DNA of 64,000 nucleotides from Bifidobacterium breve (lineage in GTDB: Bacteria; Actinomycetota; Acidimicrobiia; Acidimicrobiales; Acidimicrobilacustridaceae). The position numbers and the translations under genes are program-made. This document shows, in pieces, positions 1 to 64,000 of this stretch (the first letter of the stretch is position 1; the number at the start of each line of letters is the position of its first letter). The notes under the pieces are model-generated. The model had not been told where the DNA came from and searched no databases. It saw nothing but the letters and a program-made list of their open reading frames with translations. The DNA lies in contig CAMAQM010000003.1 of the NCBI GenBank assembly GCA_945860545.1, positions 1 through 64,000 on the forward strand, in the 5' to 3' direction.

Positions 1-606
1 CTGGTCGATCTCGCAGTCGAGGAGATCGACCAGGTCTGCCGGGATCTCGCATCGGCGCTCGACAGTCAAGTCAGGGGCTACGTCCTCGTCGAGGTCGCGG
101 GGGGCTGGCGGTTCCAGTCCCATCCTGACCTTGCGCCCTACATCGAGCGGTTCGTGCTCGAGGGCCAAGGCGCCCGGCTGTCGGCGGCAGCCCTTGAGAC
201 GCTCGCCATCATCGCCTACAAGCAGCCCATCTCCCGGGCGCAGGTCGCCGCCATCCGTGGGGTCAGCGTCGACGGGGTGATCCGAACCCTTGAGGGGCGT
301 GGCTACATCGGCGAGGTGAGCCGGGATCCGGGACCTGGTCAGGCGGTGTTGTTCGGCACCACGCCAGCGTTTCTTGAAAAGCTTGGATTGGCGTCGCTGT
401 CGGACCTTCCTCCGGTGGCCGATTTCGTCCCGGATGCCACGGTGGTGGAGCAGCTTGAGGAAGGCCTTCGCCCGCACCCTCCACTCGTCGGTCAAGTTCA
501 CGCCGAGGCCCCCGACCAGTCGGTGGCGAGCGGTGCCGACACGCCCTCCAATGACGACTCGCCCCCCGACGTCACCGCGGCAGGGGAGTCCGACGATCTT
601 GGCTGA
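1..606 (+). CDS. scpB: ScpB, segregation and condensation protein B (5' partial)
   Basis: The reading frame is open from base 1, so the start lies upstream of the window. ScpB is the winged-helix kleisin-associated subunit that joins SMC and ScpA in the bacterial condensin that compacts and segregates chromosomes. Visible family signatures are GGWRFQSHPDLAPYIERFV near bases 106-155, ALETLAIIAYKQPISR, and IRGVSVDGVIRTLEGRGYI, followed by the TTPAFLEKLGL segment. The last 45 residues are an acidic Ser/Pro-rich tail without obvious structure. The stop overlaps the start of rluB, as in the scpA-scpB-rluB arrangement widespread in Gram-positive bacteria. Identification is secure; the missing part is the N-terminus. 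Confidence 0.95.
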   Translation: MVDLAVEEIDQVCRDLASALDSQVRGYVLVEVAGGWRFQSHPDLAPYIERFVLEGQGARLSAAALETLAIIAYKQPISRAQVAAIRGVSVDGVIRTLEGRGYIGEVSRDPGPGQAVLFGTTPAFLEKLGLASLSDLPPVADFVPDATVVEQLEEGLRPHPPLVGQVHAEAPDQSVASGADTPSNDDSPPDVTAAGESDDLG

Positions 607-1333
607 GGAGTCATCCGAGGCGCTCAGTGATGGTGAGCGTCTGCAGAAAGTTCTCGCCAGGGCGGGACTCGGGAGTCGGCGACATTGCGAGAACCTCATT
701 GATGAGGGTCGAGTCCTCGTCAACGGGTCGGTTGCGGTGCTCGGGCGGCGGGTGGCACTTGAGAGTGACGAGGTGGTGGTGGACGGGGTCCGCATCGGTG
801 TGGCTCCTGGCCTCCGCTACGTGCTGGTCCACAAGCCCACCGGGGTGGTGTCCACTGCGTCAGACCCGCAGGGTCGGCCAACGGTGGTCGAACTCGTTGG
901 CGACTCGGAACGCCTGTATCCCGTCGGTCGCCTCGACACCGACACCGAGGGACTCATCATTCTCACCAATGATGGCGACCTCACTTTCCGTCTGACCCAC
1001 CCGTCCTTCGGCGTGGACAAGGAGTACCTGGCGTGGGTTGAGGGGGAGCCGAGCCGTGGGACGTTGCGCCGACTGCGGGAAGGAGTCGAGCTTGATGACG
1101 GTCCGACCGCTCCGGCGCGGGCCGCTCTCGTCGCGCCGGACCTGATTCGACTGACGCTTCACGAGGGACGCAACCGTCAGGTCCGGCGGATGTGTGAGGC
1201 GGTCGGACACCCGGTGCGCAGACTGGTGCGCACCCGTATCGGCCCCCTGACCGACCGTCGACTGAAGCCCGGGGCGTGGCGGGACCTGACCACCGAAGAA
1301 GTGCGATCCCTCGAGCGCGCCTCCAGTAGCTGA
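599..1333 (+). CDS. rluB: RluB/RsuA-family 23S rRNA pseudouridine synthase
   Basis: This enzyme isomerises a specific uridine in large-subunit rRNA to pseudouridine. An N-terminal S4 RNA-binding domain (ERLQKVLARAGLGSRRHCE, about residues 12-30) precedes the catalytic domain, where GRLDTDTEGLIILTNDGDL holds the catalytic Asp of the RsuA group and HEGRNRQVRRM is the conserved C-terminal signature. No ATG is in frame near the domain start. I chose TTG at 599, which overlaps the end of scpB by 8 bases and has AGGGGAG 10 bases upstream. Translational coupling to scpB is likely. Family is certain; the exact modified uridine is inferred from orthology. Confidence 0.9.
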   Translation: MAEESSEALSDGERLQKVLARAGLGSRRHCENLIDEGRVLVNGSVAVLGRRVALESDEVVVDGVRIGVAPGLRYVLVHKPTGVVSTASDPQGRPTVVELVGDSERLYPVGRLDTDTEGLIILTNDGDLTFRLTHPSFGVDKEYLAWVEGEPSRGTLRRLREGVELDDGPTAPARAALVAPDLIRLTLHEGRNRQVRRMCEAVGHPVRRLVRTRIGPLTDRRLKPGAWRDLTTEEVRSLERASSS

Positions 1334-1375
1334 GCACCACGGCAAAGGTGTTCCGCAGCGGTGCCGTGCGGTCGG

Positions 1376-1381
1376 TAGCAT
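1376..1381 (+). promoter_or_regulatory. -10 box TAGCAT for aroH
   Basis: The TANNNT hexamer ends 6 bases before the GTG start at 1388, so transcription would begin at or beside the start codon. There is no Shine-Dalgarno sequence, consistent with a leaderless mRNA. Confidence 0.55.
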
Positions 1382-1387
1382 CGGGCT

Positions 1388-1750
1388 GTGCCAGTTCGAG
1401 CCCTTCGTGGCGCCACCACCGTTGACGACGACACCGCGGAGGCCATCCATGCGGCCGTCATCGAGCTTCTCGGTGAGATGTTCGCCCGCAACACGGTGAG
1501 CCATGACGACCTGATCAGTCTGTTGTTCACCGCCACCGACGACCTCCACTCGGCGTTCCCCGCCGCAGGCGCCCGCCAGTTCGGCCTTGGCGACGTTCCG
1601 CTGCTGTGCGCACGTGAGCTCGACATCGTGGGCGCCACCCCTCGATGCATCCGGGTGCTCGTGCACCTTGAAACCCCGGTGGACCGCAGCGATCTGCGTC
1701 ACGTGTACCTTCACGGCGCGGTGGGACTGCGCGACGACCTCCCGAGCTGA
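1388..1750 (+). CDS. aroH: chorismate mutase, AroH (monofunctional trimeric) type
   Basis: The enzyme converts chorismate to prephenate, the branch point to phenylalanine and tyrosine. The 120-residue length and the MPVRALRGATTVDDDT start match the Bacillus AroH fold rather than the helical AroQ type. ELLGEMFARN, LLFTATDDLHSAFPA and the C-terminal LRHVYLHGAVGLRDDL are family positions, including active-site Arg and Tyr-type residues. The GTG start follows a TAGCAT -10 box by 6 bases. Its stop overlaps the tyrA start (TGATG), so the two consecutive enzymes of tyrosine synthesis are translationally coupled. Confidence 0.93.
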   Translation: MPVRALRGATTVDDDTAEAIHAAVIELLGEMFARNTVSHDDLISLLFTATDDLHSAFPAAGARQFGLGDVPLLCARELDIVGATPRCIRVLVHLETPVDRSDLRHVYLHGAVGLRDDLPS

Positions 1751-2832
1751 TGAGTTCGTTGGCGGGCGGCACGGTGCCTCGTCGGGCAACGGTGGTGGGT
1801 GCCGGCCTCATTGGCGGCTCCATCGGCATGGCCCTGCGGGCGCAGGGATGGCATGTCTGCGGCCATGACCTTGACTCGGCCTCACTGGACCTGGCACTGG
1901 CGTGCGGGGCTATTGACGAGGTCGGCGTCGACGAAGCCTCCGAAATCACGTTCGTCGCCACGCCGCTTGAGGCGGTGGAGGGGGCAGTGCGCGCCGCCCT
2001 CAAGGTGACCTCCGGGGTCGTCACCGATGTCGCTGGGGTCAAGGCGCCGTTGGTCGAGCTGATGGCGGAGCCTCGCTTCGTTGGCGGTCACCCAATGGCC
2101 GGGTCTGAGCGCGACGGTGTCGGCGGGGCCCGAGTCGACCTCTTCAACGGCGCCGCGTGGGTACTCACCCCTGTGGCCGAGACCAGCGACGTGGCCTTTG
2201 CCCTGGTTCGCTCGACCGTGTCGTCATTCGGCGCAGAGGTCATCGCGCTCCCTCCCGGGGAGCATGACCGCATCGTGGCGGTGGTCTCCCACGTTCCCCA
2301 CCTCACTGCCGCAACGCTGATGAGCCTCGCTGACGAGGAGGCCGAGGAGCACCGGGCGCTGCTGCGAATGGCGGCGGGAGGTTTCCGTGACATGACCCGA
2401 GTGGCATCAGGCACCCCGGCCATCTGGCCGGACGTCTGCTTTGAGAATCGCACGGCGATCATCCGGGGTCTTGACCAACTCATCCATGAACTTGGTGCGG
2501 TGCGAGACATCGTGGCCGCCAGGGATCGCGCTGCCCTGCTCTCGCGGCTCGAGGCGGCGCGCTCGGCGCGCCGGAGTCTGCCGACACGAGTCGCCGGTGC
2601 CGCCGACCTCGTGGAGGTGCGTCTGCCACTTCAGGACGAGGCGGGGGCGCTCGTGACCGTGTTGTTGCGCGCTGCGGAACTCGGCGTGTCTGTGGCCGAT
2701 GTTGAGATCGCCCACAGTGTGGAAGGTGACGGAGGTGTCCTCGTCCTCGTTGTCGAAGCCCGTCCAGCCCAGCGTTTCGTTGAGGCCCTCGCCGCCGACG
2801 GCAGGACCGTAAGCGTCGTGCCGATCCCATGA
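1750..2832 (+). CDS. tyrA: prephenate dehydrogenase with C-terminal ACT domain
   Basis: TyrA oxidatively decarboxylates prephenate to 4-hydroxyphenylpyruvate using NAD(P). The N-terminal Rossmann motif is VVGAGLIGGSIGMAL at about residues 14-28. GGHPMAGSERDG and SHVPHLTAATLM with the active-site His of the dehydrogenase domain follow. From about residue 280 the sequence has the ACT pattern (LVEVRLPLQDEAGALVTVL), which suggests feedback by an aromatic amino acid. The 360-residue length is usual for TyrA-ACT proteins. It starts with ATG inside the aroH stop and is followed after 10 bases by aroA. Confidence 0.93.
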   Translation: MSSLAGGTVPRRATVVGAGLIGGSIGMALRAQGWHVCGHDLDSASLDLALACGAIDEVGVDEASEITFVATPLEAVEGAVRAALKVTSGVVTDVAGVKAPLVELMAEPRFVGGHPMAGSERDGVGGARVDLFNGAAWVLTPVAETSDVAFALVRSTVSSFGAEVIALPPGEHDRIVAVVSHVPHLTAATLMSLADEEAEEHRALLRMAAGGFRDMTRVASGTPAIWPDVCFENRTAIIRGLDQLIHELGAVRDIVAARDRAALLSRLEAARSARRSLPTRVAGAADLVEVRLPLQDEAGALVTVLLRAAELGVSVADVEIAHSVEGDGGVLVLVVEARPAQRFVEALAADGRTVSVVPIP

Positions 2833-2842
2833 GCGTTACCCC

Positions 2843-4186
2843 ATGAGTGTCGGGGATCTGTCCGCAGTGCCCCCGCCCGGGGTTGACCTCCTTGAGGTCG
2901 TCCCGCTCGGTGGGCCGGTGCACGCCTCGGTGCGTCCACCGGGATCCAAGAGCATCACCAATCGGGCACTCATGGTCGCCGGACTCGCCTCCGGTGTCAG
3001 CGTCCTGCGAGGTGCGCTCGACGCCGACGACACGGCGGCCATGGTCGACTGTCTGGGTCGGGCCGGAGTGGGGGTGCGATGGGACCGGGACCAGGCGGAG
3101 ATCATCGTCGAGGGAGTCGGCGGTGAGCTCCCCGCCGTGGCGGGTCTCGTTGAACTCGACGCACGGTTGTCGGGGACGACGGCGCGGTTCATGACCGCTT
3201 TCGCCGCACTCGGTCAGGGGCCGTACCGGCTCGACGGTCAGGCGCCGCTGCGGGAGCGGCCGATGGGCGACGGACTCCGGGCGGTTGCCACACTGGGTGC
3301 GACGGTGGTCGGGGACGGTGAGCACCTTCCCGTGACCATCTCCGGTGGCCCAGTGACGGGTGGGGCGCTCGCCGTGGCCGGCGGAACCTCGAGCCAGTTC
3401 CTGTCGGGTCTCGCCATGGCGGGGGCGTGCATGGCACATGGCCTGAGCGCCTCAACTGGGGGCGGTCTGGTGTCGGCGCCCTATGTGGCGATGACCGTCG
3501 ACGTGATGAAAGCTTTTGGGTGCGCCGCCACCTTTGATTACACCACCGGTGTCCTCGACGTCCCCGCCGGTGGGTACCACGCGACGCAGTTCGTGGTGGA
3601 GGCCGACGCCTCGGCGGCCTCGTACTTCATGGCCATCGCCGCCATCACCGGCGGGGTTGTGCGTATTGAGGGGGTGGGCCGACGAAGCTCCCAGGGCGAC
3701 GTCCGTTTCGCCGACGTGCTCGAGACCATGGGCGCACGCGTCACCTGGGGTGATGACTGGGTCGAGGTTGGCGGGCCGCCATCGGGAACCTCGCTACGGG
3801 GCGTCACGGTGGACCTCGCCGACCTGTCCGACACGGCACCAACTCTCGCTGCGGTGGCGGTGTTCGCCGACGGTCCGACCAGGGTGCGTGGTGTCGGGTT
3901 CATTCGCCACAAGGAGACCGACCGAATCGCCTCCGTGGTCACTGAACTGCGCCGTTTGGGTATTGATGCCGACGAGAACGAGGACGGTTTCGTCGTTCAC
4001 CCGGGCACCCCCACCCCGGCCGCGGTGCGCACCTACGACGATCACCGCATGGCCATGGCATTCACGGTGATCGGGCTGGGGTCCCCGGGGGTCACCATCT
4101 GCGACCCGGGGTGCGTGGCGAAGACCTTCCCGGGGTTTTTCACCATGGTCGAGTCACTCCGCGCGTCCACCACAGCGGATGGGTAA
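2843..4186 (+). CDS. aroA: 3-phosphoshikimate 1-carboxyvinyltransferase (EPSP synthase)
   Basis: AroA transfers the enolpyruvyl group of PEP to shikimate 3-phosphate, the sixth step of the shikimate pathway. PPGSKSITNRAL (about residues 32-43) is the shikimate-phosphate binding loop, RLSGTTARF the central signature, and IRHKETDRI with YDDHRMAMAF the C-terminal PEP-site motifs. The full length of 447 residues is usual. It follows tyrA by 10 bases and clearly shares its transcript. The TAA stop at 4184-4186 also forms the first half of the -10 box that appears to serve cmk. Confidence 0.96.
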   Translation: MSVGDLSAVPPPGVDLLEVVPLGGPVHASVRPPGSKSITNRALMVAGLASGVSVLRGALDADDTAAMVDCLGRAGVGVRWDRDQAEIIVEGVGGELPAVAGLVELDARLSGTTARFMTAFAALGQGPYRLDGQAPLRERPMGDGLRAVATLGATVVGDGEHLPVTISGGPVTGGALAVAGGTSSQFLSGLAMAGACMAHGLSASTGGGLVSAPYVAMTVDVMKAFGCAATFDYTTGVLDVPAGGYHATQFVVEADASAASYFMAIAAITGGVVRIEGVGRRSSQGDVRFADVLETMGARVTWGDDWVEVGGPPSGTSLRGVTVDLADLSDTAPTLAAVAVFADGPTRVRGVGFIRHKETDRIASVVTELRRLGIDADENEDGFVVHPGTPTPAAVRTYDDHRMAMAFTVIGLGSPGVTICDPGCVAKTFPGFFTMVESLRASTTADG

Positions 4187-4189
4187 GGT
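4184..4189 (+). promoter_or_regulatory. -10 box TAAGGT for cmk, overlapping the aroA stop codon
   Basis: TAAGGT ends 7 bases before the GTG start at 4197. Its first three bases are the aroA stop. It supports GTG 4197 over the longer ATG 4179 reading frame. Confidence 0.5.
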
Positions 4190-4196
4190 CGCCCTC

Positions 4197-4832
4197 GTGA
4201 CAGTTATCGCCATTGACGGCCCGGCGGGGTCGGGGAAGTCGACCGTCGCCCGGGCGGTCGCCGGGCGTCTGGGCATCGCGTATCTCGACACTGGTGCGAT
4301 GTACCGCTCGGTCGCTCTCGCAGCCATCCGGCACGGCATCGACCCGGCCGACACCGAACGGGTCGGGGCTGTTGCCAGAGCAATCCGCCTGGACCTCGGT
4401 GCCGAGGGGACCGTGCACGTCGACGGCTTCGACGCCACCATTGAGATTCGGGGCCCAGAGGTGACCCGGGCGGTCAGCGTGGTGGCGGCCAACCCCGAGG
4501 TGCGTACCGAACTGCGCGAGCGCCAACGTCGATGGGTTGACCAGGCGGGAGGGGGCGTACTCGAGGGGCGCGACATCGGGACGGTGGTGTTTCCCGATGC
4601 CGATCTCAAGGTCTACCTCGATGCCAAACCCGAGGTGCGTGCAGCCCGGCGCTCACGTGAGGTCACCGATCTGTCCTACGAGACCGTGGCTGCGGACCTG
4701 GCACGGCGAGACGCCCTTGATCAGGGCCGTGACGACTCGCCACTCACCGTTGCCGGGGACGCCGTCGTCATCGACACCAGCGACCTCGGGGTTGACGACA
4801 TCGTCGAGCGCATCGTGGGGCTGCTGAGGTGA
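4197..4832 (+). CDS. cmk: cytidylate kinase
   Basis: Cmk phosphorylates CMP and dCMP to the diphosphates in pyrimidine nucleotide salvage and mRNA turnover. The P-loop GPAGSGKS is at residues 8-15. AYLDTGAMYRS is the CMP-binding segment, GRDIGTVVFPDADLK the central motif and the R-x-x-R region of the lid follows. I chose GTG at 4197 because it gives the family-typical start (TVIAIDGPAGSGKS) and sits 7 bases after a TAAGGT box. An in-frame ATG at 4179 would add six residues and overlap aroA. The stop overlaps the GTG of plsC (GTGA). Confidence 0.95.
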   Translation: MTVIAIDGPAGSGKSTVARAVAGRLGIAYLDTGAMYRSVALAAIRHGIDPADTERVGAVARAIRLDLGAEGTVHVDGFDATIEIRGPEVTRAVSVVAANPEVRTELRERQRRWVDQAGGGVLEGRDIGTVVFPDADLKVYLDAKPEVRAARRSREVTDLSYETVAADLARRDALDQGRDDSPLTVAGDAVVIDTSDLGVDDIVERIVGLLR

Positions 4833-5602
4833 CCGGCGTCGAGCAGTCCCCAGACGCCAAGGGACCCCAGGCCCGTGTGGATGCCGCCAGGGTCGAGGTT
4901 CAGATTCCCGACGGCCACGAACGCGGTGAGGTCATGTCGCCCACCCAACGGGTCTTCTACCGACTGGTGCGCTCCGTCGTCGTGTTCATCGCCCGGACCT
5001 ATTTCAGGGTGAAGGTCACCGGGGCGCACAACGTCCCCGACACTGGCCCGTTCATCCTGTCCCCAATCCACCGCTCCAACCTCGACACACCGGTCGTGGC
5101 GGCGGTCACCAGGCGGCGAATGCGCTACATGGGTAAGGAGTCGCTGTGGAAGACACGGTTCGGCGGATGGTTCTTCACCACCGCTGGCGGGTTCCCCGTG
5201 CAGCGGGGCAGCGCTGATCGTGACGCCCTGCGAGCGGGGCGCGAGGTACTTGACCGCGGCGAACCGCTCGTGTTGTTCCCCGAGGGCACCCGGCAGTTCG
5301 GCCCGAAGGTGCAGCCGTTGTTTCAGGGTGCGGCGTACCTCGCCTGCCGCACTGGAGCGCCCATCGTCCCCGTTGGCATCGGCGGCTCTGAAGCGGCGAT
5401 GCCCAAAGGGTCGAAGATGGTGTACCCGAAGCGATTGACGATCGTCGTGGGCGCCCCCATCTACCCACCGGACCCGGGCCCCTCAGGTCGGGTGCCGCGG
5501 CGGGCGGTGAGTGACATGACCGAGGAGCTCGCCACCGCAATCCAGCGCCTCTTCGACGAGGCGCAGCAACTCGCCGGCACCCCGAACACCCCGCCGGCCT
5601 GA
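4829..5602 (+). CDS. plsC: 1-acyl-sn-glycerol-3-phosphate acyltransferase (PlsC family)
   Basis: The protein is predicted to acylate lysophosphatidic acid to phosphatidic acid at the membrane. The catalytic HX4D motif is HRSNLD at residues 81-86, and FPEGTR at 150-155 is the glycerol-phosphate binding motif. The first 35 residues are a polar extension ahead of the usual start, and an internal ATG at 4934 would remove it. The GTG start overlaps the cmk stop. PlsC-like proteins beside cmk, ispH and der are common in actinobacteria, so the location supports the call, although acyl-acceptor specificity cannot be read from sequence. Confidence 0.9.
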   Translation: MTGVEQSPDAKGPQARVDAARVEVQIPDGHERGEVMSPTQRVFYRLVRSVVVFIARTYFRVKVTGAHNVPDTGPFILSPIHRSNLDTPVVAAVTRRRMRYMGKESLWKTRFGGWFFTTAGGFPVQRGSADRDALRAGREVLDRGEPLVLFPEGTRQFGPKVQPLFQGAAYLACRTGAPIVPVGIGGSEAAMPKGSKMVYPKRLTIVVGAPIYPPDPGPSGRVPRRAVSDMTEELATAIQRLFDEAQQLAGTPNTPPA

Positions 5603-5609
5603 GTGGCGC

Positions 5610-6665
5610 CTACAGGTCGGCGAGAACCTCGCTGGCACTGAGGGTGCGGTCGTCAGGTGGGCCTGCAGCGCGCGCCGAGCCGCCGAGAGCGAACGCCCCC
5701 AGACTGCCGACGGCACCGAGCAGGTCTCGCATCTCCCGGGGCGGAGGGAAGTACTCGTCCTCCTGGGTGACCCGGACCTCCTCCACGCCATCACGGGGAG
5801 CCAGACGAGCAATGACTGATTCGACGAGTTCCTCGGGAGCCGAGGCCCCGGCGGTCACCCCGACGACCCCGGTGATGTCGGTGGGGAGTTCGTCGGCGCT
5901 GTTGACCCTCAACACACGAGTGCAGCCCGCCGCGGCGGCGAGCCTCTCGAGGGCGCGGGTGTTCGACGAGTTCACCGATCCGATCACGACAACCGCGTCG
6001 CAGCGCGGGGCGATGTCCATCAACGCCGCCTGACGATTCGTGGTGGCGAAACACAGGTCCGATCGGCCGGGGGTCCACACATCGGGGAACCGTTCCGTCA
6101 CCGCGTCTGCGACCTCGGCCCAGTCGCGGTGCGAGAGGGTCGTCTGGGCGAGGAGGGCAACGGGCTGACGAACCTCGGGAAGGGCGAGCACTTCCTCGAC
6201 CGACTCGACGCGGTCGATGGCGTCCGGGGCGACCGCCATGGTGCCCACGGCCTCCTCGTGCCCCTCGTGCCCGACGTAGACGATCCGATACCCCTTGCCG
6301 GCGCGGACCTTCACCTCGTGGTGCACCTTGGTCACAAGCGGACACACGGCGTCCACCACGTAGGAGGCTCGTGCACGCGCCTCGGCGACCACTTCGGGCG
6401 CCGATCCGTGTGCCGACAGCATCACCGGTCGCCCCTGGGGGACCTCGGCGACGTCGTCGACGAAGACCACGCCACGTTGCCGGAAGCGTTCGACCACCAA
6501 CTGGTTGTGGACGATCTCGTGGTAGCAGTACACCGGGGGCTCAAAGGCCCGCACCATCCATGCCAGTGCCTTGATTGCCATCTCCACGCCGGCGCAGAAC
6601 CCCCGCGGCGCGGCGAGCAGAACCAGCTCGACGCCGTCGGGAGTGGGGGCCCCATCGGGATGCAC
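5610..6665 (-). CDS. ispH: 4-hydroxy-3-methylbut-2-enyl diphosphate reductase
   Basis: IspH (LytB) makes IPP and DMAPP in the last step of the MEP isoprenoid pathway with a [4Fe-4S] cluster. The three cluster cysteines are visible: C24 (RGFCAGV), C108 (DAVCPLVTKVH) and C205 (SDLCFATTNRQ). HEIVHN and SAHGSAPEV are substrate-site motifs and a Ser-Asn-Thr segment follows at GSVNSSNTRAL. The 351-residue length exceeds the core by a 40-residue C-terminal tail. Translation starts at GTG 6665, 6 bases after a minus-strand TAGCCT box. It is convergent with plsC and divergent from the DUF512 gene. Confidence 0.95.
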   Translation of the reverse strand: MHPDGAPTPDGVELVLLAAPRGFCAGVEMAIKALAWMVRAFEPPVYCYHEIVHNQLVVERFRQRGVVFVDDVAEVPQGRPVMLSAHGSAPEVVAEARARASYVVDAVCPLVTKVHHEVKVRAGKGYRIVYVGHEGHEEAVGTMAVAPDAIDRVESVEEVLALPEVRQPVALLAQTTLSHRDWAEVADAVTERFPDVWTPGRSDLCFATTNRQAALMDIAPRCDAVVVIGSVNSSNTRALERLAAAAGCTRVLRVNSADELPTDITGVVGVTAGASAPEELVESVIARLAPRDGVEEVRVTQEDEYFPPPREMRDLLGAVGSLGAFALGGSARAAGPPDDRTLSASEVLADL

Positions 6666-6671
6666 GCTGCA

Positions 6672-6677
6672 AGGCTA
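6672..6677 (-). promoter_or_regulatory. -10 box TAGCCT for ispH
   Basis: On the minus strand TAGCCT ends 6 bases before the ispH GTG. No Shine-Dalgarno sequence is present between them. Confidence 0.55.
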
Positions 6678-6713
6678 GTGCCCACCAGTGGGGTTCCCCC
6701 CGGCGCGGACAGG

Positions 6714-6719
6714 TAGCGT
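6714..6719 (+). promoter_or_regulatory. -10 box TAGCGT for the DUF512 gene
   Basis: TAGCGT ends 8 bases before ATG 6728. With the ispH box it forms a compact divergent promoter pair about 40 bases apart. Confidence 0.5.
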
Positions 6720-6727
6720 TGAGGCTT

Positions 6728-8137
6728 ATGCCCCCCACTGGTCTCCTCGACGCGCCCCACGCCGGTCCCGTCGTCACCGGCGTGACGCCGGGAAGCGCCG
6801 CCGCGGCGGCCGGGGTTGAGATCGGGGATGTGATCGTCTCCATTGACGGCCGGGCACCCAGCGACGTCCTTGAGTACCGCTGGCTCGTCGACGAGGCCGA
6901 CCCCGAACTCGAGGTGCTCCGAGGTGGCATCCACCATCACGTGGCGGTCCGCAAGGGGAGTGGGGAACCCCTCGGCGTCGAGGTGCACTCGTCGGTGTTC
7001 GACCGGGTGATGACCTGTGACAACCACTGCGAGTTCTGCTTCATCCATCAGTTGCCACCTGACACCCGGCGAAGCCTTCACCTCAAGGACGACGACTACC
7101 GCCTGTCGTTCCTCTACGGGAACTTCACCACCCTGACCCGTTTCACCGAAATGGACCTCGAACGGGTCCTCACCGAGGGCCTGTCGCCCCTCCATGTCAG
7201 CCTGCACACCACCGACCCGCTCGGGCGGGCCGACATGCTCCGCAACCGACGCGGAGCGGTGAGTTTGCGGTGGCTGAGGGTTCTGCTCGACGCCGGCATT
7301 GAGGTTCACGGTCAGGTTGTGGTGTGCCCGGGGGTCAACGACGGTGACGTGCTGGTCGACACCCTCACTGGCGTGCTCGACGAGTACCCCACGCTGCAGT
7401 CCATCTGCGTTGTCCCACTCGGGGTGAGCCGATACAACCGTGAGCCGCGGATGCGACCCCACACCACCGCTGAAGCAGCTGCGGTACTCGACTGTGTGCA
7501 CGCCGCCCAGGCGGACTTCCTCGACACGGTCGGCCGACGGGTGGTATTCGCCGCCGACGAGTACTACCTGCTCGCCGGGCGGCCATTCCCGCACCCCGAC
7601 ACCTACGAAGGTTTTCCGATGTACGAGGACGGCGTCGGAATGGCCTCGTCATTCGCTGTCGAGTTCAGCGGCCATGAGACCCTTCGGGATCGTTCCGGGG
7701 GGTTCTTCGCTTCCGTCGACGGTGCACCCGCCGAGGGGTACCGCGCCCCGCGCACGGCGTGCGGCGACACCGCCACCACCGTTCACCTCCGCCCGCGGAC
7801 GGGGGCACCGGTGAGCATCATCACCAGCACCTACGGGGCCGGAGTGCTCGGCCCGATCCTGACCGCCGAGGGCTACCACGACGTCGAGGTCATCGCCGTG
7901 CCCAACGAGTTCTTCGGTGGGACCACCTCGGTCACCGGGTTGCTCACCGGTTCTGACATCGCCACGGTGTTGGCGGGACGTGACCGCCGTCGGCGATACC
8001 TGCTCCCTGACGTGTGCCTCTCAGGCGGACGGTTCCTTGACGACACGACGCCGGCCGACCTGCCGGTACCCGTCGAGGTCGTCGCCACCGACGGACGGGC
8101 GCTTCGATCGGTTCTCGACGGATACCGAGGGGGCTGA
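6728..8137 (+). CDS. DUF512 family iron-sulfur protein with PDZ and radical-SAM-like domains
   Basis: About 469 residues. An N-terminal PDZ-like segment (VTGVTPGSAAAAAGVEIGDVI, about 17-37) leads into a CX3CX2C motif with C97, C101 and C104 (CDNHCEFCFIHQLP). This is the spacing of radical-SAM [4Fe-4S] enzymes. The C-terminal half contains the DUF512 region, including GFPMYEDGVGM and a GPILTAEGY stretch. The family is conserved and usually sits beside der, as here, so a role near ribosome or rRNA metabolism has been suspected by context. The reaction is unknown. ATG 6728 was chosen because it lies 8 bases after TAGCGT; the frame is open upstream. Confidence 0.85.
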   Translation: MPPTGLLDAPHAGPVVTGVTPGSAAAAAGVEIGDVIVSIDGRAPSDVLEYRWLVDEADPELEVLRGGIHHHVAVRKGSGEPLGVEVHSSVFDRVMTCDNHCEFCFIHQLPPDTRRSLHLKDDDYRLSFLYGNFTTLTRFTEMDLERVLTEGLSPLHVSLHTTDPLGRADMLRNRRGAVSLRWLRVLLDAGIEVHGQVVVCPGVNDGDVLVDTLTGVLDEYPTLQSICVVPLGVSRYNREPRMRPHTTAEAAAVLDCVHAAQADFLDTVGRRVVFAADEYYLLAGRPFPHPDTYEGFPMYEDGVGMASSFAVEFSGHETLRDRSGGFFASVDGAPAEGYRAPRTACGDTATTVHLRPRTGAPVSIITSTYGAGVLGPILTAEGYHDVEVIAVPNEFFGGTTSVTGLLTGSDIATVLAGRDRRRRYLLPDVCLSGGRFLDDTTPADLPVPVEVVATDGRALRSVLDGYRGG

Positions 8138-8138
8138 G

Positions 8139-9470
8139 GTGAGTCAACTCCCCACCGTGGTCATCGCTGGCCGACCCAACGTCGGCAAGTCCACACTCGT
8201 CAACCGGATTCTGGGCCGCCGTGAGGCCATCGTCGAACAGAAGCCCGGCGTCACCAGGGACCGCAAGGAAGTCGAGGCCGAGTGGCTGGGACGAAAGTTC
8301 ATCCTCGTGGACACTGGCGGTTGGATGCCGGGTGGAACCGAGCTCGACGCCAAGGTGTCCCGCCAAAGCGAACGGGCCGTCGCTGAAGCCGACGTCGTGA
8401 TCCTCGTCGTGGATGCCACGACCGGCCCCACCGAGGAGGACGACCGCGTCGCCGACATCCTCAAGCGGCGCAAGGGCCCCACCTTGGTGGTCGTGAACAA
8501 GGTGGACGACACCAACCGCGAGTCGCTGGTGTGGGACTTCATGGGCCTTGGCCTCGGACAGCCGTTCCCGGTCAGTTCGCTGCACGGTCGGGGCACGGGC
8601 GATCTGCTCGACGCCCTGATCGCCCTGTTGCCTCCAGCCCCCGAGCAAGAACCCGACACCGACGACCCTCGTGGCGGTCTCGAGGCCCCCGGGGACGGTC
8701 GGGTGTTCTCCGTGGCGATCGTCGGCCGCCCCAACGTGGGAAAGTCCACCTTGTTCAACCGGCTCATTGGTGACGACCGGTCGGTGGTGCACGACATGCC
8801 CGGCACCACCCGCGACACCATTGACACCGTGGTGGAGACGGAGGCCGGGCCGCTGCGGTTCATCGACACCGCCGGGATGCGACGTCGCTCGCGCATCGAT
8901 GAGGACACGGAGTACTACTCCCTCCTGCGGGCGCTCGCCGCCGTGGACCGTGCCGACACCGCGGTACTGGTCATCGACGCGACGGCGGGCGTCACCAACC
9001 AGGATCAGCGTCTCGGTGAACGCATCGACGCAGCCGGCTGTCCGGTGGTGGTGTTGTTGAACAAGTGGGAACTGCTCGACGCCGAGGCTCGCCTCGACGT
9101 GAAGTACCAGGTTGGCCGCCAACTGCATTTTCTGGGGGAGTCTCCGGTACTGCCGGTGAGCGCACTGAGCGGCAAAGGGGTCCACAAACTCATCCCTGCA
9201 CTGTCTGCGGCGATCGACGCCTACCGCACCCGGGTCCCGACGCGGAAGGTCAACGAGGTGATCCGCTCAGCCCAGCAGGCCCAGCCGGCCCCACACGGTG
9301 GCAGGGTGCTCTACGCCACTCAGGGCGCCACCGACCCTCCGACGTTCACCCTGTTCGCCAACCGTGACCTCCCGCCGAGCTACCTGCGGTACCTCGAGCG
9401 CATGTTGCGCGAGGCCTTCAACCTGGGGGCGACACCCATCAAGGTCCGGGTGCGGCGCCGTTCGGAGTAG
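8139..9470 (+). CDS. der: ribosome biogenesis GTPase Der (EngA)
   Basis: Der is a double GTPase needed for 50S subunit maturation. Two G domains are present, each with a P-loop: GRPNVGKS near residue 10 and again near residue 193. Each has a DTGG/DTAG switch and an NKxD/E motif (NKVDD and NKWE). A C-terminal KH-like domain ends in KVRVRRRSE. The 443-residue length is standard. The GTG start follows the preceding stop by one base (TGAGGTG), so it is coupled to the DUF512 gene. Upstream in-frame sequence belongs to that gene's shadow. Confidence 0.96.
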   Translation: MSQLPTVVIAGRPNVGKSTLVNRILGRREAIVEQKPGVTRDRKEVEAEWLGRKFILVDTGGWMPGGTELDAKVSRQSERAVAEADVVILVVDATTGPTEEDDRVADILKRRKGPTLVVVNKVDDTNRESLVWDFMGLGLGQPFPVSSLHGRGTGDLLDALIALLPPAPEQEPDTDDPRGGLEAPGDGRVFSVAIVGRPNVGKSTLFNRLIGDDRSVVHDMPGTTRDTIDTVVETEAGPLRFIDTAGMRRRSRIDEDTEYYSLLRALAAVDRADTAVLVIDATAGVTNQDQRLGERIDAAGCPVVVLLNKWELLDAEARLDVKYQVGRQLHFLGESPVLPVSALSGKGVHKLIPALSAAIDAYRTRVPTRKVNEVIRSAQQAQPAPHGGRVLYATQGATDPPTFTLFANRDLPPSYLRYLERMLREAFNLGATPIKVRVRRRSE

Positions 9471-9542
9471 CGGGCGACACCTGCGGCCACCGGCAACACC
9501 ACTTGTCACAGGTTCGCCATTGGGGACGCCGGGCCAACCCAC

Positions 9543-9548
9543 TACGCT
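9543..9548 (+). promoter_or_regulatory. -10 box TACGCT for the PP2C gene
   Basis: TACGCT ends 9 bases before ATG 9558, giving a leader of at most two or three bases. Confidence 0.45.
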
Positions 9549-9557
9549 CCGGGCGCA

Positions 9558-10637
9558 ATGACCCGACTTCTCTGGCTTGTCGTCGTCGCCTCCGGGGGCC
9601 TTGGTGCCGCAGTGTGGGTGCGGTCGTGGCGTTTCCGACGTCGACTTCTGGCCCAACTCGAGGCCACATCCGGTGACGCCGACCTCAAACGGCTGGCCCG
9701 ATCAGGGGTGCAGCGGGATGGCCACGCCGTGTTGGTCTACGGCGTGGTCACGCTCGTCGGTCTCGTCGGAGCGGCCACCGGCGCATCGGCGTGGGTGGCG
9801 GTGGCACTCGCACTCGTGATGGTTCCCACCGCCCTCACCGTCGGCCTTGGCCGTCAACTCATCGCTGACGCCCGCCTCGAGATGCGCCGTGGCGACCTTG
9901 AACGTCGGGCGCAGGAGGTGCTCGTACAGGAAGAGCTCGCCCCACGTCGCTGGGCGGAACGCCTCGCCCCGAGTTCTCTCGCTTCGGTGGAGGGGCTGAC
10001 CGTGGGAAGCGCCTATCAGCCGGGTGCGGGGATGCTGGCCGGCGACTTCTTCGACGTCGTACCCCTCGGCGGTGGCCGGGTCGGGATGGTCATCGGTGAC
10101 GTCGCCGGTCACGGCATCGAACCCGCCATCACCGCCTTCCAGACGAAGTATCTGCTTCGCACCTTGTTGAGGCAGTTCCGTGATCCGGCCCAGGCCGTCG
10201 AAGAACTGAACCGGCAGATGGGATCGTCGGTGCACGGCGAAGAGTTCGTGTCGCTGTTCGTGGCGGTCCATGACCCCCATGCGGGCACCCTGCGGCACTG
10301 CTCGGCGGGTCACCCCCCAGCAGTCCTGTGGCACGACCGCGACATCCAGCTCCTCGGTGCCACGGGACCGCTGCTGTTGTTGGATCCATCGGGCTCCTAT
10401 TACGCCCACGAGCAGGCGTTTGACGCCGGTGACGTGCTCGTGGCCTACACCGACGGCCTCGCCGAAGCCCGAGATGGGGACGACTTGTTCGGTGAGGAGC
10501 GCATCGCAACTACGCTTCGTCGTGACCCGGGCCAGACCCCCGAGTTGCTGTGCAAGGCCTTGCTGGAGGCAGCCAGCGATCACGCCTCCAGCCCAATTAC
10601 CGATGACGTCGCCATCCTCGCCATACGACGGGACTGA
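9558..10637 (+). CDS. membrane-anchored PP2C-type (SpoIIE/RsbU-like) serine phosphatase
   Basis: The 359-residue protein begins with a membrane segment (residues about 3-20), has a second hydrophobic hairpin near 58-95, and then a charged helical linker with the features of a signalling helix. The PPM catalytic domain covers about 145-356: AGDFFDVV, GDVAGHGIEPA, SAGHPPAVLW and the terminal ITDDVAILAI supply the metal-binding Asp residues. Such RsbU-like enzymes usually dephosphorylate anti-sigma-factor antagonists. No partner STAS or anti-sigma gene lies nearby, so its target is unknown. The 3' end overlaps the next gene by 35 bases. Confidence 0.85.
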   Translation: MTRLLWLVVVASGGLGAAVWVRSWRFRRRLLAQLEATSGDADLKRLARSGVQRDGHAVLVYGVVTLVGLVGAATGASAWVAVALALVMVPTALTVGLGRQLIADARLEMRRGDLERRAQEVLVQEELAPRRWAERLAPSSLASVEGLTVGSAYQPGAGMLAGDFFDVVPLGGGRVGMVIGDVAGHGIEPAITAFQTKYLLRTLLRQFRDPAQAVEELNRQMGSSVHGEEFVSLFVAVHDPHAGTLRHCSAGHPPAVLWHDRDIQLLGATGPLLLLDPSGSYYAHEQAFDAGDVLVAYTDGLAEARDGDDLFGEERIATTLRRDPGQTPELLCKALLEAASDHASSPITDDVAILAIRRD

Positions 10638-12153
10638 AGGTCCGCTTACTGCCGCAGCCGATCGCGCCCGGGCGGGGAACCTTGAAGCCGGGGGGGCGAA
10701 ACTCGCCGCCCAGGGGAAACTGTTCGTCCGGGACCGGATTGCGCTGCTCGTCGATGAGGGGTCCTTCATCGAGGACGGGTTGCTGGCCAACTCCCTCGCC
10801 GACGATCTGCCAGCCGATGGGGTCATCACCGGGGTCGGAACCGTCGACGGTCGGCCGGTGTGCGTCATGGCCAACGACCCCACGGTCAAGGCCGGGTCGT
10901 GGGGGGCGCGCACCGTGGAAAAGATCGTGCGTCTCACCGAGCGGGCCCTCACCGAGGAGTTGCCGGTGGTGTGGCTCGTCGACTCCGCCGGTGCACGGAT
11001 CACCGATCAGGTGGAGCTGTTCCCGGGTCGTCGCGGCGCCGGGCGGATCTTCTACAACCAGGTCCGGCTCTCGGGGCGTGTGCCGCAGGTCTGTTGCCTG
11101 TTCGGCCCCTCCGCGGCGGGAGGCGCGTACATTCCGTCGTTCTGTGACGTCGTGTTCATGGTGGAAGGCAACGCCTCGATGTACCTCGGCTCGCCGCGTA
11201 TGGCCGAAATGGTCATCGGTGAGGTCGCCACCCTCGAGGAAATGGGCGGCGCGCGGATGCACGCCACCGTGTCCGGTTGCGGGGACAACCTCGCCGTCGA
11301 CGACGCCGACGCCATCGATCAGGCCCGGGCGTGGCTCACCTACTTCCCGCAGCGATGGTCGGACACCCCACCGGAGTATCAGCCGCAGCCACCGGCGAGG
11401 GCCTTCGACCCGGAACTCATTCCCGCCGAGGAGACGCAGGGCTACGACGTGCGCACGGTCATCGATGCCCTCGTCGACGCAGAGAGTTTCTTTGAGGTCA
11501 AACCGCTGTTCGCACCTGAACTGGTCTGTGGTCTCGGACTCCTCGAAGGCCGGCCGGTTGGAGTGGTGGCCAACAACCCGGCGGTCAAAGGTGGGGTGCT
11601 GTTCGTCGACTCGGCGGACAAAGCCGCCCGCTTCATCTGGCTGTGCGACGCATTCAGCATTCCATTGGTGTTCCTCGCTGACGTCCCTGGGTTCATGGTC
11701 GGCACCGAGGTGGAGCGTCAGGGAATCATTCGGCACGGCGCCAAGATGATCACCGCCGTGTCGGAGGCAACGGTGCCCAAGGTGTGCGTCGTTCTCCGCA
11801 AGGCCTACGGCGCCGGGCTGTACGCCATGGCCGGCCCCGCCTTTGATCCCGTCGCCACTCTGGCGCTCCCAACCGCCCGCATCGCCGTCATGGGGCCCGA
11901 GGCTGCCGTGAACGCCGTGTTCGCCAACCGGATCGCCGCCATGGACGACCCCGTCGAGCGGGAGGCGTTCATTGCCGAGCAGCGAGCCGTCTACGAGGCG
12001 GACGTGGACCTGCTCCGACTCGCCTCGGAACTGGTGATTGACGCCGTGGTCCAGCCGGGCGAGCTGCGGGGTGAACTCGTCACCCGTATCGACGCCGCAC
12101 GGGGCAGGTCCCGGACCTTCACCCAGCGGCGCCACGGCGTGCCGCCGGTCTGA
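10603..12153 (+). CDS. acyl-CoA carboxylase carboxyltransferase (beta) subunit
   Basis: Carboxyltransferases of this family move CO2 from carboxybiotin to acetyl-, propionyl- or methylcrotonyl-CoA. GKLFVRDRIALLVDEGSF opens the domain, GPSAAGGAYIPSF and GSPRMAEMVIGE shape the N-terminal oxyanion hole, and DVPGFMVGTEVE, RKAYGAGLYAMAG and GPEAAVNAVF belong to the C-terminal half. Its 516 residues match the family. The only reasonable start is ATG 10603, which overlaps the phosphatase gene by 35 bases. No biotin carboxylase is in the window, so the alpha subunit must be elsewhere. Acyl-CoA specificity is not determinable here. Confidence 0.92.
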   Translation: MTSPSSPYDGTEGPLTAAADRARAGNLEAGGAKLAAQGKLFVRDRIALLVDEGSFIEDGLLANSLADDLPADGVITGVGTVDGRPVCVMANDPTVKAGSWGARTVEKIVRLTERALTEELPVVWLVDSAGARITDQVELFPGRRGAGRIFYNQVRLSGRVPQVCCLFGPSAAGGAYIPSFCDVVFMVEGNASMYLGSPRMAEMVIGEVATLEEMGGARMHATVSGCGDNLAVDDADAIDQARAWLTYFPQRWSDTPPEYQPQPPARAFDPELIPAEETQGYDVRTVIDALVDAESFFEVKPLFAPELVCGLGLLEGRPVGVVANNPAVKGGVLFVDSADKAARFIWLCDAFSIPLVFLADVPGFMVGTEVERQGIIRHGAKMITAVSEATVPKVCVVLRKAYGAGLYAMAGPAFDPVATLALPTARIAVMGPEAAVNAVFANRIAAMDDPVEREAFIAEQRAVYEADVDLLRLASELVIDAVVQPGELRGELVTRIDAARGRSRTFTQRRHGVPPV

Positions 12154-12165
12154 GGGGCCCACACG

Positions 12166-12387
12166 ATGCCGTGGTGTGAGGGCTGCGACCGGTTCTGGAA
12201 TCCCAACAGCATGGCGCCTGATGGCTCGTGCCCCACGTGCGGGCGGTTCATTGCCGACTCGCCACCCGGTGGCGACGACGCCGACGGGTCGGGGAAGGTG
12301 CCCTGGCACTTTTGGGTGCTGGTGGGGGTCACCGGCGCCTACCTGCTCTGGCGGGTCATCCAGGGGGTCGGGCTTCTGTTCGACTGA
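12166..12387 (+). CDS. small zinc-ribbon membrane protein
   Basis: A 73-residue protein with two CX2C pairs (CEGC at residues 4-7 and CPTC at 22-25), the pattern of a zinc ribbon, followed by a polar linker and one hydrophobic segment (about 46-66, VPWHFWVLVGVTGAYLLWRV) that should span the membrane. It begins 12 bases after the carboxylase gene and probably shares its transcript. No specific function is recognised. Length, codon usage and the intact domain pairing make it a credible gene rather than a chance frame. Confidence 0.75.
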   Translation: MPWCEGCDRFWNPNSMAPDGSCPTCGRFIADSPPGGDDADGSGKVPWHFWVLVGVTGAYLLWRVIQGVGLLFD

Positions 12388-12445
12388 GCGGGTGCGCCGC
12401 GTCGAATTCAGACCAGTGGGGGAGAACCGGTAGAGTCACGACGTA

Positions 12446-12523
12446 CGGGCTGTGGCGCAGCTTGGTTAGCGCGTCGGTCTGGGGGACCGAAGGTCGTGGG
12501 TTCGAATCCCGCCAGCCCGACCA
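12446..12523 (+). tRNA. tRNA-Pro (anticodon GGG)
   Basis: A full cloverleaf can be folded. The 7-bp acceptor stem is CGGGCTG with CAGCCCG. The D arm carries GGCGCAGCTTGGTTAGCGC, and the anticodon stem TCGGT/ACCGA encloses loop CTGGGGG with anticodon GGG. The T arm is GTGGGTTCGAATCCCGC. CCA is encoded at 12521-12523. It decodes CCC and CCU and lies between the zinc-ribbon gene and the SRAP gene. Confidence 0.96.
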
Positions 12524-12583
12524 TTATCTCTGCGAGTCGCCAACACGTTGGGGCGTCGTCGTGCCGTCCCGCCGGCACCTCAC

Positions 12584-12589
12584 TAGGGT
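12584..12589 (+). promoter_or_regulatory. -10 box TAGGGT for the SRAP gene
   Basis: TAGGGT ends 7 bases before ATG 12597. The ATG should be at or one base from the transcript 5' end. Confidence 0.6.
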
Positions 12590-12596
12590 TCGCGTC

Positions 12597-13313
12597 ATGT
12601 GTGGCCGTTTCGTGTCCACCACGACATCTGAGGATCTCGCCGCCCACTTTGACGCCCGACCGGTGGGAACCGAACTCCGTCCCCGGTTCAACGTGGCCCC
12701 GGGCAGCGAGGTGTGGACGGTAGTCGCAGACGATGCGACACCGAACGGACGCGTGCTCCGACCAATGCGGTGGGGGTTGGTCCCCTCGTGGGCCAAGGAT
12801 GCCTCGGTGGGACAACGGATGATCAACGCCCGGGTCGAGACCCTTGGGGAACGCCCCGCTTACCGGCGGGCGTTCGAGTCGCGGCGCTGCCTCGTCCCCG
12901 CCGACGGCTTCTACGAGTGGGAGGCCGTCGGCCCCAAACGCAAACAGCCCTGGTACTTCTCTGCGCCCAGTGGATCACCTTTGTGTTTTGCCGGGTTGTT
13001 CGAACGCTGGAACGACCCGAGCGGCCAGCGGCCCGAGCCTCTCGAGTCGGTCACGATCGTCACCACCCCCGCCGACGCAATTGTGGGCCCCATCCATGAC
13101 CGCATGCCGTTGATGCTCGACGCCGGGGTGTGGGACACGTGGCTCGATACTGAGATCCCGGGTCCCGCGGCGCTCAGTTCAATCCACGGCACCTCAGTGG
13201 AACCTGCCCTCGTGCGGTGGGCAGTGACCCCTGCGGTCGGGAACCCGCGCAATGATCGACCTGACCTCATTGAGCCGTTCGACACGGGCGCTGCGCCGGA
13301 CACGTTGTGGTGA
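12597..13313 (+). CDS. SOS-response-associated peptidase (SRAP/HMCES/YedK family)
   Basis: SRAP proteins covalently trap abasic sites in single-stranded DNA. The hallmark residues are all present in 238 residues. MCGRF exposes catalytic Cys2 after Met removal, RFNVAPG supplies the Asn, FYEWE the Glu, and HDRMPLML the His of the active site. The true start is ATG 12597, where Cys2 is required. The frame remains open upstream across the tRNA gene, but that part is not coding. A TAGGGT box 7 bases upstream indicates a leaderless transcript. The stop overlaps the next gene's GTG. Confidence 0.94.
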   Translation: MCGRFVSTTTSEDLAAHFDARPVGTELRPRFNVAPGSEVWTVVADDATPNGRVLRPMRWGLVPSWAKDASVGQRMINARVETLGERPAYRRAFESRRCLVPADGFYEWEAVGPKRKQPWYFSAPSGSPLCFAGLFERWNDPSGQRPEPLESVTIVTTPADAIVGPIHDRMPLMLDAGVWDTWLDTEIPGPAALSSIHGTSVEPALVRWAVTPAVGNPRNDRPDLIEPFDTGAAPDTLW

Positions 13314-14800
13314 GCCGCAACACTCTGCGCTCATTGGCGAAGCGCGCCAACGCCGGGGTGCTCCGCCTGTGGGGACGTGCTGAGGGGCCCGGCGGCGACG
13401 CTGTCATCCCGACGCTGGGGATGCTGGTCCTCTTCGCCGTTCTGCTTTCGTCCTCGCTGCGCCAGGCGTCGGGGCCCGACGCCGCCACGGGTCTGGCGGG
13501 TGACCTGCAGTCGGCGTGGCTGATCAGCACCGGTGCCGAGCCACTGGTCAGTGTCGAGGGCGGTGCGCACGCGCTCGCCCCGAACATGGAACTGATCGTG
13601 TATCCGTTGGGCTGGCTCAGCGGAGCGTTTGACGCCACCGCTGTCCTGCTCGGCACCCAAGCGCTTCTGTTGTCGAGCGCGGTGTTGCCGCTCTGGCTCA
13701 TCTGCCGGCGCGACGCCAGCCTTCGAGTCGGTGCCGCGACCGTGGTGCTCGGCGGTTACGCCCTCTACCCACTAGTGCACACGTTGAACCTGACGGGGTT
13801 CCACCCCGGGGTGATTGCGGTCCCGGGCTTGCTGTGGGCCGCCCATGGGGGACTCACCGGGAATCGCAGCCTGTTCTTCGGCGCCATCACCGCCGTTGCT
13901 CTCGGCGGTGCGGACCAGGGTCTCGCCGTCGCCGGCCTCGGCGTGTCGCTTTGGCTGGTGGGGCGGGGGAGCCTTGGACGCGTCGGCGTCGTCGCCGGAG
14001 GTTCGTGGTGGGTGGTGGCGTCGTTGGGGTCGATGTGGGTCACAGGCGACGACCCGGCGCCCCTCACACCGTTTCGGCTCGTGGGTGAGGCACTGGGCGA
14101 TCCGTGGGCGGCGCTGACTGTCTTGGGGTCGGAGTCGAGCGTCAGCCGACTGGTGGTGAGCCTCGGCCCGGTGCTGTTCCTTCCCTTGTTGGCACCTCGC
14201 CTGCTCGTCGGGGTGCTCCCGGTGCAGGTGATGGCCATCTGGGGCGACCCCTCCGAGGAGGTGGTGGCCGCCCGGTCGGCGCCGCTCATCGCCTTCGTGT
14301 TCCTGTCGACGGCCTTCGCCCTGTCGCGTCTGGGTCGACCCGGACATGACCGCGTCCGCATCGATCGCCGACTCCTCGTGGCGCTTGGCGTGGCGGCCAT
14401 GGCGTTCTTCGTCGTCGACGCGCCACTCAGCCCGTACCGGGAGCCGTGGACGTGGGGACCGAACGTCACGAGTGAGGCACGCTCGCGCTACTTCGACACC
14501 GTGCCGTCAACGACCAGCGTGAGGGCGAGCACCGAGCTTCTCGCCGGGCTTGCGCGCCGACCCGACCTCGCCGCCATCGACGACAGCGCCGCCCAGCAGG
14601 CCAACGACGTCGCCGGTGGCGCCGAGGTGGTGATGATGACCACTGACCTGTGGGCGAGTTGGGACCCTGTGCGCCGCCGCGTATTCGCCGACACGATGTC
14701 GGCCAGCGGCTACGAGCTCGCCCGGGGAGGCTCGGCGCCCGAGCCGCAAGCCGACCTTGTGGTGTGGGTGCGCGCCGAATCCGTCGGTGCGTCGCCCTGA
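13307..14800 (+). CDS. DUF2079 family multi-pass membrane protein
   Basis: The 497-residue protein has about eight to ten hydrophobic segments in the first 400 residues (for example VIPTLGMLVLFAVLLSS and LLVALGVAAMAFFVVDAPL). A soluble C-terminal domain of about 100 residues ends in DLVVWVRAE. The NMELIVYPLGWLS stretch and the later TGFHPGVIAVPGLL follow the DUF2079 pattern, a family of putative polytopic proteins related to GT-C glycosyltransferases. Its substrate is unknown. Starts GTG 13307 or GTG 13310 are both possible; the first overlaps the SRAP stop. It is convergent with the HIT gene. Confidence 0.8.
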   Translation: MVSRNTLRSLAKRANAGVLRLWGRAEGPGGDAVIPTLGMLVLFAVLLSSSLRQASGPDAATGLAGDLQSAWLISTGAEPLVSVEGGAHALAPNMELIVYPLGWLSGAFDATAVLLGTQALLLSSAVLPLWLICRRDASLRVGAATVVLGGYALYPLVHTLNLTGFHPGVIAVPGLLWAAHGGLTGNRSLFFGAITAVALGGADQGLAVAGLGVSLWLVGRGSLGRVGVVAGGSWWVVASLGSMWVTGDDPAPLTPFRLVGEALGDPWAALTVLGSESSVSRLVVSLGPVLFLPLLAPRLLVGVLPVQVMAIWGDPSEEVVAARSAPLIAFVFLSTAFALSRLGRPGHDRVRIDRRLLVALGVAAMAFFVVDAPLSPYREPWTWGPNVTSEARSRYFDTVPSTTSVRASTELLAGLARRPDLAAIDDSAAQQANDVAGGAEVVMMTTDLWASWDPVRRRVFADTMSASGYELARGGSAPEPQADLVVWVRAESVGASP

Positions 14801-14803
14801 ACG

Positions 14804-15211
14804 TCAGGTGGGCCCTTCGGCCAGAGCGGCACGTATCGCCGTGGCGGCCGCTTCAAGGTCGGCCGGGTCGGGGTTGGCTGCGGCGTTGGCGAAACTGAGG
14901 TCGGCGAGGTCGTTGACCGGTAAGACATGGACATGCACGTGCGGAACTTCGAACCCGGCGATCATCAGACCCACCCGCTGTGGGCCGAACGCCTGCTGCT
15001 GGGCGACACCGATGCGTTGAGCCACCGCCATGAGATGCGCGTTGAGCGAGGGGGAGAGGTCCAACCAGTGGTCGGTCTCCTCCACGGGGACCACCAGGGT
15101 GTGGCCGTGGGTGATGGGGTTGATCGACAGGAACGCCACGCACGAGTCGTCCCGATGGACGAAATGGGCGGGAAGTTCGCCGGCGATGATCATTGAGAAC
15201 ACTGTGGCCAC
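14804..15211 (-). CDS. HIT family nucleotide-binding protein
   Basis: HIT (histidine triad) hydrolases cleave nucleoside phosphoramidates and related nucleotides. The triad HVHVHVLP sits after the helix of residues about 80-90, preceded by the typical ITHGHTLVVPVEE segment and FLSINPI. The 135-residue length is standard. I chose GTG 15211 because GGAGG lies 4 bases upstream on the minus strand and the protein then starts MATVFSMII as in relatives. A minus-strand TACGAT at 15262-15267 could be its -10 box, overlapping the promoter of the divergent gene. Confidence 0.92.
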   Translation of the reverse strand: MATVFSMIIAGELPAHFVHRDDSCVAFLSINPITHGHTLVVPVEETDHWLDLSPSLNAHLMAVAQRIGVAQQQAFGPQRVGLMIAGFEVPHVHVHVLPVNDLADLSFANAAANPDPADLEAAATAIRAALAEGPT

Positions 15212-15265
15212 AGGACCTCCTTGGTGTGGAGTGGACCGTCGCGCCCGGGTCGGCGTCACTGATCG

Positions 15266-15271
15266 TAGGCT
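15266..15271 (+). promoter_or_regulatory. -10 box TAGGCT for the phosphatidyltransferase
   Basis: TAGGCT ends 8 bases before ATG 15280. Its first two bases overlap a minus-strand TACGAT that could serve the HIT gene. Confidence 0.45.
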
Positions 15272-15279
15272 GTGACGTA

Positions 15280-15975
15280 ATGGATTCGCCTCACACCGAA
15301 CGGGTGCGCCCCGCCGGACCCGGCCCCGCCGTCGAGCCCGGTCCGCCCCCTCTTGGGCCGCCGGAGCCGGGGGAGGACCGCATCGCCACGGTGCCGAACC
15401 TGATCACCTTGGTCCGCCTTTTGACCTTGCCGGTGTTCGTCTGGCTGCTTTTGGGGGAACAGGACCGGCTCGGGGCGGCGGCCGTTCTCGCCGCCTTAGG
15501 CGCCACCGACTGGGTGGATGGCTGGGTGGCACGGCGGTTCAACCAGACCAGTCGGTTCGGTCGCCTCTTTGACCCGACCGCTGACCGGATCCTGTTCTTC
15601 GTCGCGCTCACCGCCATGGCCATTGACACGACATCCAACGGTGGCGGGGTTCCGCTCTGGTTGATCGTGGTGGTTCTGGTGCGCGAGGTGGTGGTGGCCG
15701 CCATCACCGTGACGCTGCTCGCCCTTGGTGCACCTCCGGTCGACGTGACGTGGTGGGGCAAGGCGGGGACGTTCGGACTGATGTTCGCCTTCCCGCTGTT
15801 GCTCGCCGGGTCGGCGGAAGGGTTTGGTGCAGCGGGCCTGTTCGAGGTCCTCGGTTGGGTCGCCGCGGTACCGGGTCTCGTGCTCTCGTTCGTGGCCTGG
15901 GTGCGGTACCTGCCGTTGTGGAGTGAGGCTTGGCGAGAGGGTCGGGTCCTGCGAGCTGCGAGGGCCGGTCAGTGA
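15280..15975 (+). CDS. pgsA: CDP-alcohol phosphatidyltransferase (PgsA-like)
   Basis: These membrane enzymes make phospholipid head groups from CDP-diacylglycerol. The signature DX2DGX2ARX8GX3DX3D is complete: D77, D80, G81, A84, R85, G94, D98 and D102. Roughly six hydrophobic segments surround it. A 33-residue proline-rich N-terminal tail precedes the first membrane helix and is absent from most relatives. ATG 15280 was preferred because of the -10 box 8 bases upstream. Glycerol-3-phosphate (PgsA) is the likeliest acceptor, but inositol phosphate or others are possible. The next gene starts one base after its stop. Confidence 0.88.
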   Translation: MDSPHTERVRPAGPGPAVEPGPPPLGPPEPGEDRIATVPNLITLVRLLTLPVFVWLLLGEQDRLGAAAVLAALGATDWVDGWVARRFNQTSRFGRLFDPTADRILFFVALTAMAIDTTSNGGGVPLWLIVVVLVREVVVAAITVTLLALGAPPVDVTWWGKAGTFGLMFAFPLLLAGSAEGFGAAGLFEVLGWVAAVPGLVLSFVAWVRYLPLWSEAWREGRVLRAARAGQ

Positions 15976-15976
15976 C

Positions 15977-18472
15977 ATGAAGGCGGTGATCATGGCCGGG
16001 GGCGAAGGGAGTCGTCTGCGGCCACTCACCTCCAACCTGCCCAAACCAATGGCCCCGCTCGCCAATCGGCCGATGATGGAGTACGTCATCGATCTGCTGC
16101 GTACGCACGGCATCGAGGACATCGTGGTGACCGTGGCCTACATGGCCGACACGATCCGTCGGCACTTCGGCGACGGATCGGAGTTCGGAGTGCGGATGGC
16201 CTACGCCACCGAGGAGGTACCTCTCGGTACGGCAGGATCGGTACGGAACGCGCAACATCTCCTCGACGAACGCTTCCTCGTCATCTCCGGAGACGTCCTC
16301 ACCGATATCGACCTCGGAGCCCTCGTGAGTGCGCACACCCGTACCGGCGCCGTGGGGACCATCGGGTTGGTGCGCGTACCCGACCCTGTCGAGTTCGGCA
16401 TCGTCATCACACGCGAGGACGGCTCGGTCGAACGATTCCTCGAGAAACCCTCATGGGGCCAGGTGTTCTCCGACACCATCAACTCCGGTGTGTTCATCCT
16501 TGAGCCCGCCGTGTTCGACTTCATCCCTCCCGACCGGGCGGTTGACTTCTCGAGCGACGTCTTTCCCGCCATGCTCGACGCCGGCCTCGGCCTCTACGGG
16601 GAGGTGGTCGAGGGCTACTGGGAGGACGTCGGGACGCTCGACGCCTACCTCGCCGCCCACCGGGACCTCCTTGACGGCAAGGTGCGAGCCGACCTTCCTG
16701 GTTTTGACCTCGGCGGTGGGGTGCGAATCGGCGAGAACACCCTGGTCCACCCCGAGGCACATGTGGTGGGCCCCGCGCTGCTCGGTGACAACTGCCGGGT
16801 GGAGGCGGGGGTGACCCTTGGGCCGTACACCGTGCTCGGAGCCAACATTCGCATTCGTGCCAACGCGGAAGTCGAACGCAGCGTCATCGGCGACAACACC
16901 TATCTCGGTGAGGGTGTGCGCGTCGGCGGCGCACTCGTGGGACGGTCATGCGACCTGCGAAAGGGGGCACGGGCCGACGAGGGAGTGGTCATCGGCGATG
17001 AGTGCTTCGTGGGGGAGGAGGCGCACCTCACGGACGGGGTGAAGGTCTATCCGTTCAAGACTGTCGAGGCCCGTGCCGTCGTCAACACCTCCATCATCTG
17101 GGAGTCACGTGGCGCCAGGGGACTGTTCAGCGGCGACGCAATCACGGGGCTCGCCAACGTCGACGTCACACCCGAGTTCGCCACCCGGGTGGCCATGGCG
17201 TACGCCACCATGCTCAAACCAGGCATGACCGTGGTCAGTTCGCGGGATTCGAGCCGGAGTGGACGCATGCTCAAGCGCTCGATGATGGCAGCGCTCAACG
17301 CTGCAGGGGTCAACGTCGAAGACCTCGAGGTCGCCTCGGTCCCGATGACCCGCTGGATCGTGCGGCGGCCCGCCAACTCGGGCGGGTTCACGGTTCGGCT
17401 CGACCCCAACGACCCACAGTCCGCCGTGATCCGCTTTTTCGATGGGGACGGCCTCGACATCAGCGACGACGCCCGCCGCAAGATCGAACGACTCTTCACC
17501 CGTCACGACTTCCGACGCGTCTTCCCCGCCGAGATCGGGGAGATCGGGTTCGCTCCGCGGGCGCTGGAGCATTACGCCACAACGGTTGCCGCCTCGGTTG
17601 ACGCCCCCGGCATTGCCGCCAGTGGCCTCAAGGTCGTCGTCGACTACGCCTACGGCTCCACGTCGTTCGCCATGCCCAACGTCCTGTCATCGCTTGGACT
17701 TGAGGCGTTGGCGGTGAACCCGTTCCTCTCGACGGCGGGCATGGTTGCCATCGACCTCGACGAGCACACAGGGCGTGTTGGTGACCTTGTTCGTACGTCC
17801 GGCGCGCATCTTGGGGCGGTGTTCGAACCCGGTGGTGAACGGGTCCGGTTCATCGACGAGACCGGAACCGTTCTCAGCGACTCCCAGTCGCTGGCGGCGT
17901 TCGTCACCCTCTTGGCGGGCCGACTTGATGGCGGCACCGTGGCCCTGCCGGTCACGGCGAGCGCGCTGATCGCCGACCGGGTCGCCGACGCCGGGGGAGA
18001 CGTGCTGTGGGCACCGGTGGGCGCCAACGCCCTGGGGGCCGCCGCCCGCGCCCCGGGTGTCGTGCTCGCCGGGGACGGTCACGGTGGGTTCATCCTCCCG
18101 GGATTCCTGCCCTCGTTCGATGCCGTCATCGCCTTCGCCACCCTCGTCGACCTCATCGTGGCGTGCGGATGCCGACTCGGCGACGTCGTGGCCGAACTCC
18201 CCGAGGTTCACCTGATGCAAGCCGATGTCGTCACCCCTTGGGACCTCAAGGGTGCGGTGATGCGTGCCCTCGTCGAACAGACCAAGGACCGCCAGGTCGA
18301 CCTCGTTGACGGCGTGAAGATCCACCACGACGACGGCTGGGTCCTCGTCCTGCCCGACCCGGAGGCCCCGCTAACCCACGTCTGGGCCGAGGGATCCACC
18401 CCGGAGGGGGCCAGTGCGCTCGGAGGCGAGTACGTCCGACGGATCGAGGAAATGGTCCGCCAGCGGGACTGA
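15977..18472 (+). CDS. nucleotidyltransferase-phosphomannomutase-like fusion protein
   Basis: An 831-residue fusion. Residues 1-235 are a sugar-nucleotidyltransferase with GGEGSRLRPLT (8-18), the KPMAPLANRP Lys loop and FLEKPS. It is annotated in relatives as mannose-1-phosphate guanylyltransferase. Residues about 245-375 are left-handed beta-helix hexapeptide repeats. Residues 380-831 resemble a phosphoglucomutase/phosphomannomutase, beginning SSRDSSRSGRMLKRSM. The phosphoserine loop TASHNP is replaced by SGGFTVR (about 467-473) and the metal loop DGDGDR by EPGGER (about 617-622). The mutase part therefore looks inactive and may be regulatory. ATG 15977 lies one base after the pgsA stop, so they are co-transcribed. 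Confidence 0.88.
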   Translation: MKAVIMAGGEGSRLRPLTSNLPKPMAPLANRPMMEYVIDLLRTHGIEDIVVTVAYMADTIRRHFGDGSEFGVRMAYATEEVPLGTAGSVRNAQHLLDERFLVISGDVLTDIDLGALVSAHTRTGAVGTIGLVRVPDPVEFGIVITREDGSVERFLEKPSWGQVFSDTINSGVFILEPAVFDFIPPDRAVDFSSDVFPAMLDAGLGLYGEVVEGYWEDVGTLDAYLAAHRDLLDGKVRADLPGFDLGGGVRIGENTLVHPEAHVVGPALLGDNCRVEAGVTLGPYTVLGANIRIRANAEVERSVIGDNTYLGEGVRVGGALVGRSCDLRKGARADEGVVIGDECFVGEEAHLTDGVKVYPFKTVEARAVVNTSIIWESRGARGLFSGDAITGLANVDVTPEFATRVAMAYATMLKPGMTVVSSRDSSRSGRMLKRSMMAALNAAGVNVEDLEVASVPMTRWIVRRPANSGGFTVRLDPNDPQSAVIRFFDGDGLDISDDARRKIERLFTRHDFRRVFPAEIGEIGFAPRALEHYATTVAASVDAPGIAASGLKVVVDYAYGSTSFAMPNVLSSLGLEALAVNPFLSTAGMVAIDLDEHTGRVGDLVRTSGAHLGAVFEPGGERVRFIDETGTVLSDSQSLAAFVTLLAGRLDGGTVALPVTASALIADRVADAGGDVLWAPVGANALGAAARAPGVVLAGDGHGGFILPGFLPSFDAVIAFATLVDLIVACGCRLGDVVAELPEVHLMQADVVTPWDLKGAVMRALVEQTKDRQVDLVDGVKIHHDDGWVLVLPDPEAPLTHVWAEGSTPEGASALGGEYVRRIEEMVRQRD

Positions 18473-18515
18473 GCGGGGCCGCAAAGGCGGGTGGGAACGT
18501 TGCGGACCACCGCGC

Positions 18516-18521
18516 TAGCGT
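18516..18521 (+). promoter_or_regulatory. -10 box TAGCGT for gcvH
   Basis: TAGCGT ends 6 bases before ATG 18528, again consistent with a leaderless start. It would begin the gcvH-FHA-ftsR unit. Confidence 0.6.
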
Positions 18522-18527
18522 GCCCTC

Positions 18528-18911
18528 ATGGACGTACCCGAGGATCTCCGCTATTCCTCCGACCATGAGTGGGTCCGGCGCTCAGGAAGCAGGCTCACCA
18601 TCGGCATCACCGATTACGCCCAGGACGCCCTCGGCGACGTCGTGTATCTCGAGGTGCCCAGTGGCGGTGCGGTGGTGGCGGCAGGGGAGCGGATCAGCGA
18701 GGTGGAGTCGACGAAATCCGTGTCGGACATCTTCGCTCCCGTCGACGGCACCGTCGTGGAGGTCAACGACCAGCTCGGCGATCAACCGGAATTGGTCAAC
18801 CAGGACCCCTACGGCGGCGGATGGATCTGCGTGATCGACATCGGGGGCGACGAGTCAGGCTGGGACGCACTTCTTGATGCCGCTGCGTACCGGGCGCTGA
18901 TCGCGGAGTAG
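18528..18911 (+). CDS. gcvH: glycine cleavage system H protein
   Basis: GcvH carries the lipoyl arm that shuttles the aminomethyl group between GcvP, GcvT and dihydrolipoamide dehydrogenase. The lipoylation site is K63 in EVESTKSVSD. YSSDHEWV and GITDYAQDALGDVVYLEVP are the standard N-terminal motifs, and the length of 127 residues is normal. It starts the cluster gcvH-FHA-ftsR-DUF151-merR-gcvT. The same order of gcvH, garA, two merR genes flanking a DUF151 gene and a nearby gcv gene is known in mycobacteria, so the region is an old actinobacterial unit. Confidence 0.96.
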   Translation: MDVPEDLRYSSDHEWVRRSGSRLTIGITDYAQDALGDVVYLEVPSGGAVVAAGERISEVESTKSVSDIFAPVDGTVVEVNDQLGDQPELVNQDPYGGGWICVIDIGGDESGWDALLDAAAYRALIAE

Positions 18912-18950
18912 TGCGCCCGGGACGTGGCAGGAGGCGGGCGGAGGCCGACC

Positions 18951-19460
18951 ATGAGTGAGACCTATTGCAACAACTGTGGCCACCGCAATCCGGTGGGGGC
19001 CAACTTCTGCTCGTCGTGCGGTGCGGTGCTTGAGTCCTCCGACGACCCGACGACGATCACCTTCTTCCCAACCGAGCCCGGGGACCCCGCTGCAGGCCCG
19101 AGGGGTGAGACGATTGCTCCGGTGGTGCTCGGCGCCGGCGCCTGTGCACTTGTGGTGCGCCGTGGCCCCAATGCCGGCTCGCGTTTTGCCCTTGAGGACG
19201 GGGTGACCACCATCGGTCGGCACCCCGACAGTGCCATCTTCCTTGATGACGTGACCGTGTCACGCCGACACGCAGAGGTTCGTGCCGATGCCGAGCGTCA
19301 CATCCTGCGTGACGTCGGATCCCTCAACGGCACGTATGTGAACCGCTCGCGTGTCGATGAGGCCACCCTCGAGAGTGGCGACGAGGTCCAGATCGGCACC
19401 TTCAAGCTGGTGTACCTCTCAGCGGAGTCCGACTCGCAGTCTGAGGGGTCGGCATCGTGA
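18951..19460 (+). CDS. GarA/OdhI-like FHA protein with N-terminal zinc ribbon
   Basis: GarA/OdhI proteins bind and restrain 2-oxoglutarate dehydrogenase and glutamate dehydrogenase under control of PknB/PknG phosphorylation. Here the FHA domain covers about residues 77-150 (TTIGRHPDSAIFLDD, VSRRHAEV, VGSLNGTYVNR), with the phosphothreonine-binding Arg, Ser and Asn. Unlike GarA, the N-terminus is a CX2C-CX2C zinc ribbon (C6, C9, C20, C23). A following DDPTTITFF segment (T34, T35) recalls the ETTS phospho-motif. ATG 18951 has an AGGAGG-rich upstream region. The position after gcvH and before ftsR matches garA. Confidence 0.88.
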   Translation: MSETYCNNCGHRNPVGANFCSSCGAVLESSDDPTTITFFPTEPGDPAAGPRGETIAPVVLGAGACALVVRRGPNAGSRFALEDGVTTIGRHPDSAIFLDDVTVSRRHAEVRADAERHILRDVGSLNGTYVNRSRVDEATLESGDEVQIGTFKLVYLSAESDSQSEGSAS

Positions 19461-20305
19461 GCGCGGCGAACTCCCATCACGACACCGCAGGAGAACGGCC
19501 GCATCTCTCCATTGGCGAGGTGCTCGGCCTCCTCCAGGAGGACTACCCCGACATCACGATCTCAAAGATCCGCTTCCTTGAGAGCCAGGGCCTGCTCGAT
19601 CCGGAACGAACCCCCTCGGGGTACCGCAAGTTCCACGACGAGGATGTCGAGCAGCTCCGGTGGGTGCTTCGACAGCAGAAGGAGAACTTCCTGCCTCTCA
19701 AGGTGATCAAGGACCGTCTCGCCGCTGGGCGGCTCGATGAGCCGGCGAGTGCCTCAGGGCTTCTCGATCTCGCCGTCGAACCACGCTCCGACGCCGACAC
19801 CTCCGTACCCGCGCCGGACGCGTCAAGCAACGGTTCGCATCCGCCGGTCACCGAGGCTGCCCCCACGCAGGTCTTGTCCACGCCGGAGCCTCCCGGAGGT
19901 TCGGCTCCCGTGCTGGGTGGGTCAGTGACCATGTCCGCCAGCGAGCTGTGTCGGGCCACGGGCATCAGCCCTCGACTGCTCGGCGAGCTCGAAGCGCTCG
20001 GGCTCGTGGCCGCCTCCGCACTGGGGTCTGATGCGGTCTACGGGGACGAAGCCGTGGTGATCTGCAGGATTGCCTGCGAGATGACCGCTGCGGGACTCGA
20101 GGCCCGGCATCTGAGGATGTTCAAGGTTGCCGCGGACCGCGAGGCCGGCCTGTACGAGCAGCTGGTCATGCCGGTGCTGCGGTCCCGGCGCCCCGATGCA
20201 CGCCAGGAAGCTGTGACGTCCATCACCTCGTTGTCGGAGTCCGCCGACCGCCTTCACGGGCTGTTGCTGCGGCGCGCCTTGCGGGACACGCTCGGCCCAA
20301 TCTGA
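19457..20305 (+). CDS. ftsR: MerR-family regulator, FtsR type
   Basis: In corynebacteria FtsR activates ftsZ; the mycobacterial orthologue is Rv1828. The first HTH (SIGEVLGLLQEDYPDITISKIRFLESQGLL) is followed by TPSGYRKFHDEDVEQLRWVLRQQ, the wing and dimer helix start. A Pro/Ser-rich linker covers about residues 95-150, and a second MerR-like region (MSASELCRATGISPRLLGELEALGLV) covers 155-280. The 282-residue double architecture is characteristic. GTG 19457 overlaps the FHA stop. Gene order supports the ftsR call. A function in division control is inferred from orthologues, not visible in this DNA. Confidence 0.88.
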   Translation: MSAANSHHDTAGERPHLSIGEVLGLLQEDYPDITISKIRFLESQGLLDPERTPSGYRKFHDEDVEQLRWVLRQQKENFLPLKVIKDRLAAGRLDEPASASGLLDLAVEPRSDADTSVPAPDASSNGSHPPVTEAAPTQVLSTPEPPGGSAPVLGGSVTMSASELCRATGISPRLLGELEALGLVAASALGSDAVYGDEAVVICRIACEMTAAGLEARHLRMFKVAADREAGLYEQLVMPVLRSRRPDARQEAVTSITSLSESADRLHGLLLRRALRDTLGPI

Positions 20306-20338
20306 AGGGGCCGGGGAGCGGCCCGGTGCCGCTGACGG

Positions 20339-20344
20339 TAGGGT
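20339..20344 (+). promoter_or_regulatory. -10 box TAGGGT for the DUF151 gene
   Basis: TAGGGT ends 7 bases before ATG 20352 and argues for that ATG over GTG 20343, which lies inside the box. Confidence 0.6.
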
Positions 20345-20351
20345 GCCAGCG

Positions 20352-20840
20352 ATGGTTGAGATGGAGTTGCTCGGAATCAAACTGGAATTGCCCAGCAACA
20401 TCCCGATCGTGATGCTGCGCGAGGTCAGCGGCGAGCGTCGGGTGCTGCCCATCTTCATCGGCCTGCCCGAAGCCAACGCCATCCACCTCGCTCTCGAGGG
20501 GCGCACACCGGCCCGACCGCTCACCCATGACCTCATGATCGACGTCCTCACCGAACTCGGGGCCCGGCTCGAACGGGTGGTCATCACCGAGCTCGACGCT
20601 GGGACGTTCTACGCCGAGCTGCAGATCTCCGGGCCCGACGGCCCCCGCACCGTCTCCGCACGGCCGTCTGACGGGGTGGCCCTCGCGGTGCGGGTCGGCG
20701 CCCCCATCCATGCAGCCGAGGAAGTGCTCGACGAGGCGGCGGCTCCCGTCCCCGAAGCGGACGATGAGGACTCAAGCGAGGTGCTCGACGAGTTCCGGGA
20801 GTTCATCGAGGGAGTCAACCCCGAAGACTTCGCCTCCTGA
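20352..20840 (+). CDS. DUF151 bifunctional nuclease-family protein
   Basis: A 162-residue protein with the DUF151 core: LLREVSGERRVLPIFIGLPEANAI, RPLTHDLMIDVL, and SARPSDGVALAVRVGAPI. It ends in an acidic tail with FREFIEGVNPEDF. Relatives are annotated bifunctional nuclease; the mycobacterial orthologue Rv1829 lies at the same place between two merR genes. Its biological substrate is not settled. ATG 20352 gives MVEMELLGI, which aligns with relatives, and is preceded by a leaderless-type -10 box. It separates ftsR from the second merR gene. Confidence 0.9.
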   Translation: MVEMELLGIKLELPSNIPIVMLREVSGERRVLPIFIGLPEANAIHLALEGRTPARPLTHDLMIDVLTELGARLERVVITELDAGTFYAELQISGPDGPRTVSARPSDGVALAVRVGAPIHAAEEVLDEAAAPVPEADDEDSSEVLDEFREFIEGVNPEDFAS

Positions 20841-20974
20841 GGGCGCCCCGGGGGACCCTGAGCCGATCATTGACGCCGCGCGCGCCGACCGGTACTGTCT
20901 CGTCCCCGGTCACACCGGCGTAATTTCCACGGTGTGGTTCGACTTGCCGTCGAGGCGGCCTAGGGAGGTTGAGC

Positions 20975-21478
20975 ATGTCTGAACAGAGCACCGCATCGAT
21001 GTCCGGATACTCGGGTCACCGGGCAGCCGAGATCGTGGGAATCACCTACCGGCAGCTTGATTACTGGGCCCGTACCGATCTCGTGCGCCCGTCGCTGCGT
21101 GACGCAGGGGGCAGCGGCACACGACGCCTGTACTCCTACCGGGACCTGCTCGAGCTGCGAATCATCAAGACGTTGCTTGACGCCGGTATCCGCCTCGAGT
21201 CCGTCCGACAGGTGTTCACCTATCTGCGTGACCACCTCGGGGGCGACATCGCCTCGGCGAACCTGGTCATTCAGGGCACCCGGTCGGTGCTCGTGCAGTC
21301 AGACGGCGAACTCGTCGACCTGCTCCGTGAAGGCCAAGGTGTGCTGAACATTCTCCCCATGGGTTCACTCAAACAGGATCTCGACGCCGCCATCGTCGAG
21401 TTCCGCCCGTCGGAGTCGTCAGCCCCGACGGGAACCACCTCGGCCGAGGGTCAGGCGGCGCGCGCCGCCGGTGACTGA
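20975..21478 (+). CDS. MerR-family transcriptional regulator (Rv1830 type)
   Basis: A 167-residue single-HTH MerR protein. YSGHRAAEIVGITYRQLDYWARTDLVRPSLRDAGGSGTRRLYSYRD is the DNA-binding region, written here as the residues 12-58 block. A helical dimerisation and effector segment (LRIIKTLLDAGIRLESVRQV) follows, with a C-terminal part rich in Ser/Ala. ATG 20975 has AGGGAGG 6 bases upstream, a strong Shine-Dalgarno, so the TTG at 20969 was not chosen. It lies between the DUF151 gene and gcvT, exactly as its mycobacterial counterpart lies beyond Rv1829. Targets are unknown; control of the glycine-cleavage region is possible. Confidence 0.88.
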   Translation: MSEQSTASMSGYSGHRAAEIVGITYRQLDYWARTDLVRPSLRDAGGSGTRRLYSYRDLLELRIIKTLLDAGIRLESVRQVFTYLRDHLGGDIASANLVIQGTRSVLVQSDGELVDLLREGQGVLNILPMGSLKQDLDAAIVEFRPSESSAPTGTTSAEGQAARAAGD

Positions 21479-21487
21479 GATCCCGGC

Positions 21488-22570
21488 GTGACCGACAGGC
21501 GATCACCCCTCGACGCCGCCCACCGGGCGGCCTCTGCTCGCATGGTGCCCTTCGGGGGCTGGGAGATGCCTCTGTCCTACCCGCAGGGCACACTCGCCGA
21601 GCACCACGCCTGCCGGCACGCAGCGGTGGTGTTCGACGTCAGCCATCTGGGTACCGTGCGGGTGGAAGGCCCCGGCGCCGTCGAGGTGTGCCAACGTGCC
21701 TTCACCAACGACCTCGCCCGGATCGCACCGGGCCGCGCCCAGTACACCCATCTCCTTGATCCGGTGGACGCTTCGGTCACTGACGACATCATCGTGTGGT
21801 GGCGTGCCGACGGTTCGCTCGACGTGATGCCCAATGCGTCCAACACCGATGGCGTGACCTCGGCACTCGGCGAGGAAGCGGCCGCCGCTGGTGAGGACGG
21901 GATCAAGATCACCGACGTCACCGCCAGCCGGGCCGTGCTCGCCATCCAGGGCCCACAGGCCCGCCAGCTTCTGGCGTCAGTGTCGCCGGCGGCTGCGGCG
22001 GTGGAGCGATTCGCCGTCGTCGATGTCGAGATCGCCGGGGTGCCCTGCGTGGTGGCGGGTACCGGGTACACGGGCGAGGACGGGGTCGAGATCGCCGTAC
22101 CCGCCGGCGACGCCGTCGCCCTGTGGGAGGCGATAGTGAATGCGGGCATCACCCCAGCAGGACTCGGGGCCCGCGACACGCTGCGGCTCGAAGCTGGCCT
22201 GCCGCTGCACGGTCACGAACTCGGGGCCGGGATCACCCCGCTCCAGGCCGGCCTGGGGTGGGTGGTGCGATGGGACAAGGGGCCGTTCCGAGGCCGCGAC
22301 GCCCTTGAGATCGAACGAGAGGTGGGCCCCGCCCGTCGTCTTGTCGGACTACGGGCCGCCGACCGACGCCCACCACGTCAGGGTGACGCTGTGTTGCGCG
22401 ACGGCGAGCCGGTGGGGGAGGTCACCTCCGGGAACTTCTCCCCGGAACTCGGCTGCGGAATCGCCCTGGCGTTCGTCGGGGGTGGCGCCGAAGAGGGGAG
22501 TGCCCTCGTGCTGTCGGGCCGCGGGGCCGAACGCTCCGTCGAGGTCGTTGCGCTCCCGTTTGTGCGCTGA
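21488..22570 (+). CDS. gcvT: aminomethyltransferase (glycine cleavage T protein)
   Basis: GcvT releases ammonia from the H-protein-bound aminomethyl group and forms 5,10-methylene-tetrahydrofolate. MVPFGGWEMPLSY, FDVSHLGTVRVEG, GTGYTGEDGVEI and ARDTLRLEAGLPLHGHEL are the folate-binding and catalytic motifs, and TSGNFSPELGCGIALAFV the C-terminal one. At 360 residues it is complete. GTG 21488 begins 9 bases after merR. It runs convergent with gcvP, whose stop lies 3 bases from its own. It probably lacks its own riboswitch. Confidence 0.95.
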   Translation: MTDRRSPLDAAHRAASARMVPFGGWEMPLSYPQGTLAEHHACRHAAVVFDVSHLGTVRVEGPGAVEVCQRAFTNDLARIAPGRAQYTHLLDPVDASVTDDIIVWWRADGSLDVMPNASNTDGVTSALGEEAAAAGEDGIKITDVTASRAVLAIQGPQARQLLASVSPAAAAVERFAVVDVEIAGVPCVVAGTGYTGEDGVEIAVPAGDAVALWEAIVNAGITPAGLGARDTLRLEAGLPLHGHELGAGITPLQAGLGWVVRWDKGPFRGRDALEIEREVGPARRLVGLRAADRRPPRQGDAVLRDGEPVGEVTSGNFSPELGCGIALAFVGGGAEEGSALVLSGRGAERSVEVVALPFVR

Positions 22571-22573
22571 GGT

Positions 22574-25477
22574 TCAGGCCTCGGCGAACGCCTCAACTGG
22601 CGGACACGAACACACAAGGTTCCGGTCGCCGAACGCGCCGTCGATGCGACTGACCGGAGGCCAGTACTTGGCTCGACGGAGCCCCGGCACCGGGTAGGCC
22701 GCCAAGGTCCGGCTGTAAGGATGCGACCATTCGTCTGACACGACGTCCTCGGCAGTGTGCGGCGCGTTGTGCAGCGGGTTGTCCTCGGCGGGCCACACGC
22801 CCGCGGCGATCTGGTCGATCTCGCCTCGAATGGCGATCATGGCATCACAGAACCGGTCGATCTCAGCCAGAGACTCCGACTCGGTCGGCTCGATCATCAA
22901 CGTGCCGGCCACAGGGAACGACATGGTGGGGGCGTGGAAGCCGTAGTCGACGAGCCGTTTGGCCACGTCGTCGACGCTCACACCGGTGTCACGGGTGATG
23001 CCACGCAGATCAAGGATGCACTCGTGGGCAACGTAGCCGCCACGACCGGTGTACAGGATGGGGTAGTGGTCACCGAGTCGCCGGGCCATGTAGTTGGCGG
23101 CGAGCAGCGCGTGGGCCGTCGCCGAGGCGAGTCCCTCAGCACCCATCATCGTCACGTACATCCACGGGATGGGGAGGATCCCCGCCGACCCCCATGGCGC
23201 GCCTGAAATGGCTCCGATGCCGGGGACAGGGCCGGCTTCGGGAACGAGCGGTGACGACGGCAGGAACGGGGCGAGGTGGGCCCGCACCCCAACCGGGCCG
23301 ACCCCGGGCCCGCCACCCCCATGGGGGATGCAGAAGGTCTTATGGAGATTGAGGTGTCCCACGTCGGCGCCGAAGTGTCCTGGGCGTGCAACGCCAACGA
23401 GAGCGTTGAGGTTGGCGCCGTCAAGGTAGACCTGCCCCCCGGCGTCGTGCACCATGGCGCAGATCTCAGCGATCCGTTCCTCGAACACGCCGTGTGTGGA
23501 TGGATAGGTGACCATGAGACACGACAGTTCGGCGGCGTGGTCGGCGACCTTGGCCGCAAGGTCGTCAACGTCGACGTTTCCCTCATCGTCACACGCGACC
23601 ACGATGACCCGCATGCCGGCCATGGCCGCGCTTGCGGCGTTGGTTCCGTGGGCCGAGGACGGGATCAGACAGATGTCCCGTTGGTGATCCCCGTTATGCC
23701 GGTGCCATCCGGAAACGGCGAGAAGTCCGGCGTACTCGCCCTGACTACCGGCGTTCGGTTGCAGACTGACGGCGTCATATCCGGTGACCTCGGCGAGGGC
23801 CGCCTCAAGCTCGCCGATCATCTGGAGGTACCCCTCGGCCTGGTCAAGCGGAGCGAACGGATGCATCTTGGCGAACGCCGGCCACGAGATGGGCTGCATC
23901 TCGGCAGTGGCGTTGAGCTTCATGGTGCACGAGCCGAGCGGGATCATTGCCCGGTCCAAGGCGACGTCCCGGTCGGAGAGTTGACGCAGGTAGCGCAGCA
24001 TCTCGGTCTCGGAATGGTGGACGTTGAACACCGGGTGGGTGAGGTACTCCGTGGTGCGCACGAGCGAGTCGGGGACGGCGCGGAGTGGAACGGTCTGCGC
24101 TCCCGCCGGACCCACCCCTTCGGGATCCACGCCGAACGCACCGAGCACCGCGGCGACGGTGCCAACCGTGCTGGCCTCATCGAAACTGATCCCAACGGTG
24201 GTGGCGTCGACGCGCCGCAGATTGACGCCGTGGGCGACACCTGCGGCGAGCACCACATCGGCGTCGGCCACGGTGACGCAAAGCGTGTCGAACCAGCTGT
24301 CGTTGACCAGGGTGAACCCGGCCCCACCCAGCGCGGTTGCGCAGGTGCCGGTGAGATGGTTGACCCGGGTGGCGATGCGGCGTAGCCCCTCGGGACCGTG
24401 CCAGCAGGCGTACAGACCCGCGACGACCGCAAGGAGCACCTGTGCCGTACAGATGTTGGAGGTGGCACGTTCGCGACGGATGTGCTGCTCGCGGGTCTGC
24501 AGGGCGAGGCGGTACGCCGGGCGTCCACCTGCGTCAACCGAAACGCCGACGAGTCGCCCGGGCAAGGTGCGCTTGTGACTCTCCGCTGTGGCCATGAAGC
24601 CGGCGTGCGGCCCACCGAACCACATGGGCACTCCGAAACGCTGGGCTGATCCCACCGCCACGTCCGCGCCCCACTCGCCTGGTGGAGTGAGCACACACAG
24701 CGCCAGCAGGTCGGTGGCGGCAACCACCATTGCACCAACACCGTGCACGGCATCGGCCAGTTGGCGGTAGTCGGTGATCCCACCGGTGGTGTTCGGATAC
24801 TGCACGAGCACTGCCACGAGTGCCTCGTCTGCCGCGTCAGCAAGGTCCGGTGCGTGGCCGACCTGCACGTCGAGTCCGATGGATTCGAGGCGGGTGCGGA
24901 CCACAGCGATCGTCTGGGGGTGACAGCCCGCATCGAGCACCACCGTTCGTCGGCCCTCGCTCACGATGCGGTGGCACATGGCAAGCGCCTCGGCGGCGGC
25001 GGTGGGTTCGTCGAGCAGGGAGGCGTTGGCGATCTCGAGACCGGTCAGGTCACTGACCATGGTCTGGAAGTTCACGAGCGCCTCAAGGCGACCCTGGGCA
25101 ATCTCGGGCTGGTAGGGGGTGTAGGCGGTGTACCAGGCGGGATCCTCGAGCACGTTGCGGGCAATCACCGCAGGCGTGAGCGTGTCGTGGTACCCGAGCC
25201 CGATCAGGTTGGTGAGCACGGTGTTGCGCGCCGCCATCTCCCCGAGTCGGGCAAGTGACTCCTCTTCGGTGGCCGGTGCGCCGAGTGCGAGGGGAGTGGT
25301 GCTGCGAATGTTCGGTGGCACGATCCGTTCGACGAGGTCGCCGAGGCTGGTGGCGCCCACGATGGAAAGCATGTGTTCCACGTCGTGGCTTCGTGGCCCG
25401 ATGTGACGGGTGGCAAACCCGCCGTCGGAAGGGGGGGTGGTGAGTGTCGGGGTGCTGGGCGAGTGCGTCTCGGTCAT
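22574..25477 (-). CDS. gcvP: glycine dehydrogenase (decarboxylating), P protein
   Basis: GcvP decarboxylates glycine with pyridoxal phosphate and loads the aminomethyl group onto GcvH. At 967 residues it is the single-chain (fused P1-P2) form. [14 protein letters not shown] opens the protein, [19 protein letters not shown]-like residues mark the first half, and the PLP lysine is in [16 protein letters not shown] near residue 715. ATG 25477 follows AGGAAGGA on the minus strand. A tandem glycine riboswitch precedes it, so the gene is predicted to be induced by glycine. It is convergent with gcvT. Confidence 0.97.
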
Positions 25478-25482
25478 GACAG

Positions 25483-25506
25483 GTCCTTCCTCGGAGGGGG
25501 AGGGAC
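25483..25506 (-). promoter_or_regulatory. possible Shine-Dalgarno hairpin of gcvP
   Basis: On the minus strand GTCCCTCC (25499-25506) can pair with GGAAGGAC (25483-25490) across an 8-base loop with one mismatch, burying the gcvP Shine-Dalgarno. It could be the expression platform of the glycine riboswitch. Confidence 0.4.
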
Positions 25507-25526
25507 GCGTGCCCCTGCCCTGCCCC

Positions 25527-25699
25527 CGCTGTCGGTGGACCTGAGAGCTTCACCCCGCCTCGCAGCGGCGTTTTCTCCTTCGGTGGGTGATGCGTGCATC
25601 ACCACTCTCCAGCGTTGCCTGCACCTGCGGTACGGGGGCCTGAGAGTTTCCGGGGCGGTTGCTCCTTCGGCGACCGACGTCGTCGGTCTCTCCCGCAGG
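25527..25699 (-). promoter_or_regulatory. tandem glycine riboswitch controlling gcvP
   Basis: Read on the minus strand, two glycine aptamers follow each other. Aptamer 1 (about 25699-25624) has GCGGGAGAGACC, GCCGAAGGAGCAA and AAACTCTCAGGCCCC. Aptamer 2 (about 25614-25527) has GGAGAGTGGTG, CACCGAAGGAGAAAA and AAGCTCTCAGGTCCAC, closed by CGCTG/CAGCG. GAGAG, CCGAAGGAG and CTCTCAGG are the diagnostic conserved blocks. The spacing of about 10 bases between aptamers is normal. The riboswitch lies 50 bases before gcvP and should switch on glycine degradation when glycine is high. Confidence 0.95.
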
Positions 25700-25726
25700 T
25701 GGTGGCTGGCGTCGGTTGTGTCTTGC

Positions 25727-25732
25727 ACCCTA
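25727..25732 (-). promoter_or_regulatory. -10 box TAGGGT for the glycine riboswitch and gcvP
   Basis: Minus-strand TAGGGT places transcription initiation near 25720, about 20 bases before the first aptamer. It fits the TANNNT pattern seen throughout the window. Confidence 0.5.
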
Positions 25733-25817
25733 GCGAACGGATCGGACCAAGGGGTGGTTCGAAGGCATCGCCGCGCGTGGGTGCGCAGTGTGGTTAGATG
25801 CGAGCGACATATCAGAT

Positions 25818-25912
25818 CTCTCCGTCGGGGGAAGCCGGTCAGAAGCCGGCGCTGTCCCGCAGCCGTGGGTCGGGCCTTCGTGGTCCGACGAGTCGGAATG
25901 CCCGCCGGAGAG
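25818..25912 (+). promoter_or_regulatory. cobalamin (B12) riboswitch
   Basis: CTCTCCG (25818-25824) pairs with CGGAGAG (25906-25912) as a closing helix. Inside lie the conserved blocks GGGGAAGCCGGTCAGAAGCCGG, written here as positions 25827-25848, then GCTGTCCCGCAGCCGT (25850-25865) and the B12-box AGTCGGAATGCCCGCC (25891-25906). These match the class of cobalamin riboswitch found upstream of B12 synthesis and uptake genes. It lies on the plus strand 125 bases before the ATG of the secreted barrel protein and nothing else is downstream, so that gene is predicted to be repressed by cobalamin. Confidence 0.93.
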
Positions 25913-25985
25913 GTGTGGCTCATTGAAGCACCGTCGTGGACAACGGGCTGAGCCTGCGGACATCGGGCGGGGTCGTGTGCGTGCA

Positions 25986-26030
25986 CACCTCTCGACCCGG
26001 GGTTCTCCGGCCCACCCACCGAGAGGAGAA
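25986..26030 (+). promoter_or_regulatory. expression platform of the B12 riboswitch, sequestering the ribosome site
   Basis: CCTCTCG (25988-25994) is complementary to CGAGAGG (26020-26026), which contains the Shine-Dalgarno of the next gene. TTCTCC (26003-26008) can alternatively pair GGAGAA (26025-26030). Also GAGAGGTG (25908-25915) on the aptamer edge is complementary to CACCTCTC (25986-25993), so the aptamer can compete for the anti-Shine-Dalgarno strand. This is a plausible translational switch. Confidence 0.6.
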
Positions 26031-26036
26031 CCCATC

Positions 26037-27209
26037 ATGAAAGTCCGTACATCTGTCCGTCTCGTCGCCTCCCTTGTTGCGCTGGCGTCGCTGCTGCTCG
26101 GAGCAGGGCTGGCCCCCGTTCCAGCAGGCGCCCAAGGATCCCAGCCACCCGATTCGGTGGTGCTCGGTGCCCGATGGTTGGCGAGCCAGCTCACGCCTGA
26201 GGGATACGTCGAGGGGTTGTTCGCTCCGGGGCCCGACCCCGATGCGACCCGGGACGTGGCGTTCACCCTCGCGGCGACCGGCCTCGAACAGGAGTCGTTC
26301 GGTGTCGCTATCGGGTGGATCAAGACCAACATCGAGGAGGTGATCGCCCCGGGTGACGAGCCCGACGGCGCCGGCACGCTCGGTGTGCTCATCATGATTG
26401 CCGTCGCCGTGGGGGACGACCCGCGGAACTTCGGTGGCGTCGACCTCATCGTGCGTCTCGAGGCGACCCTCGGGCAGTACGAGGCGGGCCTGTACGGTGA
26501 GGCGGATCCGACCTTTGACGGGGTGCTCCGACAGTCCCTCGCACTGCTCGGTCTGGATTCGGCCGGAGTCACTCCTGCGGCCAGCGCCGTGACCTGGCTG
26601 AACGGCCAGCAGTGCGGTCTGGGGCGCCCGACGGCCCCCGCATCCGAGGGGGGCTTCCAGAACTACTCGCCACCCAACACCGCCTGCGGTGAGCCCAATG
26701 CATCGACCTACAGCGGAGCGGAGACCGACGCCACCGCCGTCGCGCTCTCGTACTACGCCGGGGTCGACGACCAGGGACGCAGCGACGACGCCGCTGCGTT
26801 CCTCCGTTCGTCGCAATCACCAGGTGGGGGATTCCCCTGGTACGTCGGCGATGTCGACAGCCCCAACTCCACCGCTCTTGCCATCATGGGACTGTTCACC
26901 GCCGGGGGAGAAGAGTCATTCGACGCGGGCCTTGCGGCAATCGCGTGGTTGGAGGACCAGCAGTTGGGATGCGACTCCCCTGACGCCGGAGCGTTCACGA
27001 GTTCCTACAGCGACGGGGCGGCAGACCAGTTCGCCACCCGGCAGGCCGTGCTCGGGGTCGCCGGTGTGACCCTCCCGCTCAACAACACCGGGTGGAGCGC
27101 CAGCGGTGACCCCTGCGAACAGCCTGATCCGGGTCCTGGTCCCGGACCCGGGCCGGCACCGTCGCCGACACCGATCAGCACTCCGACAACTCCGAAGTTC
27201 ACCGGCTGA
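26037..27209 (+). CDS. secreted alpha/alpha-barrel protein, B12-regulated, transcobalamin-like
   Basis: A 390-residue exported protein. Residues 1-32 are a signal peptide (KVRTSVRLV, hydrophobic core, cleavage near PAGA-QG). Residues about 40-365 are helical repeats of the prenyltransferase/squalene-oxidase kind: ARWLASQL, WLNGQQCGLG with GGFQNY, AFLRSSQSPGGGFPWY and WLEDQQLGCDSP. The eukaryotic B12 carriers intrinsic factor and transcobalamin have the same alpha6/alpha6 barrel. Four cysteines could form disulfides. The tail is Pro/Gly/Thr-rich, ending PKFTG, with no membrane anchor. A cobalamin riboswitch precedes it, so a role in capturing corrinoid outside the cell is my inference. Relatives with other ligands are possible. 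Confidence 0.8.
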   Translation: MKVRTSVRLVASLVALASLLLGAGLAPVPAGAQGSQPPDSVVLGARWLASQLTPEGYVEGLFAPGPDPDATRDVAFTLAATGLEQESFGVAIGWIKTNIEEVIAPGDEPDGAGTLGVLIMIAVAVGDDPRNFGGVDLIVRLEATLGQYEAGLYGEADPTFDGVLRQSLALLGLDSAGVTPAASAVTWLNGQQCGLGRPTAPASEGGFQNYSPPNTACGEPNASTYSGAETDATAVALSYYAGVDDQGRSDDAAAFLRSSQSPGGGFPWYVGDVDSPNSTALAIMGLFTAGGEESFDAGLAAIAWLEDQQLGCDSPDAGAFTSSYSDGAADQFATRQAVLGVAGVTLPLNNTGWSASGDPCEQPDPGPGPGPGPAPSPTPISTPTTPKFTG

Positions 27210-27238
27210 CATCCCGACTGCATCCCGCCCACCGCCGC

Positions 27239-27244
27239 TAATAT
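27239..27244 (+). promoter_or_regulatory. -10 box TAATAT for the 146-residue zinc-motif gene
   Basis: TAATAT ends 6 bases before GTG 27251, a leaderless arrangement. Confidence 0.6.
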
Positions 27245-27250
27245 CGTCAC

Positions 27251-27691
27251 GTGACGAAACAGCGGTCGGTGGGCGGGAGCGGGGAGCAATCCGATCCGGG
27301 GCGGACGACGCCGGTGCGGGAGATTGAGCGACGGTGCGCCTGGTGCTCGAGACCGATTGACGTCAAGGGCAAAGCAGGTCGACCACGTCGATACTGTCGG
27401 CAGGGCTGCCGCCAGCGGGCCTACGAGGCGCGCCAGCGCAGCGCCGACATGGGGCTGGCCGCCGACGACGTCGTGATCGGACGGACCCAACTCGACGAGC
27501 TGGCCTCGGCGCTGTACTGCCTGCAGGCGGCGATCGAGGATGTTGACCGGGACCTCGCAGACGCCGGTGACGATCCGCGTGAGCTTCGGCTTGCGCTGAA
27601 CTGGCTCATGGACAACGCACGGCCCGCCGCAGCCCTCTGGCTCGAGCCCCGGGCCGCAGGCGATTCGGCGATCCCGCCTGGGGCCTCATAG
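27251..27691 (+). CDS. small Cys-rich, probably zinc-binding actinobacterial protein
   Basis: A 146-residue protein. RRCAWCSRPIDVKGKAGRPRRYC followed by RQGCRQRAYEARQR gives CX2C near residues 29-32 and CX3C near 49-53, a likely zinc site with many Arg residues, as in small nucleic-acid-binding proteins. The C-terminal half is helical and acidic (ALYCLQAAIEDVDRDLADAG). Similar short proteins with a PRRYCxxxCRQRAYE motif are common in actinobacteria and are uncharacterised. GTG 27251 lies 6 bases from a TAATAT box. The stop is followed by an unusually AT-rich spacer. Confidence 0.75.
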   Translation: MTKQRSVGGSGEQSDPGRTTPVREIERRCAWCSRPIDVKGKAGRPRRYCRQGCRQRAYEARQRSADMGLAADDVVIGRTQLDELASALYCLQAAIEDVDRDLADAGDDPRELRLALNWLMDNARPAAALWLEPRAAGDSAIPPGAS

Positions 27692-27755
27692 TTACTTTAC
27701 AGAACGAGGATTATAGGCCGAAGCATCAGGCAGGGCCCGGCGGGCAGATGGCCCC

Positions 27756-28181
27756 TCACCCGCCCTCGGACAGACGGGCGAACACCTCGTCGAGGCGCCG
27801 GCGGTCGATGTTGAGACTCAGCCACGGGCCCGTGCCATCGCCAAACCCGAGCACGAGACAGCCTGACGTCGACACGGCACGGAGCCACTCCTGGTTCGAT
27901 CCCCAGCCCAGCCCCAGAGCGAACCGGCATCTCACCGGATGGTCGACAGCGACGATGAAGGCCAATCGTTGGCCGTCACCGGATGGGTCATCGCCGACGC
28001 TGACCGAGCACCGAAGATCCCCTATCCCCTCCGTGGCGTGCACCCGAGGCAGATCGGCCACATCGGGCCGTTCGTCCACGTCAAGCAGTGCTGCGGGAAC
28101 CAAACGACCCTCAACGTCAGGGTCGGCGACCCAGCCCACCGACACGACAGGCACTTCGGCTGGATCGGGGACGGCCTCCAC
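27756..28181 (-). CDS. hypothetical protein, 141 residues
   Basis: Not recognised. The protein starts MEAVPDPAEVPVVSVGWVADPDVEG, is rich in Asp and Val, and has a C-terminal region (RCRFALGLGWGSNQEWLRAVS, then LVLGFGDGTGPWLSLNIDRRRLDEVFARL) that looks like a compact beta-rich fold with a final helix. Evidence that it is real is the GTG start 6 bases after a minus-strand TAGGCT box, and the absence of a better plus-strand gene, because the opposing gene begins only at 28287. It is divergent from that gene and convergent with the zinc-motif gene. Confidence 0.6.
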   Translation of the reverse strand: MEAVPDPAEVPVVSVGWVADPDVEGRLVPAALLDVDERPDVADLPRVHATEGIGDLRCSVSVGDDPSGDGQRLAFIVAVDHPVRCRFALGLGWGSNQEWLRAVSTSGCLVLGFGDGTGPWLSLNIDRRRLDEVFARLSEGG

Positions 28182-28187
28182 ACCGTC

Positions 28188-28193
28188 AGCCTA
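28188..28193 (-). promoter_or_regulatory. -10 box TAGGCT for the 141-residue hypothetical
   Basis: Minus-strand TAGGCT ends 6 bases before GTG 28181. It is a main argument that this small gene is expressed. Confidence 0.5.
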
Positions 28194-28272
28194 GGGAGGC
28201 CTCAAGCCAGTGCACCCCTCCACGACCGAACCGGCAAAACGGGTGCGTTTCGTGCCGCCAGCCCCACTCCAG

Positions 28273-28278
28273 TAGATT
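28273..28278 (+). promoter_or_regulatory. -10 box TAGATT for the 421-residue hypothetical
   Basis: TAGATT ends 8 bases before ATG 28287 and marks the true start within a longer open frame. Confidence 0.5.
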
Positions 28279-28286
28279 TGCCACTT

Positions 28287-29552
28287 ATGTCGCACCGCAT
28301 CGACATCGAACTGACCAGTGACCGGGGCGACGGCTCATGGACCTGGCGGGCCGCTGGGGCCCGTCAGCCCAAGGGAGTTGTCTCCTCGTCGCTGCTGCCC
28401 GCCGGTGCGCAGGTGGGCGATGTGATGCGCGCCGACGCTGAGAGTGACGCCGACGGCATCTCGCTCGTGTCCGTCCAGCCTCCCAAGCAGCGCAACCGCT
28501 CCGAAGCGGAGCGCATCGAGATCATCGGCTCCACCCGTTCCGAACCGGGTGTGACCACCCAACTCGCCGGCGGACGTCGACGACGGGACGACGACGATGA
28601 TCGCCCCCGGGGTCGCGGCCGTACCGACGGTGATCGTCGCGGCCCACGTTCCGAACGCGGCACCCGGCCATCGTCGGGCGGCCAGACCGACCGACGTCGG
28701 GCCGCCCCCCGCAGGGAGGGCCCGCCGGCCCGCCCGGAACGGCCCCGCGCCCCACGTCTGCGGGCAGGCAGAACCCACCGCCAAGCCCTTCTCGCCCAGT
28801 TGCCGACCGAGCAGCGGCCGGTGTGTGAACTCGTCCTGCGTGGTGGCGTGCCGCTCGTCCGTGAGACCCTCGAGATCCAGCGGAAGGCAGCTGAAGCATC
28901 AGGCATTCCCGTGGTGAAAGCCGGGCCCGTCATCGACGTTGCCGAGAAGCTCGCTCCTCATGCCCGACTCGCCGAATGGCAGGACCGCGCCGACGCTGCC
29001 CTGGCCCAAGCCGCCGAGGTGGACCTGCGGGACCTGCGAAGCGTGGTCGTCGCTGCTGACGGGGTCGCCCGTCACGAACAGACCCGTCAGACCGCAGAGG
29101 ATCTGCGCAAGGCGCTCGCCTCGCGGGTTGATGCCGAGCAGCGTGCGTGGTCCACCGAACTCGCCGAACTCGTGGAACAGGAGCGCTCCGTCGCCGCACT
29201 GCGCCTGAGCTCCCGCCCGCCCAAGGCCGGCGTCCCACTCCCCCCGGCATTGGCGACGTCACTGGCGCAGCTCGTCGTGAATCAGTTGGGGCCCGAGACT
29301 TCGGCCGAGCGCTACTGCACCGTGCTCGAAGCCCTCGCCCTCTCCCCCGTACGCACCCAGGTTGTGCCCGCATCGGTCCCCGACGCCCCGGCCCAGCCAA
29401 TCATTGAGGCGGTTCGGCGACTCGGTGACCGAATCCCCCAGATCGCGGCGGCGTTCGGCGTGGAGCCGGCACCCCCCACCAGGAACCGTCGGGGTCCGAG
29501 GCGGCCGGGAAGCGTCACCGCTGCGGTTCCGCCGCCTCCAGCAACTCCCTGA
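28287..29552 (+). CDS. hypothetical protein with disordered Arg/Asp-rich linker
   Basis: A 421-residue protein I do not recognise. Residues 1-70 (MSHRIDIELTSDRGDGSWTWRAAGA, then GVVSSSLLPAGAQVGDVMRADAESDADGISLVSVQ) form a beta-rich domain suggestive of an OB-like or S1-like fold. Residues 90-170 are a low-complexity stretch of Arg, Asp, Gly and Pro, probably disordered and possibly RNA-binding. Residues 175-390 are helical with charged, coiled segments. ATG 28287 was taken because TAGATT lies just upstream and the N-terminal domain begins there, although the frame is open 350 bases earlier. Its end overlaps the convergent HAD gene by 38 bases. Confidence 0.7.
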   Translation: MSHRIDIELTSDRGDGSWTWRAAGARQPKGVVSSSLLPAGAQVGDVMRADAESDADGISLVSVQPPKQRNRSEAERIEIIGSTRSEPGVTTQLAGGRRRRDDDDDRPRGRGRTDGDRRGPRSERGTRPSSGGQTDRRRAAPRREGPPARPERPRAPRLRAGRTHRQALLAQLPTEQRPVCELVLRGGVPLVRETLEIQRKAAEASGIPVVKAGPVIDVAEKLAPHARLAEWQDRADAALAQAAEVDLRDLRSVVVAADGVARHEQTRQTAEDLRKALASRVDAEQRAWSTELAELVEQERSVAALRLSSRPPKAGVPLPPALATSLAQLVVNQLGPETSAERYCTVLEALALSPVRTQVVPASVPDAPAQPIIEAVRRLGDRIPQIAAAFGVEPAPPTRNRRGPRRPGSVTAAVPPPPATP

Positions 29553-30075
29553 GTTCACCCGGCTCGCTGAGCACCGGATACGGCCCGCTGGGCACCGTTC
29601 GTGGGTTCCAACCCGCCCACACAAAGCTCACGCCTGCAGTCTCCGCGGTAGACCGGTCGTGAGCGGTGTCCCCGACGAACACCACCTCAGACGCATCAAC
29701 TCCCAACGCGGCAATGACCGGCTCAAGTCGCTTGGCACCCCCGTCGAAGGCGTCGGCGAACAGCGCCACCTCAGGGCTCCAGCCCAAGCGCCGCAATTCG
29801 GGCCAGCCAAGGAGGGGATGCTTGTTGGAACACACCGCCCACCTCCCGAGACCCCCCACCAGTTCGGCCGCCCCAGGGAAGGGAGCGACCGCGGCGGCGT
29901 CGTACGCTGACAGGTAGTCCTCGAGTGAGATGCCGAGCCGCTGGCACTCATCCGCGATGACGTGGCCCCGGGTAATTTCGGATTCCGGCACCCCCAGACG
30001 GATGAAGGCGTGCCGCAGGGCATCGTCGGAGTCCACGAGGGTGCCGTCGAGGTCGAAGATCGCAAGCCTGGCCAT
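29515..30075 (-). CDS. HAD-superfamily phosphatase (Gph/PGP-like)
   Basis: A 186-residue haloacid-dehalogenase-type hydrolase. Motif I is FDLDGTLVDSD at residues 7-17 with both catalytic Asp residues, motif II is the Ser/Thr near VCSNKH, and motif III/IV is the Lys with FVGDTAHDRSTAETAG. The small helical cap suggests a subfamily I enzyme such as phosphoglycolate phosphatase. The substrate is not determinable. ATG 30075 lies 7 bases after a TAGCGT box. It is divergent from the enoyl-CoA hydratase and its 3' end overlaps the preceding plus-strand gene. Confidence 0.85.
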   Translation of the reverse strand: MARLAIFDLDGTLVDSDDALRHAFIRLGVPESEITRGHVIADECQRLGISLEDYLSAYDAAAVAPFPGAAELVGGLGRWAVCSNKHPLLGWPELRRLGWSPEVALFADAFDGGAKRLEPVIAALGVDASEVVFVGDTAHDRSTAETAGVSFVWAGWNPRTVPSGPYPVLSEPGELRELLEAAEPQR

Positions 30076-30082
30076 GGACCCG

Positions 30083-30088
30083 ACGCTA
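30083..30088 (-). promoter_or_regulatory. -10 box TAGCGT for the HAD gene
   Basis: Minus-strand TAGCGT ends 7 bases before ATG 30075; divergent from the next promoter. Confidence 0.6.
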
Positions 30089-30125
30089 CCGTCCGCCGCG
30101 TTCGGTAGCGGCCGGGGTGCCCCGC

Positions 30126-30131
30126 TAGGGT
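30126..30131 (+). promoter_or_regulatory. -10 box TAGGGT for the enoyl-CoA hydratase
   Basis: TAGGGT ends 6 bases before ATG 30138. Confidence 0.6.
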
Positions 30132-30137
30132 CTTGCC

Positions 30138-30899
30138 ATGGTCGAAACTGAAATCCACGGCAACATCGCAGTCATGAAGATCAACCGGCCCGAGGCCCGA
30201 AACGCCGTCAACGGCGACGTTGCCCAGGGCATCGAGGCGGGCATCGACGAACTCGAGTCCAATGACGCCCTGTGGGTGGGCGTGCTGACGGGCACTCGTG
30301 AGTTCTTCTGCGCCGGGGCGGACCTCAAGTTGATCAACGCCGGCAAGGCCGGGGAGATGATGACTCCCAAGGGCGGCTTCGCCGGGATCGTGACCCGCCA
30401 GCGCACCAAGCCGCTCATCGTCGCCGTTGAAGGGCCGGCCCTTGCGGGCGGACTCGAAATCGTTCTGTCCTGTGACCTCGTGGTCGCTTCCCGGGAGTCG
30501 CGCTTTGGCATTCCCGAGGTGAAGCGCAATCTCGTCGCCGCCGCTGGCGGCGTGTTCCGCCTGCCGCGGGTCCTGCCCAAGAACGTCGCCACAGAGCTCG
30601 GGATCACCGGTGACCCAATCAACGCGCAGCGCGCCTACGACCTCGGGTTGGTCAACGAACTCGCCGAACCAGGCACCGCTCTTGAGGCCGCGCTCGCCCT
30701 TGCCGGGCGTGTGACAGCGAACGCTCCCCTCGCCGTGCAGCAGACCCTCCGGCTCATGGCAGAACTGAAGGATGCCGACGACGCCAAGGGAATTGAGGAA
30801 TCCGGAAGGGCGATGATCGCCCTCGCCTCAAGCGAGGACTTCACCGAGGGGCTCACCGCATTCATCGAGAAGCGTCAGCCGGAGTGGAAGGGTCGCTGA
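30138..30899 (+). CDS. enoyl-CoA hydratase/isomerase family protein (crotonase)
   Basis: A 253-residue crotonase. IKINRPEARNAVNG-like residues open the fold, EFFCAGADLKLI forms the first half of the oxyanion hole and EGPALAGGLEIVLSCDLVVA the second. VKRNLVAAAGGVFRLPR carries the trimer-interface segment. The catalytic Glu pair of classical hydratases is only partly obvious, so it may be an isomerase or hydrolase of the same fold. It is probably used in fatty-acid or amino-acid breakdown. It starts at ATG 30138 from a leaderless-type promoter and is convergent with the GNAT gene, 3 bases apart. Confidence 0.9.
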   Translation: MVETEIHGNIAVMKINRPEARNAVNGDVAQGIEAGIDELESNDALWVGVLTGTREFFCAGADLKLINAGKAGEMMTPKGGFAGIVTRQRTKPLIVAVEGPALAGGLEIVLSCDLVVASRESRFGIPEVKRNLVAAAGGVFRLPRVLPKNVATELGITGDPINAQRAYDLGLVNELAEPGTALEAALALAGRVTANAPLAVQQTLRLMAELKDADDAKGIEESGRAMIALASSEDFTEGLTAFIEKRQPEWKGR

Positions 30900-30902
30900 G
30901 GG

Positions 30903-31397
30903 TCAGCCCAGCGACCGATGCACCACAATGGCCCTGGCTGTAAGGCCCGAGGCTTCAAAGAAGTTCTTCGTCGCCCGGTTTCCGGGTAGCACCAAGGCGT
31001 CGAGACCGAAACAGCCGGCCTCCACCGCCGACTCGACGATGGCTGCCATCAGCGCCTCGCCGAGGCCTATCCCCCGTGCTTGGGGAGCGACGAACAGATC
31101 CTCGATGCGACCCAGGACTCCACCGTCGGTCAGGGTCTCGAGGGCCAAGACCCCGTAGGCAACGATCTCGCCGTCGAGTGCTCCTACGAACACTGAACCC
31201 GTGGGTGTGGCGAGGGCATCGGCGAGGCTTGTCGCCGGGTCCACCCGCGCCTCCCGACGAGACCACACCGCTCCCCCACGACTGTCGCGCTGCTCGTCAA
31301 CGGCGAGGAGCGCCAGGTGGGTGAGGACCACCAGATCGTCGGGTCCGGCCTTGCGGATACTGATGACTGGATGCACCGATGCCCCTGAGTCCCCCAT
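30903..31397 (-). CDS. GNAT-family N-acetyltransferase
   Basis: A 164-residue acetyltransferase. The core strand and pyrophosphate-binding motif are visible in RIEDLFVAPQARGIGLGEALMAAIVE (about residues 96-122), followed by LDALVLPGNRATKNFFEASGL, which is the motif B helix. The N-terminal region ISIRKAGPDDL is the usual first strand and helix. The acceptor (small molecule or protein) is unknown. ATG 31397 begins 6 bases after the preceding minus-strand stop at 31404, so it is the last gene of a run that includes the helical-domain gene and the DUF4193-like gene. Confidence 0.85.
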   Translation of the reverse strand: MGDSGASVHPVISIRKAGPDDLVVLTHLALLAVDEQRDSRGGAVWSRREARVDPATSLADALATPTGSVFVGALDGEIVAYGVLALETLTDGGVLGRIEDLFVAPQARGIGLGEALMAAIVESAVEAGCFGLDALVLPGNRATKNFFEASGLTARAIVVHRSLG

Positions 31398-31403
31398 TTG
31401 GAT

Positions 31404-31982
31404 TCAGGCTCCCTCTGGGTTACCGGCACGTAACTGCGCCACTTTCGACAGGATGGTCTTGCGTCCTCGGGTCCCCGCCTCATAACGACCGACCAGAGCG
31501 AGTTCGTCCGACGTGAGGCTGTCGAGTCGCGGCACCACCTGGGACGCCGACAACAGGTCGTAACCGGGGATGGCCAGGTCGGTGACCTCGATCCCAACGG
31601 CCGCAGCAGCAGCCTCGGCCGACACTCGCGGGGCGGCGGGGCGCGGTTGGGGGGCGCCGGAGGTGACGGGCGTTTGCGGCGAGGGAGGGTCTGCCGGCGG
31701 GACAAGGCCGGATCCGCGAGCTATTCCAACGAGGCGATCCGATACCGCCATCGTCACGGCAGCCAGGTCCTCGGACCCCTTCCGCACCGCGAAGGACCCC
31801 ATCATCCTGGCCAGCGCAACCTGGTTGCGGCCGCGTTCCACAAGGCGCGGCATCAGGGTCCTCGCCTCAAGGACCAGCCCGAGAGGGCCGTAGAGGAGAG
31901 CGTCGGCCAGATTGGGGGCGGCGTGGTGCGGGCGAGATCCCTTGTCGTCACCTCGATGAGGGTCACCTAGCGAATCGGACAT
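31404..31982 (-). CDS. actinobacterial helical protein with lipid-droplet-type C-terminal motif
   Basis: A 192-residue protein of unknown function. Residues 25-80 are helical (LADALLYGPLGLVLEARTLMPRLVERG), residues 85-125 a Pro/Ala linker, and the C-terminus has IPGYDLLSASQVVPRLDSLTSDELALV then YEAGTRGRKTILSKVAQL. This is a motif I know from several actinobacterial proteins, including ones annotated lipid-droplet-associated. ATG 31982 is preceded by GAGGGCGAG. It lies 7 bases after the DUF4193-like gene and 6 before the GNAT gene. Function by name alone would be guesswork. Confidence 0.7.
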   Translation of the reverse strand: MSDSLGDPHRGDDKGSRPHHAAPNLADALLYGPLGLVLEARTLMPRLVERGRNQVALARMMGSFAVRKGSEDLAAVTMAVSDRLVGIARGSGLVPPADPPSPQTPVTSGAPQPRPAAPRVSAEAAAAAVGIEVTDLAIPGYDLLSASQVVPRLDSLTSDELALVGRYEAGTRGRKTILSKVAQLRAGNPEGA

Positions 31983-31989
31983 CTCGCCC

Positions 31990-32505
31990 TCACTTCTTGC
32001 GGGCGGCCTGCTTGCGGATCTTGGTGATGGCCGGGCAGTCCGCCTCCCCCATTGGGCATTCGAGTGCGTCGAGAGCGCCGAACTGGGCACGGTTGACCAA
32101 CAGGAAACAGCCGGTGCACATGAACTCGTTTGCACGCCGCGGAGTGACCCCGTCGCTGGCCTCGCCGCCGCGAGTGTCAGCCACCTCAACCTCGTCCTCG
32201 TCCTCTTCGTCTTCCGCCGCGGCGATCCGGTCCTTGAGAATGACGCTCAGGTCGGCCTCGACGTCGTCGGAGTCGGCGACCTCCTCGTCCTCGTCGTCCT
32301 CCTCGCCAGGCTTGCGCTTCGCCTTGGCCGCGGCTTCCTCCGCGTCGGCATCCTCATCATCCACGACGACGTCCACGGCCAGGTCGCCTTCGAGATCGTC
32401 GACGAGTTCATCCTCGAGTTCGTCGTCGAGTTCCTCGTCGAGGTCAACCTCGACCTCTAGTTCTTCGTCGAACTCTTCATCGATTTCGGGTTCTTCAGCC
32501 ATCAT
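31990..32505 (-). CDS. DUF4193-like acidic protein with C-terminal Cys motif
   Basis: A 171-residue protein. The first 110 residues are extraordinarily acidic (EEPEIDEEFDEELEVEVDLD and similar), with more than half Asp or Glu. The C-terminus holds RRANEFMCTGCFLLVNRAQFG followed by ECPMGEADCPAI, a CX2C plus CX6C set close to the DUF4193 motif of actinobacteria. A zinc site is likely. ATG at 32505 or 32502 can be used; GAGGAATG precedes. Unlike the usual 100-residue DUF4193 protein, this one has a long acidic extension. It is downstream of thyX by 94 bases. Confidence 0.8.
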   Translation of the reverse strand: MMAEEPEIDEEFDEELEVEVDLDEELDDELEDELVDDLEGDLAVDVVVDDEDADAEEAAAKAKRKPGEEDDEDEEVADSDDVEADLSVILKDRIAAAEDEEDEDEVEVADTRGGEASDGVTPRRANEFMCTGCFLLVNRAQFGALDALECPMGEADCPAITKIRKQAARKK

Positions 32506-32599
32506 TCCTCATGGGCCGGTAGGCCTGGTGTTGTGCGGGTAGGGGGGATTGTGACCGCACCGAGAACTCGTTCGGTGCTGCCGGAGGATAGCGAGACTC

Positions 32600-34228
32600 T
32601 CACGGACCGCGACGCTGCTCGGCCCGCCGCTCGGCCTCGAGGCGCTCGAGACCGGGATCGGGGGTGTGATCGACGAACGACATCATCTCGGCCACGGCGT
32701 GGTGTCCCGCTTGTTCGGCGACCAGACGATGCATCTCCTGGGCGACCCTGCGATAGGCGGCGTGCCCTTGAGGGGTGGTGCGCAACTCGAGGAGATGCAT
32801 GGCCTCACGGGCGTTCATCTGGATCACGAACCGCACTCGGTAACCGAGCGCAACCGCATACGACGCCTGGGCGGGAAAATCGTTGATCATGGCGTCGTGC
32901 AATGCCGCCGAGCGCCCCATGGATGCGTCGAAGGCCTCCGCACACCCGGCGGCGACGACCCCGGCGGGTCGCACGTAGCCGTGACGTGGGCTGAGCGACT
33001 GCCACTCGATGGTGAGCATTCGGTGACGTTGGAGATCCCGGAAGGCGCCGTAGTCTGCCAGGACGTCGAACCGGTATGAACAGCGTTCGAGTGCCCGCCC
33101 GGGCTTGTGGCGACGGTTGGACCGGTCGCCCGTGTACGCCCGGACCACCCGCAGACGATCCTCGGTGGACATGGAGCGCACCCGCTGCTCGATCTCGTCC
33201 TCTGCGAGGTGGCTGTGGGGGTACAACATGGCGGCGACCATCTTGATCTCAGCGTCCGGGTCGAAGTCGATGAGCGTCACCTCCGCAGCCCCGGAATCGT
33301 CCCCGGCACTGCCGGCGAGACCTGACGGTCCGTCTCCGAGGAGTTCGGCGGCGAGCGCGGCGGTGCCGTCACGCGTCGCACCCAGGTAGTCGCTCCACGC
33401 GCCACCGCGGTCGGGCAGGTCGACGCGCTTGAGGAACGACGGGACGACCTTGCGAAGCTCCTCGAGCATGAGGTCGGCGTACGAGCGGGCCTCGGGCAGC
33501 CAATGCGACCGCATGCGCAGCAACAGCGCCTCATACCCCTGGCCTGTGCCGTAGATCCCGACGTTGGACAACGAAGCGGCGGGGAGCATGCCCCGCAACG
33601 TGTCGAACGCCTTGGCCCGGATGGCCTGGCGGTGCACGAAATCGGAATCACCGGGAGCCTTGGGGAAGCTCTCGCGGAAGAACTCGCTCATCACCGGCAC
33701 GAGTTCGCCGTAGGCGTCGAACATGCGGTCCATGTCGCCGACGTAGCGGGTGCCGAGGTGGGACTGCAGCACCGCAGGGTCACGATGGAACCGGTATCGA
33801 CCTCCGAGCCGGGTGTCGTAGGGGATGTAGCGGGTGCTCTGCTCGAGATACGACATCAGTCGGCCCCACTCAAGCACCTTGGTCAACAGGTTCGAGGCCT
33901 GCTCACAGGCGAGGTGGACCCCGCCGAGCTGGGCCACCGAGTCGTCGCCGTACTCAAAGAACACCCGGTCGTAGAGCTCCTCCGCCCGGCGAAGGCCAAT
34001 GGTGGCGTCAATGCCCAGGTCACCGGAGATGTCGAGCTCGGCAACGAACTCATCGAGGAACAGGCGACGCAAACTCTTCGACGAACGCGAGTACCGGGCG
34101 AACAGCGCTCCTTTGACGACCTCGGGGAGGTTGACGAGCGCGAACACCGGGCCGTCGAGGTTGGTGAAATACCGACGCAGGATGTCGGCCTCACCCTCGC
34201 TGAACTCCTCGGTGACATACACGCTCAC
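32600..34228 (-). CDS. thyX: double-length ThyX-type flavin-dependent thymidylate synthase
   Basis: ThyX makes dTMP from dUMP with FAD and methylene-tetrahydrofolate. This protein has 542 residues, about twice the classical 220-250. The N-terminal half has ALFARYSRSSKSLRRLFLDEF and FEYGDDSVAQLGGVHLACE. The C-terminal half repeats the fold with RHRMLTIEWQSLSPRHG near residues 401-417, the place of the RHRX7S signature. The two halves look like tandem ThyX domains of which each has lost part of the motif. The GTG start is 7 bases after TAACCT. Activity is plausible but unproven; no thyA is in the window. Confidence 0.85.
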   Translation of the reverse strand: MSVYVTEEFSEGEADILRRYFTNLDGPVFALVNLPEVVKGALFARYSRSSKSLRRLFLDEFVAELDISGDLGIDATIGLRRAEELYDRVFFEYGDDSVAQLGGVHLACEQASNLLTKVLEWGRLMSYLEQSTRYIPYDTRLGGRYRFHRDPAVLQSHLGTRYVGDMDRMFDAYGELVPVMSEFFRESFPKAPGDSDFVHRQAIRAKAFDTLRGMLPAASLSNVGIYGTGQGYEALLLRMRSHWLPEARSYADLMLEELRKVVPSFLKRVDLPDRGGAWSDYLGATRDGTAALAAELLGDGPSGLAGSAGDDSGAAEVTLIDFDPDAEIKMVAAMLYPHSHLAEDEIEQRVRSMSTEDRLRVVRAYTGDRSNRRHKPGRALERCSYRFDVLADYGAFRDLQRHRMLTIEWQSLSPRHGYVRPAGVVAAGCAEAFDASMGRSAALHDAMINDFPAQASYAVALGYRVRFVIQMNAREAMHLLELRTTPQGHAAYRRVAQEMHRLVAEQAGHHAVAEMMSFVDHTPDPGLERLEAERRAEQRRGP

Positions 34229-34235
34229 GGGCGGG

Positions 34236-34241
34236 AGGTTA
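34236..34241 (-). promoter_or_regulatory. -10 box TAACCT for thyX
   Basis: Minus-strand TAACCT ends 7 bases before GTG 34228. Confidence 0.5.
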
Positions 34242-34300
34242 CGACCTTGCGGCAGGCATGCCGCGGATAGCGCCTGACCAGCGGGAACACCCTGTGGGGG

Positions 34301-35497
34301 TCATGACGCCGAGGGGTCGGCGAAGGCGCTGCGCACCTCATCGAGGACCCCTGACGCACACCACAGGTCGGCCACGGTCATCGCCAGCGCCTTCGCTCCG
34401 TCGAGCGCCGCCCGGTCGCCCCCCTCCCCTCCCGCGTGGACAGCGAACTCGGGGGTGTGAATCACGACACCCGGGGGCGACACGGCGATCATCGGGTGGA
34501 TCGTGGGGACTGCGTGGCTGACGTTGCCCATGTCCGTGCTGCCCGTCACCCGCAGGTCCCCGACCGGATCGATCACACGGCGGCCAAGACGTGCCGCGTT
34601 GTCCCGATAACGCTCCTCAAGCGGCCGGTTGCTGACGAGATTGGCGAATGCCGGCTCCAGCCATTCGAGGGTCACCTCGCATCCCGAGGCGGCCGCACCA
34701 GCGAGCAGGCACGCCTCGACCCGAGCTGCGAGTGCGTCGAGTGCGACCATGTCGCGTGCCCTGATGTACCAGTGCGAGGCCGCCATGGCGGGCACGATGT
34801 TCGGCTTGTCCCCGCCGTGGGTGAACACCCCATGGATCCGTTCATCATCACGGATGTGCTGGCGGAGCGCAGCGACGTTGACGTAGCCGAGCACCGCCGC
34901 GTCAAGAGCATTGCGGCCTTCGTGCGGTGCGGCGGCGGCATGGGCGGCAGCCCCGGTGTAGGTGGCCACGACCTGGCGGACGGCGATGGCGTCGATACGT
35001 GTGAGGTCGGCCTGCGCCGGGTGCACCATCATGGCTGCGTCACAGCCGTCGAACGCCCCGGCGTCGAGCATGAACACCTTCCCTCCCCCACCTTCCTCCG
35101 CTGGGGTTCCGAGGATCCGCACCCGGCCACCAGCCACCTCGGCGAGCGCCGCTGCGGCGAGACCTGCGCCGAGTCCGGCTGCGGCGATGACGTTGTGACC
35201 ACAGGCGTGACCCAGACCCGGAAGCGCGTCGTACTCGCACACCACAGCCACCGTCGGGCCAGACGTACCCGCCTCGGCGGCAAAGGCCGTATCGAGGCCA
35301 TAGGCCGCCCGCGAGACATCGAGGCCCTCATCGACGAGTGCCCCGGTGAGAACCTCGTGGGCGTAGGTCTCAGCGAAGCCCAACTCCGGGTGGGCATGGA
35401 GCGCACGGGACACCCCGACAATGACCTCAGCGCGCCGGTCAACTTCGGCGCACAACTGCACCTTGAGATCGTCGAGGTCGATGTTCGGTGTTGTCAT
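34301..35497 (-). CDS. M20-family amidohydrolase/dipeptidase
   Basis: A 398-residue M20D-type metallohydrolase. RALHAHPELGFAE, VCEYDALPGLGHACGHN (with the HACGHN metal ligand), GTPAEEGGGGK (catalytic Glu and ligand) and GSTDMGNVSHAVPTIHP are all present. THGGDKPNIVPAMAAS marks the dimerisation domain. The family contains amino-acid amidohydrolases, aminobenzoyl-glutamate-like hydrolases and PM20D2 dipeptidases, and substrate cannot be chosen. ATG 35497 is 6 bases after a TAGCGT box. It is followed on the same strand by thyX, 72 bases away. Confidence 0.9.
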   Translation of the reverse strand: MTTPNIDLDDLKVQLCAEVDRRAEVIVGVSRALHAHPELGFAETYAHEVLTGALVDEGLDVSRAAYGLDTAFAAEAGTSGPTVAVVCEYDALPGLGHACGHNVIAAAGLGAGLAAAALAEVAGGRVRILGTPAEEGGGGKVFMLDAGAFDGCDAAMMVHPAQADLTRIDAIAVRQVVATYTGAAAHAAAAPHEGRNALDAAVLGYVNVAALRQHIRDDERIHGVFTHGGDKPNIVPAMAASHWYIRARDMVALDALAARVEACLLAGAAASGCEVTLEWLEPAFANLVSNRPLEERYRDNAARLGRRVIDPVGDLRVTGSTDMGNVSHAVPTIHPMIAVSPPGVVIHTPEFAVHAGGEGGDRAALDGAKALAMTVADLWCASGVLDEVRSAFADPSAS

Positions 35498-35503
35498 GGC
35501 CCC

Positions 35504-35509
35504 ACGCTA
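35504..35509 (-). promoter_or_regulatory. -10 box TAGCGT for the M20 gene
   Basis: Minus-strand TAGCGT ends 6 bases before ATG 35497. Confidence 0.6.
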
Positions 35510-35539
35510 CGCCGGACAGCGACCCCGCGGAACGTCTGG

Positions 35540-36151
35540 CTACACCACGACCCGAAAGGCATCCGGTGCCACCTCGACGTCGATCTCCCGCACCCGCCGG
35601 GCGACACGACGCCCATCGAGCCACACGGCGACTCCGCCGGGGAACCGCAAGGTGTGGTGCGCGCCACGGGCGGTGTGGAGCGAGGGGTGCGGCACATGGG
35701 AACCTGAGCGCACCCGCCGGCGGGCCTCGCCACGATCGCCAAAGGGGAGTCGCCCCTCGGTGAGGTCGGCGAGACCGTCGTTGGGGTGGGCCCGTGGTGC
35801 AACATCCCACTCGCCGATCCACTGGGCATTCATCACCACGGCGAACGACCCGAACCACAGCCATCGCCGTGCGACGAGGTGTGAGCAAAACCAGGTTTCC
35901 TCACCGTCGAGGAACACCCGACAAAGGTCAATGGGCAGCACGACCCCACCCTCATCGAGCCTGGACCGGTTCCCCGTTCCCCCCACGGTGCGACACAGGT
36001 CTCCCCCAAGCAGCCCAACGGTGGGGACGGGCCGGCCTGTGGCTTTGGCTGCCACCACGATCTGGCGGAGGGAGTGGTCGCTACTGGCCGTCGGCGCGCC
36101 CTGTGGAAGCCGTCCCGGTTCGCCCCATCGCTCACCCTTGCGGATGGTCAC
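35540..36151 (-). CDS. diacylglycerol-kinase-like protein lacking the ATP-binding domain
   Basis: A 203-residue protein. WLWFGSFAVVMNAQWIGEWDVAPRAHPNDGLADL matches the C-terminal beta-sandwich of YegS/DagK lipid kinases, where xVAPxAxPxDGxLD is typical. It continues to LRFPGGVAVWLDGRRVA. The usual GGDGTxxE ATP domain is missing, and only an unrelated 60-residue N-terminus with LLGGDLCRTVGG lies in its place. It may bind a lipid or partner or be a shortened kinase. GTG 36151 overlaps the helY stop (GTGA), so the genes are coupled. Confidence 0.6.
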   Translation of the reverse strand: MTIRKGERWGEPGRLPQGAPTASSDHSLRQIVVAAKATGRPVPTVGLLGGDLCRTVGGTGNRSRLDEGGVVLPIDLCRVFLDGEETWFCSHLVARRWLWFGSFAVVMNAQWIGEWDVAPRAHPNDGLADLTEGRLPFGDRGEARRRVRSGSHVPHPSLHTARGAHHTLRFPGGVAVWLDGRRVARRVREIDVEVAPDAFRVVV

Positions 36152-38796
36152 GACACGTCCTCCTCAGCGCCGACCATCGACGAGGCGGCGACGAGGCCGC
36201 GCAGTCCCAGCCGCGCCGCCGAGGCGGCCGCCGTCCGCGTCCCGGGGTCCGCGCACACCATCTCGATCTGGCCGAGAAGGTCCAACAGAACCTTCATGGT
36301 CCGCACGAAATCCCCGGCGGTGAGGTCCTCGTCGTCAAGCACCTCGGCCAGGTCGCCTCCGCTGATCCACGCGTGGGCAATGGAGATGAAGCCCGGGTCG
36401 GGCCGACGGGTCTCAGGCAGACCGTGGGACCGCTCATCTGCCGACAACCCTGTGGCGAGTCGGTCGAGACGACCCCACCGTTCGGCGAGTGGCCCCGGCG
36501 GGAACCACGGGTCAGGGGCGGGGCCCGGGGCGCGGTGCTCGTAGACGAACGTGGATGCGAGTGCCGCCACCTCCGGGGGGCTCAACCCGTCGAAGAGCCC
36601 GTCGGCCACCGCTTCGGCGATCAGCAAGTCGCATTCGTGGAAGATCGACACGAGCATCCGCCCGCGGGTCGTGAGGCTCCAGTCAATGAGGTAGCCGCGC
36701 CGCTCGAGCAGGGCGAGAACGTCGGCGAACCGGCGCCGCAATGAGCCGGTGCGACCCCGCACCTGCCGCTCAAGGTCGTTGCACGCCTGCTCCAACCGTC
36801 GAAGACGTCGAAGCGCATCAAGGTGCACCGACAGGTCCGGACATCCGGCCACGGGGTGGGACCGGGCCGCTTCCAACGCACCAGTGTCGGAACGTGCGCC
36901 CCCGCTCCCCCGCCGATCGGATCGCCGGGGCAGATCCATTCGACGCAGCCCGGCCACCACCTCCTTTTGGAACGATGGCGAACGCGGGGCGAACGGCGTG
37001 GGCAGTTCCAGACGACCGACCACCTCTGGTGGGGCGTCCAGGTCGGACTCGCCGAGCAGCACCACCCGCCGGGTCGCACCGATCACTCGGACCCGAACCC
37101 CGCCACCTCGACGGTGCGAAACCGACAACACTGCCGCTCGCCCGCCGGTGACCGTTCCACCGATGGTGAGTACGTCACCGGGGCGCAGCGCAGCAAGCGA
37201 CGACCTGATGGCGTCGTTGTCGGCCCGACGCGCCTGGGCTCGCTCCGTGCGGGCCTCCCGTCGCAGCTGGTCGTACTCGGCGACGTCGCCGAGGGAGCAG
37301 GCAGACTCCTCGGCGAGACGGTCACGGTCGCGGCGCCGCTCGGCGAGGCGCATCTCCAGTGTCGATACGGCCCGATCGGTCTGGAACTGGGCGAAGGACC
37401 GTGCGAGAAGGTGTTCGGCCTGCTGACGGTCGTGACGCAACACGAGATTGGCCGCCATGTTGTAGGTGGGTCGGAACGCACTGGTCAGCGGGAAACTACG
37501 CGACGACGCCAGACCGGCCACCTCACCGAACGACACGAACGGGTTCCACAGTACGAGCGCATGCCCGATGGGATCGAGGCCACGCCTGCCCGCCCGACCG
37601 GTCAACTGGGTGAACTGGGCCGGCGTGAGGAACTCGTGTCGTTCACCGGTGTATTTCGTCAGTTTGTCGACCACCACGGTGCGTGCCGGCATGTTGATCC
37701 CGAGCGCCAGCGTCTCGGTGGCGAACACGACGCGGACCAGCCCCTCGGTGAAGCACGCCTCAACCGCCTCCTTGAACGGCGGGACCATGCCGGCGTGGTG
37801 CGCCGCCACGCCGGCGTGAAGGGCAGCACGCCAGCGTTCGTAGCCGAGGGTGTGCAGGTCGTCGTCGCCGAGGCGCCGCACATGATGCTCCACAATGGCG
37901 TCGATGCGAGCCCGGTCGGCCGGCTCGGTGAGACGGACACCCGCTTCCATGCACGACCGGACGGCGTCGTCACAGGCAGCCCGACTGAAGATGAAATGGA
38001 TTGCTGGAACGAGATCGGCTTCGGCCAACCAGTCGACGACATCGACCCGCGACGGAGGGGCGTAACGTCGACGAGGCCGACCTCTCGCCGGGCGGGCCCC
38101 ACCACCGACCGGGTTGCGGTCGTAACGTTCGCCCTCGGGGTTGGCACGCCCATCGACAAGCGTGGGGATCACAGTGAGTCGCTCGGCAAGTCGGTCGCTG
38201 ACCCCAAAGAGGTGGACCAACTCGACGGGACGTCGTGTTTCCACGACCGCCACGGTGGGGCCTCGCACCGAGCGGAGCCAATCGGCGAGTTCCTCCACGT
38301 TGGACACCGTCGCCGACAGGCACACGAGCGAGACCGTCGGTGGCAGGTTGACAATGACCTCCTCCCACGCCGGACCCCGGTAGGCGTCCTGGAGGTAGTG
38401 GACCTCGTCGAGGACCACCCAACGCAGCCCGTCGAGTGCCTGGGAGCCGCTGTAGAGCATGTTGCGGAGGACCTCGGTGGTCATCACGACCACGGGAGCG
38501 TCCCCGTTGACGGCGTTGTCCCCGGTCAGGAGCCCGACGGCGCTCTCCCCGTGTCGCCGAATCAGGTCGTGGTACTTCTGGTTGGACAGCGCCTTGATGG
38601 GGGTGGTGTAAAAGACCCGACCACCATTGGCGAGCGTCCGTTCGACGGCGTGCTCAGCAACGACCGTCTTGCCCGACCCGGTGGGCGCTGCGACGAGGAC
38701 CGAGGTTCCCGCGTCAACAGCTGCGAGGGCCTCCCGTTGGAAGTCGTCGAGCGTGAACGTCCGCTCGGGAGGTTCAGGAGATGGTGTCGGGCACAT
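36148..38796 (-). CDS. helY: HelY-like DExH-box RNA helicase (Ski2/Mtr4 type)
   Basis: An 882-residue superfamily II helicase. Walker A AAPTGSGKTVVAEH is near residues 34-47, TTPIKALSNQKYHDL follows, motif II is LDEVHYLQD, SATVSNVEELADW is motif III, and ALGINMPARTVV with GRAGRRGLDPIGHAL are motifs V and VI. A KOW/beta and winged-helix-rich C-terminal part follows. Actinobacteria use it in RNA turnover. ATG 38796 starts 22 bases inside the tatC 3' end; the frame is open farther upstream. The tatA-tatC-helY order is common in actinobacteria, often beside the proteasome genes, as here. Confidence 0.93.
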   Translation of the reverse strand: MCPTPSPEPPERTFTLDDFQREALAAVDAGTSVLVAAPTGSGKTVVAEHAVERTLANGGRVFYTTPIKALSNQKYHDLIRRHGESAVGLLTGDNAVNGDAPVVVMTTEVLRNMLYSGSQALDGLRWVVLDEVHYLQDAYRGPAWEEVIVNLPPTVSLVCLSATVSNVEELADWLRSVRGPTVAVVETRRPVELVHLFGVSDRLAERLTVIPTLVDGRANPEGERYDRNPVGGGARPARGRPRRRYAPPSRVDVVDWLAEADLVPAIHFIFSRAACDDAVRSCMEAGVRLTEPADRARIDAIVEHHVRRLGDDDLHTLGYERWRAALHAGVAAHHAGMVPPFKEAVEACFTEGLVRVVFATETLALGINMPARTVVVDKLTKYTGERHEFLTPAQFTQLTGRAGRRGLDPIGHALVLWNPFVSFGEVAGLASSRSFPLTSAFRPTYNMAANLVLRHDRQQAEHLLARSFAQFQTDRAVSTLEMRLAERRRDRDRLAEESACSLGDVAEYDQLRREARTERAQARRADNDAIRSSLAALRPGDVLTIGGTVTGGRAAVLSVSHRRGGGVRVRVIGATRRVVLLGESDLDAPPEVVGRLELPTPFAPRSPSFQKEVVAGLRRMDLPRRSDRRGSGGARSDTGALEAARSHPVAGCPDLSVHLDALRRLRRLEQACNDLERQVRGRTGSLRRRFADVLALLERRGYLIDWSLTTRGRMLVSIFHECDLLIAEAVADGLFDGLSPPEVAALASTFVYEHRAPGPAPDPWFPPGPLAERWGRLDRLATGLSADERSHGLPETRRPDPGFISIAHAWISGGDLAEVLDDEDLTAGDFVRTMKVLLDLLGQIEMVCADPGTRTAAASAARLGLRGLVAASSMVGAEEDVS

Positions 38797-39553
38797 CGGC
38801 GGCTGCGTTACGGCTCCTGCGTCTTGCCACCAGCCAGCCGATGAGGATCGACGCCTCATAGAGCAGGTACATCGGGAGGGCGAGAACTGCGAGGGTGATT
38901 GGATCACCGCTCGGGGTGATCACCGCCGCCACCACCACGATGATCACCGCCGCATACCTCCGGGCCGACGCCAGCTGACGCGGTTGGAGGATGCCGACAA
39001 GTTGGAGCGCGACGAGCAGGACGGGAAACTCAAAGCCGATTCCGAACGCCAGCATCATGTACAGCGTGAGGGTGAGGTAGCGGTCAACAGTGGGGATCTG
39101 CGCCACGTCGGGGCCGGCGACGCCGAAGAGGAAGTCGAGTGCCGGGCCAAGTGCGAAATAGGCCAGCGTCGCCCCCATACCGAACAGCAGGAGGGCACAG
39201 ACCACGAACGGGATCACATACCGACGTTCATTCTTGTGCAGGCCCGGGGTCACGAAACGCCACAGCTGCCAGAGCAGGACCGGCATGGCGAGGATCACCC
39301 CTCCGTAGAGGGAGACCTGGAGGCGGATGGTGAACGGCGCCAGAGGGTCCGTGGCGTACAACTGGCAGTCCTCGACCTGACGACAGAACGGCTTGGTGAT
39401 CAGGTCGATGAGCAGAGGCCAGGCGATGTAGGCGACCACGCCGCCGAGGGCGACCGCCACGATGCAGATGAGGAGCCGTCGCCGCAGTTCGGCGATGTGC
39501 TCCCACACGGTCATGTGATGCCCTGGCGCCTCGCTGGTCGGGAGCGCCGTCAC
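38774..39553 (-). CDS. tatC: Sec-independent protein translocase TatC
   Basis: TatC recognises twin-arginine signal peptides and recruits TatA. The 259-residue protein has six hydrophobic segments. MTVWEHIAELRRRLL is the cytoplasmic N-terminus with the conserved Glu and Arg residues, FEFPVLLVALQLVGI and ITPSGDPITLAVLALPMYLLYE are the signature loops, and PFTIRLQVSLYGG lies in the first periplasmic loop. GTG 39553 was chosen because GGAGAG lies 7 bases upstream. It follows tatA closely and its end overlaps helY. Confidence 0.95.
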   Translation of the reverse strand: MTALPTSEAPGHHMTVWEHIAELRRRLLICIVAVALGGVVAYIAWPLLIDLITKPFCRQVEDCQLYATDPLAPFTIRLQVSLYGGVILAMPVLLWQLWRFVTPGLHKNERRYVIPFVVCALLLFGMGATLAYFALGPALDFLFGVAGPDVAQIPTVDRYLTLTLYMMLAFGIGFEFPVLLVALQLVGILQPRQLASARRYAAVIIVVVAAVITPSGDPITLAVLALPMYLLYEASILIGWLVARRRSRNAAADVPDTIS

Positions 39554-39572
39554 GGCCGCTCTCCGCGACAGG

Positions 39573-39923
39573 TCATGAGAACGACTCCGATGGCCCGTCC
39601 ATGGAAGGCCGGGTCGACCCGGTGGCACCGTCCGTGTCGGAGATCACCACGGCGCCCGCATCGAGTCGAGGACCCGGCCCCAAACCGGGGTGCAGGCTCT
39701 GCTTCGCCTGTTTGGGCTGTGCGGATGGTGCCGGCCCGGATGCGGACCCCTCCTCGGCGTCGAGGGCGTTGCGAATCTCATCCTGGAATCCCGATGAGAG
39801 CCGACGCAGCTGGGACATGCCCCGCCCGATCGAGCGCGCCGCGCCGGGGAGTTTGTCCGGGCCGAGCACGAGGAGGGCCACGAGGAGGATGACGAGGATT
39901 TCGGCCGCCCCGAGGTTGGGCAT
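39573..39923 (-). CDS. tatA: TatA/TatB-family twin-arginine translocase subunit
   Basis: A 116-residue Tat component. One hydrophobic N-terminal helix (AEILVILLVALLVLG) is followed by the hinge GPDKLP and an amphipathic helix (GAARSIGRGMSQLRRLSSGFQDEIRNAL). The polar tail is rich in Pro/Ser/Gln. The Gly-Pro hinge (GPDKLP rather than FGxxKLP) is closer to TatB than TatA, so this may be tatB and a true tatA could lie elsewhere. ATG 39923 lies 7 bases after a TAGGAT box. It is 19 bases upstream of tatC. Confidence 0.85.
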   Translation of the reverse strand: MPNLGAAEILVILLVALLVLGPDKLPGAARSIGRGMSQLRRLSSGFQDEIRNALDAEEGSASGPAPSAQPKQAKQSLHPGLGPGPRLDAGAVVISDTDGATGSTRPSMDGPSESFS

Positions 39924-39930
39924 GTCGGTG

Positions 39931-39936
39931 ATCCTA
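39931..39936 (-). promoter_or_regulatory. -10 box TAGGAT for tatA
   Basis: Minus-strand TAGGAT ends 7 bases before ATG 39923. Confidence 0.55.
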
Positions 39937-40104
39937 CCGGTTGACGGCGTCGGCCGTTGCGTCGGACGCGGCGTTGAAGCGGGCCAGACGCCGACCGGTG
40001 GAAACCAGGCGACGGCGCTGGTGCTCAACGAGGGCGACACAGACCGAGGAGATCACCGCAGCACCTGCGAGGACCGAGACGGTGACAATTGCCATGACGC
40101 TCAC
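39934..40104 (-). CDS. small single-pass membrane protein upstream of tatA
   Basis: A 56-residue protein (MSVMAIVTVSVLAGAAVISSV, then CVALVEHQRRRLVSTGRRLARF) with one hydrophobic segment of about 20 residues and a basic cytoplasmic tail. The GTG start at 40104 is 7 bases after a minus-strand TAGTGT box, which makes it more than a chance frame. Its stop lies within the tatA promoter. The function is unknown; its place suggests a link with Tat or envelope genes. Confidence 0.55.
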   Translation of the reverse strand: MSVMAIVTVSVLAGAAVISSVCVALVEHQRRRLVSTGRRLARFNAASDATADAVNR

Positions 40105-40111
40105 GGCGCGA

Positions 40112-40117
40112 ACACTA
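40112..40117 (-). promoter_or_regulatory. -10 box TAGTGT for the 56-residue membrane protein
   Basis: Minus-strand TAGTGT ends 7 bases before GTG 40104. Confidence 0.5.
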
Positions 40118-40160
40118 GGTCGGCTACCGGGCGGCGACACGGCGGTGGCAGGATGCAGCC

Positions 40161-40877
40161 ATGACCGGGCGCCTCCCCTCGCTACTCGTCCCCCCCATCG
40201 CCTTCGCCCACCGGGGGGCGAGCGCCAACGCCCCGGCCAACACCATTGACTCGTTCGTGGCGGCCCTGCGACTCGGGGCCACCGGACTGCACACCGATGC
40301 CCGCCTCACTGCGGACGGACACGTGGCACTGCTCGCAGACGCCTCGGTCGGTCCACGTCTGCGGCGACGGCTCGTCAGCGAGACGAACCGGGACGACCTC
40401 CCGGCGGGAACCGCCACGCTTGGCGACCTCTATCTCGCCTGTGGGACATCGATGGACGTCGCCCTTGACGTCGCCGATACGTCAGCGGCGAGCGTCGCCG
40501 TCGAGGTGGCCCGAAACCTCGGCGCCGAGGGTCACCTGTGGCTGTGTCATGGAGACCTCGACACGTTGGCGGCGTGGCGGGTCCTCGACCCGCGGGTTCG
40601 ACTGGTGCATGCCACCCATCGGGATCGACTGCCCTACGGCCCCGAAAGGCACGCCTCGGAATTGGCACGACTCGAGGTGGACGCCGTGCGACTTCACCAC
40701 AGTCAGTGGAGCGGCGGCAATGTCGCCCTCTACCACCGCTTCGGCCGGCTCGCCCTTGGGGAGGACGCCGAGTTCCTCCGCCTCGTCGCCGCCCTCCTCG
40801 ACGCCGGCATCGACGGGGTGTCGAGCAACCACGCTGAACTGCTCGCCACCGGGCTCAGCGCATTCGGCATGCAGTGA
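40161..40877 (+). CDS. glycerophosphodiester phosphodiesterase-like protein, degenerate active site
   Basis: A 238-residue GDPD-fold protein. FAHRGASANAPANT at residues 14-27 keeps the first catalytic His and the Arg of HRG. The second block reads LHTDARLTADGHVALLADASV: the Glu of the usual ExD pair is His and the second catalytic His of HD is Ala. VDAVRLHHSQW and GIDGVSSNHAELL are the later strands. It may therefore be inactive or have a different role. ATG 40161 starts 57 bases from the divergent small membrane gene. It ends 11 bases before lepB, convergent. Confidence 0.75.
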   Translation: MTGRLPSLLVPPIAFAHRGASANAPANTIDSFVAALRLGATGLHTDARLTADGHVALLADASVGPRLRRRLVSETNRDDLPAGTATLGDLYLACGTSMDVALDVADTSAASVAVEVARNLGAEGHLWLCHGDLDTLAAWRVLDPRVRLVHATHRDRLPYGPERHASELARLEVDAVRLHHSQWSGGNVALYHRFGRLALGEDAEFLRLVAALLDAGIDGVSSNHAELLATGLSAFGMQ

Positions 40878-40888
40878 CTACGAGCGAC

Positions 40889-41545
40889 CTACAGGCCGCC
40901 AATCCGGTCGATGGGCCAGACGCGCCACACTGCCCGACCCACCAGCTGGGACTCACTCACGTAACCCACATCGGGCCAGCGGCTGTCCTTTGAGTTCGAG
41001 CGGTTGTCACCCATGACGAACAGATGACCCTCAGGAATGACACATGGGTCGCTACGGCCACATCGGGGACCAACCGTGGTGGAACCGGGTTGAGGAGTTC
41101 CACCACCCTGGCTGGTGAACGTTCCCGGGGGCAGGTACGGCTCCTCGAGGAGCGCACCGTCGATGTACACCTTGCCGTCGTCGATGACGAGGGTCTCCCC
41201 CGGCAGACCGACCACCCGCTTGATGAGATCCGCCACGCCGTCCTGGGTGGCTTGGGGCGGTTTGGCGAACACGATCACGTCGCCCCGTTGAATGTCGTCA
41301 GGTCCGTAGGTCAACTTGTCCACGATGACTCGGTCGCCCGTGGCGAGCACCGGTTCCATGGACTCCGACGGGATGTAGAAGGCCTGCGCCACAAACGTCC
41401 GGATTCCGAGCGCCACGAGGACCGCCCCCAGCACCACGAACACCCACTCGAGTGCCGTTCGCCACGGGGAGCGGACCCTCGGACCACCACCGGCGACCAC
41501 GACCGGTGCATCTGTTGCGTCACTGGGGTGGTCGGGGGAAGCCAC
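40889..41545 (-). CDS. lepB: signal peptidase I
   Basis: LepB cleaves signal peptides of exported proteins on the outer face of the membrane. A single membrane helix (WVFVVLGAVLVALGIRTFV, about residues 34-52) is followed by box B FYIPSESMEP with nucleophile S62, box D LIKRVVGLPGE with general base K109, and GDNRSNSKDSR. The length of 218 residues is typical of the actinobacterial type. GTG 41545 lies 6 bases after TAGCCT, the TAG of which is the pafC stop. It follows pafC in the same direction. Confidence 0.95.
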   Translation of the reverse strand: MASPDHPSDATDAPVVVAGGGPRVRSPWRTALEWVFVVLGAVLVALGIRTFVAQAFYIPSESMEPVLATGDRVIVDKLTYGPDDIQRGDVIVFAKPPQATQDGVADLIKRVVGLPGETLVIDDGKVYIDGALLEEPYLPPGTFTSQGGGTPQPGSTTVGPRCGRSDPCVIPEGHLFVMGDNRSNSKDSRWPDVGYVSESQLVGRAVWRVWPIDRIGGL

Positions 41546-41551
41546 CGCTGC

Positions 41552-41557
41552 AGGCTA
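41552..41557 (-). promoter_or_regulatory. -10 box TAGCCT for lepB, overlapping the pafC stop
   Basis: Minus-strand TAGCCT ends 6 bases before GTG 41545 and begins with the pafC TAG stop codon. Confidence 0.5.
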
Positions 41558-42511
41558 CTCGCCGTAGCGTTTGAGGATGCGCCGGGCCACCGCGGCCCGA
41601 TCGGGCTGGCCGAGGTCTCGGCCCTCGGCGACGATCCTCTCCACGGTGACCCTCGGACCGAGTTGCATGAGCATCCGCTCAAACCATCCGGACCCGCCGA
41701 CGGGAACCACCACACGAACCCGACCGTCGTCGAGGACCTCGCGCTGATCGCAGTTCCATCGCTCCGCCGCCCACGCGACGTCCCCGTCGAGGACGAGGGT
41801 TGCCCGCGGAAGGTGGGAGGGCGGTTCCCACGCAGCGGTGGTGGCCGTGCGGGGCATCGACGCCGGGGTGTCGAGTGCCCGCACCTCGAGCACCCGGTCG
41901 AGGCGGAACCATCGTCGGTCGTTGGCCCGGTGGCACCAGGCGGTCACACTCCACGCCGCCTTGTCCACACCGACGACCCACGGTTCGATGACTCGTTCAC
42001 TCTCCTCCCCGGAGTCGAGGCCTTCGTACCTGATCCACACCTGGGTTCCCAGTTTGGTCGCGGCGAACACCACTGGGAGGGCCTCGGAGTTGGCGCCGGC
42101 GAACTCGACGTCGAGGGTTTCGCCCGGGATGACCCCCATGGCCTCGGCCAGTTTGGCGAGTCCTCGGGCCAATGGCCCGTTGGGGTCGGTGTCGGGCAGG
42201 TCGGTGAGGCTCTCCCCCGCAGCGATGAGCGCCAGTGCCTGCGGCGCGGTCAGCGGCATCGGCCGATCGAGGCCGTCGTAGCGGATTGAGATCGTCTCAC
42301 CGTCGTCGCTCAGCGACACCAGTTCGTAGTCGGTGTGTGGGTACACCCCGGTCATGTGCAGCGTCTGGAGATCCCGTTCGAGTTGCCCGGGGGTCAGACC
42401 GAATCGCTCGCACAGCTCATCCTTGAGCACGCCGCCCGGCTGGGCGGCAACCCACGACGCCATGGCCAGGGTTCGCGTCACCGCGTCGAGACTGCTGCCC
42501 CCCGCACTCAC
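41555..42511 (-). CDS. pafC: WYL-domain transcriptional regulator PafC
   Basis: PafB and PafC form the heterodimeric activator of the mycobacterial DNA-damage response. An N-terminal HTH-like domain (VTRTLAMASWVAAQPGGV then LTPGQLERDLQTLHMTG) is followed by a WYL domain in which KAAWSVTAWCHRANDRRWFRLDRV carries the ligand-type residues, although the W-Y-L triplet is not conserved as such. At 318 residues it matches its partner. It overlaps the end of pafB by 4 bases, and the pair follows pafA as in mycobacteria. Confidence 0.88.
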   Translation of the reverse strand: MSAGGSSLDAVTRTLAMASWVAAQPGGVLKDELCERFGLTPGQLERDLQTLHMTGVYPHTDYELVSLSDDGETISIRYDGLDRPMPLTAPQALALIAAGESLTDLPDTDPNGPLARGLAKLAEAMGVIPGETLDVEFAGANSEALPVVFAATKLGTQVWIRYEGLDSGEESERVIEPWVVGVDKAAWSVTAWCHRANDRRWFRLDRVLEVRALDTPASMPRTATTAAWEPPSHLPRATLVLDGDVAWAAERWNCDQREVLDDGRVRVVVPVGGSGWFERMLMQLGPRVTVERIVAEGRDLGQPDRAAVARRILKRYGE

Positions 42512-43572
42512 TGGTCAGCTCCCGCCATGTCTGACAGCCAGCCGACAAGATCGGCCCGGAGTTCCTCAGGTCCGAGGATCTCACCGTGTTCGAGCAGGCC
42601 GAGCACCAACCAGCGGAAACCTTCCCGGTTGCGGACCTCAAGGGTGACGACCGCGGAGCCGTCGGGGTTGAAGTCGACGTCCACATCGGGGGGCAGGTTC
42701 GGGATGATCGACATGCCCCACCCCGGGTCGATGAGCAACGTGGCCTCAATCGGATCACCCTCACCCCAGGCCCACGGATCCTCCATTGGCTTGACCGGGT
42801 CGTGCCGGGACGGGTCATAGCCTTCGGTGGTCGCGACGACCACGGGACCCGGCTCGCCATCCACAGACGTCATGCGGTCCACGCGGAAGTGACGCTGTTC
42901 ATCGTGTCCACGGTCATAGGCGGTCAGGTACCACCAGCCGCGCTGGTAGAAGATCCGAAGCGGCTCAACCTCCCGGGGGGTTCCCCGGTACCCGAAGCGC
43001 ACCACGGTGCAGCGCCGACGTGCCTCTTGCAGTTCGGCGAGGCCGGCGGGGACCTCGAGTTCGGCCAAAGGCGCTCCGACGGCCTCCACGGGGAAGGCGT
43101 ACTCCTCAGGAATGGTGTCGATCACCCCGCCGAGGCGCAGGAGCGCCTGGTCGATCGCGGTGTTGCCCACTTTGACGATACGAGCCGCCACACGCAGAGC
43201 TGCCAGTTCATCGGGGGCGAGGTCCGGCAAGATCACGGACTCCTCGGGGGCCTCGATGCTGTACCGGTAGTCCTTGGGGTCAGCACCGGCGACCTCGGTG
43301 ATGACCAGCGGGAAGCCCGCTGATCGCAGCACATCCTTGTCACGCTCAAAGGCTCGTCGGAAGGCCTCGGCGTCCGTTTCCTTGTACCGCCGGTAATACG
43401 GAACCCGCTGACGAAGTTCATCACGGGTCAGGGGCACGGCGGCGTTCAACAGCTCGAAGTACAGGTTGAGGAGCCGTTCAAGGGCAATGTCCCGCTGGCC
43501 CATGGGACGCACCTCAGGAAAGCCAAGGTCGTCCCAGTCGCCTGCGTCAGTCCCCTCTACCCCCGCGGTCAC
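42508..43572 (-). CDS. pafB: WYL-domain transcriptional regulator PafB
   Basis: A 354-residue partner of PafC. The N-terminal winged HTH covers about 20-95 (DIALERLLNLYFELL, then LTRDELRQRV and FRRAFERDKDVLRSAGF). The WYL domain includes RIFYQRGWWYLTAYDRGHDEQRHFRVDRM, which has the GWWYLTAYD signature, and a C-terminal WCX-like extension. Together they are predicted to sense DNA-damage products and activate repair genes. GTG 43572 lies 6 bases after a TAGGAT box, giving the pair its own promoter 39 bases from pafA. Confidence 0.92.
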   Translation of the reverse strand: MTAGVEGTDAGDWDDLGFPEVRPMGQRDIALERLLNLYFELLNAAVPLTRDELRQRVPYYRRYKETDAEAFRRAFERDKDVLRSAGFPLVITEVAGADPKDYRYSIEAPEESVILPDLAPDELAALRVAARIVKVGNTAIDQALLRLGGVIDTIPEEYAFPVEAVGAPLAELEVPAGLAELQEARRRCTVVRFGYRGTPREVEPLRIFYQRGWWYLTAYDRGHDEQRHFRVDRMTSVDGEPGPVVVATTEGYDPSRHDPVKPMEDPWAWGEGDPIEATLLIDPGWGMSIIPNLPPDVDVDFNPDGSAVVTLEVRNREGFRWLVLGLLEHGEILGPEELRADLVGWLSDMAGADQ

Positions 43573-43578
43573 GTCCGC

Positions 43579-43584
43579 ATCCTA
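43579..43584 (-). promoter_or_regulatory. -10 box TAGGAT for pafBC
   Basis: Minus-strand TAGGAT ends 6 bases before GTG 43572. Confidence 0.55.
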
Positions 43585-43610
43585 GGTGATGGGGCGACAA
43601 GAACCAGGGG

Positions 43611-44969
43611 TCACAATGACGCGATGAGGCGCTCGACCCGCTCGTCGGCGTGGCGGAACGGGTCTTTGCAGAGCACGGTGCGCTGGGCCTGATCGTTGAG
43701 CTTCAGGTGTACCCAGTCCACGGTGTAGTCCCGGTTGGCCGCCTTGGCCTTCCTGATGAACTCGCCACGCAGGCGCGCCCTTGTCGTCTGGGGTGGTTGG
43801 TCCACGGCGGTGGCGATGGCGTCGTCGGTGATGACCCGTTCCACCATGCCCCGATCCTGGAGGCGGTGGAACAAGGACCGTTCCCGGACGATGTCGTGGT
43901 ACTGCAGGTCCACGAGCGCCACCTCCGGGTCCCCAAGGTCACGCCCGTGGCGCTCGCGGTACGCCTCGATGAGCCGGTGCTTGATGACCCAATCGACTTC
44001 GCGGTCGAGCAGGAGCGGGTCCTCATCGATGGTGGTGAGGCAGTGCTCCCACATGATGAGCGCCTGCTTCTCCTCGGGGGACAGGTCACGTCGCTCGGCA
44101 AAGCGGAGCGCCCGTTCGAGGTAGTCGGACTGGATCTGCAACGCCGAGGCTTCGCGGCCGTTGGCGAGCCGAACGGGTCTCTTGCAGGTCAGGTCGTGAC
44201 TGATCTCACGAATGGCACGGATCGGGTTCTCGAGGGTCATGTCCCGGAACACCACCGACGGCTCTTCGAACATCCGCATGATGAGGCTGGCGGCACCCAC
44301 CTTGAGAAAGGTCGTGTACTCACTCATGTTCGAATCGCCCACGATCACGTGAAGGCGGCGGTAGCGCTCGGCATCGGCGTGGGGCTCGTCACGAGTGTTG
44401 ATGATGGGCCGCGAGCGTGTCGTGGCCGACGACACGCCTTCCCAGATGTGTTCGGCCCGCTGGCTGATGCAGTAGGTGGCCCCCCGGGCCGTCTGGAGGA
44501 CCTTGCCCGCACCGGCGTAGATCTGGCGGCTGACGAGGAACGGGATGAGGACCTCGGCGTACTCACTGAACTCGTGGGCCCGGGTACCGAGGTAGTTCTC
44601 GTGGCACCCGTAGGAGTTCCCTGCGGAATCGGTGTTGTTCTTGAAGAGATGGATCGTGCCCTTGATGCCCTCTTCGTGCATCCGCTCCTCGGCACCCACC
44701 AACAGTTGCTCGAGGATTCGTTCGCCCGCCTTGTCATGGGCGACGACCTCGGCGACCGAGTCGCACTCGGGTGTGGCGTACTCGGGGTGGGAACCGACAT
44801 CGAGGTAGAGCCGGGCGCCGTTGGCGAGGAACACGTTCGACGAACGCCCCCACGACACCACCCTGCGGAACAGGTACCTCGCCACCTCGTCGGGACTGAG
44901 CCGACGCTGGCCTTTGAGCGTGCAGGTCACCCCGTACTCGGTCTCCAGACCGTAGATGCGCCGCTCCAT
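43611..44969 (-). CDS. pafA: Pup--protein ligase PafA
   Basis: PafA attaches the C-terminal Glu of Pup to lysines of target proteins using ATP. The 452-residue protein begins [20 protein letters not shown] with the glutamine-synthetase-like catalytic Glu. [46 protein letters not shown] and [10 protein letters not shown] are the nucleotide and metal-site motifs shared with Dop. The VNxRDEPHAD block identifies the family. ATG 44969 is 6 bases after TAGCGT. It is followed by pafBC and preceded by prcA. Confidence 0.96.
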
Positions 44970-44975
44970 GCGATC

Positions 44976-44981
44976 ACGCTA
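44976..44981 (-). promoter_or_regulatory. -10 box TAGCGT for pafA
   Basis: Minus-strand TAGCGT ends 6 bases before ATG 44969. Confidence 0.6.
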
Positions 44982-45018
44982 CCGGCGAACCGTCGCCCGC
45001 GTGGGTTCGAGAGTGGCC

Positions 45019-45699
45019 CTAAGAACCGAGCAGTTCGTCAATCTCGGGCCGTTCGAGTCGCCTGAACGTCCGACGGCCGTTCCCCCGGCCCAGCACCGCC
45101 GCCTCGAGGTCGGCCGATCCCAGTGTCCGGTCCGGCCCCGAGAGTGCCCCGACGACCGCGTTGAGCGCCGGGCCGAGTTGCTGGCCGGCTTGCCATGCAG
45201 CGCCGAGTCGCTCGGCGACCGCCTCGGCCTCACCACCGAGCACGGTGTAGTCGTGCTCATCGACCACGGTGCCGTCGTAGAGGATGTGGAACATCTGATT
45301 GTCGCTGGCGTCGTCGCCGATCTCCGCCACGAGGATCTCCACCTCCATGGGTTTCATCTCGTGGGTGAACACCTGGCCGAGAATCTGTGCGTACCAGTTG
45401 GCGAGCGACCGGGCGTCGACGTCTTCGCGGCTGTAGGAGTAGCCCCGCAGGTCGGCCTGGCGAACACCGGCGATGCGGAGGCTGTCGAACTCGTTGTACT
45501 TGCCGACGCCGGCGAACGCGATCCGGTCGTAGATCTCACTGATCTTGCGCAGCGTGGCCGAGGGGTTCTCGGCGCAGATGAGGATGCCGTCGGCGTAGGA
45601 CACCGCTGCCGCGCTCCGACCACGGGCAATACCCTTGCGGGCGTAGTCGGCTCGGTCCTTCATGACCTGTTCGGGCGAGACGTACATGGGCATGCTCAT
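45019..45699 (-). CDS. prcA: 20S proteasome alpha subunit
   Basis: PrcA forms the outer rings of the 20S core and gates substrate entry. MSMPMYVSPEQVMKDRADYARKGIARGRS is the canonical start, which is why I chose ATG 45699. YADGILICAENPSATLRKI and YDRIAFAGVGKYNEFDSLR are the core strands. The 226-residue length fits. The start lies one base after the prcB stop, with GGGGGGACC upstream as a possible ribosome site, so the pair is co-transcribed. Confidence 0.95.
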   Translation of the reverse strand: MSMPMYVSPEQVMKDRADYARKGIARGRSAAAVSYADGILICAENPSATLRKISEIYDRIAFAGVGKYNEFDSLRIAGVRQADLRGYSYSREDVDARSLANWYAQILGQVFTHEMKPMEVEILVAEIGDDASDNQMFHILYDGTVVDEHDYTVLGGEAEAVAERLGAAWQAGQQLGPALNAVVGALSGPDRTLGSADLEAAVLGRGNGRRTFRRLERPEIDELLGS

Positions 45700-45700
45700 C

Positions 45701-46543
45701 TCAACGGTCCCCCCGGTCATCGGTGGTCTCGGCCGACACGGGATTTGCCAGTCGCAGACGCGTGGTCAGCTCGGCGAACCGGTTCGCCACCTCGGACTCA
45801 CCCACGCGGGTGAATCCTTCGGCGGTGATGGTGGCAACCGTCGGGTAGATGCCGCGCACCAGATCGGGTCCTCCGGTTGCCGAGTCGTCGTCAGCGGCGC
45901 GGAAGAGCGCATCAATGACGAGGTCCACGGCGGTGTCGCGTGGCATGTCATCGGCGAACCCCACCTTGATGACCGTGGAGGCCAGCATCCCGCCCGAACC
46001 GGTGGTGGCGAAATTCGTCTCCTCGTACCGACCGCCCGTCATGTCGTACTGGAACAGGCGGCCAGCCCCCCGGGCCGTGTCGTAACCGGCGAACAGGGGC
46101 ACCACGGCGAGGCCCTGCATGGCCGCCGGGAGATGGCTGCGCACCATCTGGGCCAGCTGATTGGCTTTGCCTTCGAGACTGAGCGCACTGCCCTCAACCT
46201 TCTCGTAGTGCTCGAGCTGCAACTGAAACAACTTCACCATCTCCATCGCCGGGCCGGCGGCGCCGGCGATGGCGACCCCTGAATGCCGGTCAGCGGGGAA
46301 CACCTTCTCGATGGAACGATGGGAGATGATGTTGCCCATCGTGGCTCGCCGGTCACCAGCCATGACGACGCCGTCGCGGTAACGCACCGCCACCACCGTC
46401 GTGGCGTGACTCGTGGGCAACTGGGCACCCGCACCGGCGGGTACCGTCCCGGAAAGAACCGGGGAACCGATGCCGAGGCTGCGCATCAGCGCGGCGAAGT
46501 CGGGTCCGGGGTCGTCGGCGGGACTGAACAGGGGCACGTTCAT
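45701..46543 (-). CDS. prcB: 20S proteasome beta subunit
   Basis: PrcB is the proteolytic subunit. A propeptide of about 47 residues is removed before T48, which begins TTVVAVRYRDGVVMAGDRRAT; the catalytic Thr, Asp of GDRRAT and Lys of the SIEKVF segment are visible. The GSGGMLASTVIK region is the usual active-site strand. ATG 46543 lies 7 bases after a TAGCCT box. It is preceded by pup and followed by prcA. Confidence 0.96.
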   Translation of the reverse strand: MNVPLFSPADDPGPDFAALMRSLGIGSPVLSGTVPAGAGAQLPTSHATTVVAVRYRDGVVMAGDRRATMGNIISHRSIEKVFPADRHSGVAIAGAAGPAMEMVKLFQLQLEHYEKVEGSALSLEGKANQLAQMVRSHLPAAMQGLAVVPLFAGYDTARGAGRLFQYDMTGGRYEETNFATTGSGGMLASTVIKVGFADDMPRDTAVDLVIDALFRAADDDSATGGPDLVRGIYPTVATITAEGFTRVGESEVANRFAELTTRLRLANPVSAETTDDRGDR

Positions 46544-46550
46544 CGGCGGC

Positions 46551-46556
46551 AGGCTA
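46551..46556 (-). promoter_or_regulatory. -10 box TAGCCT for prcBA
   Basis: Minus-strand TAGCCT ends 7 bases before ATG 46543. Confidence 0.55.
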
Positions 46557-46588
46557 GCGGACGCAACTGCGGAACCGTCGGGGAAGAA

Positions 46589-46789
46589 CTACTGACCGCC
46601 CTTTTGGACGTAGGACTTCACGAAGTCCTCGGCGTTGGTCTCAAGCACCCCGTCGATCTCGTCGAGGAGATCATCCATTTCCGCCTTGAGTCGCTCACCC
46701 TTGTCCGAGGTGGTAGCCAGCGAAGCCTCTTCGGCGTCGCCCTCCTGACGCTCCGGGTTGGTGCGCCTCACCTGCTCACGTTCAGCCAT
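46589..46789 (-). CDS. pup: prokaryotic ubiquitin-like protein Pup
   Basis: A 66-residue disordered modifier whose C-terminus is conjugated to proteins to mark them for Mpa and the proteasome. The C-terminal half (LLDEIDGVLETNAEDFVKSYVQ) is highly conserved, and the last residues are GGQ, so Dop must deamidate Gln to Glu before PafA can use it. The N-terminus is polar (AEREQVRRTNPERQEGDAEE). ATG 46789 follows GGAGG by 6 bases; an upstream GTG is less likely. It lies between dop and prcB. Confidence 0.95.
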   Translation of the reverse strand: MAEREQVRRTNPERQEGDAEEASLATTSDKGERLKAEMDDLLDEIDGVLETNAEDFVKSYVQKGGQ

Positions 46790-46821
46790 GACCACCCTCC
46801 ACGATTGTCTTCGCCGTCACC

Positions 46822-48327
46822 TCATGCCCCCAGTCGGTCCAGGAGTTCGGTTGGCGTGTCGGACTCATCGATCAGGTTACCGACGTGGGCGCGGGTTCCA
46901 CGGGACGGCTCCATCATCGGCACCCTGCGTAGCGGATCGATCCCGACGTCAAACACCATTGAGTCCCAGTTGGCGGCCACGATGTCCTGCGGCCACTTGG
47001 CCAGACACCGCCCTCGAAAGTACGCCCTGGTGTCCTCAGGCGGCATCGTGGTGGCGACGTCGACCTCTTCGTCGGTGGTGATGCGCTCAAGACCCACGCG
47101 CATGGCGAGACTTCGGTCTGGCCTCAGGTCGTGATACTGCAGGTCCATCGCTGCCAGACGGGGGTCATCCCAGTCGAGTGCGTGCCGCTCGCGGTAGGCG
47201 TCGAGCAACCGGTGCTTGGCCACCCAGTCGACGATGTGGGAAACCGAGTTCGGATCCCGCTCGAGGCCACCGAGAACCTCCTCCCACCGGGTGAGCACCT
47301 CGGTGCCGGCGGCAACGCCGACCGATTCGAGTCCGCCGGCCTCCGACCACGCTCTCGCCGCTGCGAGAAGCTCCCACTGCAGCTCGAGCGCCGTGACGCT
47401 CGACCCGTCGACGAGCTGGAGCGGCGCACCCAGCGTGAGATCGCGCGACACCTGGCGCAGGGCCCGAACCGGAGCGGCGAAAACAAACTCACGTCGCAGC
47501 CACCCGTCCTCCACCATGCCGAGCACCATGGCGGTCGTCCCCACCTTGAGAAAGGTTGCGACCTCACTCATGTTGGCGTCACCCACGATGACGTGGAGCC
47601 GCCGGTATTTCTGTGGGTCGGCGTGGGGTTCGTCGCGGGTGTTGACGATGGGTCGCTTCAGCGTGGTCTCCAGCCCAACCTCCTCCTCGAAGAAGTCGGC
47701 CCGCTGGGTCAACTGGAACGGGACGGTGCGCCCCGAACCGTGCGGGGACTCCACACCGACCTTCCCGGCCCCGGTGAACACCTGACGAGTCACGAAGTGG
47801 GCGATGGCGTGCGGAACGATCCGGCCGAAGGGGACCTGGCGGTCCATCAGGTAGTTCTCGTGACACCCATAGGAGTTGCCCTTGCGGTCGGAGTTGTTCT
47901 TGTAGACCACGATCTCCTCGCCCTCAGGGAGCACCGACGCGGCAGCCTCCATGGCCTGCTGGGCGATGCGCTCACCGGCCCGGTCGTACAGGACGACCGA
48001 TCTGGGGTCGGCACACTCGGGTGTGGAGAGTTCAGGGTGGGCGTGGTCAACGTAGAAGCGGGCGCCATTGGTCAGTACGGCGTTGACGAGGTGGGTCTCC
48101 ACCTCAGGGGCGAGCGCCGAGGCTGCTGCGAGACCACGGGCGTCGACGCCCGGGCTCTCATCCTCGAAATCCCATCCGACCGGGGTTCGACCACCGGTGC
48201 GGCGCGCCACGCTGGCGAGGTAGGCGTTGATGAGCAACGACGAGGCCGAGATGGGATTGGGGTCTGCAGTCCCTCGGTGGAGAATTCCGTACTCGGTCTC
48301 AATACCGAAGATCTTGCGTACCGCCAT
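46822..48327 (-). CDS. dop: Pup deamidase/depupylase Dop
   Basis: Dop converts Pup-Gln to Pup-Glu and removes Pup from proteins. The 501-residue protein is the PafA paralogue. RKIFGIETEYGILHRG has the catalytic Glu region, and the Dop-specific insertion of about 40 residues (PNPISASSLLINAYLAS and following) is present. [41 protein letters not shown] and PPEDTRAYFRGRCLAK are the shared blocks. ATG 48327 is 7 bases after TAGCCT. It stands upstream of pup, as in most actinobacteria. Confidence 0.96.
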   Translation of the reverse strand: MAVRKIFGIETEYGILHRGTADPNPISASSLLINAYLASVARRTGGRTPVGWDFEDESPGVDARGLAAASALAPEVETHLVNAVLTNGARFYVDHAHPELSTPECADPRSVVLYDRAGERIAQQAMEAAASVLPEGEEIVVYKNNSDRKGNSYGCHENYLMDRQVPFGRIVPHAIAHFVTRQVFTGAGKVGVESPHGSGRTVPFQLTQRADFFEEEVGLETTLKRPIVNTRDEPHADPQKYRRLHVIVGDANMSEVATFLKVGTTAMVLGMVEDGWLRREFVFAAPVRALRQVSRDLTLGAPLQLVDGSSVTALELQWELLAAARAWSEAGGLESVGVAAGTEVLTRWEEVLGGLERDPNSVSHIVDWVAKHRLLDAYRERHALDWDDPRLAAMDLQYHDLRPDRSLAMRVGLERITTDEEVDVATTMPPEDTRAYFRGRCLAKWPQDIVAANWDSMVFDVGIDPLRRVPMMEPSRGTRAHVGNLIDESDTPTELLDRLGA

Positions 48328-48334
48328 AGGCGGC

Positions 48335-48340
48335 AGGCTA
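48335..48340 (-). promoter_or_regulatory. -10 box TAGCCT for dop
   Basis: Minus-strand TAGCCT ends 7 bases before ATG 48327. Confidence 0.55.
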
Positions 48341-48365
48341 CCGGGGCAGGACCCGGCTCACCGGT

Positions 48366-50135
48366 TCAGAGGTACTGCCCGGTCGCCACGCGCTCGATGG
48401 CGCGTCCACCACCCGGTGGTTCTTCCTCATCGGTGGTGACCAGGGTCCGCACGTAGATGATCCGCTCGCCCTTCTTTCCCGAGATCTTCGCCCAGTCGTC
48501 AGGGTTGGTGGTGTTGGGGAGATCCTCGTGTTCGCGGAACTCCTGATGCACGCTGCGCACCAGATCGTCGGCTTGCAGGCCCTCCCCACCCCCGGCGATG
48601 GAGCGCTTGATGGCGAGCTGCTTGGCGCGCCGCACGATGTTCTCGATCATTGCCCCCGACGCGAAGTCCTTGAAGTACATGAGCTCCTTGTCGCCGTTTT
48701 GGTAGGTGACTTCAAGGAACTGGTTGCGGACGTCGGTTCGGTACATCTCCGCCACCGCCGCCTCGATCATTGCCGCCGTGGCCTTGTCGGGATCGCCGCC
48801 ACCCAGCGATTCAACCTCGGCAACATCAAGTGGGAGCGAGGCGTCGAGGTAGCGGGCAAAGATGGCGTGGGCGGCATCGGCGTCAGGTCGCTCGATCTTG
48901 ATCTTCACGTCGAGACGGCCTGGCCGCAGGATGGCGGGATCGATGAGGTCCTCACGGTTCGACGCACCGATGACGATGACGTTGTTGAGGGACTCGACAC
49001 CGTCGATTTCGGTGAGCAGTTGGGGCACGATGGTCGACTCGATGTCAGAGGAGATCCCGCTCCCCCGCGTGCGGAACAAGGAATCCATCTCGTCAAAAAA
49101 CACGATGACCGGCCAGCCCTCCTCGCTCTTTTCGCGGGCACGCTGGAACACCAAGCGGATCTGTCGCTCGGTCTCACCCACGTACTTGTTGAGCAACTCC
49201 GGGCCCTTGATGTTGAGGAAGTAACTCCGGGCTTCCTCATCGCCAGACGCCTCGGCAACCTTTCGGGCGAGCGAATTGGCGACCGCTTTGGCAATAAGGG
49301 TCTTGCCACAACCTGGCGGGCCGTAGAGCAGGATGCCCTTGGGTGCGGGAAGCCGGTAGGTGGCGTACAGGGCCTGGTGGAGGAACGGGAGCTCGACGGC
49401 GTCCTTGATCTTCTCGATCTGGGTATCGAGACCGCCGACGTCCTCGTAGCGGATGTCGGGGACCTCCTCGAGGACGAGCTCCTCAACCTCGGGCCGCGGG
49501 AGCCGCTCGATGAGCAACCCGGTTCGCGGATCGGCGAGCAGGGTGTCACCGGCGCGAAGACGTTCGCCGGCAAGGTGCTCGGAGAGTTCCGCCACCTTCT
49601 CCTCGTCGGCGCGGCCCACGACCATCGCCCTGCGACGATCGGCCAACACCTCTTTGAGCACGACGACGTCGCCGGAGCGTTCCGGGGACCGGGCCATGAC
49701 CACATTGAGTGATTCGTTGAGCACGACCTCGGCCCCTCGGGCCAGATCGGCGACGTCTGCGTCGGGATGGATCGCCACACGCATCTTGCGACCAGCGCTG
49801 AACACATCAACGGTGCCGTCCTCGTTGCGTCCGAGGTAGGTCCCGTACGCCGCAGGCGGTTGGGTCAGCTTGTCCACTTCCTCGCGCAGCGCCGCGATGT
49901 GGTCGCGGGCCTCACGCAGCGTGTACGTCAGCTTCTCGTTCTGGGATACGGCCTGGGCCAGCTGACCCTTGGCGTCAAGCAGTCGTTCCTCGAGGGTCCG
50001 GACCCGTTTGGGGGCGTCGGCAAGCCGGCGCCGCAGGGTGGCGACTTCCTCCTCGAGGACGCGGCTTTGTTCCCTGAGGTCGAGCAGTTCCCGCTGTTGC
50101 GGTCCTGACAGGGAGTCCTGCGGATCGTGCACCAT
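48366..50135 (-). CDS. mpa: proteasomal AAA ATPase Mpa/ARC
   Basis: Mpa unfolds pupylated substrates and feeds them into the 20S proteasome. The 589-residue protein has an N-terminal coiled coil (about 14-95) that binds Pup and two OB domains (about 96-225). The AAA domain has Walker A GPPGCGKT at 272-279, Walker [13 protein letters not shown] and SRH motifs. The C-terminus ends GQYL, the motif that docks onto the PrcA ring. ATG 50135 is preceded by GAGAGGGG. A TAGGGT box lies 24 bases upstream, so this gene has a short leader, unlike its neighbours. Confidence 0.96.
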
Positions 50136-50159
50136 GCCCCTCTCTGCGTCGTCGGTGGG

Positions 50160-50165
50160 ACCCTA
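50160..50165 (-). promoter_or_regulatory. -10 box TAGGGT for mpa
   Basis: Minus-strand TAGGGT lies 24 bases before ATG 50135, giving a leader of about 17 bases that contains the Shine-Dalgarno. Confidence 0.5.
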
Positions 50166-50259
50166 CCGGTCTCGGCCAGCCCCGCGACGCACCCGGGACC
50201 GTGAGTGAGCACCCCCGGCCGATTTGCACCCGATTCCTCGTGTTTATTTCCGGTGTGGC

Positions 50260-50265
50260 TATGAT
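50260..50265 (+). promoter_or_regulatory. -10 box TATGAT for the ferredoxin gene
   Basis: TATGAT lies 60 bases before ATG 50326, so the mRNA would have a leader of about 54 bases with AGGAGAAGG as ribosome site. No clear -35 is seen. Confidence 0.45.
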
Positions 50266-50325
50266 GCGAGTGCTGAAACAGTGCGCGCCGTGGAGTCGGC
50301 GCCTCGCCACAGGAGAAGGATCCCC

Positions 50326-50568
50326 ATGGGCATGAAGGTCTGGATCGATCAGGATCTGTGCACCGGCGATGGTCTCTGCGAAGAGATCGCCCCCGATGTC
50401 TTCACCCTCCTTGACGACGGGCTCGCCTACGTCAAGGAAGGCGACAAGGTCTTCAGCGATCCGGGCGGCCCCGAGGGTCTCGCCGTCGTCCCCGCCGGTC
50501 AGGAAGAGGGCACCATCGAATCCGCCGAGGAATGCCCCGGCGAGTGCATCTTCATTGAGATTGACTGA
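50326..50568 (+). CDS. ferredoxin with a probable [3Fe-4S] cluster
   Basis: An 80-residue ferredoxin. C12 and C18 bracket D15 in CTGDGLC, the CX2DX2C pattern of [3Fe-4S] ferredoxins of the actinobacterial P450 type, and C70-Pro (CPGEC) supplies the third ligand; C74 is an extra cysteine. APDVFTLLDDGLAYV is the central strand. ATG 50326 has AGGAGAAGG 8 bases upstream, a strong ribosome site. It is divergent from mpa and its 3' end faces the protease gene, 12 bases away. The electron partner is not in the window. Confidence 0.9.
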   Translation: MGMKVWIDQDLCTGDGLCEEIAPDVFTLLDDGLAYVKEGDKVFSDPGGPEGLAVVPAGQEEGTIESAEECPGECIFIEID

Positions 50569-50580
50569 GCCCTCTCGCTT

Positions 50581-51774
50581 CTAGCGAATACACGCACCGG
50601 TGTCGACCGGTCCCGCTTCATTTGCGCGCCCGGCGTCGATGGCGACGCCCACCACCTCCGGCGCAAGGGCGTACGCCACGTCGGAGCGGTCCGAGGCGAT
50701 GGCGAACACCGTGCCGACGACGTCGCCCTCAGGGCTCACGACGGGCGCCCCCGAGTCACCCCTGGCAAGACTGGCGGCAAGTTCGACGACGGTCCGACGG
50801 GGTCCGAGACGCCCGTAGATGTCCCGGCCGGTTGCGGTAAGCGACGACACGGCACGGGCGGGAGCGACCCGCAGCGGACCTCCCCCCGGATGTCCGAACA
50901 CCCCACCCGACGCGCCGTTGCTTGCGGAGCCCTGCGGGAGCACCCCGCCGTCGAGTCCCTCGACCCAGAGCACCGCCACGTCCGCCTCCGGATCGAACAC
51001 CACGACCTCTGCATCCAACAAGGATCCGTCCCGAGACTCCACTTCTACCTGCTGCCCGCCGGCAACGACGTGAGCGTTGGTCACCACCAGACGACCTGCC
51101 GACGAGTCGCTCCGCGCCCCACCCACGTAGCCCGTTCCGCTCTGGCCGGTCGCACACCCCACTGATCGCACCAGCACGACCGATTCGGCCACTCGTGTCG
51201 CAGTGGCGGCGTCAATGCCCGTCTCGGCAGGTGGCGGTCCGAGATCAGGGGTGGGTCCGAGTGCGGCGAACACCTCGGGGAACGGAACGTCGCCGGCAAG
51301 GCTGCGCAGTGCCTGCAAGGTGTCGGGCGGGTCCGGAAGGTGACGGTCCACGAGCTGAAGGACGCCTGACCCCGCCACCTGAGCGGAGACGGTGCCCCCA
51401 ACACGGGACAGCATCGGTACGAGCATCCACAACACGACGACCACTGCGGCGGCAGCGACCAACGCCCCCGCGGTGCGATCGGCTGTGCCGAGCACCCCGT
51501 TGCGCCGCCGAGGACGGATGCGTGCCCCGACCGCCAGTCCGACCGACTGGCCCGCGGCCAGACCGGCGAAGAGCGTGACAGCGACCACACCCATCACCAC
51601 CAGGTCCTCACGGGCTCCGAGGAGTCCCAACACCCACGGCATGACCCGCAGGGCCGCCACCAGTCCGATGGCCATCCCGATCCACGCAGCCAGACGAGCC
51701 ACCATCCCGACGCGGGCGCCGCCCACGGCGGCGAGACCGATGACCGCGACGATCAGAAGGTCAGCGAGATTCAC
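50581..51774 (-). CDS. marP: MarP-like membrane serine protease (CvpA domain plus trypsin-like domain)
   Basis: MarP cleaves RipA in mycobacteria and is needed for acid resistance. Residues 1-150 hold four hydrophobic segments of the CvpA type (LADLLIVAVIGLAAV and following). The chymotrypsin-like domain follows with VVTNAHVVAGG (His), DVAVLWVEG (Asp) and RGDSGAPVVSPEG (Ser). Two cysteines, in GCATGQSG and the final TGACIR, match the disulfide known to switch MarP. GTG 51774 gives a start MNLADLLIV; an ATG at 51795 is also in frame. It overlaps trmI and ends the long minus-strand run. Confidence 0.88.
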   Translation of the reverse strand: MNLADLLIVAVIGLAAVGGARVGMVARLAAWIGMAIGLVAALRVMPWVLGLLGAREDLVVMGVVAVTLFAGLAAGQSVGLAVGARIRPRRRNGVLGTADRTAGALVAAAAVVVVLWMLVPMLSRVGGTVSAQVAGSGVLQLVDRHLPDPPDTLQALRSLAGDVPFPEVFAALGPTPDLGPPPAETGIDAATATRVAESVVLVRSVGCATGQSGTGYVGGARSDSSAGRLVVTNAHVVAGGQQVEVESRDGSLLDAEVVVFDPEADVAVLWVEGLDGGVLPQGSASNGASGGVFGHPGGGPLRVAPARAVSSLTATGRDIYGRLGPRRTVVELAASLARGDSGAPVVSPEGDVVGTVFAIASDRSDVAYALAPEVVGVAIDAGRANEAGPVDTGACIR

Positions 51775-52597
51775 CCGAGCGCCCGCCGTGACCATCGGCC
51801 CGATCGCCCTCGGGGCGGGCGAGGCGGGCCACCGTCAAGAAACCAGTGTGACCCTGCATGCGATGGACGGGGCGCACGGCGGGATCCTCGACGTGCCACG
51901 CACGCTGAATCACCTCCACGGTGTCGATCATGGCGAAGCCGTGCTCCACGAGCGCTGCGTGAACGGTCACCACCTGCACCACCGATGGGGAGTAGCTGAG
52001 GATCAGGCCACCGGGACGCAACGCCTGGGCGGCGTGAGGAACAACCTGCCAGGGTTCGGGCAGGTCCAGCACCACCCGGTCGAGGCCTCGCTCATCGATC
52101 CCCTCATAGGAACTGCGCTCATGGGTCAGATACCGATCGAGGGCGTCGGCGCCGAGGAACCGCTCCACGTTTCGTCGAGCCCGGGCGTGGAAATCGGGGC
52201 GCAGCTCGTAGCCCGTGATGATTGCCCCGGCACGCAGCAACGCCATCGAGAGTGCACCCGACCCCAGGCCGGACTCGAACACACGCGCACCGGCGAAGAT
52301 GTCGGCATGCATCAGGATCGGCCCGAGGTCCTTGGGGTAGATGACCTGTGCGCCGCGCGGCATGGAGAGCACGAAGTCCGCCAACGTCGGACGCCACACC
52401 TCGTAGCGGGCGCCTCGGTTGGACCGGACCACGCCACCTTCGTCCGATCCGATGAGGGCGTTGTGATCCACGATCCCGCTATGGGTGTGGAACTCCCCGT
52501 CGACGACGAGTTCCACGAGGTAGCGACGCCCCCGGCCGTCGACGAACAAGACCTGCTCCCCCGCCACCAGCGGGCGGTAAGGCGTCTCGTCGCCCAT
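51761..52597 (-). CDS. trmI: tRNA (adenine-N1-)-methyltransferase TrmI
   Basis: TrmI methylates A58 of tRNA with S-adenosylmethionine. HTHSGIVDHNALIGSDEGGVV is the N-terminal TrmI domain, GPILMHADIFAGARVFESGLGSGALS has the SAM motif I, and LDLPEPWQVVPHA is the DPPY-like motif IV region. SYSPSVVQVVTVHAAL and LVARL-like strands follow. The 278-residue protein starts at ATG 52597 inside the stop of the upstream small gene (TGATG). TrmI near mpa and the proteasome is a familiar actinobacterial order. Confidence 0.93.
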   Translation of the reverse strand: MGDETPYRPLVAGEQVLFVDGRGRRYLVELVVDGEFHTHSGIVDHNALIGSDEGGVVRSNRGARYEVWRPTLADFVLSMPRGAQVIYPKDLGPILMHADIFAGARVFESGLGSGALSMALLRAGAIITGYELRPDFHARARRNVERFLGADALDRYLTHERSSYEGIDERGLDRVVLDLPEPWQVVPHAAQALRPGGLILSYSPSVVQVVTVHAALVEHGFAMIDTVEVIQRAWHVEDPAVRPVHRMQGHTGFLTVARLARPEGDRADGHGGRSGESR

Positions 52598-52830
52598 CAA
52601 CGCTGCCGACGACGACGACGACGACGACGGGAACCCGACACGCTCTGAGTGGCTGACACCATGAGGGTCTCGCCATCGGGCAGGCCGCCGCGCCACAACA
52701 CCCCGGTGTCGCGTCGCGTGGCGATACGGATGGCTCGGACCCCCCACAACAACGCCCCGAGGACCAGCCACCACGTCGATCCGCCGAGCACGCCGCGATC
52801 GATGGTGGCGCGACGCACCTGTTTGAGCAT
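52597..52830 (-). CDS. small basic membrane protein with Arg-run tail
   Basis: A 77-residue protein (MLKQVRRATIDRGVLGG then TWWLVLGALLWGVRAIRIATRR) with one hydrophobic segment (about 19-35) and a C-terminal tail of about eight consecutive Arg residues encoded by a GAC/CGA repeat. Both ends overlap their neighbours as TGATG, which strongly suggests translational coupling in an operon with trmI. No function is known. Confidence 0.7.
   Translation of the reverse strand: MLKQVRRATIDRGVLGGSTWWLVLGALLWGVRAIRIATRRDTGVLWRGGLPDGETLMVSATQSVSGSRRRRRRRRQR
52608..52629. repeat. GAC trinucleotide run
   Basis: About seven tandem GAC units. On the minus strand they encode the Arg run of the 77-residue protein, just before its stop. 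Length changes here would keep frame but alter the basic tail. Confidence 0.9.
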
Positions 52831-53102
52831 CAGACCCGCCTGATCTCCACAACCGTGGCGCTGCGGGTGCCGCGTCGACGGCCCAACCAGAAGGCGATCG
52901 CCACCACGACCACGACCCCAATGGCGACGGCAGTGACGGCAACCGAGCGCACGTCGTTGCCGATCTCCTCCACATCACCAGCGAGTTCCCGAAACTTCGA
53001 CTCGATGTCATCAGGAGAGATCGCCGACCCGGCAGGAGCGAAGAGGGCCTCGGGACCCTGACCGCCGCGGGCGATCTCCACCTCGTTGTCGCTGGGGCTC
53101 AT
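52830..53102 (-). CDS. small single-pass membrane protein, 90 residues
   Basis: The soluble N-terminus (SPSDNEVEIARGGQGPEALFAP, then ISPDDIESKFRELAGDVEEIGNDV) leads into one hydrophobic helix (VAVTAVAIGVVVVVAIAFWLG) and a short basic tail. It overlaps its neighbours by TGATG on the 3' side and shares bases with the 116-residue gene on the 5' side, so the three small membrane genes form one translational unit. Function unknown. Confidence 0.72.
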   Translation of the reverse strand: MSPSDNEVEIARGGQGPEALFAPAGSAISPDDIESKFRELAGDVEEIGNDVRSVAVTAVAIGVVVVVAIAFWLGRRRGTRSATVVEIRRV

Positions 53103-53449
53103 CGCTCTCCTCGGGAGGACACACCTGCACCAGTGCGGCGCTGGGTACTTCGACTGATGGCGAACAGGGCGAGACCAGTGACCACGACCATGAACAACGC
53201 CACGACCAGATAGGGGAACCACGAGAGGTTGTCGTTGAACACGGTCGTCTCGCTCTGGAGCACCCGAAGGATGGCCAGGCCAGCGAACACCACCGATGCA
53301 GCCACCAGCACCGCTCCGGCGAGACCCCAACCAAGGGACCGTCCGAGGGACCGAAGCGGATCGACCGTCTCCTGCTTGGCGTAGGTGACGAGAAGGTCGC
53401 GCAACTCCCGGAGGGTGTCAGCCGTTCCCTTGGTACCCGCTCTGGCCAC
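53099..53449 (-). CDS. small two-helix membrane protein (phage-holin-like/DUF1469-like fold)
   Basis: A 116-residue protein with a cytoplasmic amphipathic start (TADTLRELRDLLVTYAKQET), two hydrophobic segments (GLAGAVLVAASVVFAGLAIL and FPYLVVALFMVVVTGLALFA) and a basic end. This pattern resembles the actinobacterial phage-holin-superfamily proteins near trmI and proteasome genes. The function is not known. GTG 53449 has AGGAG 5 bases upstream. Its stop overlaps the 90-residue gene. Confidence 0.75.
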   Translation of the reverse strand: MARAGTKGTADTLRELRDLLVTYAKQETVDPLRSLGRSLGWGLAGAVLVAASVVFAGLAILRVLQSETTVFNDNLSWFPYLVVALFMVVVTGLALFAISRSTQRRTGAGVSSRGER

Positions 53450-53534
53450 AATGCTCCTGACCTCGTGTCAGGCCCCGCTGAGGCCTGAGGACGAGCCGAG
53501 CATACCGGGCGGGCACCCCACAGGCTGCCGCGCC

Positions 53535-54155
53535 TCACTCCGGGGGTGGGAACCGTGCAGCGAGGAGTTCGTGTTGCTCGTCGAGCATGTCAGCGAGTCG
53601 GGCCATGCGCTCATCGGGCCCCACACACGCCAGAAGCTGCTGGCGATCCCACTGGCCCAGCGGACTCACCGCAACGAGTTGCTCCGCAGCGGCGACGGGA
53701 TCATCGTCGAAGGTGATGTCTCCCGGATCGTCGGCGAGGCCGCGTGACACGAGCAGGCCCACGAGATCCTCGAAGCGTTTCCGGGCCTCCCCCACCCCAG
53801 CAGCGATCTGGGGCCCAGGCGGGAGATCGGGCCATGGCTCGACACGGGCAAGTGGGTAGGGCGCATCGTCAAGCCATTGGACGACGCGGAGACGCCTGAC
53901 GCCAACAGCGATCACCGCCCAACGCCCGTCGGGCGTCGGGTGGGCCTCGGTAAGGGTCGCCTCGGTTCCGATGTCGCTGCGGGTTTCACCACCACCAACC
54001 TCCGAACCGCGCTCGATGAGCACGACCCCAAAGGGACGGTTCTGCTCGAGACAGTCACCGACGAGTCGCCGGTACCTCGACTCGAACACGTGCAGCGCCA
54101 GGACCTGACGGGGCACCAGAACCGAGCCGAGCGGGAACATTGGCAGCTCGATCAT
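53535..54155 (-). CDS. stand-alone LON substrate-binding domain protein
   Basis: A 206-residue protein made only of the Lon N-terminal domain. IELPMFPLGSVLVPRQVLALHVFESRYRRLVGD is the usual start, split here as residues 2-35, and IGTEATLTEAHPTPDGRWAVIAVGVRRLRV follows as the beta core. The end is helical. There is no ATPase or protease domain. Such proteins are widespread and of unknown role; cereblon-like ligand binding is a guess. ATG 54155 lies 1 base after the dacB stop, so it is co-transcribed with it. Confidence 0.88.
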   Translation of the reverse strand: MIELPMFPLGSVLVPRQVLALHVFESRYRRLVGDCLEQNRPFGVVLIERGSEVGGGETRSDIGTEATLTEAHPTPDGRWAVIAVGVRRLRVVQWLDDAPYPLARVEPWPDLPPGPQIAAGVGEARKRFEDLVGLLVSRGLADDPGDITFDDDPVAAAEQLVAVSPLGQWDRQQLLACVGPDERMARLADMLDEQHELLAARFPPPE

Positions 54156-54156
54156 C

Positions 54157-55560
54157 TCAGGGCACCCTGGAGGGTCCGAGGGCGTCGAGCGGCGGGCGAT
54201 CGGGGAACGCCCGGATGACCCGGACTGCGGCGTCGGGCCACGTCACGCTCAGTGCAGGGTCGTCGCGGGCCCCGTTGGACACCCAGGCGAAGTGGGCGAG
54301 ACGTCCGTCGCCGCCGAGAGCCGCACCAGCGAGTGCCCGCACCGTGTCAAGCGTGCCGGTCTTCGCCCGCACCAGACCGGCGGTCCCCTCTTCGGTGAGG
54401 CGCCCGGCGAGGGTCCCGGACTGTCCGGCCACCGGGAGATTCTCGACGAGGACCGGGTCCGCCGTGACCCGCTCCATGAGTGCAACGAGCAGTGCACACG
54501 TGACCCGGTTTCCGGTGTGCAGACCTGATCCGTCCGCCACGACCACACCAGTGGTGGGGAGACCCCAACGTGCGAGCGTTGCAGCCACCGTGGCCGCTCC
54601 GGTGGCGGTCGAGCCCGCGCCGGACACGCCGAGGCCGATCTCACGGAGCAACTGTTCAGAAGCCCCGTTGTCGCTCCAGCGGAGCACCTCACCGAGAATG
54701 GCGCTGAGCGGAGGCGAGGCGTGGGTGGCGACCGACGACGCTCCCGGTGAAGCGACACCACTGCGCCCCGGCGATCCCACGGTCACGCCCCGCTGGGCGA
54801 GCAGGGTCGTGAAGATCGCTGCGGCCTCCCCCGCAGGGTCCCCGGGCTGCCCCCGCCGACCGCTGCGACCCGGTTCCTCCACCCACCCGTTGAGCCCGCC
54901 ATTCACCCGGAGCGCCCCTAACGAACCCACCGTGTCGCCGACGAGATACGAGGGGTCCCACCCTGCGACGGACCGCGCTGTGTCGTGCCGGGACCCGTCA
55001 CCGACGACTGCGCCGGTCACCTCTCGCAGCCCGGTCGCCGCCACCGAGTCGGCCAATGCTTCAAGCGACGACCTGGTGCGACCCGGGCCCCCCGGCAGGG
55101 ACGCGGCGTACCCGGCGGTGCCGAGAACCGGATCGCCTCCCCCGATGAGATAAAGATCACCCTCGACGCGTCCACCATCTGGCGGCGAGGCGGCGCTGAC
55201 GGTGGTGACGAAGCGATGGTCCGGGCCCCACAGGTCGAGCGCGACTGCTGCGGTGGCGACCTTGAGCGTTGAGGCGGGCACCAGTGGGCGATCCGGGTTG
55301 CGGGCGAAACGCACCCCACTGGGGTCGCTCACGACCAGACACGCCTCAGGAGGGGCCGCTGCCACCGCGGCGTCGAGGCCACCGACGAGACGGTTCACCG
55401 CCACCTGGTCAGCCACGAGCGAGGGGACCCTGCGCACCGACAGGACGGGGGTGGTTGGCGAGGGGGGACTTGGCTGTTGGGCACGCGCCACATCGGCAAC
55501 CAGAGCGGACCCCACGGAGGCCGCGGCGAGCAGCGCCACCACCGCACGGACGGGTCGCAC
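54157..55560 (-). CDS. dacB: D-alanyl-D-alanine carboxypeptidase/endopeptidase (PBP4, DacB)
   Basis: A peptidase S13 enzyme that trims peptidoglycan cross-links outside the membrane. A signal peptide (VRAVVALLAAASVGSALVADVARAQ) opens the 467-residue protein. The catalytic SXXK is PASTLKVATAAVAL, SXN is RWSDNGASEQLL and KTG is RAKTGTLDTVR, all intact. A large insertion between SXXK and SXN is normal in this class. GTG 55560 has GGAG 6 bases upstream. It is preceded by the ACD alpha gene, 31 bases away, and followed by the LON-domain gene. Confidence 0.93.
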   Translation of the reverse strand: MRPVRAVVALLAAASVGSALVADVARAQQPSPPSPTTPVLSVRRVPSLVADQVAVNRLVGGLDAAVAAAPPEACLVVSDPSGVRFARNPDRPLVPASTLKVATAAVALDLWGPDHRFVTTVSAASPPDGGRVEGDLYLIGGGDPVLGTAGYAASLPGGPGRTRSSLEALADSVAATGLREVTGAVVGDGSRHDTARSVAGWDPSYLVGDTVGSLGALRVNGGLNGWVEEPGRSGRRGQPGDPAGEAAAIFTTLLAQRGVTVGSPGRSGVASPGASSVATHASPPLSAILGEVLRWSDNGASEQLLREIGLGVSGAGSTATGAATVAATLARWGLPTTGVVVADGSGLHTGNRVTCALLVALMERVTADPVLVENLPVAGQSGTLAGRLTEEGTAGLVRAKTGTLDTVRALAGAALGGDGRLAHFAWVSNGARDDPALSVTWPDAAVRVIRAFPDRPPLDALGPSRVP

Positions 55561-55591
55561 GATCAGCTCCGGTTCCCGTGGACGGCCATGC

Positions 55592-57052
55592 CTACATCCG
55601 TCGCTGGCGCCACCGGGCATAGGCCCACAGGTGGGCGAGGCTGCGCACGGCCCGCTGGGACGAGGCGAAGCAGTACTGGCCGAACTCTCGAACACCCGCA
55701 ACGGCGGCGTTGTCGGGGTCGGCGACGGCCAACTCGGTGGCGACGAGGAACGGCTTTGCAGTCTCAGACGAGCACCGGGCCGCCGACTCGGCGTAGCGAC
55801 GATCCTGACGGTCGTGGAATGCCACGATGCGTTCGAGGCCCCACTCCGGGTAGAACGGTCCCTGCCGCTCCATCCGACCCTGGTTGGCCTGGATGCCGAC
55901 ACCGAGAACGATCACCCCGTCGATGGCCGGATGTCGTGCGAGCATGTCGAGCACCTCGGGAATGGTGTCCTTGGTCTCGCCACCGGCGAGGTCAATGGGG
56001 TTGTTGCGACTCCACCGGGGAGGCAACAGTTCATCGAGACCTTCACGCAGGTCCCCCGGCAACGAGACGAGCTCGAGTTGGGTCGCAGACAGCGCGTCGG
56101 CGGTCATCACTCCCCACCCGCCGACGGTGGTCATGACCGCCACCTTCGGGCCGGCAGGCAACGGCTGGGTGGCGAAACACGCCGCGGTGTCGAACGCCTC
56201 TTCGATGGTGGCTGCCCGCACGGCACCGGCCTGACGGCACATGCCGTCGAACACCCGATCGTCGGTGGCGAGCGAACCGGTGTGACTCGCCGCAGCCCGA
56301 CTCCCACTGTCGGTCGCTCCCCCTTTGACCAACACCACCGGCATGCGCTCACACGCTGCGCGCAACGCTGTGAAGAACCGCCTCCCGTCCTCGATTCCCT
56401 CCACATAGACGAGACCGACTGAGGTGTGCGGGTCGGTCGCCAGGTACTCGAGCACGTCGGATACCCCCACCGCGGCGGCGTTCCCCACCGAGATGGCCCG
56501 ACTCACCCCGACGCCAGAAGCCACGGCGTAGTTCATGAACGACGACACCAAGTTCCCTGACTGGCTCACGATGCCGATCCGTCCCGCAGGCGGGTACGGG
56601 GCGACGATCTGGGCGCACAGGTTCGCAGGGGTGGAGACCAGTCCCTGTCCGTTCGGCCCGACGACCATGATGCCGAGTTCGTTGGCGGCGGCGACCAGAG
56701 CCGCCTGCGCAGCCCGGCCCTCCTCCCCCGCCTCGCCGTACCCGGCGGAAGCAATGAATGCGGTGGCGACCCCACGGTCGGCGAGTTGCGACAGCACCTC
56801 GAGGTTCGTCGCCGCCGGCGTGCACACGAACGCGAGGTCGACCTCGCCGGCGGGCAGGTCGTCCAAGGAGGTGAGCGTCTGCACTCCGAGCACTTCAGCG
56901 CCGTCGCGGTTCGTTGCGAAGACTCTCCCCTTGTAACCATTGGCAAGAATGTTGTGCAGGGCGACGAACCCGAACTTGCCGGGGTGGGTTGAGGCTCCCA
57001 CCACAACGACACCCTTCGGGTTGAACAGTCGCTCGAAGTGTTCGACAGACAT
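55592..57052 (-). CDS. ADP-forming acyl-CoA synthetase, alpha (CoA-binding) subunit
   Basis: NDP-forming acyl-CoA synthetases convert acyl-CoA plus ADP and phosphate to acid, ATP and CoA. The 486-residue protein starts MSVEHFERLFNPKGVVVVGAS, with a Rossmann CoA-binding domain, IVSQSGNLV and FISVGNAAAVGVSDVLEYLA-type succinyl-CoA-synthetase-like domains, and H257 in AASHTGSLA at the phosphohistidine position. ATG 57052 lies 9 bases after GAGGGG; GTG 57061 overlapping the upstream stop is also possible. The beta subunit is directly upstream. Carboxylic-acid specificity is unknown. Confidence 0.88.
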   Translation of the reverse strand: MSVEHFERLFNPKGVVVVGASTHPGKFGFVALHNILANGYKGRVFATNRDGAEVLGVQTLTSLDDLPAGEVDLAFVCTPAATNLEVLSQLADRGVATAFIASAGYGEAGEEGRAAQAALVAAANELGIMVVGPNGQGLVSTPANLCAQIVAPYPPAGRIGIVSQSGNLVSSFMNYAVASGVGVSRAISVGNAAAVGVSDVLEYLATDPHTSVGLVYVEGIEDGRRFFTALRAACERMPVVLVKGGATDSGSRAAASHTGSLATDDRVFDGMCRQAGAVRAATIEEAFDTAACFATQPLPAGPKVAVMTTVGGWGVMTADALSATQLELVSLPGDLREGLDELLPPRWSRNNPIDLAGGETKDTIPEVLDMLARHPAIDGVIVLGVGIQANQGRMERQGPFYPEWGLERIVAFHDRQDRRYAESAARCSSETAKPFLVATELAVADPDNAAVAGVREFGQYCFASSQRAVRSLAHLWAYARWRQRRM

Positions 57053-57057
57053 CGCCC

Positions 57058-57726
57058 TCACCCCTCGATCTCAACGAGCGCGTCAACGGCCACGGGACGT
57101 CCGTCCACGATGATGAGCGGGTTCAGGTCCACTGACACGACTTCGGGGTGGGTGGCCACGAGTTCCGAAAGGCCAAGCAACACCTCGACCACTGCGGGTC
57201 GGTCAACGGCCGGCTCTCCTCGGAATGGACCCAGCAGCACCTGGTTGGTGAGGTCCTCGAGCATCTCCTCAGCATCGGTGCGGGTGATGGGCAGCAACCG
57301 GAAGGCGACGTCACCGAGCGCTTCGGCGAACACACCGCCGATGCCAACCATCACGGTGGGCCCGAACTGGGGGTCGTGGGTCACCCCGGCGATGAGCTCG
57401 CGTGCCCCATGGACCATGGGGGCGACCAACACCCCGACCTGTCCGTCCTCGGGGCGGGCTGCGTCGAGCAACTCCGTCGCGGCTCGTTGGACCGCAGCCT
57501 CGTCACCAAGTCCGAGACGGACCAGCCCTCGCTCGGTCTTGTGGGCGATGTTGTCGCCGCACAACTTGGCCACGACGGGGAACCCCAACTCGACCGCTGC
57601 GGTCCCCGCAGCCTCCGGGCTGGTGACCACGCGCTCAGCGAGCAGCGGAACCCCACATGGAGCCAAAAGCTCCTTGGACTTCTCCTCAGACAAGGTCCTG
57701 CGTACCGACGAGTTCGAGGTTGCCAC
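57058..57726 (-). CDS. ADP-forming acyl-CoA synthetase, beta (ATP-grasp) subunit
   Basis: A 222-residue ATP-grasp subunit that transfers the phosphate between nucleotide and the phosphohistidine of the alpha subunit. TLSEEKSKELLAPCGVPL opens the domain, FPVVAKLCGDNIAHKTERGLV has the nucleotide-binding Lys and His-Lys, and MVGIGGVFAEALGDVAFRLLPIT and VDLNPLIIVDG are the distal motifs. GTG 57726 lies 7 bases after TAGGGT, which is why the longer TTG start was rejected. The stop overlaps a GTG of the alpha gene. Gene order beta-alpha is the reverse of many archaeal fusions. Confidence 0.88.
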   Translation of the reverse strand: MATSNSSVRRTLSEEKSKELLAPCGVPLLAERVVTSPEAAGTAAVELGFPVVAKLCGDNIAHKTERGLVRLGLGDEAAVQRAATELLDAARPEDGQVGVLVAPMVHGARELIAGVTHDPQFGPTVMVGIGGVFAEALGDVAFRLLPITRTDAEEMLEDLTNQVLLGPFRGEPAVDRPAVVEVLLGLSELVATHPEVVSVDLNPLIIVDGRPVAVDALVEIEG

Positions 57727-57733
57727 ATCGTCA

Positions 57734-57739
57734 ACCCTA
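57734..57739 (-). promoter_or_regulatory. -10 box TAGGGT for the acyl-CoA synthetase operon
   Basis: Minus-strand TAGGGT ends 7 bases before GTG 57726; it may drive the whole run to marP. Confidence 0.55.
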
Positions 57740-57772
57740 GAGCCTCGGTCCAATTCCCGAATCGCGCCCCGG

Positions 57773-57778
57773 TAATGT
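57773..57778 (+). promoter_or_regulatory. -10 box TAATGT for the DUF6941-like gene
   Basis: TAATGT ends 7 bases before ATG 57786. It is 34 bases from the divergent TAGGGT box. Confidence 0.55.
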
Positions 57779-57785
57779 CCCCTCC

Positions 57786-58184
57786 ATGAACATTCTCGCC
57801 GCAGTATTCATCGACGACATCGAAGTCCGTCAGGTTTCGGGCCCGTCCACCCGTCTGGATCTGCGTGGCGTCCAGTTCTCACTCGCTTCCCCCCAGCCCG
57901 TTCCCGTCACCATTGAGCCTCACCTCGTCGTGTTGGTCCACTGCCCCGTGAACCATCCGGGTACGGCTGCTCTCGAGGTGGTGTACGAGCGCAACGGTGA
58001 ACAGGTCGCCCGTAACGTGCAACCACTGCAGGTCGAGCCCGGCCGGTTCAACTACCGACTCGTCCGCGCCGAATTGACCTTCACCGACTACGACACCATT
58101 GAGGCCCAGTGCCGCATCGACCTTGGTCCGGTCACCTCGGTTCCACTGACCCTCCTCCCCCCTGTGAACGACACCGAGGGGTGA
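57786..58184 (+). CDS. small beta-rich protein, DUF6941-like
   Basis: A 132-residue protein. MNILAAVFIDDIEVRQVSG followed by RLDLRGVQFSLASPQPVPV, HLVVLVHCPVNHPGTAALEVVY and FNYRLVRAELTFTDYDTIEAQCRID shows an immunoglobulin-like beta-sandwich, which I associate with the DUF6941 family of actinobacteria. That family assignment is from memory and tentative. The stop overlaps the GTG of the FIST gene. Its role is unknown. Confidence 0.7.
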   Translation: MNILAAVFIDDIEVRQVSGPSTRLDLRGVQFSLASPQPVPVTIEPHLVVLVHCPVNHPGTAALEVVYERNGEQVARNVQPLQVEPGRFNYRLVRAELTFTDYDTIEAQCRIDLGPVTSVPLTLLPPVNDTEG

Positions 58185-59209
58185 CCGACACCACCCAGTG
58201 TTGGGCGGCGGAGTCCTACCACCCGATCGCTGCAGCTGCGCTTGGTGAGGTGGTCGGGGAAATCATTGACCACCTCGGCGACGAGCCGGATCTCGCCGTG
58301 GTCGTCTCCCGTGGCGCCCACAGCGAGATGATGCAGAGCGCGCTGGGGGCGCTGGAGGCGGCACTCCGGCCCCGCACTGCGCCTCTCGCGGTGGCGGATC
58401 GGGTCGCCAACACCGAGGCGTCGCTCACGCTGTTCGCCGCCCGGTTTGCGCCCTCACCGACCGGCACCTCACCCAGCGTGGACCGCCCCGGCGTGACCCT
58501 CGTCATGGGCGATGACCCACTCACTCGGCCGGTCCATGGCGGTGACCTCGGCAGCCCCGCCGAGGTGTTCGGCGGGCTCGGCCCGCTCGGTGAGAAGGAC
58601 GCAGCGGCGTGGACGACCCGGATTGGTCGGGCTCGGGGGCGGCTGTGCCCGCAGTGGCGACCGGTGGGTGACCCGATGGTGGTTACCGGGGTATCGGCCG
58701 ACGCCCTCACGTCGCTCGCCGGCGAACGTGCCACCGAACGCCTTGAACGCCTGATCGGTGGCCTCGGCGATTCCGGGCGCCTGGCGGCACGGAGTGGTCT
58801 GATGCTCGGCCGCCTGATCGATGAACGCCTCATGGACTGGTCCGCCGCTGATCTCGTACCGACCGACGTCCTCGGGGTGCGCCGCTCCCAGGGCGCGGTA
58901 GTCGTCGCCGAACCGATCCCGCTCGGTGCCGTCGTGCAGTTCCTCGTCGCCGACCCGGACACGCTCGAGACGAATCTCGCAGCGGCGGCGACAACCCTCG
59001 CCCCCCACGGTGCCGCCGGCGCAATCGTGATCACCGATACACCGCTGCCCGCCATCCCGCGCCCGGGCGGAATCGCCGCATCGATCTCGGTTCCTGTCGA
59101 GGCGGTCATCGCCCCCGTGGCCGGGGCGACCTTCGTTCACCGACGGGCAGCCGCGCTCATCGTCGTCGGTCCGACCCGTCACCACAGACACGACCAGAGG
59201 CTCGGCTAG
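58181..59209 (+). CDS. FIST-domain-like protein
   Basis: A 342-residue protein. The N-terminal part has LAVVVSRGAHSEMMQSALGALEAAL, reminiscent of FIST_N. The C-terminal part has IPLGAVVQFLVADPDTLETNLAAAATTL and GAAGAIVITDTPLP, close to the FIST_C pattern of small-molecule-sensing proteins. No output domain is attached. The GTG start overlaps the upstream gene's stop, so the two are coupled. The homology is recognisable but weak, and the ligand is unknown. Its TAG stop is also the beginning of the likely tkt -10 box. Confidence 0.65.
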   Translation: MTDTTQCWAAESYHPIAAAALGEVVGEIIDHLGDEPDLAVVVSRGAHSEMMQSALGALEAALRPRTAPLAVADRVANTEASLTLFAARFAPSPTGTSPSVDRPGVTLVMGDDPLTRPVHGGDLGSPAEVFGGLGPLGEKDAAAWTTRIGRARGRLCPQWRPVGDPMVVTGVSADALTSLAGERATERLERLIGGLGDSGRLAARSGLMLGRLIDERLMDWSAADLVPTDVLGVRRSQGAVVVAEPIPLGAVVQFLVADPDTLETNLAAAATTLAPHGAAGAIVITDTPLPAIPRPGGIAASISVPVEAVIAPVAGATFVHRRAAALIVVGPTRHHRHDQRLG

Positions 59210-59212
59210 GGT
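59207..59212 (+). promoter_or_regulatory. -10 box TAGGGT for tkt, overlapping the FIST stop
   Basis: TAGGGT is 43 bases before GTG 59256, giving a leader of about 37 bases. The TAG is the upstream stop codon. Confidence 0.4.
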
Positions 59213-59255
59213 GCGCCCGGCGATTGATCCGGAGTCACAACGGGCGGGAGTGGCA

Positions 59256-61235
59256 GTGAGCGAAGCGGTCGGGAACGGTGTTGATGTCGAAGCAGCGCGG
59301 ACGATTGCCGCGGTGCGAGGACTCGCCATGGACATGCCGAGGGAGGCCAACTCCGGCCACCCCGGTACCGCCATGGCCCTCGCCCCCCTCGCCTACGTGC
59401 TGTGGGGTCGCATCATGCGCTTCGACCCCAAAGACCCCACGTGGCCCGATCGTGACCGCTTTGTCCTGTCGTGCGGTCACGCCTCGGTGCTGCTGTACTC
59501 AATGCTCCATCTCACCGGGTACGACATCAGCATCGACGACCTCCGCAACTTCCGGCAGTGGGACAGCCTGACCCCGGGCCACCCCGAGGTTCACCACACG
59601 CCCGGCGTTGAGGTCACCACCGGCCCCCTCGGACAGGGCATCGCCAACGCCGTCGGAATGGCGATCGCCGAGGAGTCGTTGCGAGCCCGCTTCGGACCCG
59701 GGTTGTTCGACCATCACACCTTCGTCATCGCGTCAGACGGTGACCTCATGGAGGGCATCAGTCACGAGGCAGCGAGCCTCGCAGGCCACCTGGGCCTGGG
59801 GCGACTCGTCGTGATCTACGACGACAATCGGATCACCATCGACGGGTCGACCGATCTCGCCCTCACCGACGACGCTGCGGCCCGTTTCCGCTCCTACGGT
59901 TGGCACGTCGAGGAACCAGGCGACGTCGGCGAGGACCTCGATGCCATTGAGGCGTCGATCCGCGGGGCGATGGCCGTCACCGACCGACCCAGCCTCATCG
60001 TCCTGCAGACCCACATTGGTCACCCGTCGCCGAAGTACGTCGACACCTCAGACGCGCACGGATCCCCGTTCGACCCTGACGAGATCGCCCTCACCAAGGA
60101 GATCCTCGGGATCCCGCCGCAGGAGACGTTCTGGGTTCCCGATGACGTGTTGGACCACGCCCGACAGTTCGGTGTTCGCGGCGCCGCCGAGCGCGAGGCA
60201 TGGGAACAGCGCCGCTCCACCTGGGACGGGGACCGGGACACGCTCGCTGCCTGCCTCGACGGCCGAGGACTACCGGGTTGGGATGAAGCCCTGCCGGTGT
60301 GGGAACCCGGGGCAAAGGTGGCAACACGTGTGGCATCGAAGGACTGCCTCAACGCCATCATGGACCAGGTTCCCGGTCTTGTGGTCGGCGGCGCCGACCT
60401 GACCGGAAACACCGGGGTGGCGGTCAGTGGCCATGCGGCGTTCAGCAGCACCGACCGGCAGGGGCGCATGCTCTATTACGGGGTGCGTGAGCACGCCATG
60501 GGTGCCGCCATGAACGGCATGGCGCTGCACGGTGGCGTGTTGCCCGTCGGAGGCACGTTCTTCATCTTCTCCGACTACATGCGCCCGGCCGTCCGCCTCG
60601 CCGCCCTCAGTGGGGCGCACGTCATCTACTCGTGGAGTCACGACTCGGTCGGGGTCGGCGAGGATGGTCCGACCCACCAGCCCATCGAACAACTCGCCTC
60701 GCTCAGGTCGATGCCGGGCCTGTGCCTCATCCGACCCGGTGACGCAAACGAGACGGCAATGGCATGGCGGGTGGCGGTCGACCACGACGGGCCGGTAGGG
60801 CTGATCCTGAGCCGCCAGAACCTCGCCGTTCTCGACGGGACAGCCAACGCAGAGGGCGTGCGCCACGGCGCCTACGTCCTGCGGGAACCCAACGCCGAAC
60901 CCTCAGCCATCGTGGTGGCGTCCGGTTCCGAGCTTGAACTCGCCGTGGACGCAGCCGAACGCCTCGGTGACGCCGGCATTGCCGTCCGCGTGGTGTCGAT
61001 GCCGTCATGGGATCTGTTCGACGCGGCTGACGCCGCCTACCGGCGTGAGGTCCTCCCACCCGGGGTCCCGGTGGTGTCGGTGGAAGCAGGCTCGACGTTC
61101 GGGTGGTCGAAGTGGGCGGACGTATCGGTCGGCATCGACCGGTTCGGGTCCTCAGCGCCGGGCGACGAGGCGATGACGAACCTCGGCATCAACGTCGAGG
61201 CCGTGGTCAACGCCGTCACCGCTCTCGTGAACTGA
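59256..61235 (+). CDS. tkt: transketolase
   Basis: Transketolase moves two-carbon units between sugar phosphates with thiamine diphosphate. SGHPGTAMALAPLAYVLW is the N-terminal motif, SDGDLMEGISHEAASLAGHL with YDDNRITIDG binds ThDP and Mg, and VREHAMGAAMNGMALHGG carries the catalytic Glu of the Pyr domain. HDSVGVGEDGPTHQPIEQLASLR is the other signature. The start is uncertain: GTG 59211, 59250 and 59256 are in frame. I used 59256 because GGGAG precedes it. It is followed by transaldolase, 125 bases away. Confidence 0.93.
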   Translation: MSEAVGNGVDVEAARTIAAVRGLAMDMPREANSGHPGTAMALAPLAYVLWGRIMRFDPKDPTWPDRDRFVLSCGHASVLLYSMLHLTGYDISIDDLRNFRQWDSLTPGHPEVHHTPGVEVTTGPLGQGIANAVGMAIAEESLRARFGPGLFDHHTFVIASDGDLMEGISHEAASLAGHLGLGRLVVIYDDNRITIDGSTDLALTDDAAARFRSYGWHVEEPGDVGEDLDAIEASIRGAMAVTDRPSLIVLQTHIGHPSPKYVDTSDAHGSPFDPDEIALTKEILGIPPQETFWVPDDVLDHARQFGVRGAAEREAWEQRRSTWDGDRDTLAACLDGRGLPGWDEALPVWEPGAKVATRVASKDCLNAIMDQVPGLVVGGADLTGNTGVAVSGHAAFSSTDRQGRMLYYGVREHAMGAAMNGMALHGGVLPVGGTFFIFSDYMRPAVRLAALSGAHVIYSWSHDSVGVGEDGPTHQPIEQLASLRSMPGLCLIRPGDANETAMAWRVAVDHDGPVGLILSRQNLAVLDGTANAEGVRHGAYVLREPNAEPSAIVVASGSELELAVDAAERLGDAGIAVRVVSMPSWDLFDAADAAYRREVLPPGVPVVSVEAGSTFGWSKWADVSVGIDRFGSSAPGDEAMTNLGINVEAVVNAVTALVN

Positions 61236-61360
61236 CGGCGGCGCACCCGTCCCCTCCCGCCTGACTGGGGGTCGCCGCAGCGACCCTCGGAGTTGCGCCA
61301 CACTGTGCTGAGCGGGTGGCACACTTCACCCCGAACGCCTCGACGCACAGGGAGCACGCC

Positions 61361-62455
61361 ATGGGCCGACTTCACGACCTCCATATCGAGCAGGGCCAGA
61401 GCCCGTGGCTCGACAACCTGCGACGGGGATGGGTGACCAGCGGCGAACTGGAGCGATGGGTGGACCGAGGTGTGCGCGGCCTGACCTCGAACCCGACGAT
61501 CTTCCAGAAGGCCATCGAGTCCACCAGCGACTACGACGAACAGTTCGGGGACCTTGTTGCGTCGGGGACGAGCATCGACGACGCCTACTGGGACCTTGTG
61601 ACCACCGACATCCGCAGCGCCCTCGGGATCCTTGCGCCGGTCCACGAGTCAAGCGGCGGTGCCGACGGATTCGTGTCCGTCGAGGTGGCCCCCAGCCTTG
61701 CCCATGACACCGACGGCACCATCGCCGCAGCCCGCCACCTCCACCAGGTGATCGACGCCCCGAACCTGTTGGTGAAGATCCCCGGCACGGCTGAAGGTCT
61801 TCCTGCCATCACCACGGCCATCACCGAGGGCATCAGCGTGAACGTGACATTGCTGTTCTCCGTCGACCGGTACGCCCAGGTCATCGAGAGTTACCTCCAA
61901 GGCCTCGAGGCGCATCCCGGCGATCTCACTGCGGTCTCCTCGGTCGCCTCGTTTTTCATCTCGCGGGTCGACACGGAGGTTGATCGGCGTCTGGGGGCTA
62001 TTGGCACGCCGGAGGCGTTGGCGCTGCAGGGCCGAGCGGCGGTGGCCAACGCCCGTGTCGCCTACCAGGTGTTCCTCGAGGCGTTCAGTGGGCCCCGCTG
62101 GGAGGCGCTCGTCGCACGCGGCGCTCGGGTGCAGCGCCCGCTGTGGGCGTCCACCTCGACGAAGAACCCCGACTACCCCGACACGCTCTACGTCGACACC
62201 CTGATCGGGCCCGACACCGTCAACACCATTCCGGACACCACGCTCGCCGATTTCGAGGATCACGGCACGGTGGCGCGAACCATCGACGTCGACCCCGACG
62301 AGGCCGGCAGCACCCTTTCGGCCATCGAGGGCCTGGGGGTCGATCTGAATGAGGTCACGAGCCTGCTCGAGGCTGAAGGCGTGACGGCGTTCACCAAGTC
62401 CTTCGACGAGCTGCTCGGCGTCCTTGATGGACGCGCCGCCCAACTGCGCTCCTGA
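61361..62455 (+). CDS. tal: transaldolase
   Basis: Transaldolase transfers dihydroxyacetone units in the pentose phosphate pathway. The 364-residue protein is the TalB-related actinobacterial type. GVRGLTSNPTIFQKAI (about residues 37-52) carries the Asn, and the Schiff-base lysine is K139 in NLLVKIPGT. SVNVTLLFS and LWASTSTKNP are the later motifs. ATG 61361 has AGGGAG 6 bases upstream, so the upstream ATG-like GTG frames were not used. The pairing with tkt is standard; no zwf or pgl is seen before the end of the window. Confidence 0.95.
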   Translation: MGRLHDLHIEQGQSPWLDNLRRGWVTSGELERWVDRGVRGLTSNPTIFQKAIESTSDYDEQFGDLVASGTSIDDAYWDLVTTDIRSALGILAPVHESSGGADGFVSVEVAPSLAHDTDGTIAAARHLHQVIDAPNLLVKIPGTAEGLPAITTAITEGISVNVTLLFSVDRYAQVIESYLQGLEAHPGDLTAVSSVASFFISRVDTEVDRRLGAIGTPEALALQGRAAVANARVAYQVFLEAFSGPRWEALVARGARVQRPLWASTSTKNPDYPDTLYVDTLIGPDTVNTIPDTTLADFEDHGTVARTIDVDPDEAGSTLSAIEGLGVDLNEVTSLLEAEGVTAFTKSFDELLGVLDGRAAQLRS

Positions 62456-62526
62456 CCATGGGTGGTGGCCGGCGGCGGCCCACGTCGTCGGCGCCAACTG
62501 GTGACCGTCATTGCGGGTTGGCGGCT

Positions 62527-62532
62527 ACATTG
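62527..62532 (+). promoter_or_regulatory. -10 box TACATT for fbiC
   Basis: TACATT ends 6 bases before ATG 62539. Confidence 0.55.
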
Positions 62533-62538
62533 CGCCCA

Positions 62539-64000
62539 TGACCTCGCCGTCCAGCGTGTGGCCCGCACATCTCGGTGCCCCCTTCGGCGGAACGGACGAG
62601 GAGTTGTTCGCCGCGGCATCAGCGGTCCGTGATGCCCAGTTCGGCAATCGGGTGACCTACTCGCCCAAGGTCTTCATCCCTTTGACCATGCTGTGCCGGG
62701 ATCGGTGCGGCTACTGCACGTTCGCCCAGCCGCCGGCCCGGGTGGCTGAACCGTTCCTCAGCCCAGCCCAGGTGCTCAACATCGCGCGACACGGCGCCCG
62801 GTCAGGCTGTCACGAGGCGCTGTTCACCCTTGGTGAAGCCCCCGAGGAGCGGTACCCCGTCGCCCGCGAGTGGCTGACGTCAAACGGTTACGGGTCAACG
62901 GTCGAATATCTCGCCGCCATGTGCGCGCTGGTGCTGGCAGAGACGGGACTGCTTCCTCACGCCAACGCCGGGGCACTTGGCGCTTCGGACCTCGCCACCC
63001 TGCGTGCCGTCGCCCCTTCCCAGGGAATGATGATCGAGTCCTTGGCCGATCTCGACTGTCACCGTGGGGCACCGGACAAGGTCCCCGAGCGTCGCCTCGC
63101 CACCCTCGAGGAGGCGGGACGACTCGGCATTGCGTTCACCACCGGCATCCTCGTCGGAATTGGCGACACCATGGCCGATCGTGTGGAGGCGCTTGAAGCC
63201 ATCGCTGCGAGCCATCGCCGCTGGGGCCACGTCCAGGAGGTCATTGTCCAGAACTTCCTGCCCAAACCCGGCACGGCAATGCATGACGCCCCGGCGTGCG
63301 ACCCCGCTGAACACCTCCGGACCATTGCTGCCGCACGACTCATCCTCCCTCCCGACATCCACCTCCAGGCCCCGCCGAACCTCGCCGATGATTTCGGTCG
63401 GTTGCTCGACGCCGGCATCGACGACTGGGGTGGGGTGTCACCGGTGACGGCCGACCACGTGAACCCGGAACGGCCCTGGCCCGCGATCGATCGGCTTCGG
63501 GAGGTCACCGAGCAGAAGGGATTCACCCTCGCTCCCCGGCTCACCATCTACCCCGAGTACGCCCAGAACCCCGAGCGGTTCCTTGACGAGTCGCTCCGTT
63601 TCGCTGTGATGGACCGATCCGACGCCGAGGGCCTCGGTCGTGACGATCCCGGCGCCCTGTTCGTGCAGCAGTTGACCCCGGCGTCCCCCGAGCAGGTCGA
63701 CGACGGGGTTGAGGTCATCCATCTCGGACCGCGTTCCACCGTGTGGTACTCGGGAGGCACCGAGGCACCACCACCGCTGCGCGAGGCACCGAGAGTCGCT
63801 ACGCCCCCGAGCGCGCTGAGCGTCGTTGCCGACCTCGGCGCCCACCGTGGACACAGTCGCGTCCGTGACGTGATCGCAGGGGTAGCGGCCGGAGGTGAGG
63901 CCGGGGTGGATGAACTGGTCACACTGTTCTCCGCCCGCGGTCCCGAGTTCCACGAGGTGTGCGACCTCGCCGACGACCTCCGCCGCCACGCTGTGGGCGA
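62539..64000 (+). CDS. fbiC: FbiC, FO synthase (3' partial)
   Basis: FbiC makes the deazaflavin FO of cofactor F420 from a pyrimidine and tyrosine with two radical-SAM domains. The N-terminal CofG domain has LCRDRCGYCTFAQPP with cluster cysteines C53, C57 and C60 (CX3CX2C). ARSGCHEALFTLGEAPEERY and EVIVQNFLPKPGTAMH are CofG signatures. After a linker, CofH begins at about residue 400 (GVDELVTLFSARGPEFHEVCDLADDLRRHAVG). The frame runs off the end at 64000, before the second Cys motif. ATG 62539 is 6 bases from TACATT. The fused form is the actinobacterial type. Confidence 0.95.

Follow-up and report, generated by a model that had tools for sequence, protein, structure and literature searches.

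The vertebrate B12 carriers transcobalamin, intrinsic factor and haptocorrin are secreted proteins in which an alpha/alpha-toroid is combined with a beta domain, and their partner is CD320 or cubilin. In Bacteroides, extracellular capture of corrinoids falls to BtuG and BtuH, riboswitch-controlled surface B12 binders that serve the outer-membrane protein BtuB. Two further families, SCO2321 and SCO2322 (NCBIfam NF053823 and NF040672), have names derived from locus tags and no assigned function. Import of the ECF type has been described in the B12 auxotroph Lactobacillus delbrueckii, where B12 is caught by the S-component CbrT and where cobinamide served as competitor when uptake was assayed (PMC5997447). 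The literature that we searched, which covered few subscription papers or preprints, gave no account of the B12 import route proposed below or of the families that would take part in it.

The window analysed here is a stretch of 64,000 nucleotides from a genome (G000) whose assembly of 2.14 Mb is 89.6% complete, and the locus of interest comprises the following features:

25806–25923, forward strand: cobalamin (B12) riboswitch aptamer, RF00174 (Rfam 44.5 bits, E 6.5e-8)
26000–26033, forward strand: putative expression platform, a perfect 9-bp hairpin of GGGTTCTCC (26000–26008) and GGAGAACCC (26025–26033) in the minimum-energy fold of the leader
26037–27209, forward strand: exported alpha-subunit gene, SCO2321-like, 390 aa (P0001); an open frame with a Shine-Dalgarno sequence, a match to NF053823 (E 3e-44) and homologues across Actinomycetota
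26037–26135, forward strand: probable Sec signal peptide MKVRTSVRLVASLVALASLLLGAGLAPVPAGAQG, positioned by inspection
26139–27092, forward strand: alpha/alpha-toroid domain in the AlphaFold2 model (pLDDT 94.3, pTM 0.91), with PDB toroid matches at Z about 25
27114–27191, forward strand: Pro/Gly/Thr-rich low-complexity tail, read from the sequence
27192–27209, forward strand: C-terminal P-K-F-T-G-stop motif, a candidate sorting tag judged from DNA pattern counts in the genome
27251–27691, forward strand: small ORF of 146 codons with a CxxC-type cysteine pattern (CxxC...CRQGCRQ), starting 41 nt 3′ of the alpha gene

This gene probably codes for one half, alpha, of a two-part corrinoid receptor that resembles transcobalamin, is held at the surface and feeds an ECF importer. 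The observations comprise riboswitches, gene content, predicted folds, a conserved association and natural fusions, and from them we infer the ligand, the assembly of the two parts, the hand-over of the corrinoid and the retention at the surface.

A preliminary description of this DNA had placed a B12 riboswitch at 25818–25912, and the element is indeed present: the Rfam match at 25806–25923 exceeds the gathering score of 31.5 for RF00174, lies on the same strand as the alpha gene, ends 113 nt before its start codon and is the only cobalamin riboswitch above threshold in the whole assembly. A custom model, R1, built from 15 leaders of this B12 regulon and hence trained on that regulon, gives the same copy 93.6 bits at 25784–25923; because the training set included the window riboswitch, the independent test is that of Rfam. 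When the leader is folded to minimum energy, the 26000–26033 hairpin covers the Shine-Dalgarno sequence of the alpha gene, which suggests translational control, such that the hairpin would repress translation. The hairpin itself is seen in the sequence; as the folding z-scores of the leader are weak to modest (-1.05 and -2.03), a regulatory role for it is put forward here as a suggestion. Back to back with the B12 riboswitch, across a gap of about 100 nt, lies a tandem glycine riboswitch for gcvP on the reverse strand (25519–25705), and glycine riboswitches also adjoin the alpha gene in the relatives L004, L007 and L008.

The gene itself runs from an ATG at 26037, with a good Shine-Dalgarno sequence directly 5′, to a stop codon ending at 27209, and several features that had been read from its product are borne out. 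The signal peptide has a charged N-terminus, a hydrophobic core and a PAGA-Q junction, and the four cysteines fall at residues 193, 217, 312 and 360, of which Cys193 and Cys217 are conserved in 58 of 63 homologues. The proposed helical repeats, whose blocks include WLNGQQC and GGF, form an alpha/alpha toroid in an AlphaFold2 model built on the 63 homologues (the pLDDT of 94.3 being the mean), so the claim of an alpha/alpha barrel stands as a matter of fold. The idea of a single gene has fared less well: a riboswitch does precede the alpha gene, but it is not clear that the gene is a lone transcription unit, given that the same-strand ORF 41 nt downstream is kept beside it in relatives (L017, L022 and L028) and is possibly co-transcribed with it. 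That small ORF has no Pfam match.

What the toroid says about function is a separate matter. In a VIA-align comparison of the model with the PDB, squalene-hopene-type cyclases come out on top (Z about 25, rmsd about 3 Å over about 270 residues), and these cyclases are the nearest family by sequence profile as well, whereas bovine transcobalamin (2bb6) appears at Foldseek rank 37 (E 8.2e-5) and transcobalamin is absent from the best 50 VIA-align matches. The window protein has no sequence match to PF01122 or PF14478, and PF01122, the eukaryotic cobalamin-binding protein family, is matched by two of the 63 homologues, with a best E of 1.8e-4. The predicted alpha fold thus fits transcobalamin without pointing specifically there; it is a generic toroid, and since the cyclases outrank transcobalamin, the alpha fold alone is not used here as evidence for B12 binding. 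The same matches invite the reading that the protein is an extracellular enzyme, one that would use the toroid groove to convert bound or modified corrinoids, or some other substrate, to a transportable form, and the best sequence and fold matches do include enzymes (terpene cyclases, GH76 and epimerases). However, the class II cyclase motif DxDD is kept in only one of the 63 homologues, most of which have D-x-[DN]-[SAT]-T instead, and the window protein carries ETDA at the tested position. Its loss from the other 62 makes cyclase chemistry unlikely, and the protein further differs from the class II terpene cyclases, its closest relatives in fold and profile, in being secreted. Together with the fused beta domain and the transcobalamin matches described below, which fit binding over catalysis, this leaves the enzyme an improbable explanation.

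Within its own family, the alpha protein scores 151.5 bits (E 3e-44) against NF053823, whose curated cut-off is 300 bits. It is homologous to the SCO2321 family without being an equivalog, and the matched stretches come in swapped order: residues 34–144 align with profile positions 246–354 and residues 149–352 with positions 33–231, so that the repeats are circularly permuted. A homologue from the Streptomyces group (L122) shows the opposite repeat order directly. Circular permutation of toroid repeats is of the kind that a closed toroid tolerates.

The window protein stops after the alpha domain, and the beta domain is found as a separate protein at another locus of the same genome. There, on contig C31 (locus L078), a second cobalamin riboswitch scores 29.9 bits with Rfam (E 2.4e-4), just below threshold, and 78.2 bits with R1, whose training also included that copy. 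Behind it lie, in order, genes for an SCO2322-like beta protein, EcfT, a double ATPase EcfA-A (present as an ABC ATPase ORF) and EcfS, such that one genome encodes the alpha protein together with EcfT, EcfA, an S-component and a B12 riboswitch. The beta protein, encoded at 5447–5887 of L078, has a C-terminal membrane helix and matches NF040672 (SCO2322) with E 3.5e-19, below the curated cut-off; EcfT matches Pfam CbiQ with E 5.5e-4, likewise below cut-off, and EcfS is 62% identical to that of L023. By sequence, the beta profile found no relevant PDB chain, and Pfam PF14478 (DUF4430) had no match in 15 genomes and none in 54 beta domains. The EcfS profile matched no PDB chain either, in a search whose scope included a relation to CbrT, and the specificity assigned to EcfS therefore rests on context.

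The wider genome is in keeping with a need for imported corrinoids. Five B12-binding-domain matches, two of the methylmalonyl-CoA-mutase type, are present in G000, while CbiC, the B12 synthesis gene that was checked, was not found there; on this sequence evidence the organism can be pictured as one that uses B12 and has to import it. The lone FecCD match, at 31 bits (cut-off 26.5) against 230–314 bits for strong members in relatives, is read as a distant permease and not as part of a BtuCD-type importer, although the assembly, being 89.6% complete, may lack such a system that the genome has.

The association extends well beyond this genome. An SCO2322-like beta protein, EcfS and a cobalamin riboswitch are present in all 13 alpha-bearing genomes tested, and in four of these alpha, beta and the EcfT-A-S genes are adjacent; in L019, L023, L024 and L026 the alpha gene adjoins those for the SCO2322-like secreted protein, EcfT, the double ATPase and EcfS. 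In the family to which the window belongs (G000, G095, G127, G053, G155 and G180) the alpha gene instead stands apart from its partners, mostly beside gcvP. A broader set of 80 named loci, drawn from GTDB species by a scan with the EcfS alignment and thus EcfS-selected and not a random sample, spans Acidimicrobiia to Streptomyces, Amycolatopsis, Kribbella and Knoellia. In profile searches 41 of the 80 contained an alpha domain, and every one of the 41 also contained a beta domain. R1 matches in the named loci range from 95 to 49 bits, with the next match at only 17 bits, and many of the riboswitch loci are independently supported by Rfam itself. For 45 of the 50 alpha domains in this set, a same-strand B12 riboswitch lies no more than 1 kb upstream, a figure that is conditional on EcfS because of how the loci were selected; in two other samples the counts were 11 of 13 and 15 of 21. 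Several of the alpha domains without a near riboswitch have one where the operon begins (L019, L136 and L139) or sit in a locus cut by a contig end, and R1 also detects a B12 riboswitch in the Streptomyces-group locus L122. Homologues of the alpha gene are thus found near B12 riboswitches and beside EcfS, and the suggested link to B12 uptake and ECF transporters gains support from the C31 locus and from the association in 13 of 13 genomes.

Some loci have more elaborate arrangements. Four Amycolatopsis loci (L195, L198, L203 and L211) have two opposite-strand alpha genes, back-to-back B12 riboswitches and two beta copies, and in L133 (G379) five cobalamin riboswitch matches and two alpha-beta gene pairs lie within 14 kb.

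Which corrinoid the system would take up can be argued in more than one way. The same receptor and ECF transporter might be directed at a precursor or fragment such as cobinamide, cobyric acid or DMB and not at complete cobalamin, given that riboswitch control indicates merely that B12 status matters and that cobinamide was the competitor employed with CbrT (PMC5997447). However, CbiC, the gene checked, is missing from 11 of the 13 alpha-bearing genomes, G000 included, which implies that whole corrinoids must come from outside, and a precursor as the ligand is a possibility that we regard as doubtful.

The natural fusions are the strongest sequence evidence for alpha working with beta and with the S-component. 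The two domains share one open frame in the order alpha-beta in L132, L138, L160 and L180 and in the order beta-alpha in L185 and L218, and in L136 a 643-aa frame joins EcfS to alpha, with matches to ECF S-component families at residues 145–296 (E 9e-6 and 2.5e-5, just under the family cut-offs) and to toroid families at 457–587. In L138 the alpha-beta fusion is followed by repeats that, by inspection, resemble cell-wall-binding repeats.

The PDB chains that Foldseek places first to eighth against an AlphaFold2 model of the L180 fusion (24 sequences, pLDDT 86.6, pTM 0.79) are all transcobalamin or intrinsic factor (7qbg, 8ixu, 7qbe, 2pmv, 4zrp and 2v3n), with E values of 2e-8 to 6e-8 and alignments of 469–491 columns, a length that must include the beta domain. 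The TM-scores by model length are 0.33–0.37 and the rmsd is about 20 Å, low overall values that arise from the model setting its two domains in another relative position than transcobalamin does; chains of transcobalamin and intrinsic factor are absent from the best 50 VIA-align matches to L180, which are filled by alpha-only matches. The likeness of beta to the transcobalamin beta domain rests on this one fused model and is to be read as a prediction. The likeness to transcobalamin and intrinsic factor that had been proposed from the window sequence holds, then, in that fused relatives match both, but not in the sense that the alpha fold is diagnostic, squalene-hopene-type cyclases being the better match.

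The fusions also bear on a reading in which the protein is a B12-repressed surface protein unrelated to uptake that replaces a B12-dependent function. B12 riboswitches do control B12-independent isozymes, MetE and NrdAB among them, and the riboswitch of the alpha gene is itself observed. Such a role sits poorly with an alpha gene that is conserved next to ECF parts and beta and in places fused with them, the fusion to the S-component speaking strongly against it, and it is very unlikely.

It had been proposed that the carrier is released or displayed when B12 is scarce. The B12 link and the export agree with what is found, but the protein is only the alpha half, the beta half is separate and membrane-anchored, and the pair is probably held at the surface for an ECF importer. 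In relatives, the alpha domain is followed by an LPxTG-like motif and a membrane helix (L019, L023, L156 and L219; IPETG or LPATG plus helix in L019 and L023), by SLH repeats (L020), by other surface repeats (L024, L026 and L164) or by a membrane helix (L122), and it is from these anchors at the same end, or from fusion to an S-component, that surface retention of alpha appears probable. The window protein lacks the sortase LPxTG signal of motif, helix and positive tail; it ends ...TPKFTG with nothing after.

The tail had been described as one without an anchor, which is right insofar as it has no transmembrane helix, but it closes with a motif that is met repeatedly across genomes of this bacterial family and that reads P-[KRT]-[FY]-T-G-stop in the window protein and in most of its relatives within the family. 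The corresponding DNA pattern P-x-[FY]-T-G-stop has 15 copies in G000, against none for the reversed pattern, and 104 over six family genomes, against four; in G146, a genome from another family, it has none. Sampled tag-bearing proteins (loci L222–L251) mostly carry a signal for export and differ in their bodies, with linkers rich in Thr and Pro and no transmembrane segment after the tag, and NCBIfam holds no model for it. Going by these patterns, P-x-[FY]-T-G-stop is probably a surface-sorting or processing tag and a candidate new one, and its presence across the family casts doubt on simple release of the alpha protein.

A freely released carrier that works alone, a kind of bacterial intrinsic factor, would account for a secreted protein with a B12 riboswitch and no transmembrane helix, and for an alpha gene that, in this family of bacteria, lies away from the ECF genes. 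It would not account for the second riboswitch-preceded locus formed by beta and the ECF genes, for homologues with an LPxTG-like motif and helix, SLH or other surface repeats or an EcfS fusion, or for the family-wide tag at the alpha C-terminus, and we consider it unlikely.

The surface-held receptor can be envisioned to operate as follows. When B12 is scarce, the riboswitch would permit translation and export of alpha, while the C31 riboswitch would control the membrane-anchored beta protein together with EcfT, EcfA-A and EcfS. Alpha, presumably kept at the surface through its C-terminal tag, and beta may then close on a corrinoid held between them on the outside of the cell, much as the two domains of transcobalamin or intrinsic factor do, and would pass it to the EcfS of the ECF transporter.

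Set beside the described systems, this arrangement would share its domains, secretion and B12 link with the vertebrate carriers, but here alpha and beta have a gene and a locus each, beta has no PF14478 match, PF01122 is confined to the two alpha homologues mentioned, and the partner would be an ECF transporter in place of CD320 or cubilin. BtuG and BtuH offer a parallel in riboswitch-controlled extracellular capture of corrinoids, although their folds are unrelated and they serve BtuB. The window-genome proteins are clear homologues of the SCO2321 and SCO2322 families, yet lie below both curated cut-offs, with permuted repeats in the case of alpha. ECF-CbrT is likewise ECF-type import, but the S-component there catches B12, whereas here additional surface domains are present (PMC5997447).

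If the proposed explanation is true, it offers a testable answer to how Gram-positive and actinobacterial B12 users, much of a phylum and Streptomyces relatives included, capture corrinoids outside the cell, and the SCO2321 and SCO2322 families, at present named by locus tag only, would gain a function. For studying how two domains close on B12, the fusions and circular permutants would serve as ready-made constructs. Bacteria would then also have a relative of the B12 carriers of humans, and we see an even chance that the intrinsic factor and transcobalamin of vertebrates have counterparts, perhaps even ancestors, in Actinomycetota, here split in two, separately riboswitch-controlled, assembling around the corrinoid on the cell surface and feeding a dedicated ECF transporter.
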